Assembly: GCA_000739535.1 (NCBI GenBank)
Contig: DF820479.1
Coordinates: forward strand, 108,452-142,186
Source: Candidatus Vecturithrix granuli
GTDB lineage: Bacteria > Moduliflexota > Moduliflexia > Moduliflexales > Moduliflexaceae
Reading direction: 5' to 3'
DNA length: 33,735 nt
Shown here: positions 1 to 33,735 of the stretch, one piece after another
Layout of the letters: each line of letters begins with the position of its first letter
Numbering within the stretch: the stretch's first letter is position 1
Made by a program: the position numbers and the translations under genes
The notes under the pieces: model-generated
The model's input: only the letters and a program-made list of their open reading frames with translations
Told to the model about the DNA's origin: nothing
Databases searched by the model: none

Positions 1-66
1 ACGAGCCGCTCATTGTTCCCTTCGACTTCGCTCAGGGAACGCATCACTTACCATTCAACCACTACC
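1..66. repeat. Partial copy A of a palindromic MITE/REP-like element
   Basis: This is the right-hand part of the element that is complete at 26742-26855, in the same orientation. It holds the GTTCCC...GGGAAC hairpin at about 15-40 and the terminal repeat ending in CCACTACC at 66. The left part lies outside the window. Its end is fused to the coding sequence of the acetyltransferase read on the minus strand and supplies that gene's last codons and stop. No transposase is visible, so this would be a non-autonomous element. Confidence 0.8.
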
Positions 67-305
67 CCTTTTTGTCTGTAATTTTTCGCTACTCCGATCC
101 TACGAATCCATAATACGTCTGGCTTTTGATTAATACTGCAATACCCAATAAAAAGATTATCGTCAAAGGCAGCAAAACATCCTTTATGTATTAAACCCAG
201 AAATTCCTTGTTATCTACAGGTTCATCTGGAAAACATTCATTATCTACTTGAGAAAAGTCTTCATAGTTAAGGCCTTCTGGACAAAAGATGATTTTTAAA
301 CTCAT
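48..305 (-). pseudogene. GNAT-family N-acetyltransferase, 3' truncated by repeat copy A
   Basis: This is the N-terminal half of a GNAT acetyltransferase, an enzyme class that moves the acetyl group of acetyl-CoA to an amine. The 85 residues end with a beta-4 strand and the start of motif A (IRRIGVAKNYRQKGV), where the usual acetyl-CoA loop is (Q/R)xxGx(G/A). Immediately after QKG the reading frame enters the repeat, which encodes only VVVEW and a stop. The rest of the CoA-binding loop and the C-terminal half of the fold are therefore missing, and complete GNAT proteins are normally about 140-180 residues. The start ATG at 303-305 follows no strong ribosome-binding site. The product is very likely inactive. 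The truncation is seen directly; that the repeat caused it is inferred from the exact junction. Confidence 0.75.
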
Positions 306-476
306 AAGTTTTTGCCTTTCGGGAATCTATTAATGCCACATAACTCCTTATCAGGCGTCATTTTTGTGATGCGCTTCTCGACAGTGAACACATTCTCAGC
401 GTGAAGACAAATTGTATGATTGAGGATTTTGCGAAGCAGGTCAAGGAAAATCTTGCTGATTCGGAAAATTACACCG

Positions 477-845
477 TTATCGTTCTTCTATGCCCGGATG
501 TACTTTCAGTACGATTTCTTTACGGATAGAGACTGTACCCGGTTTTGCGCCGGGCGGTTTACTGACATACCGTGCCTGAGTGCAGGAAACTGCCACGACA
601 CCGCCATTACGAGCTTTGCTGTGATAAGCCGCGATGGCCGCCGCCCGTTTCAAGGTTTCCCGATCCGGTTCTACACCCTTTTTTGCCCGTAAAATCACAT
701 GGCTGCCCGGCATCCCGCGCACGTGAAACCACCAGTCGTCCGATTTAGCGATTTTCAAGCTCAAACGGTCATTGTCCGCATCAGTTTTCCCGGCCAACAC
801 AATCCAGTCGCCCGGTAACACATATTCAAATACTTCCGGCATCAT
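477..845 (-). CDS. Stand-alone NFACT-R (DUF814) RNA-binding domain protein
   Basis: A 122-residue protein that consists of little more than the NFACT-R domain, which in RqcH/Tae2/FbpA proteins contacts rRNA or tRNA during ribosome-associated quality control. The family hallmark is present: the WWFHVRGMPGSHV segment at about 38-50, followed by the ETLKRAAAIAAYHSKAR helix and the YVSKPPGAKPGTV segment. The N-terminal NFACT-N, helix-hairpin-helix and coiled-coil parts of full RqcH are absent, so this is one of the short stand-alone versions. The start is placed at the double ATG 840-845 because GAGAAG lies just upstream; the open frame extends further but that part does not resemble the domain. 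It is divergent from the permease at 1029. Its exact role is unknown; RNA binding is inferred from the family. Confidence 0.8.
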   Translation of the reverse strand: MMPEVFEYVLPGDWIVLAGKTDADNDRLSLKIAKSDDWWFHVRGMPGSHVILRAKKGVEPDRETLKRAAAIAAYHSKARNGGVVAVSCTQARYVSKPPGAKPGTVSIRKEIVLKVHPGIEER

Positions 846-884
846 AATTCTTCTCAGTGATATTCTCGAAAGCAAAAGATTGAA

Positions 885-1022
885 GTGAAAAATCATACCA
901 TAGTTCATTATGGCATTGGTTTACCTTTTGTAACACCCCCTCCGGATCTGTCAATAGAAACTCTGCAAGAAAGGATTTTGGAAAAAATCTATTTGACAGA
1001 AAATCGGTTCAGAAACAAGTGA
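885..1022 (+). CDS. Possible 45-residue leader ORF before the permease
   Basis: An open frame starting at GTG 885 ends in TGA at 1020-1022, six bases before the permease ATG at 1029. The predicted peptide is soluble and protein-like: it has the segment YGIGLPFVTPPPDLS, then an amphipathic helix (IETLQERILEKIYLTENRF). The tight spacing would allow translational coupling to the permease, which has no good ribosome-binding site of its own. No family is recognised and the start has only a weak purine stretch upstream. It could be a real small protein, the remnant of a larger gene, or chance. Confidence 0.3.
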   Translation: MKNHTIVHYGIGLPFVTPPPDLSIETLQERILEKIYLTENRFRNK

Positions 1023-1028
1023 AACAAC

Positions 1029-2273
1029 ATGAGCGTTTTTTGGACAAATATTGATAAGCTGCAATTAGTGTGTATTTTCATCAGCAGTTTTCTGATTTCC
1101 CGGGTGTTGATCGTCGCCAAAATTCCGGAACGGCTGGTGCTATATTTAATCGGTAAAAAACATCTGCCGATCAGCACGATTATTTTTTACGTGATTTTTG
1201 CCTCGGCCCTTCTCTCGTTTTTTATTCCCAATGTGATCACGGTTTTGACTCTGCTGCCGATGATTAAAATTTTGCGCCGTATGTTTGAGGAATCCCTGCC
1301 GCATCGTTACAAAGCGCTGGAAACAATCTTTCCGCTATCCATCATCTATGGCGCGAATATCGGAGGAATGGGTTCAATTACCGGTACACCGGCCAATGGC
1401 ATTATGGTACTGTACGCGACATTTTACAAACTGCCAGGCCTGGAATATTTGAATTTTCAATACTGGTTACTATGGGGCGTTCCGCTGGTGCTTGTGTTTA
1501 TTCTGGCAGCCTGGTTTGTGTTGAGTGCGGCGTTTCGGTTGTGGACGTATCAGAATGAACTGGTCCAGGTCACATTCTCGGAAACCCAGGCGTTTCATCC
1601 GTTACAACGCACTGCCATCCGGCTGACTACCCTGTCTTTTCTGTTGTTTGTTCTGCTCTCGGTACTGATGAAAACGTCTGAAGCGAAACTTGGCGTGTTG
1701 TTCATCTCTGTATTTTTGACGCTTTTGTTGATCGTTGTTTTATTTCTGATTCCGTTGAGAGGTAACCATGGCGGAACGTCGGGGCGTTTGTTGACAATTC
1801 GTGATTGTTATAGCAATCTTCCCTGGCGCGGTCTGGTGTTTGTGGGCGTTATCCTGGTAATTCTCGGCCTCGGCGCGCTCCTGAATCTGGAAGAGGTGAT
1901 TATGCGGTTTTTTGAGCGGATGGTGCGCGTGAATATCCCCGCTTCCTTGCTCTTTCCGCTTATTGCGCTGTTAACGTCGTTTTCCACGGAACTTTTCAGC
2001 AATACGGTCGTACAAGTGGCGATGTTTACCGTTGTCGCCCGGCTGCTTGGCGATTCAGGCCTGATTGCATTTCACGCGTTTCTGATCATTACCTTATCCT
2101 GCACCAATGCCTTTATGACGCCGATTGCGACAGGCGTTAACGGCTTGGCGTTTGGGGAAATGAAGGGGATTTCGCTTTCGACGATGCTCATAGCCGGTTT
2201 GTTGATGAAATTGTTCGGCGTGGCAATTATCGCCTTTGGAACGCCGTTGCTTGTGGGCTGGGTCTTATCCTAG
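1029..2273 (+). CDS. SLC13/DASS-type anion permease
   Basis: A 414-residue polytopic inner-membrane protein, with about ten to eleven hydrophobic segments, of the divalent anion:sodium symporter (SLC13/CitT, ArsB/NhaD clan). Two inverted structural repeats are recognisable: the first substrate/sodium-binding loop is GANIGGMGSITGTPAN at about residues 113-128 and its partner is TNAFMTPIATGVNG near residue 360. The conserved PNVITVLTLLP segment is also present. Family members move dicarboxylates, sulfate or other anions; the substrate cannot be read from this sequence. In the reading frame a TGA lies directly before the ATG, so this start is firm. The ribosome-binding site is weak, and the preceding small frame ends six bases upstream. 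The protein is somewhat shorter than many 450-600-residue relatives. Confidence 0.82.
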   Translation: MSVFWTNIDKLQLVCIFISSFLISRVLIVAKIPERLVLYLIGKKHLPISTIIFYVIFASALLSFFIPNVITVLTLLPMIKILRRMFEESLPHRYKALETIFPLSIIYGANIGGMGSITGTPANGIMVLYATFYKLPGLEYLNFQYWLLWGVPLVLVFILAAWFVLSAAFRLWTYQNELVQVTFSETQAFHPLQRTAIRLTTLSFLLFVLLSVLMKTSEAKLGVLFISVFLTLLLIVVLFLIPLRGNHGGTSGRLLTIRDCYSNLPWRGLVFVGVILVILGLGALLNLEEVIMRFFERMVRVNIPASLLFPLIALLTSFSTELFSNTVVQVAMFTVVARLLGDSGLIAFHAFLIITLSCTNAFMTPIATGVNGLAFGEMKGISLSTMLIAGLLMKLFGVAIIAFGTPLLVGWVLS

Positions 2274-2327
2274 TCCTGTTCGCCCCGACCTCTCTCAGGC
2301 GAAAATTTTCAGTCAGCAGGCATAAAA

Positions 2328-2412
<85 letters not shown>

Positions 2413-2431
2413 TTGTCTTACGACGGAACAC

Positions 2432-2460
2432 ACCATAAAAAAAACTGGTGTTCATGTCAA
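2432..2460 (-). promoter_or_regulatory. Sigma-70 promoter of tRNA-Leu
   Basis: On the minus strand TTGACA (2455-2460) is separated by exactly 17 bases from TATGGT (2432-2437). Transcription would start about 12 bases before the mature 5' end of the tRNA at 2412. A perfect -35, standard spacing and correct position make this convincing. Confidence 0.75.
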
Positions 2461-2761
2461 TAAAAAAATCACAGACCTTGCTGATTTTTGTAAAATTTCC
2501 TGTATTATCGGATATGTACTCTGGTATGCCAGAGTTTCTGCGAGTTTTCTTCTGATAATCTCAAGGTAAAACTTGACATTTCCTACTTGGGCAGAAAACC
2601 TTTTATTCAGAGCTTAGCAGATGAAAATGTGACATTGACATGTAACAAAATACCAAATTCGTTCTACATTTCCCAAAAAGAGACCTGTTTCTCTAAACGA
2701 ATACAGTAGTATTTTCAAAAAATTTTTTACGATACCGCTAATCGGGGATCAGAATCATATT
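2461..2761. other. Intergenic region before tamB
   Basis: Three hundred bases between the tRNA promoter and tamB, AT-rich and without a credible gene. It holds a perfect 7-bp inverted repeat, ACTCTGG-TATG-CCAGAGT, at 2518-2535, which could be a regulator site. Two TTGACA hexamers (about 2574 and 2635) have no good -10 at standard distance. No strong ribosome-binding site precedes the tamB ATG; a GGGGATC lies rather far upstream. Confidence 0.4.
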
Positions 2762-5700
2762 ATGCTGAATGTGTTCAAAAAATTTTTGCTGTTCACCGTG
2801 CTCGCGCTCGTTGTGCTGCTGATTGCTGCCACGCTCGTATATCGCAGCTTTTTTGCTCAAAAAGTCGATCTGTATCTGACGCAGAAAATTCAGAGCGTGC
2901 TTGCGCAGCAATTACAGCGCGAAGTCTCAATCGGAAGCGTACATCTCAGCTTTCCTAACCCGAAGATCGTGATTTCCGATATTGCGATTGCCCGAGAACA
3001 GCAATTATCTGAAGGTTTGCTTTTAGCAGCAAAATCGCTGCAAGCGAGAGTCTTACTCCGCAGTCTCATCTCAAAATATCTTCTGATTGACAATATTATT
3101 CTGGATTCCCCTTTAATCTGGGTTGAATTTGACGAACAGGGACACTCGAATTTACCATCTTTTAAGGGGGAAGAAAAGGAAGAAGAACCTGAGTCTCGTT
3201 TTCGTCCTGAACGGCTGGTGAATCGTTTATCGTTTCCGCACATTCAACTAATTGATGCCCAAATCTATTTTGCTCACCGCCAAATTCCACTGACGGTCTC
3301 TGTTGAACGCCTGAATACCACTGTTTCGTTTGCCCTGGAGGGATTGCGCGTACAGGGCAGCATTGCGCTGGAAGGCGGGGAAATCGAGTATCAGGATCGA
3401 GAGAAAATCACAACGGCTTTTTCAGGAAATCTGGATTTTTATGAGAATACCCTTTCGCTCTCATCTTTCCGTTTGAAAGCCGGAAGTTCGGAATTGACTC
3501 TTGATGGCACAATCGCAAATCTCAGCCAGCCAGACCTGAATCTGGCTGTGTTGGCTGACCTTTCCCTGGATGAAATCGATCGTTTTGCGCAGATCGATCA
3601 AAATCTGAGCGGCAGGGCAGCTTTCCAGGGCGCGGTGACTGGCGTGATTTCCGATATTCGTGCCAACGGGCATCTCAGGTGCGAACAAGGCACGGCCTGG
3701 AAACTCGCGTTTAACGATCTCAACGCCGATTTGCGTTATCAGGAAAGGCAGATTGACATCGCTAACCTAGCGGTCGCTTTATGGGATGGCCGCGTGACTG
3801 GCAACACGACACTGTCTTTTGCGGGTCCGCCGCAATATATGGCTAAAGCTACGCTCAACGGTGTCAATATTCACTACGTGAATACCTTGCTGACAGAGGA
3901 ATTAGACCTAGCTGGCGTCTTGAGCGGTGATGTAGATGTCCGTTCCGATAGTTGGGGTTTTGAAGATTTGGTGCTCCAAAGTACCGTTGAATTGAACGAG
4001 CTTGAGGCTTATGGCGTCAGTGTTCCTCATCTCAACGCCCAGGTAGATATCCAACGAAAAACTCTATCTATCAAGGATCTCGATGCCAAAATTTTTCAAG
4101 GAACCGTCAGGGGCGGAGGTACGCTCGAACTTTTTTCAGATTTTCTCTATCAGGCGAAACTTGATTTGGAGAAAGTCGAGTTAACGCCGATCATGGCTCT
4201 GATTCCTGAGCCGCCCGATGTGGCCGGACAGGTCAGCGGAACCGTTGCAGCGCAAGGCTCGCACTTTGATCTGCCGCATCTGGCCCTCAACGCCGATCTC
4301 GCGCTTACTAACCTGGACGCCTACGATATTCAATCTCCATCCCTGAGTACTAAAGCTCGTATTCAAAACCAGATGCTCTCCATTGAGTCGCTATCTGCCC
4401 AATTATTCGGGGGCAATATTTCCGGCTCTGGAACACTAGTGCTGGCCGGGAGCACAACGCCTGTCTTTGAGACAAAACTTGCTTTGCAAGAAATTTCCGC
4501 TCAGAAGGTGATGCAGCAATTTGCCGTTCAGAAGACCGATTCAGGTGTTGATCTGCGCGGCAGTATTTCCGGGAAGGTGCAAGGCTCCGGGAATTCCTTT
4601 CAGCTCAATGATCTTCGCGCTGAGGCTGCACTCAAAGGCACTGGCGACATTCTGATCGCAACGAACCCGCAAAATACAGCTATTCCATTTCGCCTGGACT
4701 TACAAAGTACACTCAAAGAGGGAACGCTTACCCTGACCACACTGATGGTTGATTCTGCGGCGCTGCAACTAACGACCAGTGGCGCACTCAAACTGATCGA
4801 GCCGGAATTTGATCTGACTTATCAGATCGCATCAGAAAATGTCGAAACCTTGTTGAAGCAGGTGATGCTCTTTATCCCCGGTTTGGATGACACTTCCCCT
4901 CTGGCGAAGTTCCGCGGGAAAATCGAAGAACTTAAAGGTACACTTTATGGCCCTCTGAACAACTTAACGATTCAGGCGAAAGCGCAACTGAAAAAGGCAG
5001 ATTTGGTCTGGATCAAAGCTGATACTTTGAGTACTGAGGTCAATTACCAGGGAACGATGCTCACGATCTCGCACTTGCAAGCTGCTTATAACACGACGGA
5101 AATCAGCGCCAGCGGAACGATTGACTTGGCAAATCCGTCCGACCCACAGTTTCACCTGCCGGTCGCGCTGCAAGCCGGAAAAGTAGCAGATTATCTGGCA
5201 ATGGTTAAACAGGATCTTCCTATTAGTGGACAATTACAACGCATTGAGACAATTGTAAACGGGTCTGCCAGCGATCTCAAAGTCGCCCTTGCACTTCAAG
5301 TTACAAAAGGCGCAGCCTGGGAGCAGAGTTTTGATGCTTTGACCGGCGATGTTCAGCTTGCAGAAAACCGGATTAGCCTTTCCTCCGTGAAACTCAAGAA
5401 GAATGGCGGAACGATCACGGCGAACGGATTCTTTGATTTCGATATGTCCTTCCAGGCGCAGCTTTCCGGCTCGAATCTGGATTTGCACGATATTGATGCG
5501 CTGAAAACTATGGCAATTCAATATGAAGGCAAAGTGGATCTGACCGCGCAGGTTGAAGGCACGTTGCAAGATCCGCACGGCAGCGCTGGCGTCGTGTTGA
5601 AAGACTTGAGCTACAACCAGAATCCAATCGAAAATGTGACCTGTGATATTTCCATGCAAAATCAACGCCTGCATGCCCAACTTACAACCTTCCGCCAAAA

Positions 5701-7318
5701 ATTTACTGCGGCGTTGAACCTGGCGTTGACGCCGGATTTAGACTATCAGGCGGAACTCACGATGGACGGTGCGGCCATTGAACAGATTCTCGCAATAGTT
5801 GCCGAGCTTGAAGGGATCCGCGGCACGATTACGGGGAAAATCACCTCCGCCGGAAGCCTGAAGAACTCGAGTGCGCTTTCAGCTTCGATCAAGCTCAGTG
5901 AATTAGATCTCAACGTTTTCGGCCAAAAGCTCAGAAATACGACTCCGGTTGATTTAACGGTCACGCAGCAAGAATTAACGGTGAACTCCCTGGAACTTAA
6001 AGGTGAAGAATTAGGGTTATTTGCCAAAGGTTTTCTGGATTTTCAGGGAAAATATGATCTTGATTTGGATGGAATTCTCGATTTGCGTCCTATTATCGCC
6101 TTTTTACCCAAAGATATCGGCATTACCTCGCTTTCAGGGCGGGTGCAGCTCATTTGTAATGTGCGGGGAACATTCGAAAATCCCGCGATAGAAGGGATCG
6201 CGGAAATCCACCAGGGACGAGTGGAACTCGCCGCGTATCCGGATCCGGTCACGGATATTCAGGGAAAATTAGCATTTACGAAAGAAGCAATTGAGATTGT
6301 TGGTGTGACAGGCAAAGTCAGCCGGGGAACATTTACAACGTATGGCAAGATCACGTATTCAGGTTTCACGCCCGAAGAATTGATGATTGAAGTCGAAGGG
6401 AAAGAACTTATTGTCCAAAATCTTTTCCCTGAATTAAAAGTGACCGTATCGCCGCATGTGAGAATAACCGGCGATCTCACCCGGCAAAAACTGATTGGCG
6501 AAGTACTGGTTCACGACGTATTGTACACTCAGGACCTCGATTTTCAGGCAATGCTGTTTGAAAAAAGCCGCAGTATTGTTCTTGCTCCCGCTGACGGAGA
6601 AACTGAAAGTGGACAATTGACGTTAGACCTCTCTATTAAAGCTCCTCAAAACATCAAAGTTAAAAATAAACTGGCGGATTTAGATTTGCGGGCGAATCTG
6701 CGTATTCAGGGCACTACTGCGAAACCACAACTTGAAGGTCGAGTGGAGGTTTTAGAGGGCAAAGTCATTTTTGGCGATGTGAAATATACGATCCTCTCTG
6801 GCGTTTTCGATTTTCTCGATCCGCTTAAAATTAATCCAGAGATCAATCTTCAGGCCGAAACTGTGGTGCAGCAATATGACATCAAATTAGGGGTTCAGGG
6901 GAATTTGGAAAAATTCTCCCTGAACATGACCGCGGATCCGCCGCTCACTGACGCTGAAATTGCGCGGTTGCTCACTTCTGGTTCCGGCGGCTCCAATGGC
7001 TATAACATTGTGACAAAACCGCTGCAAACGCTCGTGGAAGGCCGCATTGAAAAGGCGGTCAGACTGGATCGACTAACAGTGAACGTTGATCCCTTGCTCT
7101 CAAGATCCGGAACTTCAGAGACAACCCCCACAGTGACAATGGCAAAACAGTTGTTTCGAGACCTGATGCTCACGTTTACCACTACCGTCGGCGGATCTGA
7201 AAAAACCCAGATTGTCGAAGTAGAATATGAACTCTCTGACAATATGTCAATTACAGCCAGACGCGATGAAAAAGGGGAATTTGAAACAAATTTTACCTTT
7301 AAATTCAAGCTAAAATAA
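2762..7318 (+). CDS. tamB: TamB-like translocation/assembly module protein (AsmA-like, DUF490)
   Basis: A 1518-residue envelope protein of the AsmA/TamB superfamily, long beta-groove proteins that bridge inner and outer membrane, help assemble outer-membrane proteins (with the BamA-like TamA) or carry phospholipids. The N-terminus is a single signal-anchor (about residues 9-28, LLFTVLALVVLLIAATLVY) followed by an AsmA-like start. The body is many degenerate repeats of the type 'L.GTV.G.G.L.L..P......L.L..', as expected for the elongated beta structure. The last roughly 350 residues match the TamB C-terminal domain, including IKVKNKLADLDLRANLRIQG, EGRVEVLEGKVIFGDVKY and the terminal beta strands ending FTFKFKLK. 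No tamA/bamA homologue is next to it. The stop overlaps recO by one base (TAATG), so the two genes are co-translated. Its presence implies a two-membrane envelope. Confidence 0.88.
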   Translation: MLNVFKKFLLFTVLALVVLLIAATLVYRSFFAQKVDLYLTQKIQSVLAQQLQREVSIGSVHLSFPNPKIVISDIAIAREQQLSEGLLLAAKSLQARVLLRSLISKYLLIDNIILDSPLIWVEFDEQGHSNLPSFKGEEKEEEPESRFRPERLVNRLSFPHIQLIDAQIYFAHRQIPLTVSVERLNTTVSFALEGLRVQGSIALEGGEIEYQDREKITTAFSGNLDFYENTLSLSSFRLKAGSSELTLDGTIANLSQPDLNLAVLADLSLDEIDRFAQIDQNLSGRAAFQGAVTGVISDIRANGHLRCEQGTAWKLAFNDLNADLRYQERQIDIANLAVALWDGRVTGNTTLSFAGPPQYMAKATLNGVNIHYVNTLLTEELDLAGVLSGDVDVRSDSWGFEDLVLQSTVELNELEAYGVSVPHLNAQVDIQRKTLSIKDLDAKIFQGTVRGGGTLELFSDFLYQAKLDLEKVELTPIMALIPEPPDVAGQVSGTVAAQGSHFDLPHLALNADLALTNLDAYDIQSPSLSTKARIQNQMLSIESLSAQLFGGNISGSGTLVLAGSTTPVFETKLALQEISAQKVMQQFAVQKTDSGVDLRGSISGKVQGSGNSFQLNDLRAEAALKGTGDILIATNPQNTAIPFRLDLQSTLKEGTLTLTTLMVDSAALQLTTSGALKLIEPEFDLTYQIASENVETLLKQVMLFIPGLDDTSPLAKFRGKIEELKGTLYGPLNNLTIQAKAQLKKADLVWIKADTLSTEVNYQGTMLTISHLQAAYNTTEISASGTIDLANPSDPQFHLPVALQAGKVADYLAMVKQDLPISGQLQRIETIVNGSASDLKVALALQVTKGAAWEQSFDALTGDVQLAENRISLSSVKLKKNGGTITANGFFDFDMSFQAQLSGSNLDLHDIDALKTMAIQYEGKVDLTAQVEGTLQDPHGSAGVVLKDLSYNQNPIENVTCDISMQNQRLHAQLTTFRQKFTAALNLALTPDLDYQAELTMDGAAIEQILAIVAELEGIRGTITGKITSAGSLKNSSALSASIKLSELDLNVFGQKLRNTTPVDLTVTQQELTVNSLELKGEELGLFAKGFLDFQGKYDLDLDGILDLRPIIAFLPKDIGITSLSGRVQLICNVRGTFENPAIEGIAEIHQGRVELAAYPDPVTDIQGKLAFTKEAIEIVGVTGKVSRGTFTTYGKITYSGFTPEELMIEVEGKELIVQNLFPELKVTVSPHVRITGDLTRQKLIGEVLVHDVLYTQDLDFQAMLFEKSRSIVLAPADGETESGQLTLDLSIKAPQNIKVKNKLADLDLRANLRIQGTTAKPQLEGRVEVLEGKVIFGDVKYTILSGVFDFLDPLKINPEINLQAETVVQQYDIKLGVQGNLEKFSLNMTADPPLTDAEIARLLTSGSGGSNGYNIVTKPLQTLVEGRIEKAVRLDRLTVNVDPLLSRSGTSETTPTVTMAKQLFRDLMLTFTTTVGGSEKTQIVEVEYELSDNMSITARRDEKGEFETNFTFKFKLK

Positions 7319-8157
7319 TGGCGTTCAGAAAAACAGAAGCGGTTGTGATTAAGGCGATCAATTTACGCGAAGCTGATAAAATTATCACCTTCTTTTCACG
7401 TGAATATGGGAAAATTCAAGGAGTTGCCAGAGGTGTGCGCAAAATTCGGACAAAGTACAGCGGGAAATTAGAACTTTTTAACCGAGTGGAGGTGATTTTC
7501 TTTCAAAAGACCGAGCCGATGCAAAGCGGAGGGTTTCCTGAAAAACATCCGTTACTGGGGATCACACAAGTCGATCTGGTGGAAGCGCTGCCGCAATTTC
7601 AGACCGATTTTCACCGCATGATCGGCGCGTCATACATTGCGGAATTGCTGAACCGGCTGTTTGAAGACTATGACGATTCCCATAAAGCGGTCTATATCCT
7701 GGTCTGCCATACATTAAAAGCCTTAGCGACCCTCGACCGGATTCAGAATATTCTGCCGGCCTTTGAATTGAAACTTCTAGCTCATTTAGGGTATGCGCCG
7801 GTATTTGATGAGTGTACCGTCTGCCAACGCCCTCGCACACAGACCCTCGCCGAATCGAACTCAATACAGCAGTTGTTGGGATTCAATTTTGCAACTGGCG
7901 GTGTGCTGTGCCCTCGCTGCAAAGCGATCAAAAAAGGGACCTTCGATGTCAGCCCCTCTGTGCTCAATGCGATGCAGCAACTGCTCGAGACCGCAATGTT
8001 GTATATTGAACATGTTCCTCTGACGCCGCAAATTCATCAGGAAATTAAACCCCTGCTTACCGGGTATCTGCAATATCATCTGGGTATTGCCTTAAAAACC
8101 GATACCTTTGTACAAAAACTGCGCTCCACGCATTTTTCAACAAGCGGCATGGTCTGA
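7318..8157 (+). CDS. recO: DNA repair protein RecO
   Basis: A 279-residue RecO, which works with RecF and RecR to displace SSB and load RecA at gaps. The N-terminal OB fold is clear (TEAVVIKAINLREADKIITF, then GKIQGVARGVRK), followed by the helical domain. The C-terminal zinc knuckle is complete: C166xxC169 (ECTVCQR) and C198xxC201 (LCPRCK). Length is slightly above the usual 240-260. The start codon overlaps the tamB stop by one base, so expression is probably coupled to tamB. Nothing odd is visible. Confidence 0.92.
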   Translation: MAFRKTEAVVIKAINLREADKIITFFSREYGKIQGVARGVRKIRTKYSGKLELFNRVEVIFFQKTEPMQSGGFPEKHPLLGITQVDLVEALPQFQTDFHRMIGASYIAELLNRLFEDYDDSHKAVYILVCHTLKALATLDRIQNILPAFELKLLAHLGYAPVFDECTVCQRPRTQTLAESNSIQQLLGFNFATGGVLCPRCKAIKKGTFDVSPSVLNAMQQLLETAMLYIEHVPLTPQIHQEIKPLLTGYLQYHLGIALKTDTFVQKLRSTHFSTSGMV

Positions 8158-8211
8158 AGTTCAGCAACCGTTTAGAAGTGCAAGACTCAGTAAAAATTAT
8201 CAGAAAGCGAC

Positions 8212-8240
8212 TGGACAAAACGTCGGATGCATGATAGAGT
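8212..8240 (+). promoter_or_regulatory. Candidate promoter for the AAA-ATPase/nuclease gene
   Basis: TGGACA (8212-8217), 17 bases, TAGAGT (8235-8240), about 50 bases before the next ATG. Five of six and four of six matches to the sigma-70 boxes with ideal spacing. It would separate the defence genes from the tamB-recO operon. Confidence 0.4.
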
Positions 8241-8293
8241 TTTTTAGAGATGAAATTGCACCTGTCGCGCCTCAAATATGAGAAGGAGGAATC

Positions 8294-10075
8294 ATGATGC
8301 CAAAGCTTCCGTATGCCATTGCCAATTTTTTAACGATCCGTGAGGAAAATTATCTCTATGTTGACCGGACGGCCTATATTCGTCAGATCGAAGAACTGAG
8401 CGGGAGAAATTTGCTGTTTGTCCGGCCGCGTCGCTTCGGGAAATCCTTGTGGCTCAATGTGTTGAACCGTTATTACGATGTGGCTTTAGCTGACCGGTTT
8501 GATGAACTCTTCGGGGATTTGGAGATTGGACGAAATCCCACGCCGCTGCACAATCGTTATTTCGTGATGACCTGGAATTTTTCTCGCATTGATCCGCGCG
8601 GCACGGTGGATGACATCGCCAACCGAATAAACGAAACACTCAATAGCGTCATTAAAACGTTTTCAAACTATTACCAGAAATACCTGTCCGACAGGGTTAC
8701 CATTCAACCTCAGGCAATTAATTCATTAGAACATATCCTGATCGCTGTTGCGAAAACTCCGTACAAACTCTATCTGTTGATTGATGAATACGACAATTTT
8801 GCCAATGAAGTCATGGCAAGCGATGAAAGAACATATAAGGGACTGGTGCAGAAAGAAGGTCCGCTCAAAACTTTGTATAAAGGGTTGAAAGAGTTCACAG
8901 AAACCAGCGTGCTCGACCGGCTGTTTATCACAGGCGTGTCACCGGTCGTGATGAGCGATATTACCAGCGGAGCCAATATCTTCACGAATATCTATCTGGA
9001 CGCCGGATTCAATGCCTTATGCGGGTTCACAGAACAGGAAGTGCGCAGGATGGCAGAGGCTGCGGTTCAGACCTGTAAATTGGAGCCATCAGCAACGGAT
9101 GACGTGGTGCAGATGATGGCAACCTGGTACAATGGGTTTCTGTTTTCGGAAAGGGGGATGGAGCGGCTGTATAATCCCACTCTCGTTTTCTATTTTCTTA
9201 ATTATTTTATCCGCACCTGTCAATATCCCCGCCAAATGCTGGATAGTAACCTCGCCGCTGATGAAGGCAAACTCGAATATCTCGGCCAGATTGTGACAGG
9301 CAGGCAGGCGGTCATTGATGCCTTACAGACCGATGAACCGTTAGTGATTGACGCCCTGTCCGAACGGTTTACGCTATCTGCGATGCTAGCAAGGTTATCC
9401 CAGGATACGACGTTTTTGGCGTCATATCTTTATTATTTTGGCATGCTCACCATTGCCGGTACCGACGCCCAGCGACGGGTGCATCTGGTCCCGCCCAATC
9501 TGGTAATGAAAAAGCTGTATGCGGAGCAAATCCTCAAATTTCTATTGCCTCTGGGAACAGAAAGAAATGAAGCTGCGGCTGCGGTTGACAAATTGATCGT
9601 TGAACAACAATTACCGCCATTACTGGCGTTTGTAGAACAGAAACTTTTCCCGATTTTCAGTAACCGCGATTACCGCTGGATGAATGAATTTACCGTGAAA
9701 ATGGCGTTTACCACGCTCTTATTTAATGATATAAACTATGCTATCTTCTCGGAACCGGAATTCTCGCGCGGTTATGCGGATTTGTGTCTGCTCCTCAGAC
9801 CCGACGCCCGGCCCTACAAGCTGTTTGACCTGCTCTTTGAGTTCAAATATGTCGCCCCGGACGTCCTGAGCATGAGCGGCGAACAGGTCAGAAACATGGC
9901 AGAACACGAATTATTGCAAAAAACGCCGGTCAAAAACGCTTTCAAAGAGGCGAGAACACAGCTCATGCGTTATATTCGGGTTTTACAGGATCGCCTGGGT
10001 GGCCAACTGAAACTGAAAACCTATCTTGTCGTTTCTATCGGCTTTGACCGGCTGTTTGGGGAAGAAGTCAGATAA
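8294..10075 (+). CDS. AAA-ATPase-like / PD-(D/E)XK nuclease protein (PF09820-PF08011 type)
   Basis: A 593-residue protein of a widespread, poorly characterised family that joins a P-loop NTPase to a restriction-like nuclease. It opens with the family signature (YVDRTAYIRQIEE), then Walker A RPRRFGKS at about 44-51, Walker B LLIDEYD at 161-167, and a sensor-like ITGVSP segment near residue 215. The C-terminal part carries the nuclease core, D496 in YADLCLLL and E516-F-K518 in FEFKYV. AGGAGG lies upstream; spacing suits the second ATG (8297) slightly better than the first. Family members occur in many copies in anaerobes and candidate phyla. Defence or mobile-element roles are suspected but not proven. 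It heads the local cluster of DNA-processing genes. Confidence 0.88.
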   Translation: MMPKLPYAIANFLTIREENYLYVDRTAYIRQIEELSGRNLLFVRPRRFGKSLWLNVLNRYYDVALADRFDELFGDLEIGRNPTPLHNRYFVMTWNFSRIDPRGTVDDIANRINETLNSVIKTFSNYYQKYLSDRVTIQPQAINSLEHILIAVAKTPYKLYLLIDEYDNFANEVMASDERTYKGLVQKEGPLKTLYKGLKEFTETSVLDRLFITGVSPVVMSDITSGANIFTNIYLDAGFNALCGFTEQEVRRMAEAAVQTCKLEPSATDDVVQMMATWYNGFLFSERGMERLYNPTLVFYFLNYFIRTCQYPRQMLDSNLAADEGKLEYLGQIVTGRQAVIDALQTDEPLVIDALSERFTLSAMLARLSQDTTFLASYLYYFGMLTIAGTDAQRRVHLVPPNLVMKKLYAEQILKFLLPLGTERNEAAAAVDKLIVEQQLPPLLAFVEQKLFPIFSNRDYRWMNEFTVKMAFTTLLFNDINYAIFSEPEFSRGYADLCLLLRPDARPYKLFDLLFEFKYVAPDVLSMSGEQVRNMAEHELLQKTPVKNAFKEARTQLMRYIRVLQDRLGGQLKLKTYLVVSIGFDRLFGEEVR

Positions 10076-10120
10076 GTTTATATATGCTGAAACTCTTACA
10101 TGAAACATGGAGTCAGAACA

Positions 10121-10456
10121 ATGATCACGACATATAATCGTCAGCAGATAGAACAATTTCTTGTGCAAGAACAGACAGTTCTTCAGGAATGCGTGAATCT
10201 GCTGCATCGGAAAATTCCGCTCTCTGACTGGCCTGACAATGTGCGGGCGGCGTTTCTGTTAGCCCTTCAGGCAGGGGAAGGCAGGGAAGCCTATAAAGCC
10301 TTCAGTACTGCCCGTCATTTACGCCTTCACAGGCGATTTCCCGATCAATATCTCCCGGGAAAACCAACACCCTTGCAGCGTCGTTGTGCAGAACGCCTGC
10401 GCGCAAATCTATCGAAGTTAGTCAAACTCGGCGCAGGCAGCTATCTGGAAACATGA
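10121..10456 (+). CDS. Small hypothetical protein after the AAA-ATPase/nuclease
   Basis: A 111-residue basic protein of unknown function, mostly helical by composition, with no signal peptide or membrane segment. The ATG at 10121 is chosen over the in-frame ATG at 10100 because GGAG lies eight bases upstream of it. The gene begins 45 bases after the AAA-ATPase/nuclease stop on the same strand and may be co-transcribed with it. The C-terminal half is rich in arginine and lysine (HLRLHRRFPDQYLPG, RRCAERLRANLSKL), compatible with nucleic-acid binding, but this is only composition. It converges on the res gene. Confidence 0.6.
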   Translation: MITTYNRQQIEQFLVQEQTVLQECVNLLHRKIPLSDWPDNVRAAFLLALQAGEGREAYKAFSTARHLRLHRRFPDQYLPGKPTPLQRRCAERLRANLSKLVKLGAGSYLET

Positions 10457-10464
10457 GCGAAATA

Positions 10465-10511
10465 GAGTGCGAAAGCTCTTTTTGCGTTGTCAAAGACGAG
10501 CTTTGACACTC
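10465..10511. repeat. Inverted repeat of the GAGTGC family, copy 1
   Basis: Arms at 10465-10478 and 10498-10511 (GAGTGCGAAAGCTC against GAGTGTCAAAGCTC, 12 of 14) enclose a 19-base loop. It sits in the 60-base gap between two converging genes, where it may also stop transcription from both sides. The same motif recurs at 22854-22902 and 31837-31857. Confidence 0.65.
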
Positions 10512-10516
10512 CGTAC

Positions 10517-13225
10517 TTACGTCGCTGTATATAAGTCTTTTGTGGTCACGGCGATCGTATATTTGACGTCCAGAGGCTGAAACAGGGCAAAGTGCTTTGC
10601 GCCGCATTCGATTTTGAGGCGTTCAACCTCTCGAAGTAATTGGCGGTTCAGGCTGCCTTTGGTTTCAGCCACAAAATACACGCGCCGGTCGTGTTCGAAA
10701 ATTACCGCCCAATCCGGGGTGTAGTTCCCGAGGGGCGTCGGAATCTTGAAGCCGCGCGGCAGTTTAAAGAAAAATTTGATGCGCTCATCAGCTTCGCAAT
10801 CACGGGCAAAATCGCTTTCAATCGCGCTCTCCACCGCAATGTAATTGAAGAGCGTTTTTTCCGTTTTTGAGACGGCAAACAGACTGCTGAGATAGGTTTC
10901 AATTTCTTCATAGCGAAACAGCGTCATTTCATAGACCTGCCCGTTGATCTGCTCATATTTCAGCCCTTCGACCATCAGACTGTACAGTGTGCGTTGAATC
11001 GCGCTGACCACGTTATCCAAAAACAACTGCGGGTTGATTTCCAATTCTTCATAACGCTCCGACTGTTTCAAAATTTCGAAAATCGTGCTGCGGGTAATAT
11101 CCACCTTGCTTTGAATATAGGCATAAATATCAGGAATCTGATAGCGGACGGCCTGACTCTGTTTGACGCTCAAATCGGTCAACGCGCCCTCAATCCCTGC
11201 TTCAGTGTAGTTCAAGCGGGCGGTGCGCGATTCTAACATCGGGCGCGTGGTCAGCGGAACTTTGTTGAAATCGCGCAGTTCAGCCACGGTGCGGGTGATC
11301 AGTTCCGCGGTGCTGAATTGCACGTGGTAGCGGGTGCGGTGTTTGATGCGATCCCAGATTTCGAAAAACAACGGGCAATTTTCAGGCGTCAGTTCTTTGC
11401 TGAGGCGAATTTTGGCCCTTGCGCGGGCATTTTTGATTCGGCCGCCAAAATCAACACTGGTCTCTTCCTGAATTTCGCGCTGCAAGGCGGCGGAAAAATC
11501 CTGATAGGTTTCATTGGCAATCACAGTGAGCAGGTTGAGACGTTTATCCTGAACCCGCACGCCGCTCTGGTCAACCGACAGACGCAGCCCGCGTCCGATT
11601 TCCTGGCGTTTTTTCAATTCGCTCTGACTTTCGTTCAGAGTGCAGATTTGAAACACATTCGGATTATCCCAGCCTTCCCGCAATGCGCTGTGGGAAAAGA
11701 TGAATTGCAGCGGCTCGTCAAGGCTCAGCAAGCGTTCTTTGTCTCTCATAATCAGGCTATAGGTCTCGTCGTCCGCTTTGGTGCTGCCGGTCGTATCTTT
11801 GAACGCCCCTTTTTTATCCTGCGAAAAATAGCCGTTGTGTACTTGCTCAACGGGAAAGGGCAGGAGATCGCGGTATTCCGGCAGATTGGCGCAGCGCTTG
11901 AAAGCCTCTTCGAACCAGAGCGCAAATTTGCCCTTTTGCGCATGACCGTCGGCGGTATAAAGGCGGTAATGAGCGACTTTATCGAGAAAGAACAGGGACA
12001 AGACTTTGACGCCCGAGGGCTTGAATTTCTTGACTTTCTCAAAGTGCCACTTAACGGTGCGTTCAATCTGGTATTTCATGACCTCATCGGTCAAACCGCC
12101 CCGGGTTTGCCCGGTTCGCAACACCATTCCATTGGCAAACTCGATCATCTCTTCGGCCGCGTTGATGCTATTCAGGATAAAGCCATCTTTATAGATTTCG
12201 CGTCCGCCAGACAGCCGAAACAAATCCGCGCCAGCGTCAACTGTGACGGTTTTGGGTTTGACGCTCTGTTTGTCATTGACATAGATTTCCAATCTGGCTT
12301 TTAAGGTCGTTTTTCCGCGCTGCACGCCTTTGAAACGGATAAAGGCGGCGTTGTAATTGCCATCGGCCGTAATCCCGTCAACCTCGATCTGCTTGACCAG
12401 TCCCAAATCATACGCTTGCACTGGATTCAGACTATACACCAGGTTATATAAGTTGCGATGCGTGGCGGAATAGCGCAGCGTGCAGAGCGGGTTCAGATGA
12501 TGGATCGCGGCCTTGCGAATATCGGTTTCCATGTTCTGCGGTTCATCCACAATCACGATCGGGTGCGTGGCTTGCAGGTATTCAATCGGCTTGACGCCGG
12601 TTTCCCGCACAGTGTTGATAATGTTGGCGTCTCGGGTGAAACTGTCAATATTGATGACCAGCACTTGAATGGCGTTCGACGTTGCAAAGTTGCGCAAAGC
12701 CGCTAATTTCCGGCTGTCGTACATCAGAAAATTGATCGCCGGGCAGCCGTAAAGGGCTTGAAAATGGTCATGGGTAATTTCCAGATTTTTGACCGCGCCT
12801 TCGCGGATCGCCACACTGGGCGCGACGATCACGAATTTTTTGAAGCCATAGACCTTGTGCAGTTTGTAAATTGTACGCAGATAGACGTAGGTTTTGCCGG
12901 TGCCGGTTTCCATTTCAATCGTAAAATTGAGCGGAATTGATTGTTTTTCCCCGGTTTCCGCGTCGGCATAATCGCATGGCTCTAACTGCTGCGAGAGATG
13001 AAGATGATTGTGCTCCTGCACAGCGCGGACGTTGCGCAGCAATTGGCTTTCCGTGAGGCTCAGCCGGTTGGCAACCCCTTTTTCCGACAGGGACAGGCTC
13101 GCGCCCTCCATCCCGAAAGAGATTTCAAAATCCCCTCCGTGCAAGGGCTGCCCTTCGAAAATGTCCACAATCGCCTGAATCGCCGCAAGCTGGTAGTCCT
13201 GAGAACCGTCAAATTGCAGTTTCAT
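10517..13225 (-). CDS. res: Type III restriction enzyme, Res subunit (helicase-nuclease)
   Basis: A 902-residue Res protein: with the Mod subunit it forms the type III complex that translocates or slides on DNA using ATP and cuts when two unmethylated sites meet. Superfamily 2 motifs are clear: motif I METGTGKT at about 105-112, motif II DEPQ at 227-230, motif III SATH at 253-256, and motif VI QEIGRGLRL in the middle third. The C-terminal PD-(D/E)XK nuclease is present, P837-D838 and E854-T-K856. The frame is open to 13306, but the start is placed at ATG 13225, four bases after the stop of the upstream gene, because the homologous part begins MKLQFDGSQ. No ribosome-binding site is visible, so translation is probably coupled. 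Res is separated from mod by two genes, which is unusual. Confidence 0.92.
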   Translation of the reverse strand: MKLQFDGSQDYQLAAIQAIVDIFEGQPLHGGDFEISFGMEGASLSLSEKGVANRLSLTESQLLRNVRAVQEHNHLHLSQQLEPCDYADAETGEKQSIPLNFTIEMETGTGKTYVYLRTIYKLHKVYGFKKFVIVAPSVAIREGAVKNLEITHDHFQALYGCPAINFLMYDSRKLAALRNFATSNAIQVLVINIDSFTRDANIINTVRETGVKPIEYLQATHPIVIVDEPQNMETDIRKAAIHHLNPLCTLRYSATHRNLYNLVYSLNPVQAYDLGLVKQIEVDGITADGNYNAAFIRFKGVQRGKTTLKARLEIYVNDKQSVKPKTVTVDAGADLFRLSGGREIYKDGFILNSINAAEEMIEFANGMVLRTGQTRGGLTDEVMKYQIERTVKWHFEKVKKFKPSGVKVLSLFFLDKVAHYRLYTADGHAQKGKFALWFEEAFKRCANLPEYRDLLPFPVEQVHNGYFSQDKKGAFKDTTGSTKADDETYSLIMRDKERLLSLDEPLQFIFSHSALREGWDNPNVFQICTLNESQSELKKRQEIGRGLRLSVDQSGVRVQDKRLNLLTVIANETYQDFSAALQREIQEETSVDFGGRIKNARARAKIRLSKELTPENCPLFFEIWDRIKHRTRYHVQFSTAELITRTVAELRDFNKVPLTTRPMLESRTARLNYTEAGIEGALTDLSVKQSQAVRYQIPDIYAYIQSKVDITRSTIFEILKQSERYEELEINPQLFLDNVVSAIQRTLYSLMVEGLKYEQINGQVYEMTLFRYEEIETYLSSLFAVSKTEKTLFNYIAVESAIESDFARDCEADERIKFFFKLPRGFKIPTPLGNYTPDWAVIFEHDRRVYFVAETKGSLNRQLLREVERLKIECGAKHFALFQPLDVKYTIAVTTKDLYTAT

Positions 13226-13229
13226 GTTT

Positions 13230-13895
13230 TTAGTGTAAATAGTTGAGCTTGCGGTATGCCTGCCGGACGGCTTCTTTGAACTTTTGATACGCCGCAAGCT
13301 GTTCAAGTTTTTCCAACTGGATTTTTTGACCCAGGGGTTGATATAATTCTGCGATATTTAATTGATGTCGCCTTCTGGCAGGGATATCCGCTCGTCCAAG
13401 ACGAATTGCTTCTTCAATCGCCTCTTTGGGTCTGGCGTAACTTTCCGGTTTTTTGGCAATTCCTAGCTCATGCGCACTTTTGGATGTGCCAATTTCACGC
13501 CTCAGCAAATCTATGTCGGCAAGCATCCAGGCTTCAGTCATTTGGACTGGCACAATCGCCGCCAAATTTTTACAGACCTCTGCTCGCATTTGTTGAACGG
13601 CTTCAAACGCGGGGATAATTTTATACGTCAATGCGTTGCTATCATTTGCCTCATCCGCATCGGCATGAACGCACAAGACCATAATACCGTGTTCAAACGA
13701 AGTTTTGGCATATTCCAGCACCAGGTCAACAAAATCTTTTCCCGTGATTTTTTTTAACGACTGAACCGGTAAAACTTCGATAGAACTCTCACATTCAAAC
13801 GCCACTTCTTCAAAAGTCCGTTGAATGATGCTTTCTAAGAAACGAACATCGGTTGTCCCTTCTGTGGCAAATCCAATCATAATTTGTGGAATCAT
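13230..13895 (-). CDS. TOPRIM-type DUF4276-like protein, partner of the adjacent AAA ATPase
   Basis: A 221-residue soluble protein resembling the DUF4276 group of small TOPRIM proteins. Visible TOPRIM features are the acidic N-terminal motif with E12 (FATEGTTDVRFL) and the HADADE motif with D79 and D81. In OLD nucleases and their relatives these residues bind metal for phosphodiester chemistry. Its ATG overlaps the ATPase stop (ATGA), and res begins four bases after its own stop, so the three are one translational unit. By analogy with RloA/RloB and with PARIS (AriA ATPase, AriB TOPRIM effector), it is a candidate nuclease effector released or activated by the ATPase. The family name is moderately sure; the effector role is inference. 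Confidence 0.65.
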   Translation of the reverse strand: MIPQIMIGFATEGTTDVRFLESIIQRTFEEVAFECESSIEVLPVQSLKKITGKDFVDLVLEYAKTSFEHGIMVLCVHADADEANDSNALTYKIIPAFEAVQQMRAEVCKNLAAIVPVQMTEAWMLADIDLLRREIGTSKSAHELGIAKKPESYARPKEAIEEAIRLGRADIPARRRHQLNIAELYQPLGQKIQLEKLEQLAAYQKFKEAVRQAYRKLNYLH

Positions 13896-15343
13896 CGCAG
13901 TTCCTCAATGGCTTTCTCGGCATCGGCGGTTTGCAGGTATTGAATGACTTCGGCAAGGGTCAATTTCCGTTCCTGTTCAGTAAACTGTAACACCAGTTGC
14001 GAGGCGTGTTCTTTGATAACCGGTAAGATTTTACTCACTCGCAATTTGATTTTTTTCCGTGTTCCCGGGCAAACTCGTTGATCGTTTTTCGCCTTGTTTT
14101 CGATCAAATCTTCGACCTGAGTGATGAGCGTCGAGATTTGCGAGAACCAGAGGCTTACGTTCGGGTCCGTTTTCCAGAGACTGATCTGTTTCACCAAAAC
14201 CGGCGAATGCGTATTCACAATCACTTGACGCAAAGGCATTGATGGATTTGTAAAATCTACTGAAAGGTCTTTGAGCAGATGCGCCATTGTTTCGATGCGG
14301 AAAGGATGAATGCCATTTTCAGGCTCTTCGAAGCACAGCAGACCGATGTGCTGCGGATCATACTGAAAAATACAGAGCGCCAGCAGACGCAACGTGCCTT
14401 CAGAAAGCACCCGGGAGGAAAACTCGCGCCCATCTTCCCCGCGTAATTTGATAATAAATTGTTTGTTCGCTTGATCATCATACACCAGAACATCCGTAAA
14501 ATTAGGGAGAAACTGGTTCAGTGTGCGTGAGATTGCTGTGAGAGCATATTCGTCATCTAATTTGAGGCGGTATAACGCCGCTGCCAAATTTTTCCCGCTT
14601 TGGGTAATGGTATCATGCATCCCGATGTCCTGACGAGTTGGCTCGCGCAAATCCGCAGGGTTCAACTGCAAAAACTTCCACCTCCGCATTTCTTCCTTTG
14701 CTGCGAAGGCATGAGGAAAATCTATGGAGTTGATTCCTCCAAGAACGGTTTGACTGATAGCGTTTGCAGGAGTCGCTTTTCCTCCCTGTCTGCCATCTTG
14801 CCGGATTTTAATTGTCGGAATCTCATTTTGCGTGTCCGTATAAATAAAAGGTTTCGGAGATCCCCCGCCAGTTGGCGCGTGCCATAGTGTACGCAAACTT
14901 TTCGGGATGATATTTTGACACCAGGCATCATCAGTATTTCTAATTTTCGCCAAATATTCGTATGCGATAAATAAATCATCGAAACCTTTCTCATTCCGGC
15001 GACGTTGGATGATTAACTCATACCGCAAACGGGGATATTTGAGTTCGGCTTCGCCGCCCCAATTATCTTTGACTGTCCGATTAACCAGCATGTCAACCAC
15101 AAATGACATTTCATCTGCATACCATTCTTCGCCGTATTGCGTAAACAGTTCGTTTGCGCTCCCACGCTGTTCGTTAAATGCGGTTTTTAAATCCGTCTCA
15201 GCCAGGCGCGCCAGGAGTTGCAAAGCATCGAACACGTTGCTTTTTCCGGAGGCGTTCGCTCCAGCGATCACAGTTAGTGGAGTGAATACCATTTCAAAGT
15301 TGTGAAAGGATTTGAATCCATTGATTTTCAGATAGGTAATCAT
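13892..15343 (-). CDS. OLD/RloA-like AAA ATPase (AAA_21 type, SMC/ABC-like)
   Basis: A 483-residue ABC/SMC-like ATPase. The N-terminus MITYLKINGFKSFHNF leads into Walker A GANASGKS at 28-35; the signature LSEGT is at 313-317, Walker B LLCFEEP at 335-341, and the H-loop NTHSP at about 377-381. The open frame extends to 15373, but those extra residues fall in a hairpin repeat and the family starts at the ATG at 15343. The last part of the protein is helical and acidic, unlike an OLD TOPRIM domain; the TOPRIM function is instead on the next gene, which overlaps by four bases. This split architecture is that of RloA-type and AriA-type defence ATPases. It follows mod by 69 bases and has no visible ribosome-binding site. 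Confidence 0.85.
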   Translation of the reverse strand: MITYLKINGFKSFHNFEMVFTPLTVIAGANASGKSNVFDALQLLARLAETDLKTAFNEQRGSANELFTQYGEEWYADEMSFVVDMLVNRTVKDNWGGEAELKYPRLRYELIIQRRRNEKGFDDLFIAYEYLAKIRNTDDAWCQNIIPKSLRTLWHAPTGGGSPKPFIYTDTQNEIPTIKIRQDGRQGGKATPANAISQTVLGGINSIDFPHAFAAKEEMRRWKFLQLNPADLREPTRQDIGMHDTITQSGKNLAAALYRLKLDDEYALTAISRTLNQFLPNFTDVLVYDDQANKQFIIKLRGEDGREFSSRVLSEGTLRLLALCIFQYDPQHIGLLCFEEPENGIHPFRIETMAHLLKDLSVDFTNPSMPLRQVIVNTHSPVLVKQISLWKTDPNVSLWFSQISTLITQVEDLIENKAKNDQRVCPGTRKKIKLRVSKILPVIKEHASQLVLQFTEQERKLTLAEVIQYLQTADAEKAIEELR

Positions 15344-15351
15344 GTCTAAAA

Positions 15352-15411
15352 CCACAGCTTTCTCAGATTCCACAGATGAAAAATAATCTGCGAAATCTGA
15401 GAAAGCTGTGG
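15352..15411. repeat. 60-base hairpin repeat between mod and the AAA ATPase
   Basis: Arms 15352-15377 and 15386-15411 are complementary at 24 of 26 positions around an 8-base loop. The hairpin begins two bases after the mod stop codon and ends eight bases before the ATPase ATG, so it fills the whole gap. In the mRNA it would be a strong stem placed where a ribosome-binding site is expected. It may stop part of the transcripts, stabilise the mod message, or block the ATPase start. No T-run follows, so a simple terminator is less likely. Confidence 0.8.
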
Positions 15412-15412
15412 C

Positions 15413-17299
15413 TTAAATAATTTTCAATTCCACGCCGGCTTCGTGGAGTTGGAGTTTGGCGCTGCTCATGGTTTCGTCCGGGTTGTCGCCGGTAAAGAGG
15501 CTGCTGAGGGTCACGAAGCGCATGGGTTTGGCGGCGGCGACGTGCTGAAACAGGGGCAGATTGATACGCTCTAAGGCGATCCACATCGCGCCGTCAGCAA
15601 TATCGTAAATTTTGCAGCCTTCAAACAGCCGTTCCTGCACGTCAACCGAAAGCGGAAATCCGGCTTTCAGGCACAGTTCCGTCAACAAAGCTGCGTCGCT
15701 GCCGCGATATTCAGAGAGCGGTTCGCGCAACAGGGCCATCTGGGCTAAGAGCGCGTCTTTGCCTTCCACATCTCTGCGCCAGATTTTGAAGTTGCTGTAA
15801 TCGAGGGTATAGGCTTTGAAGCCCAAATCCGGCTTCTGGCCGCCGAAATCTAATTCGGTTTGCTGTTCTGCCGCTAATTTGGCGATGACTTTTTTGATGC
15901 GCGCGGTGCAAATATCGGCAATGGTTTTGTAGCCGGCTTTATAGGCTTCGCTGTTTTCGTCTAAGGCTTCAGGCAGTTGCACGAGGATAAAACGACGATT
16001 GCCGCCGTCTTCCTGGTTGAGTTCTAACACGGCTTGTGCAGTGCTACCGCTGCCCGCGAAGAAGTCAAGGATAATCCCAGAATGATCCTCCGTATCATTG
16101 ATCTGAATTTTGAACAGTTCTTTCAGGAGTTTAGCCGGTTTAGGGAAACCGAATAGACTGCTTAATTCAAGTTGTGATAACTCTTTCGTGCCATCTTGCG
16201 TATAAATCTTATCAATCACTGAAATAGGGGTACTCTTTTTATAATTGTCATATTCATCTTTCTCATATTGTTTATACCTGACACTAAAACGACCATTATG
16301 TTCTGTTATGACGATTTCATTATTTGCAAGGGCTTTCTCTACGCGATCTTTTGACCAAAGCCATTGTTTTTTCGGCCATAGCTCTTGCCCGTTCCATAGA
16401 ATGGGAAATTTTAAATTAGGTCTGTCATCCATACTCGTTGTCTCAAGCGGCCAGGTACCATAATATCCTCTTTCAGCAAATTTTTCATCTTTTTTACTGT
16501 ACATCTTTTTAGCTTTATTGGTCATCGGAATAGAAATGCTTCTAATGGCATCGAAATTTTTGGCATACACAAGGATATATTCATGACAAGTGATATAATC
16601 GCGTGGTTTTGCTCCAGCTCCAAATTTACTTTTCCATACGATTTGTTCTACAAAATTTTCCTCTCCAAAAATTTCATCCATCAATAACTTGAGAGTCGCA
16701 GATTCGTTGTCGTCAATCGAGACGAACATCACGCCGTCTTCGCGCAGCAAGTTGCGGGCTAAATACAGGCGCGGATACATCATGCTGAGCCATACGCTGT
16801 GGAACTGGCCGTTTTCTCTGCTGTTTTTCTTCCACAGGTCGTGTTTGTTCAACAGGCCATGTTCGTCGATAATGCCTGCCCGTCGTTCGTAGTCGGCGCG
16901 GTGTTCGGCGTAGTCATCGGGATACACAAAGCTGTCGCTGCCAGTGTTGTAGGGCGGATCAATGTAGATCATTTTGATCTTGTCGAAATAGGATTTTTGC
17001 AGCACGCACAGCACTTCCAAATTTTCCCCGGCGATGAAGATATTGTCAGATGACTCGAAGTTGACGCTGCGTTCCGGATCCGGCGTGAGCGTGGCGGTGG
17101 TCTGTTTCTGGATTTCGCGGCGGGCTTCCATTTTCCCGGCCCAACTCAACTCATAATGTTCATTGCTCACGAACACTTCTTCGCCAAAGGTCTGACGCAG
17201 GCGTTCCCAATCAATTTTGTCTTCCGAAAACACGTCCGGGAACAATTGTTTCAAATCTTTCAGCTTTTCTATCGTGATATTCAAGCTTTTTCCGTCCAT
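15413..17299 (-). CDS. mod: Type III DNA methyltransferase, Mod subunit (beta-class N6-adenine)
   Basis: A 628-residue Mod subunit that recognises the target and methylates adenine at N6 using S-adenosylmethionine; Res needs it for DNA recognition. The catalytic motif IV DPPYNTG is at 114-120 and the AdoMet-binding motif I FAGSG at 414-418. The order IV before I defines the beta class. The segment of about 150-400 between them contains the target-recognition domain, which sets specificity and cannot be predicted here. ATG 17299 has a strong AGGAGGAT seven bases upstream. No simple-sequence tract suggesting phase variation was seen. It is the first gene of a mod-ATPase-TOPRIM-res operon. Confidence 0.93.
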   Translation of the reverse strand: MDGKSLNITIEKLKDLKQLFPDVFSEDKIDWERLRQTFGEEVFVSNEHYELSWAGKMEARREIQKQTTATLTPDPERSVNFESSDNIFIAGENLEVLCVLQKSYFDKIKMIYIDPPYNTGSDSFVYPDDYAEHRADYERRAGIIDEHGLLNKHDLWKKNSRENGQFHSVWLSMMYPRLYLARNLLREDGVMFVSIDDNESATLKLLMDEIFGEENFVEQIVWKSKFGAGAKPRDYITCHEYILVYAKNFDAIRSISIPMTNKAKKMYSKKDEKFAERGYYGTWPLETTSMDDRPNLKFPILWNGQELWPKKQWLWSKDRVEKALANNEIVITEHNGRFSVRYKQYEKDEYDNYKKSTPISVIDKIYTQDGTKELSQLELSSLFGFPKPAKLLKELFKIQINDTEDHSGIILDFFAGSGSTAQAVLELNQEDGGNRRFILVQLPEALDENSEAYKAGYKTIADICTARIKKVIAKLAAEQQTELDFGGQKPDLGFKAYTLDYSNFKIWRRDVEGKDALLAQMALLREPLSEYRGSDAALLTELCLKAGFPLSVDVQERLFEGCKIYDIADGAMWIALERINLPLFQHVAAAKPMRFVTLSSLFTGDNPDETMSSAKLQLHEAGVELKII

Positions 17300-17322
17300 G
17301 AGTGCTATCCTCCTGATTATGC

Positions 17323-17351
17323 TTTCTACACGACATACAGATTTTCGTCAA
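17323..17351 (-). promoter_or_regulatory. Candidate promoter of the mod operon
   Basis: On the minus strand TTGACG (17346-17351), 17 bases, TAGAAA (17323-17328). Transcription would start about 15 bases before the mod ATG, leaving room only for the AGGAGG site. A CATAAT lies slightly further downstream and could be an alternative -10. Confidence 0.4.
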
Positions 17352-17408
17352 AGGTTTTTTTGATCAAGAGTGAGTTCTACCTGGTCAAGTTCTCTTCTTG
17401 TCTCATGA

Positions 17409-17500
17409 TGAACTACAAGGACAAGAGATAAGAAAAGGATTTTTTTGGGGCAGCGACCATGAAACTCCCTCCTTTTCTTATCTTTTGTCCTTGTAGTTCA
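17409..17500. repeat. 92-base inverted repeat with 31-bp arms
   Basis: Arms 17409-17439 and 17470-17500 match at 30 of 31 positions (outer end TGAACTACAAGGACAA) around a 30-base centre. It lies in the 586-base spacer 17300-17885 between the divergent mod operon and the secreted protein gene. No protein is encoded inside. It is compatible with a small MITE or a cruciform-forming repeat. Apart from this element and two candidate promoters, I see nothing in the spacer. Confidence 0.8.
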
Positions 17501-17645
17501 ATAAATTTGACAAAGTAAAATTAGAACAATGTTTTTTTCCCGGAACATTTTGGCGCTTTTCAGGAACATCCTGTCACAGTCTGCTGCATCAAATTATCTT
17601 GCTGGTTTTCTGTTATGCCTCTTCATTTTTCTCATATTGCCCATA

Positions 17646-17674
17646 TTGGGTTGTTTTGTATGGGTTGGTATAAA
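17646..17674 (+). promoter_or_regulatory. Candidate promoter of the secreted repeat protein
   Basis: TTGGGT (17646-17651), 17 bases, TATAAA (17669-17674), giving a leader of about 200 bases before the ATG at 17886. A TTGACA at 17703-17708 lies closer but lacks a good -10 at the normal distance. Confidence 0.3.
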
Positions 17675-17885
17675 ATTTATTCGTTAATGTCTGAAGAATT
17701 TCTTGACAAATTTTTATTAATTCTGGGAAATACGAAAACTCAAATCCTCACTTTGCTTTGGCGACAAGAGTAGAATTCTGCTGATTCTCATCACAAAATC
17801 ATACGTTCTTACAAACAATTATCTTCATTCCATGACCTGCGTGGGCTGCAGGCAATGGGAGAATAAGAACAGGAGTAAACACATT

Positions 17886-20747
17886 ATGAGGAAAAAGTAT
17901 TTTTTGTTTCTGTTGGTTATTATGGGGTGTCTTGGAATAATGACCGGCTCGCCCACGACAGCCTTTGCTGAAGGCTCGGTGCAGATGGGATTGAATCAGC
18001 CATTATATGAAACCGGACCGGATTTGAATGCACAGGGGTATAATGTGAGCGAAATCTATGTGGACATCCTGACGGTCGGGGAAGTGATTAATATCTCGCT
18101 GGCCGGCTACGATAATTCGGATCAGGTATCGGTCAAGATTTATGATCCTTCTGAGGCGCTGCGAGCCACTCAGATTTTGAGTACTGGTAATGGGAAAGTC
18201 GCAATTGATGCGCCGTTTGATGGCACCCTGACAACCCCTTACCGATTTACGACAGATGCGGCCGGAGTATGGAAGGTAGAAGTTTTCAATGATACACAAA
18301 ATCCTGCTAACTATTATTATAATGTTCTCAAACGGTTTGATATTTCGGTGACAGCTAGCGCCGTCGAGAACCCTGACCCCAGAATCGCAGCAGGTCGTAT
18401 CTATTCGGAACGTTGGGCCTTTTATACAAATTCGTTTGAAGAATCGGCTTCGAGCGATGCTGACCTGTATATCCTTGTGCCGGGCGGGTATGCAGGCACC
18501 AATTTTGTCTGGCAGTTAGATCTGAATAAGTTTTCAGGCAACTATTACGAATTGGTAGCTAACGATCTCGGCGTCGATTCTCCGTATTCCGGGTATAGTA
18601 TTGCAAGCGCCAATGGCAGGGTCAGCAAAAAATATCCGATCTATTTAAGCTATCCGGCCATTGCCGACCCGCCGCCGGCCAGTCCGGCGCAATTGAGCAA
18701 TATCCGATTTATTGACGACGCCAGTACAGACAACACTATTTCCCCTGGAGATACACCAGGAACACAAGATACGGGCTATTTTGAATTTACTTCCAACGTG
18801 GCCGGCACCTACGCCATTACGATTGATACCAATCAGGATGGCGTTTATGGCGGGGGAGATAAATTGCTGTTAGGGAATGCGGCTGCCGGACAGAATCAGA
18901 TCGCCTGGGATGGCAAAAATGCGGCCGGAACCGTGGTTTCAGTTGGAACTTATAGGGCGCAGCTTGTGGTACGGCTGGGCGAATATCACTTTATCGCGAA
19001 TGACGCTGAGACCAGCGGGGGGCCTGCTACTGATGGGTTAACTGTCTGCCAGGCCTATCCGGGCGGCGCAATCGCCGATGATACCCTGGTGTTCTGGGAC
19101 GATCAAACCTATCTCACAGGCACGACAACCCTGCCGGACGGCGAACTGTGCAGTACGTCCGCCGGTCATCATACCTGGGGCGATTTCACCAGTAGCGGCT
19201 TTGGGAATGAGAGGTACATTGATACGTATGTTTATGGCAAAACCACAACCGCGGAAATTCTGGCAGTGATCGTGACAACGGATGATACGCCGATTAACAA
19301 TCCGATAGTTGATCTGAACGGCGGCGCCACCGGAACGGATTTTACTGCCAACTTTACGGCTGAAGGCGGCGCAATTAACATCGCGGCCAATGGCGCAACG
19401 ATTACAGGCGGCGACAGTACGACTATGAATGGGGCAGTCATTACACTGACCAATCCGCAGACTGGCGACAGCCTGTCGTTCAGCGGCGCGCTGCCAACCG
19501 AGATTACTTTGGACGGCGCGTCAACCGATCACAAGCTGATCTTGACAGGCGCGGACACGATAGCTAACTATGTTGCTGCGATCAAATTGGCGCAGTTCAA
19601 CAATGCGCTTGCCAATCCACGTCTTGATACGCGTACAGTGACTGTGACGGTGACGGATGAAGACGGACACGCAAGTAATCCTGCGATCAGCAGCATTACG
19701 ATGAGTGATTCATCTGTTCCTGAAATCTCTGTGAAACAGGGCACTATCACTATTGAACGCGGCGATACTTATAGTTTCGGAGAGGTAGGCTCTCCAAGTG
19801 TGACGCGTGAGTTTACTATTGAGAATTCCGGGAATGGCGTGTTAAATTTGAGCGGTAGTCCGATCGTGAAGATCAGCGGAGCGCACAAGAACGAATTTGT
19901 TGTCGAGGCGCAGCCAGCGACATCGATCGGGGTAGGTTCATCAACGACGTTCACCATTCGATTTGCTCCGGGCGCATCTGGCACGCGAACTGCGGCCGTC
20001 TCGATTACCAACGATGACAGCGATGAGAATCCGTATAGCTTCTCGTTGACTGGCGTCGGAATCGCTGCGCCGACCGTGAACGCTCCTACCAGTGCCAATA
20101 TCACGACGACGACCGCCACGCTCGGCGGAACTGTGGCCCATACCGGTGACGCGAATGTGACCGAACGCGGCGTTTATTGGAGTACAACCAGTGGCTTTAC
20201 ACCGCCAGGGCAGGGCGCCAAGGTCTCGGTAACCGGTAATTGGGGAACAACCGGAGCGTTTACGATAAATGTGGGGAGTTTGCCGTCTGGCGCGACCATC
20301 TATTTTAAAGCCTTTGCTACGAATGCCGCGGGTACAGGCTATAGCGATCAGGCTTCATTTACGACCCTCGCTCCAGATATCAATGTGAAACGAGACGCCG
20401 AGAACATTCCAAACGGAGGGGGAACCGCCCTGCATTGCGCGGACTCATGTACTACCAGCGCCCCTGTCACGTTCACAATTGAAAATACCGGCAACGCGAC
20501 CATGAACCTGACGGGTACGCCGGTCGTGAAACTCAGCGGCGATACCGCATTCTTCGTTTCTGGCACACAGAACACAGCGACAGCGGTCGCTCCGGGAGGA
20601 AACACGACCTTCACGCTCAGGTTCAACAATCCGGGAGATGGGGTTCCGCGGCTTGTCACTGTGACGATTGAGAATAATGACCCGGATGAACATCCCTATA
20701 CCTTCAAAGTGGTAGGGAATCCTGCCTATCTGCTGTGGACGCGTTAA
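17886..20747 (+). CDS. Large secreted protein with ASH/choice-of-anchor-D and FN3-like modules
   Basis: A 953-residue exported protein. The ATG at 17886 is chosen because AGGAG lies ten bases upstream and a typical signal peptide follows (KKYFLFLLVIMGCLGIMTG, probable cleavage after TAFA). The N-terminal third is beta-rich. Around 300-370 there is a FlgD-like Ig segment (WDGKNAAGTVVSVGTY). Two choice-of-anchor-D (ASH/HYDIN-like) modules lie at about 612-727 and 830-945, each with 'FTIEN.G.....L.G.P.VK.SG', and an FN3-like module is between them at about 728-829. The last module has a short Cys pair (HCADSC). The protein stops soon after this module without a recognisable sorting or anchoring tail, so it is either released or lacks a piece. 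Function is unknown; adhesion or matrix is a guess. Confidence 0.8.
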   Translation: MRKKYFLFLLVIMGCLGIMTGSPTTAFAEGSVQMGLNQPLYETGPDLNAQGYNVSEIYVDILTVGEVINISLAGYDNSDQVSVKIYDPSEALRATQILSTGNGKVAIDAPFDGTLTTPYRFTTDAAGVWKVEVFNDTQNPANYYYNVLKRFDISVTASAVENPDPRIAAGRIYSERWAFYTNSFEESASSDADLYILVPGGYAGTNFVWQLDLNKFSGNYYELVANDLGVDSPYSGYSIASANGRVSKKYPIYLSYPAIADPPPASPAQLSNIRFIDDASTDNTISPGDTPGTQDTGYFEFTSNVAGTYAITIDTNQDGVYGGGDKLLLGNAAAGQNQIAWDGKNAAGTVVSVGTYRAQLVVRLGEYHFIANDAETSGGPATDGLTVCQAYPGGAIADDTLVFWDDQTYLTGTTTLPDGELCSTSAGHHTWGDFTSSGFGNERYIDTYVYGKTTTAEILAVIVTTDDTPINNPIVDLNGGATGTDFTANFTAEGGAINIAANGATITGGDSTTMNGAVITLTNPQTGDSLSFSGALPTEITLDGASTDHKLILTGADTIANYVAAIKLAQFNNALANPRLDTRTVTVTVTDEDGHASNPAISSITMSDSSVPEISVKQGTITIERGDTYSFGEVGSPSVTREFTIENSGNGVLNLSGSPIVKISGAHKNEFVVEAQPATSIGVGSSTTFTIRFAPGASGTRTAAVSITNDDSDENPYSFSLTGVGIAAPTVNAPTSANITTTTATLGGTVAHTGDANVTERGVYWSTTSGFTPPGQGAKVSVTGNWGTTGAFTINVGSLPSGATIYFKAFATNAAGTGYSDQASFTTLAPDINVKRDAENIPNGGGTALHCADSCTTSAPVTFTIENTGNATMNLTGTPVVKLSGDTAFFVSGTQNTATAVAPGGNTTFTLRFNNPGDGVPRLVTVTIENNDPDEHPYTFKVVGNPAYLLWTR

Positions 20748-20883
20748 CCAGCAATTGTTGAAGTTATTGCTAGTTCATCTTAATAAGAACAGGAATGCCA
20801 AGGCCAGGATTTGATACTCCTGTTCTTTCACATCCATTGCGGTTTTGACGATCCAAGAGATAAAATAGCATACATAACCCTAA

Positions 20884-20916
20884 AAACACCGGGTTTTTGA
20901 AAAAAACCCGGTGTTT
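20884..20916. terminator. Bidirectional hairpin terminator between converging genes
   Basis: A perfect 15-bp stem (20884-20898 with 20902-20916) with core CACCGGG/CCCGGTG and a 3-base loop. On the minus strand it is followed by a T-run, so it best fits the solute-binding-protein gene. It also lies 137 bases after the secreted-protein stop. Confidence 0.75.
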
Positions 20917-20976
20917 ACCAGTGGCAAGAATTGCTTACTATTCCGATATATTCTATTTCCATCGCTGGAAAACGAG

Positions 20977-22656
20977 TTATTCTTGCAAGCGCCAATACTC
21001 AACCCAGTTGGTTTCATTGCACTGATGAGGCGAAATTTCATAGCCCACCAGATTGTTCGGAATCACGGCAGAATCAGCCCGGGAATACAATGGGATCACC
21101 GGGACTTCTTCGGTATAGTAGTAGAGGATCTTTGAAGTCAATTCTACCCGTTTGGCATGTTCAAAGGTCATATCAACTTCATCAATCAGCTTATCTACTT
21201 CAGGATTAACCCAGCGTGGAGGATTGTTACCGGCGTAATTATTGGCTTCGGTCGGAATACTGGAACTGTGCAGTAATGAGCGCGGATTGGTTTCTGGCGC
21301 AGAGGTCCAGGCATACATCGCCATGGCCGGGAACTGCGATTTTCTGACCGTTTCGCTGAAATACACACGCGCTGGTTCATTTTTAATCGTAATCTCAATC
21401 CCGACCTTCTTCCATTCCTCTTGCAGCCAGGCTTCAACCATTTCACGGGTTTTATTGCCGGCAGTGGTCATTAATTGCAGACTGAGTTTTTCACCATCTT
21501 TATACCGGTAGCCGTCATTGCCCGTCGTCCATCCGGCCTCATCTAACAACTGTCGGGCTTTACGAGGCGAATATTCATACAGAACGATTTTATTCGGATC
21601 CTCCGTATACCACGGATCAATTGGCGCGAACAGGTGAATGGATTTTGGTTGTTTGCCTTCAAACATCGCTTGTGTCAGGGCGTCGCGGTCAATCGCATAC
21701 ACTAACGCTTTGCGCACGCGTTTATCTTGCAGGATCGGGTTGCTGAGCTGCAAGTCAATGTGTTCGTAAATGATGCCCGGTTGGAACAAGACAGTATAAG
21801 CTTGATTCTGTTCTTTAAAGCGTTTTTCGATGGCGAGAGCCTGATCAAGGGTCAACCCTAAGCGGCAGATCATATCAATTGTGCCGGATAAGAGGTTGGC
21901 TTCCAGGGTGCCGGTATCAGGAATAATTTTGAAAATAATTCTTTGAAAATAGGGCGCATCACCCCAAAAATATTCATTCGGCACTAAGGTCACATGGCTG
22001 CCCGGTACCGCCTCCGAAATCCGGTAAGGCCCTTGATACAAACCAGGATTTGTCAAATCCGTGATATAGAGCGAATTTTTCTCATAGGACCCTGCGGTTT
22101 CGATGTGCTGCTTAAACACGGGTTCTTCCAAATGTTTGGCAATCACATAAAAACGGGATAATTGATTGAAATCCCAACGCATCGGCGAATAGCAGGTGAA
22201 TTTGAGCGGATTGGCCGGATCGATCTCAATGCGCTCGATCCGATTCCAGATGTCGCGCTCAGGCACTGGAACATTCGCGTGCATCCCGACTTCCCAGGAG
22301 AATTTCACATCCTCATTGGTAATCGGTTGTCCATCTCCCCATTTGAGGTTATCTTTCAATTCATACTGCGCCTTAATCTTCTTGACGCCATCCTCCTCGA
22401 CAAATTCCGCCAATCCATTCTCGATTGATGGAATTTCTTTAATCATCATCGTCTGCCATTTGCCTTTGGTATCAAGCGTCATCAGCGCCCGGATACACAT
22501 TTCTTGAATATAGCGGCCGGCAACCATGTTCAGAATATGAGGATGAAAATAATCAAATTCCTGCGAGATGCCAACCGTCAATTGGTCTTTACTAAGAGCA
22601 AACGCCGACGTTCCACATAACAACGCACACAACGCGATCACGATGATTTTACGCAT
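20977..22656 (-). CDS. ABC transporter family 5 solute-binding protein (peptide/oligopeptide type)
   Basis: A 559-residue periplasmic binding protein of the SBP_bac_5 (OppA/DppA) class, which captures peptides or similar ligands and delivers them to an ABC permease. The signal peptide is clear (MRKIIVIALCALLCGTSAFA). The residue before the only N-terminal Cys does not fit a lipobox, so it is probably soluble in the periplasm. Family signatures include the N-terminal DQLTVGISQEFDYFHPH segment, YELKDNLKWGDGQPITNEDVKFSW, DKRVRKALVYAIDRDALTQA and the C-terminal YTEEVPVIPLYSRAD. A GAGGGG lies just before the ATG. No permease or ATPase genes are adjacent, so its transporter partner lies elsewhere. 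Ligand unknown. Confidence 0.9.
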   Translation of the reverse strand: MRKIIVIALCALLCGTSAFALSKDQLTVGISQEFDYFHPHILNMVAGRYIQEMCIRALMTLDTKGKWQTMMIKEIPSIENGLAEFVEEDGVKKIKAQYELKDNLKWGDGQPITNEDVKFSWEVGMHANVPVPERDIWNRIERIEIDPANPLKFTCYSPMRWDFNQLSRFYVIAKHLEEPVFKQHIETAGSYEKNSLYITDLTNPGLYQGPYRISEAVPGSHVTLVPNEYFWGDAPYFQRIIFKIIPDTGTLEANLLSGTIDMICRLGLTLDQALAIEKRFKEQNQAYTVLFQPGIIYEHIDLQLSNPILQDKRVRKALVYAIDRDALTQAMFEGKQPKSIHLFAPIDPWYTEDPNKIVLYEYSPRKARQLLDEAGWTTGNDGYRYKDGEKLSLQLMTTAGNKTREMVEAWLQEEWKKVGIEITIKNEPARVYFSETVRKSQFPAMAMYAWTSAPETNPRSLLHSSSIPTEANNYAGNNPPRWVNPEVDKLIDEVDMTFEHAKRVELTSKILYYYTEEVPVIPLYSRADSAVIPNNLVGYEISPHQCNETNWVEYWRLQE

Positions 22657-22853
22657 AAACCCCTCTTTCGTTGCAATAGCAATCAGAGATCGGCAGCATG
22701 ACGCTTGCGGATCTCCAGGTGCATGTGTTTATAGTAACATTGGTGAGAACGATGGAAACAAGAACATATCCCTTTACCGGCTAAAATGAGGAAAAAAAAT
22801 TGGCAAGTTATTTTTTGTGAACTCTTCGTTTTATCCGAGAGTAGAAAAGCAGA

Positions 22854-22902
22854 AGAGTGCAAAAACCCTGCTTTTGCATTGAAAGCAAGGCTTTTGCACT
22901 CT
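22854..22902. repeat. Inverted repeat of the GAGTGC family, copy 2
   Basis: Two roughly 22-base arms (AGAGTGCAAAA...TGCTTT and its near-complement) with three differences form a hairpin in the gap between the transporter end (22910) and the solute-binding-protein start (22656). The arms match copy 1 at 10465 and the half copy at 31837. It may act as a terminator for the transporter gene. Confidence 0.7.
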
Positions 22903-22909
22903 GGAATGT

Positions 22910-23860
22910 TTACACCTGACACAGTTCCGATGGTTTATATACCGGTTCCGTTTCTTCAACCTGGAGATTGCTGATTTTGTAAATTGCGAAGACCATGGCC
23001 AGGGCGCTGACCCATTGCACAGGGCTGAGCACGCTGCGATTGATCAGATAATCGAAGAGTACGGCCGAAACCGGAAAACACAATTCGGCCATGGTCGAGA
23101 CATTGGCTTTGATGTAGCGTAAGCCATAGTAATAAATCAAAATCGCCCCGCTGCCGGTTGTCAGGCCGATAATCACAAAAAATGTCCAGTTCACCGGAGT
23201 AGTTTTGGCAAGCTGATCGAATTTGCCGGTAAAGAGGACGAAGAACAGCATGATGATTGCTGTCAGGCCATAACGATAAAATAAGGCCGTCTTAAAGGAG
23301 ACCTTATTCAACACGCGTTTGCCAAAAACGGTTGCACTGCCAAAGGAAAACGCAGCGAGTAACGCATAACCTGCCGCTGGCAGCATTTTGCCGCTATTCA
23401 CCAGGGAGGGTAAATGAAACTCAAAGGTTAGAAAATAGCCGCCGATAAGCGCAATCCCGGCCCAAAAGGTGAAATTTCTGCCAATCCGTTCTTTAAGCAA
23501 TAAGCGTGCGAGCAGGATCGCGAAAACAGGTTGCAGCTTTTGCAGCAGCGCTACCACAGTTAAATGCTTAAATTCGACGATAAAGAGAGCTTTGACAATC
23601 GCCAATGTTCCCAATGCGCCGCCGAAGAGGGCGATCAGTACGAAATAGATCATGTCGCTTGCGTTCAAGGTCTTTACCGTCTTATATTCACGAAACAGAA
23701 TGAAATTCATGCCGAAAAATGGCAAGGCATGCAGCATAAAGACCACATACCCCACATCCAGGTTCCAGAGGCGCGGAGTCAGCACCACGCCGTCAAATCC
23801 CCACATTGCCGCTGCCAGACAGACCAGAAACACACCCAGGTTCGCTTTATTCTTGAACAT
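22910..23860 (-). CDS. EamA/DMT-family transporter under FMN riboswitch control, probable riboflavin importer
   Basis: A 316-residue inner-membrane protein with about ten transmembrane helices in two EamA repeats. The first begins NLGVFLVCLAAAMWGFDGVV and the second GYALLAAFSFGSATVFGKRV; the conserved LQKLQPVFAILLARLLLKERIG segment closes repeat one. The DMT superfamily moves metabolites of many kinds. The substrate here comes from its leader: a complete FMN riboswitch with an intrinsic terminator precedes the gene, and known FMN-riboswitch-controlled transporters import riboflavin. Relatives described with this role are RibN and the RFN-controlled ImpX. A GAGGAG lies upstream of the ATG at 23860. 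It is monocistronic as far as can be seen. Family certain; substrate inferred. Confidence 0.85.
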   Translation of the reverse strand: MFKNKANLGVFLVCLAAAMWGFDGVVLTPRLWNLDVGYVVFMLHALPFFGMNFILFREYKTVKTLNASDMIYFVLIALFGGALGTLAIVKALFIVEFKHLTVVALLQKLQPVFAILLARLLLKERIGRNFTFWAGIALIGGYFLTFEFHLPSLVNSGKMLPAAGYALLAAFSFGSATVFGKRVLNKVSFKTALFYRYGLTAIIMLFFVLFTGKFDQLAKTTPVNWTFFVIIGLTTGSGAILIYYYGLRYIKANVSTMAELCFPVSAVLFDYLINRSVLSPVQWVSALAMVFAIYKISNLQVEETEPVYKPSELCQV

Positions 23861-23940
23861 ATCCTTTTTTCTCCTCTACTATCCGTGTAGAACGAATTTT
23901 TTCATTCACACACACAAGGCAGATTCGGTCCCTATGTGCG

Positions 23941-23957
23941 TCGAAATGCAATTTCGA
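23941..23957. repeat. Small palindrome in the transporter leader
   Basis: TCGAAAT-GCA-ATTTCGA, a perfect 7-bp inverted repeat between the riboswitch terminator and the transporter ATG. It could be a short REP-type unit or a further RNA hairpin in the leader. Confidence 0.4.
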
Positions 23958-23961
23958 TCTA

Positions 23962-23997
23962 CAAAAAAAATGCCCCGTATAGGGGAATACGGGGCAT
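23962..23997 (-). terminator. Intrinsic terminator of the FMN riboswitch
   Basis: On the minus strand an 11-bp stem ATGCCCCGTAT/ATACGGGGCAT (23987-23997 with 23970-23980) closes a 6-base loop and runs straight into eight T. It stands 20 bases after the aptamer and about 100 bases before the transporter gene, as in transcription-terminating FMN riboswitches. Confidence 0.9.
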
Positions 23998-24016
23998 CCA
24001 TGATTAAAAGCCTCAC

Positions 24017-24144
24017 ACCAAAAAATCTTTATCCCCTCCAGACTTTGACTGTCGGTTCCGGAATTTCACCGAATCAACTGCATTGCAGCTCGCGGACTCT
24101 GACCGCCGGTCGGGAATTACACCCTGCCCCTAAAGATTTTTGGT
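24017..24144 (-). promoter_or_regulatory. FMN riboswitch (RFN element)
   Basis: Read on the minus strand this is a canonical six-helix RFN aptamer. The P1 stem pairs 24131-24144 with 24017-24031. The conserved blocks follow in order: GGGGCAGGGTGTAATTCCCG, ACCGGCGGT, AGTCCGCGAGC, TTGATTCGGTGAAATTCCGG, ACCGACAGTCAAAGTCTGG. When FMN is bound, the downstream terminator is expected to form and shut off the transporter. The element is far from any rib biosynthesis gene in this window. No anti-terminator pairing was worked out base by base. Confidence 0.96.
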
Positions 24145-24173
24145 TCACACTGTCTAATATTTTCGTTCAAAAT

Positions 24174-24202
24174 CCCTATTTTGAAAAACGTAAACCTGTC
24201 AA
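24174..24202 (-). promoter_or_regulatory. Candidate promoter upstream of the FMN riboswitch
   Basis: On the minus strand TTGACA (24197-24202) lies about 30 bases before the aptamer edge. The -10 is weak (ATAGGG at 17 bases, or AATAGG at 16). Position is right for initiating just before P1. Confidence 0.4.
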
Positions 24203-24343
24203 GAAAATTCAGTGAAAAAATTGCCTGAGAGCAGGTCGCTTTTTTATTGACTATTTTACACTCCACAGGTGAGTAAACAGGGATAGCTTAGCGCAAAGTG
24301 CGATACGCATAGATGAATCGTAGGTCATCAGCAAGGAGGAACA

Positions 24344-24718
24344 ATGGACATTCAACAGGGCGATGTGTATTGGATTGATGAAGATGTTCCCTATGGTTCA
24401 GCGCCCGGATATCGTCGGCCGTGCGTGGTGGTTCAAAATAATTTTTTTAATCATAGTCCGATTGATACGGTGATTGTGTGCGCGTTGACCACCAATTTGC
24501 GGCGTGCCAAAGCACCGGAAAATGTGTTGCTCAGGAAAGGGGAAGCCAATCTTTCAAAACAAAGTCTGGTGGTTGTTTCCCAAATTCTGACTGTTGATAA
24601 GCGTGAACTCGTCGAAAAAATCGGGACACTGCCCCGACAAAGGATTCAGCAGATTCTGCACGGTCTGCGCATGTTAACAGAGCCAGTACGACATCAGTAT
24701 AAAGGTTATCGGAAATAG
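24344..24718 (+). CDS. MazF/PemK-like endoribonuclease toxin, no antitoxin visible
   Basis: A 124-residue MazF/PemK-fold protein. Members cut mRNA or other RNA at short sequences and are normally held by a MazE-type antitoxin. The N-terminal GDVYWIDEDVP, the catalytic-arginine region GYRRPCVVVQN (about 22-32) and the ALTTNL strand with the conserved Thr are present, as is the C-terminal QRIQQILHGLRMLTEP helix. A strong AAGGAGG precedes the ATG. No antitoxin-like frame exists in the 200 bases upstream, and the next gene downstream is a radical SAM protein, so it is an orphan or a housekeeping-type PemK. Its last codons and stop lie inside the left terminal repeat of the element at 24706-24895, so the native C-terminus may have been different. 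Confidence 0.85.
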   Translation: MDIQQGDVYWIDEDVPYGSAPGYRRPCVVVQNNFFNHSPIDTVIVCALTTNLRRAKAPENVLLRKGEANLSKQSLVVVSQILTVDKRELVEKIGTLPRQRIQQILHGLRMLTEPVRHQYKGYRK

Positions 24719-24895
24719 AACACTGATCGGATTGATGGGGCTGATGTTCACTGAGATACAGACGAATTCAGGGCTCGATTCATGGTCATGATGCCGGCAG
24801 GGATCACCTGTTTGCCCCAGGCAGGCGTGTGACGCTGCCCGAACAATCAGTGGAGATCAGTCCAATCAATCCCATCAGTGTTCTATTTCCGATAA
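24706..24895. mobile_element. 190-bp MITE-like element with 49-bp terminal inverted repeats
   Basis: Left arm 24706-24754 and right arm 24847-24895 match at 44 of 49 positions; the outer 22 bases, beginning TTATCGGAAATAGAACACTG, are identical. Between the arms is a 92-base centre without a convincing gene. The left arm contains the last four codons and stop of the mazF-like gene, and the right arm ends seven bases before the radical SAM ATG. No obvious target duplication was seen. It could be a non-autonomous transposon or a large palindromic intergenic repeat. Confidence 0.75.
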
Positions 24896-24901
24896 TGTCT
24901 T

Positions 24902-26608
24902 ATGGATGAGAAAAATCTGTTTTTACCGATAAGCAAGGCAGAAATGACCCAACGCGGATGGGACGCCGTTGATATTGTGTTGATCAGCGGCGATGCCTAT
25001 GTCGATCACCCCGCCTTTGGTCTGGCAGTGATCGGCAGAGCGCTGGAAAACCAGGGGTATCGCGTGGGGATTATTGCCATGCCAGATTGGAAAGATCCGG
25101 CTTCTATAGCCGTTTTCGGTAAACCCCGCTTATTTTTCGGTGTGACCTCGGGTAATGTGGATTCGATGTTAGCCCGCTATACAGCGTTTAAACGCTATCG
25201 CAGCGACGATCCTTACGTGCCTGGCGGCAAGGCCGGCCGCAAACCGGAACGGGCGGTGTTGGTGTATTGTAACCTGATTAAAGCGGCCTACAAAGATGTC
25301 CTGCTTGTGATCGGCGGCGTGGAAGCTTCGATGCGCCGGGCGGCGCACTACGATTTTTGGAGCAATAAAGTGCGCCGCTCGATCATTGAAGATTCTCGCG
25401 CCGATATTCTGGTCTATGGCATGGGCGAACAGGCAATTGTTGCCATTGCCGAACGTTTACAGCAGCGGCGAACGACGCCAGCGCTGCAAGGCGAGAGCCC
25501 CGCTGCTGATCTTAAAGATATTCCCGGAACCGTGCTGTTGGCCAGATATTGTCCGCCGGAAGCCTATCGCCTGCCGGCAGAAGAAGAGGTACTGAGTTCC
25601 AAAGAGACCTTTGTCGAATTTTACCGGGAATTCTATCGTCATCAGCATCAGGTATTGGCGCAGCCCACCGGCAAACGCTATCTGTTGCACTATCCACCTG
25701 CGAACATTTCGACGGAGGCCCTTGACGCTATTTATGCTCTGCCTTTTCTGCGTAAGCCGCATCCAAGTTATACCGAAGCGATTCCGGCCTTTGAGATGAT
25801 TCGTCATTCCGTGACTGCCCATCGAGGCTGTGTTTCCGGGTGCTCTTTTTGTTCTTTAGCCTTACACCAGGGGAAACGCATTGTCAGCCGCAGCCCGCAA
25901 TCCGTACTCCGGGAAGTCCGCACGATCGCGCAAGAACCGGATTTTAAGGGACATATTACCGATATTGGCGGCCCTTCAGCCAACATGTATGGTCTTGAAT
26001 GCCAGCGCGAGTGGCATTGTACACGGGAAAGCTGCTTGTTTCCTGCGTTATGTCCGAATTTACACTTGAATACGTTACGCTGGGTGAACCTGCTGCAACA
26101 AGCCGCACGTATTCAGGGCGTGTCTCTGGTGACGGTCGGTTCCGGCCTGCGCTATGATCTTCTGCTGCGCGATCCTGAGGCCAGAAAACTACTTGAAACT
26201 TTGCTTGTCCACCACATCAGCGGCCAATTAAAAATCGCGCCGGAACATACAGATCCGCAGGTTTTACGGGCGATGCGGAAAATCCCTCTTGTCGAGTTGC
26301 CGGAATTTCTTGATCTCTTCCACCAGATCGCCCGTCAACAGAGAAAAAAGCGTTATCTGCTCCCCTATCTGATGTCCTGCCATCCTGGAAGCAACCAGAA
26401 AAATATGCGAGCGATGCAGCAGACGATTCGGACCTTGTTTGGCTTTGTGCCCGAACAAGTGCAGGCGTTTATTCCGCTGCCGATGACGCTCTCCTCAGTC
26501 ATCTATTACACCGGAATTGATCCGCTGACCGGCGAGCATTTTGACGTGGTGCGCGACATGAATGAACGCCGCAAGCAGCACCAGACATTCACGCAATCAC
26601 AAGACTAA
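24902..26608 (+). CDS. YgiQ-family radical SAM protein
   Basis: A 568-residue member of the YgiQ (UPF0313) family, radical S-adenosylmethionine enzymes of unknown reaction. The N-terminal domain starts LPISKAEMTQRGWDAVDIVL and holds SGDAYVDHPAFG and the IGGVEASMRR stretch. The radical SAM cluster motif is C310xxxC314xxC317. A further Cys-rich stretch (CQREWHC...CLFPALCPN) may hold another cluster. It is shorter than E. coli YgiQ (739 residues), lacking part of the C-terminal extension. The ATG at 24902 has no ribosome-binding site, because the region just before it is the end of the 190-bp repeat. Translation may be weak or start by another route. Confidence 0.88.
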   Translation: MDEKNLFLPISKAEMTQRGWDAVDIVLISGDAYVDHPAFGLAVIGRALENQGYRVGIIAMPDWKDPASIAVFGKPRLFFGVTSGNVDSMLARYTAFKRYRSDDPYVPGGKAGRKPERAVLVYCNLIKAAYKDVLLVIGGVEASMRRAAHYDFWSNKVRRSIIEDSRADILVYGMGEQAIVAIAERLQQRRTTPALQGESPAADLKDIPGTVLLARYCPPEAYRLPAEEEVLSSKETFVEFYREFYRHQHQVLAQPTGKRYLLHYPPANISTEALDAIYALPFLRKPHPSYTEAIPAFEMIRHSVTAHRGCVSGCSFCSLALHQGKRIVSRSPQSVLREVRTIAQEPDFKGHITDIGGPSANMYGLECQREWHCTRESCLFPALCPNLHLNTLRWVNLLQQAARIQGVSLVTVGSGLRYDLLLRDPEARKLLETLLVHHISGQLKIAPEHTDPQVLRAMRKIPLVELPEFLDLFHQIARQQRKKRYLLPYLMSCHPGSNQKNMRAMQQTIRTLFGFVPEQVQAFIPLPMTLSSVIYYTGIDPLTGEHFDVVRDMNERRKQHQTFTQSQD

Positions 26609-26675
26609 TTTGTCAGCCCTGAATATTGTGCGCCGCATATTATACACCTTTTGGCTTTTTTCTCTCAATTTCATC

Positions 26676-26705
26676 TTGACAAGCTTTTCTAAGGAGAAAT
26701 ACACT
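26676..26705 (+). promoter_or_regulatory. TTGACA-18-TACACT promoter-like pair with embedded AAGGAG
   Basis: TTGACA (26676-26681), 18 bases, TACACT (26700-26705). An AAGGAG at 26691-26696 lies in the spacer and is well placed as ribosome-binding site for the ATG at 26706. The two readings exclude each other for the small ORF. As a promoter it would serve the lipoprotein downstream; as a Shine-Dalgarno it would serve the small ORF. Confidence 0.35.
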
Positions 26706-26951
26706 ATGCCCATTTGTGTGACTCTAACTTCTGAACAATTGGGTAGTGGTTAAATGGTAAGTGATGTCCGCTCGTTGAGCGAAGTCGAAACGAGCCACTT
26801 ATTGTTCCCTTCGACTTCGCTCAGGGAACGCATCAGTTACCATTTAACCACTACCAAAAATTGTTCGCTTGTAGGGTGGAATTGTTGCGGGAATGATGGA
26901 GAAGCCTGTTTCTTGTTGTTACATCCGTGTTGGAAATATGAACCCTTATGA
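26706..26951 (+). pseudogene. Small cysteine-rich ORF split in frame by repeat copy B
   Basis: ATG 26706 with a good AAGGAG begins MPICVTLTSEQL and then enters the palindromic element, where TAA at 26751-26753 stops it. The element is 114 bases, exactly 38 codons, so the frame is kept. After it the same frame continues KNCSLVGWNCCGNDGEAC and runs to TGA at 26949-26951. Without the element the peptide would be about 43 residues with six Cys, including a CC pair. No family is recognised. A small metal-binding, secreted or precursor peptide is possible; a chance frame is also possible. Confidence 0.35.
26742..26855. mobile_element. Complete palindromic MITE/REP-like element, copy B
   Basis: Terminal inverted repeats 26742-26766 and 26831-26855 (outer end GGTAGTGGTTAAATGG) match at 24 of 25 positions. 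Inside are two hairpins: CTCGTT...AACGAG at about 26771-26794 and GTTCCC...GGGAAC at about 26804-26829. Their loops are complementary to each other (GAGCGAAGTCGA with TCGACTTCGCTC), so the whole element can fold as one long stem. Flanking GAACAATT and AATTGTTC extend the symmetry outward. Copies A (1-66) and C (33663-33735) are at the window ends. Confidence 0.85.
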
Positions 26952-26966
26952 TGAAAAAAGGTGATG

Positions 26967-28073
26967 ATGCAAAAAATATGGTGTGTTCTTGTGCTTGTTT
27001 TGACCGGCGCTGCGCTGTCAGCATGCGTTCAGGTATCTTCCTATAACCATGATTATTCTGTCGATCTGTTCAGCAATTTACATGAGCCGCATACATACTT
27101 ACAAAACTACTTGAACTTTTCTCAAAGAGAACTTGAGTCAATGGAACAGGGAGAGGTGGTCGTCAAAGTGTTCGATATGGGAGGGAGTGAAAATGAAGTT
27201 GGGGCTTTTGGCGTCGTGCGTCTCAATATTCCGAAGCAATTTTTTGTCGAACAGTTCCGCGATATTGTTTCGTTTACAGAAAGCGATGCGGTGCAGCAAA
27301 TCGGTAAATTCAGCGCATCGCCGAATTTGCAGGATATTCAGGAACTCGTTTTTGAATCGTCTGAAATCGAGGATATCAAAAGATGCCGGCCCGGGAGTTG
27401 TAAACTCAAAATGGATACAACGATGATGGAACGTTTTCAGCATGAGATTGATTGGAAAGCACCTGATTATCAGGAACAGGCCACGCGTTTGATGCAGCAA
27501 CTCCTGGTGGATTACGTGAACGCCTATTTAACCCGCGGTGATGCAGCCCTGGGAGAATATCATGATCAAACCACTCCGATCAGACAAGCCGAAGCTTTCC
27601 AGGGGTTATTAGAAAACTCATCGTATCTTGTTCACTATGTACCCGAACTCTATGCGTATCTTCAAGAATTTCCGCACGGCAAACTGGCGAATGTGGAGAA
27701 TTTTATTTACTGGTCCAAAGAGATCTTCGGTCTGAAACCCGTGATCAATCTGTTCCATGTGACGATCTATACCCGCGAAAGGCTTGGGAAGACGGATGTG
27801 TTTATCACCTCAAAACAAATTTATGCCAGCCATTACTTTGAAACTTCGTTGGGATTTACGGCCTTTGTGGAAGAGACAGGCGGCAAAGGTGAGCCAGGTT
27901 CCTTTTTGATGTACTTGAACCGCTCCCGTTTTGATCAATTACGCGGAAAGCTTAAAGGGGTGATTGTCTCTCTGGCGAAGGGTCGCGTGTATGATGGGGT
28001 CAAAATGTATTTTCGACAGGTCAAGGATCGCCTGGAATCCGAACAGGTCGTCAGAACATTTTCAAAGTCATGA
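26967..28073 (+). CDS. Hypothetical lipoprotein
   Basis: A 368-residue protein with a lipoprotein signal: hydrophobic VLVLVLTGAALSAC, a good lipobox (L-S-A-C) about 20 residues from the start. It should be lipidated and held in the inner or outer membrane facing the periplasm. Three consecutive start codons exist (GTG 26961, ATG 26964, ATG 26967); the last has the best distance to AAGG. The rest is soluble, mixed helix and strand, with no recognised domain; the C-terminal half has a strand-rich VTIYTRERLGKTDVFITSKQ stretch. It stands alone: a terminator follows at 28096. Function unknown. Confidence 0.75.
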   Translation: MQKIWCVLVLVLTGAALSACVQVSSYNHDYSVDLFSNLHEPHTYLQNYLNFSQRELESMEQGEVVVKVFDMGGSENEVGAFGVVRLNIPKQFFVEQFRDIVSFTESDAVQQIGKFSASPNLQDIQELVFESSEIEDIKRCRPGSCKLKMDTTMMERFQHEIDWKAPDYQEQATRLMQQLLVDYVNAYLTRGDAALGEYHDQTTPIRQAEAFQGLLENSSYLVHYVPELYAYLQEFPHGKLANVENFIYWSKEIFGLKPVINLFHVTIYTRERLGKTDVFITSKQIYASHYFETSLGFTAFVEETGGKGEPGSFLMYLNRSRFDQLRGKLKGVIVSLAKGRVYDGVKMYFRQVKDRLESEQVVRTFSKS

Positions 28074-28095
28074 TGGTTTTTGATAGAATAATTCG

Positions 28096-28130
28096 AAAAA
28101 CCGAGTTTTTTTAAAAAACTTGGTTTTTTT
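28096..28130 (+). terminator. Intrinsic terminator after the lipoprotein gene
   Basis: AAAAACCGAGTTTTTT pairs with AAAAAACTTGGTTTTT (one G-U) and runs into a T-tract. It separates the lipoprotein gene from the molybdenum hydroxylase operon. Confidence 0.75.
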
Positions 28131-28161
28131 CTACACAGCATAAAGAAAAGGAGGGGATCCT

Positions 28162-29034
28162 ATGAGCGATGAATACAGCATTGTATGGACGGAGTTGGGG
28201 ATTGAACCCCGGGCGGAACTGTTTGAAGGAAAAGACCTCAACTATGTTGCGCCGACAACATTAGCGGAAGCGGAACAACTCAAGCAATCTGCAAAGGGCT
28301 ATCATTATCTGGCGGGAGGAACGATTTTAAACTGGAAAGGCTCGCCCCGTGTGAAAGGCTTGATTGACTTGAAACACCTGCAACTGGAAAAAATCACAGG
28401 TATAAGTACGGAAATTCGGATCGGGGCAATGGCGACGATTCAATATCTTGCTGATTGTCCTGCATTGCCGCAGGCGCTCAGAAATTCAGCCAAATTGTTC
28501 ACAAGTAAGAACATTCGAAATATGGCGACGATTGGTGGAACGGCGACGGGGAATTTTTTCGTGTCAGACGTGCTGCCGGTGCTGGCCGCATTTCAGGTGG
28601 ACATCGAATATTTTCAGGATGGACGTAAAGCCGTCATGCCGCTTGTAACCTGGCTCAGACACAAGTCGGGACTGATTTGCGCGATCCTCATCAAGCATAC
28701 ACACAGAACCGTGTTCTTCCGGCAAGAAAAGATCGCGCAGATGGATTTCCCCCTCATCGTGACCGCCCTGGGCGTTGAATTGAACGACGGGAAGATATCT
28801 GAACCGGTGATTGCGATTAGCGGAGCGATTGGAAAACTGATCGTATCTGAATCCGGCGCGGCTGTGTTGTCAGGGAAATCGCCGTCAGAAGTGACATTTG
28901 AGGAGCTTAACGCCGCCGTGCAGCAAGAGGTGGAACCGACCGGGAATGTCAAAGCCACGCCGCGTGTCAAACGCCGGGTGATCGAAAGCCATCTCAAGGC
29001 GATCCTGGCTGAACTGCAAAAGGAGGGTGCATGA
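28162..29034 (+). CDS. Molybdenum hydroxylase FAD-binding subunit (XdhB/CoxM/YgfM type)
   Basis: A 290-residue flavoprotein subunit of the xanthine dehydrogenase family; it passes electrons from the 2Fe-2S clusters through FAD to the final acceptor. The FAD pyrophosphate-binding motifs are AGGT at 51-54 and TIGGTATGNF at about 123-132, followed by the SDVLPVLAAF stretch. A strong AAAGGAGGGG precedes the ATG at 28162. The stop overlaps the next gene by four bases (ATGA). A separate FAD subunit together with a fused iron-sulfur/molybdenum subunit is the layout of E. coli YgfM-XdhD and related selenium-linked hydroxylases. Confidence 0.9.
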   Translation: MSDEYSIVWTELGIEPRAELFEGKDLNYVAPTTLAEAEQLKQSAKGYHYLAGGTILNWKGSPRVKGLIDLKHLQLEKITGISTEIRIGAMATIQYLADCPALPQALRNSAKLFTSKNIRNMATIGGTATGNFFVSDVLPVLAAFQVDIEYFQDGRKAVMPLVTWLRHKSGLICAILIKHTHRTVFFRQEKIAQMDFPLIVTALGVELNDGKISEPVIAISGAIGKLIVSESGAAVLSGKSPSEVTFEELNAAVQQEVEPTGNVKATPRVKRRVIESHLKAILAELQKEGA

Positions 29035-31829
29035 TGAAAATACAATTTCAACTCAATGGAAAACCACAAGCCCTTGAAGTCAGCCCTGGCAAAAAGGTGC
29101 TGGAGATTCTAAAAGACCTGCATATCAATTCCGTGCGCAAAGGCTGCGACGAGGAAGGGAAGTGTGGGAATTGCGCGATTTTGCTGGATGGCAAACTGGT
29201 CAATTCCTGTATGTTGATCGTACCGCAGATTGACGGCAAACACATTACGACTGTTGAAGGACTATCCAAAGGCCGCGACTTGCATCCGATCCAGAAAGCC
29301 TTTATCGAAGCTGGCGTGGTACAGTGCGGCTATTGTACCCCGGCGCAGATTCTGGCGGTCAAAGCCTTGCTTGATCAAGAAAAATGCCCCACAAAGGAAC
29401 AGATTGAAGACGCGCTCGGCGGCGTACTTTGCCGTTGTACAGGCTATAAGCAGCTTTATAATGTGGTTGAGATTCTGACGAGCGGCAAAACTGCGCACGA
29501 TTTCACCCCTGAGTTCAAACACGACTATCGCGTGGTCGGCAAGCTCACGCCCAAAGTGGACGCCGAGCAGCTTGTTCGCGCCGAAGATGCCTTTGTCGAG
29601 GATTATGTGGCTCCGAATGCGTTACACCTCTATATTTTACGCAGCCCCCATCCTCACGCTGAAATTGTCTCGATTGATACCAGCGAAGCGCAAAAGATGC
29701 CGGGAGTGGAATATATTTTGACGCACGAAAATTGCCCGAAAACCTGGTACACTCAGGCCGGACAAAGTTTTCCCGAACCTTCACCTTACGATTATCAGGT
29801 GATCAGCAACAAAATGCGCTTTATCGGTGACCGCGTGGCGGCCGTGGCGGCGACTTCGTTAGAACTGGCCCGCAAAGCGGCCGAAAAGATTCGAGTGGAA
29901 TATAAGCTGCTGCCGGCCGTGTTTTCCATCGAAGAAGCAGCCAAAGAAGGCGCGCCCGTCATTCACGACCGCGACCTTAGCCGTGATCCGATTGACATCG
30001 GCGGGGACCCGCAGCGCAACATTGTGGCTCGTAATTCCGGCGGTCTGGGCGATGTGGAACAGGGGTTCAAACAAGCCGCTGTGATAGCGGAACACACGAT
30101 TCATACGCCGCATATTCAACATACACCCATGGAACCGCACACGGCCTACGCTTACATGAAAAATGGCCGTTTGATTCTGCACACCTCCGTGCAAACGCCG
30201 CACCATGTCCGGCGCATTGTCTCAAACATTCTCGGATTAGATGAGAATAAAATTCGTGTGATTAAAGAGCGCGTCGGCGGCGGATTCGGCGCAAAACAGG
30301 ATTGCAGTGTGGAAGATCTGGTCGCCACTGTGGCGTATCAGTCCGGCAAGCCAATCTATCTGCGCAATTCCCGGCGCGAGGAATTTCTGTTTTCCCGCAC
30401 CCGGCGGCCAATGACAATTACCGCCAAAATCGGCGCTGATCACGAAGGCAATTTAACCGCCATCGCGTTGGATGTCAAAGCTGATTCCGGCGGTTATGGG
30501 CCGCATTGCTTAACCGTGCCGATGAATGTGTGCAGCAAAACCCTGCCCATGTTCACCTGTAAAAACATGGCCTACAATGTCACGGCTTACTATACCAACA
30601 ACATTGTTCCCGGCGCGTATCAGGGCTACGGCGTGCCCCAGGGCAATTTTGCCGTGCATCTGGCGTTGGCGGAAGTCGCTCAGAAACTAGGGATTGAATT
30701 TATTGAATTCCTCAAAAAAAATCTGGTCTATACCGGATTTCAATTGGACATCCTCAAGCAATTGGGCGAAGGCAAAGAAGGATTAGCTCAGAAGATTTCG
30801 AGCTGCGGATTTCCCGAATGCTTCGAAAAGGCACTGCAACGCTATAACGCCTGGGAAAATACACCTGCTTCAGCGGATGACGATTGGGTGCAGGGTAAAG
30901 GCTTTGCGGTCATGATGCAAGGTTCGGGTATTCCCGGCATTGACGCCTCGAATGCGGTGTTGAAAATGGTAGGCGATGGCACGTTTATCCTGCATATCGG
31001 CGGCACGGATTTAGGCACCGGCGAAGACACCGTCGCAGCGAAGGTCACTGCCGAAGAATTGGGCGTCAAACAGGAGAATGTGACTGTGATTGCGGCTGAT
31101 ACGGACATTACGCCTTTTTACAAAGGCTCTTATGCCTCCAGTGGCACATTTTTTACTGGCAATGTGGCCTATAAAGCCGCACGTAATATGAAAAAGCTGA
31201 TTATCGAGGCGGCCGCGCAGCTTTTGCGTGTTGATCCGGCGGACGTGCAAGTTTTTCCGGGCAGCAAAGCCGGTACAAACGCAAAGCAGTTGACGTTCAA
31301 AGAAATTGCCTATAAAACCCAATCCGGCACCGGACGCGGCCAATTGATTGCCAGCGCGGCCTTTACGACCGATCATTCCCCGATTCCTTACGCCGTGCAT
31401 TGTGCGCAGGTCTCGCTCAATACCCGCACCGGCATGATCAAGGTGGATAAATATTATGCGGCGCATGACTGCGGCATTCCGATTAATCCTGATCTGGCCG
31501 AAGGACAGGTCTATGGCGCGATTATGAAAACTATCGGCCATTCCTTGTACGAGAGCCTGGAATTTGATCAACACGGCCAGGCCCTGAACGCCAATTATAC
31601 CGGCTATCCGATCCCGAATATCGCGGATTTGCCGCAAGAGTTTGAGGTGGATCTGGTCGAGATCGTCGATCCGATTACGCCTTATGTGGGTAAATCAATT
31701 TCAGAAATCGCCTGTAACGGGGCATCCGTCTGCATTGCCCTGGCCGTGAATCAGGCCACCGGCATCTGGCTGCGCGACTGGCCCTTCAGACCCGAACGTG
31801 TACTGGCTGCTCTGGAAGCCCGGCGATAA
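29031..31829 (+). CDS. Molybdenum hydroxylase, fused 2Fe-2S and molybdopterin-binding subunit (XdhD-like)
   Basis: A 932-residue fusion. Residues 1-150 are the iron-sulfur part with plant-type 2Fe-2S ligands C39, C45, C48 and C60, then the second cluster C99, C102, C134 and C136. The remainder is the Mo-cofactor region: GGGFGAKQ at 416-423, GAYQGYGVPQ at 528-537, GGTDLGTGEDT at 657-667, GSYASSGTFFTG near 699 and the C-terminal E892 in SISEIACNG, where the catalytic base is expected. In classical xanthine dehydrogenases the 657 region reads GQG and the 530 region carries Arg; here Thr and Gln stand there, so the substrate pocket differs. The enzyme should hydroxylate a purine, aldehyde or N-heterocycle; the exact substrate is not readable. 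The arrangement resembles XdhD-type, selenium-associated enzymes. Confidence 0.9.
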   Translation: MMKIQFQLNGKPQALEVSPGKKVLEILKDLHINSVRKGCDEEGKCGNCAILLDGKLVNSCMLIVPQIDGKHITTVEGLSKGRDLHPIQKAFIEAGVVQCGYCTPAQILAVKALLDQEKCPTKEQIEDALGGVLCRCTGYKQLYNVVEILTSGKTAHDFTPEFKHDYRVVGKLTPKVDAEQLVRAEDAFVEDYVAPNALHLYILRSPHPHAEIVSIDTSEAQKMPGVEYILTHENCPKTWYTQAGQSFPEPSPYDYQVISNKMRFIGDRVAAVAATSLELARKAAEKIRVEYKLLPAVFSIEEAAKEGAPVIHDRDLSRDPIDIGGDPQRNIVARNSGGLGDVEQGFKQAAVIAEHTIHTPHIQHTPMEPHTAYAYMKNGRLILHTSVQTPHHVRRIVSNILGLDENKIRVIKERVGGGFGAKQDCSVEDLVATVAYQSGKPIYLRNSRREEFLFSRTRRPMTITAKIGADHEGNLTAIALDVKADSGGYGPHCLTVPMNVCSKTLPMFTCKNMAYNVTAYYTNNIVPGAYQGYGVPQGNFAVHLALAEVAQKLGIEFIEFLKKNLVYTGFQLDILKQLGEGKEGLAQKISSCGFPECFEKALQRYNAWENTPASADDDWVQGKGFAVMMQGSGIPGIDASNAVLKMVGDGTFILHIGGTDLGTGEDTVAAKVTAEELGVKQENVTVIAADTDITPFYKGSYASSGTFFTGNVAYKAARNMKKLIIEAAAQLLRVDPADVQVFPGSKAGTNAKQLTFKEIAYKTQSGTGRGQLIASAAFTTDHSPIPYAVHCAQVSLNTRTGMIKVDKYYAAHDCGIPINPDLAEGQVYGAIMKTIGHSLYESLEFDQHGQALNANYTGYPIPNIADLPQEFEVDLVEIVDPITPYVGKSISEIACNGASVCIALAVNQATGIWLRDWPFRPERVLAALEARR

Positions 31830-31836
31830 GATATAG

Positions 31837-31857
31837 GAGTGCAAAAGCTCTGCTTTA
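31837..31857 (+). repeat. Half copy of the GAGTGC repeat, copy 3
   Basis: GAGTGCAAAAGCTCTGCTTT matches one arm of the hairpins at 10465 and 22854. Here only one arm is present, eight bases after the Mo-hydroxylase stop. The AGGGG used by the next gene directly adjoins it. Confidence 0.55.
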
Positions 31858-31868
31858 GGGGCCGAACA

Positions 31869-32066
31869 ATGAACATTTGCGTCAATGGCGAAAAAAAAGA
31901 CATACAAAGCACAACCATCGCGGAATTATTTCAGGAATTAGCCGTCAATCCCCGCGGCATCGGCGTGCATGTCAACGGCGTCTTTGTGCACTGGACAAAA
32001 TACCCTACCTGGCAGATTCAGGACCAGGATGAGATCGAACTGGTCCGCTTCATCGCCGGAGGGTAA
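31869..32066 (+). CDS. ThiS/MoaD-like sulfur carrier protein
   Basis: A 65-residue beta-grasp protein ending in Gly-Gly (DEIELVRFIAGG), the tail that is adenylated and thiocarboxylated in ThiS and MoaD. It begins MNICVNGEKKDI and has the ThiS-like core IAELFQELAVNPRGIGVHVNG. The sequence resembles ThiS more than MoaD. The ATG at 31869 is preceded by AGGGG; the frame is open further upstream through the repeat. No thiF, thiG or other thiamin gene is near. It lies 39 bases after the Mo-hydroxylase gene on the same strand, so it probably supplies sulfur to the cofactor or is a leftover of a thiamin operon. Confidence 0.85.
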   Translation: MNICVNGEKKDIQSTTIAELFQELAVNPRGIGVHVNGVFVHWTKYPTWQIQDQDEIELVRFIAGG

Positions 32067-32184
32067 TGCATTGGCACAGAAGTTCTTACTAACAGGACTT
32101 GTCGGACATTGTCGGACATGTCATTCCTACTTTAAAGCACCACGTGCTAAATAGTTACACTGAAAATAAGTTAACAAAAGTATC

Positions 32185-32213
32185 TTGACAGGAAGAACAT
32201 TTCTGATTATATT
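32185..32213 (+). promoter_or_regulatory. Strong sigma-70 promoter with no gene behind it
   Basis: TTGACA (32185-32190), exactly 17 bases, TATATT (32208-32213); one of the best promoter matches in the window. Initiation would be near 32220. The only sequence downstream on this strand is the hairpin at 32237-32372 and then the 3' end of the opposing phosphoesterase gene. Confidence 0.65.
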
Positions 32214-32236
32214 ATGCTCTGGATATCGGCGAGAAT

Positions 32237-32372
32237 AGTCCACCGTTTCAACGGTGGGGAAGGGAGAGCAATCGATAGAGAGTCCTGGAGGGACGACTGA
32301 GTTTTGCCGTCAGTCGTCCCTCCGGGACTCATTAATGCTGTCATGCCTTCCTCACCGTTGAAACGGTGGGCT
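32237..32372 (+). repeat. Nested palindromes; candidate structured noncoding RNA
   Basis: Outer arms 32237-32263 and 32346-32372 can pair over 27 positions (two G-U), and each arm is itself a palindrome (CCACCGTT-TC-AACGGTGG). Inside, 32280-32300 pairs with 32310-32330 over 21 positions, with core GGAGGGACGACTGA. Such CCACCGTTTCAACGGTGG and GGAGGGACG units are familiar as REP-like repeats in other bacteria, so one may have been inserted into the other. The strong promoter just upstream would transcribe the whole structure. The region 32067-32442 holds no other gene. Confidence 0.7.
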
Positions 32373-32442
32373 AGTGTCAACCGTCCTTCCAGGAGAAAAC
32401 CGTCTCGAAAATTCTTGTTTATTCTTCATTCCTGTAGTTACG

Positions 32443-33594
32443 TCAATCATTCTGAATATCACTGGGGGTTTGCTCGGCCTGGCGCACCAGATAACGTTCT
32501 TCAGGTTTATCCGGCAGCGGCAGCAATCGAACAACGATGATTTCGCTGTCCGTGCCCAATCGCATGGGCGGGCCCCAGGTGCCTGTGCCGGTTGAAACGT
32601 AGAGCGCGCGATCTCCGTCCGTATATAAGCCGCGATAGCGCGGATAGCGGGATCGCACAATCAGTCCGAAGGGGAAAATCTGCCCTGAATGCGTATGCCC
32701 GGCTAACTGCAAATCAATCGGATGTGCGCCAATGTCAGGGAAATCAATCGGCGCGTGCGACAGCAGCAGCGTAAAAGCCTCATGGCTTGGCGATAGGCTG
32801 GTTAGAATTGGCTTCACTTCAACATCCGGCTGTCGTTCCAGATAATCCAGCCCGATAATTTGCAATGTGTCATTGTAGAGCACAGTCTCATTTTTGAGAA
32901 TCCTGATCGGCGTGGCTGCCAGAATCTCTTCGGCGCGCCCGGATTTCAAAAACTGATCATGATTGCCCCACACAAAAAACGCCGGTGTATTCAGACGATT
33001 GAAGCCCTGCAGCATCTCGGCGGATGCGCCCATATCAAGCAGATCTCCGGTAATCACGACCAAATCCGGCTCTAATGCATTGGTTTGCGCCACCACCCGT
33101 TCCACAAAGTTCTCTCGATTGATGGCCCCTAAATGTAAATCCGTTAACTGCACAATCGTGACCGGTTCATCCACTTTATCGGAGAAGATCTCAACCGTCT
33201 TAACCTGGATCTGCCGGGCGTGATATACGCTATACGAAACTAAGGCCAACAGGCCGATGACCACAAGATATTGCGACGCTCTGGCCGGAATCGGGCGTAC
33301 GAAATTGGCGGCAGATTGCACCAGAGCATAGACCAGTAGCAACCAGAACGCGATCCAGAGCACACCGAGATAACTGACTGTCGCGATCCACCACAGCCGC
33401 ACGGCCTCATTCCAGACTTGCCGCGCCGCAACCATGGTCCCAATGAAATTGGCCGTCCCCAGGAAAAAGACCAGCAGAACCATTTTCCAGGGGCAGGCAA
33501 ATTCAAAAATCCGACTCAACCGTCTGAGCACATAATAGTGCAGGCCAAACAAGACGCTGAGGAAAATTCCAAGAAACATCACAAAAAATCCCAT
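32443..33594 (-). CDS. Membrane-anchored metallophosphoesterase (YkuE/YaeI-like)
   Basis: A 383-residue calcineurin-like phosphoesterase on a membrane anchor. The first 125 residues hold about four transmembrane helices. The two-metal catalytic motifs then follow: TDLHLG with D152 and H154, GDLLD at 183-187, GNHD at 210-213, SHAP with H280, and GHTHSGQ at 299-305. Relatives act on lipid-linked or other phosphoesters at the membrane; the substrate is unknown. The ATG at 33594 has AAGGAA close upstream. The gene ends opposite to the ThiS-like gene and the orphan promoter, so a transcript from 32220 that ran on would be antisense to its 3' end. Confidence 0.9.
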   Translation of the reverse strand: MGFFVMFLGIFLSVLFGLHYYVLRRLSRIFEFACPWKMVLLVFFLGTANFIGTMVAARQVWNEAVRLWWIATVSYLGVLWIAFWLLLVYALVQSAANFVRPIPARASQYLVVIGLLALVSYSVYHARQIQVKTVEIFSDKVDEPVTIVQLTDLHLGAINRENFVERVVAQTNALEPDLVVITGDLLDMGASAEMLQGFNRLNTPAFFVWGNHDQFLKSGRAEEILAATPIRILKNETVLYNDTLQIIGLDYLERQPDVEVKPILTSLSPSHEAFTLLLSHAPIDFPDIGAHPIDLQLAGHTHSGQIFPFGLIVRSRYPRYRGLYTDGDRALYVSTGTGTWGPPMRLGTDSEIIVVRLLPLPDKPEERYLVRQAEQTPSDIQND

Positions 33595-33662
33595 CTATTC
33601 CTTCCTTGTGAAAATCGCCCGCGGAACATGTTTCGCAGGCTGATTGATTTTATCAAAATAAG

Positions 33663-33735
33663 GGTAGTGTTAAATGGTAAGTGATACCGTTCCCTGAGCG
33701 GAGTCGAAGGGAACACGTCCAGGCTCGTTTCGACT
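33663..33735. repeat. Partial copy C of the palindromic MITE/REP-like element
   Basis: GGTAGTGTTAAATGGTAAG opens the terminal repeat, followed by the GTTCCC...GGGAAC hairpin at 33689-33714 and the start of the CTCGTT hairpin, where the window ends. It is in the opposite orientation to copies A and B, and has one base deleted in the outer end compared with them. Confidence 0.8.

Follow-up and report, generated by a model that had tools for sequence, protein, structure and literature searches.

An ATPase-Toprim gene pair between mod and res of a type III restriction operon is probably a self-contained defence module in a general cargo slot

Four genes of Candidatus Vecturithrix granuli, mod, an ATPase gene, a Toprim gene and res, lie in that order on the minus strand of a 33,735-nucleotide stretch of DNA (GCA_000739535.1 DF820479.1:108452-142186; 'the window'), and the arrangement raises the question of whether the two inner genes work as part of the type III restriction system that encloses them or as a defence module of their own. 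The first-pass annotation had described the four genes as one strand-consistent operon, the last three members of which are nearly gapless, and both descriptions held. Coordinates and family profiles agreed (Table 1), the overlap of the ATPase and Toprim genes was exactly 4 bases (13892-13895), and exactly 4 bases (13226-13229) separated the Toprim stop codon from the res ATG. The insert that separates res from the upstream mod on the same strand amounted to 2.1 kb. The listed ATPase start, GTG at 15373, was rejected because it falls within a 29-bp inverted repeat, and the start was placed at ATG 15343, since homologues begin there with the conserved N-terminus 'MITYLKINGFKSF'; with this correction the distance from mod to the ATPase gene was 69 bases. 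The layout is more than chance, because the mod-ATPase-Toprim-res order recurs in other phyla.

Table 1. Positions of the four operon genes, the two inverted repeats and one neighbouring gene in the window.
Feature	Position	Strand	Description
AAA-ATPase_like gene	8294-10075		weak PDDEXK_9 match; adjoins recO, convergent with the restriction operon
res	10517-13225	-	type III restriction subunit, 902 aa
Toprim gene	13230-13895	-	HEC-01B type (DUF4276-like) predicted nuclease, 221 aa
ATPase gene	13892-15343	-	HEC-01A type, 483 aa
Inverted repeat, mod stop to ATPase start	15349-15414	-	29-bp arms 15349-15377/15386-15414, 90% complementary
mod	15413-17299	-	type III beta-class N6/N4 DNA methyltransferase, 628 aa
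Second inverted repeat, upstream of mod	17409-17500		31-nt arms, 97% complementary, 30-nt spacer

The outer genes have the make-up of a type III system, that is, a beta-class methyltransferase (Mod) and an SF2 helicase with a C-terminal endonuclease (Res), encoded in one operon with mod first, and the motifs of both proteins were intact. Mod carries DPPY ahead of FxGxG, with a TRD in mid-protein, and matched PADLOC MTase_III (PDLC03634, E 1.5e-175) and Pfam N6_N4_Mtase (115.6 bits; cut-off 26.7). Res carries the helicase motifs GTGKT and DEPQ and a PD...ExK endonuclease motif at its C terminus, and matched PADLOC REase_III (PDLC03647, E 1.6e-285) and the Pfam domains RE_endonuc (112 bits) and ResIII (54 bits). 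Together, Mod and Res would constitute a type III restriction enzyme of the ordinary sort. The genome (8.4 Mb in 21 contigs, from a phylum represented by four species in the genome set) was searched for a further type III res and none was found, only weak helicase matches. Ordinary genes neighbour the operon, among them those for a citrate transporter, TamB, RecO, a solute-binding protein and EamA, and with the exception of the AAA-ATPase_like/PDDEXK_9 gene (Table 1) the surroundings are not a defence island.

The inner genes encode a HEC-01A ATPase and an adjoining HEC-01B (DUF4276) protein, the composition that defines HEC-01, a candidate defence system in PADLOC. The ATPase matched PADLOC HEC-01A (PDLC04184, E 1.4e-131, 437.7 bits) over residues 1-476 of 483 and profile positions 1-463 of 464, with AAA_21/AAA_15 as its Pfam domains. 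Its Walker A (GANASGKS), signature (LSEGTLR), Walker B (CFEEPENG) and H-loop (NTHS) motifs were kept in homologues (alignment of 51 sequences), and the AlphaFold model (pLDDT 88.5) is that of a predicted SMC/Rad50/PtuA-type head. The Toprim protein matched the full PADLOC HEC-01B profile (PDLC04212, E 5.7e-65, 217.4 bits), while DUF4276, its sole plausible Pfam match, scored 26.7 bits, under the gathering score of 30.2. Residues E12, D16, E121 and K157 were invariant and D79 and D81 at least 90% conserved among 53-54 sequences; the invariant Glu (E12) and the DxD (D79xD81) expected of Toprim nucleases are thus present. The set matched, in the same order and at roughly the same spacing, E400, E404, D455xD457, E508 and K562 of the Burkholderia pseudomallei OLD protein, residues that coordinate two metals or take part in catalysis (PMC6755086). 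The longest structural alignments of the AlphaFold model (pLDDT 97.3) were with OLD Toprim regions (6njv, 171 residues, Z 7.7; 6nk8, 169 residues, Z 7.7) and with chain 8ux9_A of the PARIS complex (175 residues, Z 7.2). Shorter Rossmann-like matches scored higher Z than these 167-175-residue OLD and PARIS alignments (Z 7.2-7.7), Foldseek with the model gave no match at E<0.001, and a sequence search of the family against solved structures gave none. Since the Foldseek search was not significant and the Rossmann-like matches scored higher, the Toprim assignment rests on motif and partial fold evidence.

The distribution of the pair was studied by using the ATPase as a query against 84,980 species genomes, which gave 340 relatives, and the best 80 of these were analysed; the share found 'mostly alone' is valid for this ATPase subfamily. 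Many relatives lie on MAG contigs with short flanks, so that some contexts were cut off. In about 75 of the 80 a Toprim gene directly followed the ATPase gene, usually at a distance of 15 bases or less or with an overlap of 4-8 bases, which makes the two genes one unit. By contrast, mod and/or res adjoined the pair in only seven of these 80 loci, belonging to six genomes (L018, L022, L041, L056, L063/L064 and L073), and two of these loci, L056 and L073, have only fragments of restriction genes beside the pair. A mod remnant was present upstream of the pair at L078, and other restriction contexts were hsdM-hsdS-pair (L006), an Eco57I-type methylase fragment (L055) and a type ISP enzyme downstream (L035). 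Most of the remaining pairs among the 80 were flanked by housekeeping genes. Four lay between genes for aspartokinase/homoserine dehydrogenase and a homoserine kinase-like protein (L024, L028, L032, L033) and another four had rsgA on one side and a D-Tyr-tRNA deacylase-like gene on the other (L025, L027, L029, L031), the kinase and deacylase names being our own reading of the sequence. Both of these placements were stable across several Bacteroidota genera.

About 90% of the 80 relatives were alone or beside unrelated genes, the outcome that the first-pass annotation had named as refuting, and the earlier interpretation was borne out only in part: the four-gene order did recur in other phyla, but the pair is not a dedicated type III partner. 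Among the hosts, 37 of the 47 genomes searched that carry a stand-alone pair had no detectable type III res of the window's family. At E<=1e-30, such a res was found in 10 of 43 stand-alone hosts (23%), as against 69 of 395 genomes (17%) in an even Bacteroidota sample counted by hand, which is no clear enrichment. The pair itself was rare, with three strong matches in the 395 Bacteroidota genomes, one of them the sampling centre itself, and patchily distributed over at least seven phyla. No relatives were detected on viral contigs scanned with the Toprim and ATPase proteins or on plasmids scanned with the Toprim protein; a single 'phage' match proved to be a contig of bacterial appearance that carries the pair on its own.

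When 81 ATPases were placed on a tree, the copies embedded in type III operons proved polyphyletic, with at least six state changes. A tree forcing them into one clade was rejected (p-AU 1.5e-34; 1.7e-33 without the window), and descent of the embedded pair as a single four-gene lineage was ruled out by the tree and the AU test together. On this tree the nearest relative of the window ATPase, among the best 80 of 340, was a stand-alone copy from Anaerolinea (L004). Given separate places on the tree and the same order in other phyla, the insertion of the pair between mod and res is recurrent. Under random placement the chance of finding the pair in a mod-res junction is about 1 in 20,000 (our arithmetic, from about 0.17 mod-res junctions per genome and about 4,000 gene junctions), so that six genomes in 80 loci represent a strong excess. 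That the pair came into one kind of slot repeatedly and independently may reflect some selective benefit of lying there, which the reading as a purely independent module does not in itself account for.

The junction was then considered from the side of the restriction genes, in a survey of 94 regions located by way of res matches, the majority of which came from genomes drawn evenly. Where both genes could be seen, and with the seeds left out, 33 of 43 Bacteroidota operons (77%; 10 direct) and 13 of 30 Pseudomonadota operons (43%; 17 direct) carried one or more genes as an insert, and the premise that a type III mod normally stands directly before res therefore fails for the res family of the window. 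About 40 of the 46 inserts were of defence- or toxin-like families, classed per cluster representative by Pfam/PADLOC. They comprised HTH/RhuM-like genes, mostly with Fic/Doc or SoFic (PDC-M59 type), in 14 operons; the DUF1016/YhcG nuclease (PDC-S02) in 10; Schlafen AlbA_2 in five more; Fic in three more; HEC-01-type genes at L084, L114 and L092, the last classed by its DUF4276 gene alone; an NsnB/AriA-like ATPase with a second gene at L090; and GmrSD (HEC-06), PDC-M19, PDC-S13 and AbiD with a PD-Lambda-4-like protein. In this L090 cargo (6287-8156), the 215-aa partner of the ATPase was without a Pfam or PADLOC match. None of 312 flanking ORFs from these regions belonged to a recurring cargo cluster; the comparison is partly circular because the clusters were built from slot genes. 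The cargo label changed at least 27 times on the res tree, also among close relatives. With many unrelated modules in the slot, location says little on a specific link between the pair and restriction. No description of a mod-res cargo slot was found in the searchable literature.

A further arrangement was observed on the other side of mod. At L098 (7716-11677), genes for an HKD+Snf2-type helicase and a DUF4391 protein lie just upstream of mod (PADLOC C3a139, 446 bits), and in many type III operons a SNF2/HKD helicase of ~1,070-1,100 aa and a protein of ~230-260 aa directly precede it. Like gene pairs, judged by length and position only, stand before mod at L094, L099, L110, L146, L154, L155, L157-L161 and L163; helicase, small protein, mod and res look like a recurring four-gene unit.

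Close relatives with different cargo allowed the edges of the inserts to be located. L085 (Schlafen plus PHP/AAA) was paired with L090 (ATPase and second gene), L088 (GmrSD) with L137 (ATPase-Toprim), L158 (no insert) with L161 (Schlafen), and L084 with L138, which carry different HEC-01 subtypes. In pairwise DNA comparison of L085 and L090, homology extended to the last base of mod and resumed at the first base of res (+0/+0). For L088/L137 and L084/L138 the breaks fell no more than 1 base from the mod stop and res start, and for L158/L161 no more than 2. They were 8-81 bases from the gene ends in L098/L100 and L086/L087, while homology resumed 65 bases inside res of one member in L148/L150 and, as far as detectable, ~220 bases inside res in L155/L156. 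The target recognition region in the middle of mod was also swapped. In these alignments whole cassettes seem to have been replaced between the conserved ends of mod and res, perhaps by homologous recombination through those ends. In the slots of L107 and L109, pieces of the mod and res ends are repeated beside the cargo (at L109, for example, 6443-6551 is similar to the start of res); they could be footprints of successive insertions.

Two inverted repeats mark the window operon. Folded as RNA, the one between mod and the ATPase gene reached -47.6 kcal/mol (z -11.4), a strong predicted hairpin in the operon transcript. No second copy was found in the genome with 3 or fewer mismatches, which ruled it out as a genome-wide repeat; a 16-base piece of it had four copies in the genome with 1 mismatch. 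A hairpin placed behind mod could let mod be expressed before, or apart from, the more dangerous genes. The repeat upstream of mod (-48.7 kcal/mol, z -8.6) is perhaps the remnant of a small mobile element or a feature of the operon boundary.

The interpretation that we favour is that the pair is probably a self-contained defence module of the HEC-01 kind, carried as a cassette in a general cargo slot at the type III mod-res junction. It is favoured because the pair is contiguous in nearly all of the 80 relatives while mod or res neighbours it at so few; because type III res in the stand-alone hosts is close to background, and most of these hosts are without it; because the embedded copies are polyphyletic, the cargo is variable and the exchange boundaries are near-exact; and because the conserved Toprim catalytic residues match those of OLD and TgvAB provides a precedent. 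An SMC/Rad50-like ATPase dimer would hold the Toprim protein and license it once infection is sensed. The Toprim protein might then cut nucleic acid by two-metal catalysis, either DNA, as does OLD, or RNA, as does AriB, which cuts tRNA (PMC12409363). Restriction and the ATPase-Toprim module would be two independent layers on one transcript, and of possible couplings between them the evidence supports just one, this common transcript that begins with mod.

It could be instead that the pair is a guard, in the manner of PARIS or PrrC, which detects either a type III enzyme under inhibition or the DNA-mimic protein that inhibits it, and then kills or arrests the cell via the Toprim protein. PrrC, encoded within a type IC locus, fires on inhibition of EcoPrrI (PMC12707154), and the pair has a PARIS-type ATPase-Toprim architecture, with the partial match of the Toprim model to 8ux9_A, as well as a history of repeated entry into mod-res junctions. 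A type III-specific guard is nevertheless hard to reconcile, family-wide, with copies that mostly reside in genomes without a type III res of the window's family, and unrelated effectors also occupy the slot. Moreover, PARIS does not guard EcoKI (PMC9122126), and models of AriB (DUF4435) do not match the Toprim protein. On balance we regard a guard function as unlikely. A related proposal, which we hold to be quite unlikely, is that the junction is a dedicated exchange site with homology arms in the 3' end of mod and the 5' end of res, the cargo of which is selected for coupling to restriction failure. If this were true, the slot cargo as a whole would be a class of guards and the ATPase-Toprim pair one of them.

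The stable placements among housekeeping genes, and the cell-cycle role reported for an archaeal OLD-class ATPase (PMC12796447), would suit a passenger that serves some other purpose, such as DNA repair, and came to lie in a recombination-prone junction. Such a role outside defence is distinctly improbable given the rarity and patchiness of the pair, and the remaining slot cargo is mainly defence- or toxin-like. That the pair is an accessory Mod-Res subunit modulating restriction, for instance by controlling Res toxicity or DNA translocation, is highly improbable: the tight translational arrangement that would speak for it, a 4-base overlap and a 4-base gap, has its like in other operons, where a -4 ATGA-type overlap from cargo to res is very frequent, the pair also exists without mod-res, and Mod-Res does not need the pair, because its close relatives have other cargo or none (L158/L161, L085/L090, L098/L100).

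Occupied this often, and with its cargo replaced at or near gene boundaries, the slot is a ready source of candidate antiviral genes and explains the 'interrupted' look of type III operons. Close relatives among the operons, alike except in cargo, also make a question of long standing testable, whether embedded modules act as backup, guard or passenger.

Comparison with known systems places the pair nearest in make-up to HEC-01. It matches HEC-01A and HEC-01B at full length, combines an ATPase with a DUF4276 protein and is embedded in another defence system; it differs in that this system is a type III restriction operon, whereas HEC-01 belongs by name in Hma systems. The designation reportedly derives from 'Hma-embedded candidate' in a 2024 preprint by Payne et al. 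(10.1101/2024.01.29.577857, cited in PMC12988326; PADLOC-DB 2.0). The HEC and PDC family names come from 'guilt-by-embedding' (PMC12988326), and since the slot cargo consists largely of these families, its authors may have used type III operons as well.

The earlier suggestion of kinship with ATPase-Toprim defence systems stood as regards kind; membership of PARIS itself was rejected. PARIS likewise combines an AAA_15/21-type ATPase with a Toprim protein, and 8ux9 is partly matched by the window Toprim model. The window ATPase, however, scored 115 bits to AriA profiles against 437 to HEC-01A, so that AriA is not its best family, and an AriB (DUF4435) profile was absent from the 11 PADLOC matches, leaving the ATPase without an AriB partner. 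The best NCBIfam match of the window ATPase was MAD3 (AAA-family ATPase of a methylation-associated system, MADS) at 144.6 bits, and MAD4, at 14.7 bits, was the sole one of the Toprim protein; the curated cut-offs are 420 and 160, respectively, and the pair was not assigned to MADS. Class 2 OLD nucleases share the SMC-like ATPase, a Toprim domain (putative in the window protein) and the E/E(D)/DxD/E/K active-site set, but are one fused protein, while the window encodes two separate ones, which resemble OLD in sequence only at the Walker A region.

In position, the counterparts are two-gene modules lodged between the genes of type I systems. TgvAB, inside a type I restriction operon, protects alone (PMC11411939), and DarTG2 lies between hsdS and hsdR at a site described as a potential recombination hotspot (PMC12255303). 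Their junction is hsdS/hsdR and that of the window mod/res; their effectors (GmrSD-like, DarT) are unlike an ATPase-Toprim pair, though GmrSD and Fic also occur in the type III slot. The embedding of defence modules in Hma and type I restriction loci was already known, and the present survey adds a common type III family, in which 77% of Bacteroidota operons and 43% of Pseudomonadota operons had an occupied mod-res junction. Among type III operons the mod-res slot corresponds to the embedding sites of type I and Hma systems, and the window operon is one example of it.

What the first reader, a model, noticed from the sequence alone, without database searches (positions are those of the whole stretch)
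22910..24144. FMN riboswitch controls a DMT-family transporter: probable riboflavin importer
The aptamer, an 11-bp terminator with eight T and the transporter follow in order on the minus strand, with no rib gene nearby. DMT riboflavin importers (RibN, ImpX) are sparsely described, and the riboswitch gives a direct substrate hint.
Basis: partly seen in the sequence, partly recalled or inferred. Interest (0 to 1): 0.65.

Follow-up and report, generated by a model that had tools for sequence, protein, structure and literature searches.

The report
Riboswitch-controlled vitamin B2 importer
An uncultured sludge filament bacterium that has apparently lost the genes for making vitamin B2 (riboflavin) carries one FMN-sensing RNA switch in its genome, in front of a membrane protein that is very probably its riboflavin importer; the protein type is known, but it had been reported only in bacteria that can still make riboflavin themselves.

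Summary
A strong FMN riboswitch aptamer (RF00050, 110.6 bits) at 24140-24022(-), an intrinsic terminator with an 11-bp perfect stem and T8, and an EamA/DMT gene (316 aa, 23860-22910) follow in order. The window lies in 'Candidatus Vecturithrix granuli' UASB270: G000 has the same total length (8,384,694 bp) and scaffold number (21). This is the only FMN riboswitch found there. The assembly lacks recognisable RibH, RibB, RibE and RibA but has RibF, as expected of a riboflavin auxotroph. Homologs (52-64% identity in Fusobacteriaceae, 62-70% in Desulfobacterota) repeatedly have an FMN riboswitch upstream. In three Fusobacteriota genomes the gene sits between an FMN riboswitch and ribH-ribD-ribE. 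The predicted fold is DMT; the best solved match is the choline importer LicB. The riboflavin-importer reading is well supported, though not shown biochemically. It is most likely ImpX-type, but the F. nucleatum ImpX sequence could not be fetched, so formal membership is untested. The noteworthy point is context: two published surveys report ImpX only in prototrophs. Here, in nine near-complete RibH-less Fusobacteriota genomes, and in 29 of 33 Bacteroidota assemblies carrying the gene, it occurs without RibH.

The parts
24022..24140 (-). FMN riboswitch aptamer (RF00050), full length
   Evidence: cmscan 110.6 bits, E=3.7e-25, model 1-138; MFE fold gives the closing stem and five inner hairpins
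23968..23999 (-). Intrinsic transcription terminator of the expression platform: 11 bp perfect + 2 G-U, loop of 6, T8
   Evidence: z = -5.0
24125..24133 (-). Candidate antiterminator strand inside the aptamer (UAGGGG / GGGGCA), complementary to CCCCUA or UGCCCC of the terminator; inferred only
   Evidence: 6-bp match not beyond chance in the window alone (p about 0.2), but analogous matches in L051, L035, L036, L064, L153
22910..23860 (-). EamA/DMT-family transporter, 316 aa, proposed riboflavin importer (ImpX-type)
   Evidence: PF00892 E=3.3e-31; AlphaFold pLDDT 91.3 with a DMT fold; homologs in rib operons and behind FMN riboswitches
22855..22901 (-). Terminator after the transporter gene; separates it from the family-5 solute-binding-protein gene at 22656-20977
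   Evidence: 20 pairs counted, 8 G-C

Best explanation
A single-gene transcription unit in Ca. Vecturithrix granuli. A FMN riboswitch senses cytoplasmic FMN. When FMN is high the aptamer is stabilised and the terminator at 23999-23968 forms, stopping transcription. When FMN is low an alternative pairing of aptamer G-rich segments with the terminator lets RNA polymerase continue into an ImpX-type DMT transporter, which brings in riboflavin; RibF then converts it to FMN and FAD. Because the genome lacks recognisable RibH, RibB, RibE and RibA, this importer is probably the cell's main or only supply of flavin. Shown here: riboswitch, terminator, gene, predicted fold, absence of rib genes in the assembly, rib-operon and riboswitch linkage of homologs. 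Inferred: ligand response, antiterminator, substrate, direction of transport, sole-source role.
For: RF00050 at 110.6 bits and the only one in the genome. Terminator z -5.0. RibH/RibB/RibE/RibA absent while the same profiles ring in 14, 14, 11 and 10 of 14 control genomes, and RibF present at E=3.5e-47. The same-family genome G001 also lacks all four, whereas order-level relatives G002 and G003 have RibB, RibE and RibA. The only PF12822 (ECF S-component) hit in the genome is a PF07456 protein, not RibU-like. Riboswitch-transporter-ribH-ribD-ribE order in F. gastrosuis (L151), Fusobacterium sp. S17M (L150) and G103 (L152). FMN riboswitch just upstream in Propionigenium, Psychrilyobacter and other Fusobacteriota, a Desulfobacteraceae MAG (69% identity) and SAR324. 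DMT fold with the choline importer LicB as best match, TM 0.74. ImpX of F. nucleatum complements an E. coli riboflavin auxotroph (PMC4418817).
Against: No biochemical test. The F. nucleatum ImpX sequence could not be fetched for comparison. Many close homologs (Desulfoluna, Cetobacterium, most Bacteroidota) have no FMN riboswitch upstream, so the substrate need not be uniform. The closest homolog carriers (Desulfobacterota) keep RibH. Absence of rib genes rests on a metagenome-assembled genome (93.8% complete as listed; 99.0% by its authors' revised estimate); rib genes often cluster, so one gap could remove several. RibD was not searched.
Confidence: 0.85

Rival explanations
1. The transporter exports flavins or moves another flavin-related compound (FMN, lumazine, roseoflavin-like analogues) rather than importing riboflavin.
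For: DMT proteins include exporters (the YddG structure 5I20 is among the matches; a weak NCBIfam YddG hit for the F. gastrosuis homolog). Direction cannot be read from sequence.
Against: Genes behind FMN riboswitches are typically switched off at high FMN, which fits import or synthesis, not export (established knowledge). The host lacks biosynthesis genes, so an exporter would be self-defeating. The best structural match is the importer LicB.
Confidence: 0.07
2. The transporter has another substrate and the riboswitch was placed in front of it for an unrelated reason, as may be so for the FGGY-kinase genes found behind FMN riboswitches.
For: Three Fusobacteriota genomes have a second FMN riboswitch away from ribH; in the two whose downstream gene was read (G078, G082) it precedes an FGGY kinase. 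Many transporter homologs lack the riboswitch.
Against: The homolog is inside rib operons in three genomes. Riboswitch linkage recurs in separate parts of the tree (at least 5 changes forced by well-supported branches). All nine RibH-less Fusobacteriota genomes of at least 95% completeness carry the gene.
Confidence: 0.08
3. The transporter imports riboflavin, but the organism is not an auxotroph: the rib genes are missing from the assembly or too divergent to be found. (This rival concerns only the sole-source part and is compatible with the importer reading.)
For: The genome is a metagenome assembly at 93.8% completeness, and rib genes often cluster. Two published surveys found ImpX only in prototrophs.
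Against: Four enzyme families are absent from 8.38 Mb with sensitive profiles; the same-family genome G001 also lacks all four; the authors' revised completeness is 99.0%.
Confidence: 0.15

Closest known systems
ImpX (Fusobacterium nucleatum; FMN-riboswitch-linked riboflavin transporter, PMC4418817)
   Same: FMN riboswitch ahead of a monocistronic transporter gene; the family found here is widespread in Fusobacteriota (63 of 98 genomes with a strong match).
   Different: ImpX was reported only in genomes with the biosynthetic pathway; here the pathway appears lost. The prototype sequence was not compared. Some Fusobacteriaceae genomes (G077-G083) lack a close homolog, so identity with the F. 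nucleatum protein is not proven.
RibN (Rhizobium leguminosarum riboflavin transporter)
   Different: Reported only in Proteobacteria; no RibN sequence could be compared here.
RibU (ECF S component, PF12822)
   Same: FMN-riboswitch-controlled riboflavin importer; a probable example with its ECF genes was seen in G116.
   Different: Unrelated family, energised by an ECF ATPase; no RibU-like protein was found in this genome.
LicB choline importer (7PAF)
   Same: DMT fold, best structural match, TM 0.74.
   Different: 20% identity; different substrate; its regulation was not compared.

Membership tests
FMN riboswitch (RF00050) | Score above the gathering threshold over the full aptamer | tested here: met
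   110.6 vs 66.2 bits, model 1-138
FMN riboswitch (RF00050) | FMN-dependent control of transcription or translation | not testable with these tools
   Terminator present; ligand response not measurable here
DMT superfamily (EamA) | Two EamA repeats and the DMT fold | tested here: met
   PF00892 in two stretches; AlphaFold pLDDT 91.3 and Foldseek matches to LicB, YddG and SLC35
ImpX | Orthology to F. nucleatum ImpX | not tested
   The sequence could not be fetched; no hit with the published primers in the fetched loci
ImpX | FMN riboswitch upstream, usually monocistronic | tested here: met
   same arrangement in homologs
ImpX | Occurrence with the riboflavin biosynthetic pathway (a reported distribution, not a defining mechanism) | tested here: not met
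   RibH, RibB, RibE and RibA absent from the assembly
ImpX | Riboflavin transport activity | not testable with these tools
   Needs complementation or uptake assay
RibN | Sequence orthology to RibN | not tested
RibU | PF12822 S-component sequence | tested here: not met
   The protein is EamA only; the one PF12822 hit in the genome is better matched by PF07456

The most novel reading that the evidence does not exclude
An ImpX-type secondary transporter can serve as the only flavin supply line of bacteria that lost riboflavin synthesis, in at least three phyla (Modulibacteria, Fusobacteriota, Bacteroidota), against the published rule that ImpX and other facilitator-class riboflavin transporters occur only in prototrophs.
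Probability: 0.5. Interest if true: 0.55.

Novelty: new member of a known kind. Interest (0 to 1): 0.4.

Why it matters
It gives a specific, testable vitamin requirement for an uncultured wastewater filament (riboflavin in the medium). It also points to auxotrophs living on an ImpX-type transporter. A 2015 survey called the absence of this transporter from auxotrophs 'intriguing' (PMC4418817) and a 2019 gut survey repeated the pattern (PMC6593275); the genomes listed here make that rule directly testable.

Tried and rejected
Primer sites of F. nucleatum impX from PMC4418817 were searched in all fetched loci: no match. The second FMN riboswitch in G078 and G082 was read in the hope of finding the F. 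nucleatum impX; it precedes an FGGY kinase. Viral contigs gave no relatives. PDB sequence search gave no meaningful relative. The antiterminator pairing was tested against shuffles: not significant for the window alone, so kept as inference. Fisher test of transporter against RibH absence in Fusobacteriota: p=0.12 at 90% completeness or more and 0.02 at 95% or more, and the RibH-less genomes are related, so it is not used as proof. Vitreschak 2002 is not held. A 111-row tree did not finish its careful search and was replaced by a 69-row tree without the longest branches.

Full report
What is there. On the minus strand the window holds, in order, a full-length FMN riboswitch aptamer (24140-24022; 110.6 bits, threshold 66.2), an intrinsic terminator (23999-23968; 11 perfect pairs plus two G-U, T8; dG -20.8, z -5.0) and a 316-aa EamA/DMT gene (23860-22910). 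A second terminator (22901-22855) ends the unit before a separate solute-binding-protein gene.

Where it is. The assembly G000 has 8,384,694 bases in 21 contigs. Both numbers equal those of 'Candidatus Vecturithrix granuli' UASB270 in Table 1 of PMC4312070, a minor filament of anaerobic bulking sludge (phylum Modulibacteria/KSB3). The identification rests on that coincidence of exact figures.

Riboflavin metabolism of the host. The riboswitch is the only RF00050 match in the genome. Profiles for RibH (PF00885), RibB (PF00926), RibE (PF00677) and RibA (PF00925) find nothing, while RibF (PF06574) is present at E=3.5e-47. Genome G001 of the same family also lacks RibH, RibB, RibE and RibA; order-level relatives G002 and G003 have RibB, RibE and RibA. 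G001 has no transporter homolog, so how it obtains flavin is open. The authors of the assembly give a revised completeness of 99.0%, the genome index 93.8%. Riboflavin auxotrophy is thus likely but not proven. A PF12822 hit elsewhere in the genome (34.7 bits) is a PF07456 protein (137 bits), not evidence of RibU.

The protein. AlphaFold with 41 sequences gives pLDDT 91.3; Foldseek places it among DMT transporters, with the choline importer LicB first (TM 0.74), then the triose-phosphate translocator, YddG (5I20) and SLC35 proteins. In a 69-row tree the window protein groups with Desulfobacterota and Zooshikella (98/95), next to Fusobacteriaceae; nearest is a Desulfosarcinaceae MAG at 70-72% identity. 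Since the same-family and order-level relatives searched lack it, lateral acquisition is likely; gene sharing between KSB3 and Desulfonema has been proposed (PMC6390638).

Function from context. In Fusobacteriota 63 of 98 genomes carry a strong homolog. Others have a riboswitch-transporter unit like the window's, as do a Desulfobacteraceae MAG (L064, with a terminator) and an SAR324 MAG (L093). A distant homolog (28-30%) in G055 also has one. On the tree, well-supported branches force at least five gains or losses of the riboswitch. This repeated linkage is the best evidence for a flavin substrate.

The prototroph rule. PMC4418817 (2015) and PMC6593275 (2019) report ImpX, and the latter all facilitator-class riboflavin transporters, only in prototrophs. 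Here the nine Fusobacteriota genomes of at least 95% completeness without RibH all have the transporter. Eight of these nine have no PF12822 match, and the ninth (G122) has only a below-cut-off match with stops. They belong to few related genera, so the association is not statistically independent. Of 33 Bacteroidota assemblies carrying the gene, 29 lack RibH (counted); their completeness is not given and no matched control could be run. The Desulfobacterota carriers all have RibH.

Mechanism. The fold of the leader shows aptamer and terminator together, the expected FMN-bound state. Candidate antiterminator strands (UAGGGG or GGGGCA in the aptamer) can pair with the terminator; similar matches occur in L051, L035, L036, L064 and L153, and in L064 the aptamer base change A to U is matched by U to A in its terminator. 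For the window alone the match is not beyond chance. The switching step is inference.

Membership. DMT and RF00050 membership are met. ImpX membership is likely but untested against the prototype, whose sequence could not be reached; some Fusobacteriaceae genomes lack a close homolog, so it should not be assumed.

Verdict. The gene is a new member of a known kind; the interest lies in its presence as the apparent sole import route in a genome without riboflavin synthesis.

Noticed in passing
window 10517-17299 (-): Type III restriction-modification genes (mod 15413-17299, res 10517-13306) with an HEC-01-like ATPase plus HEC-01B/DUF4276 gene pair nested between them.
   Followed up: partly
L142 (G078) 1238-2788 (-) and L144 (G082) 1348-2886 (+): FMN riboswitch directly ahead of an FGGY sugar-kinase gene in Fusobacteriota; G077 has a similarly placed riboswitch whose downstream gene was not read. 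PMC4418817 mentions a similar case in Clostridium ljungdahlii, unexplained.
   Followed up: partly
L147 (G155) around 1004-1115: A weak FMN riboswitch (76 bits) just ahead of a gene row that looks like a substrate-binding protein, outer-membrane-like protein, permease and ATPase of an ABC importer; possibly a flavin uptake system.
   Followed up: no
L145 (G116): FMN riboswitch ahead of a complete ECF operon (S component, two ATPases, T component), probably RibU.
   Followed up: partly
window 24344-24718 (+): PemK/MazF-like toxin gene (PF02452) divergent from the riboswitch; no partner antitoxin was looked for.
   Followed up: no
G001 (same family as the window's genome): Lacks RibH, RibB, RibE and RibA and also lacks the transporter; its flavin source is unknown.
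   Followed up: no
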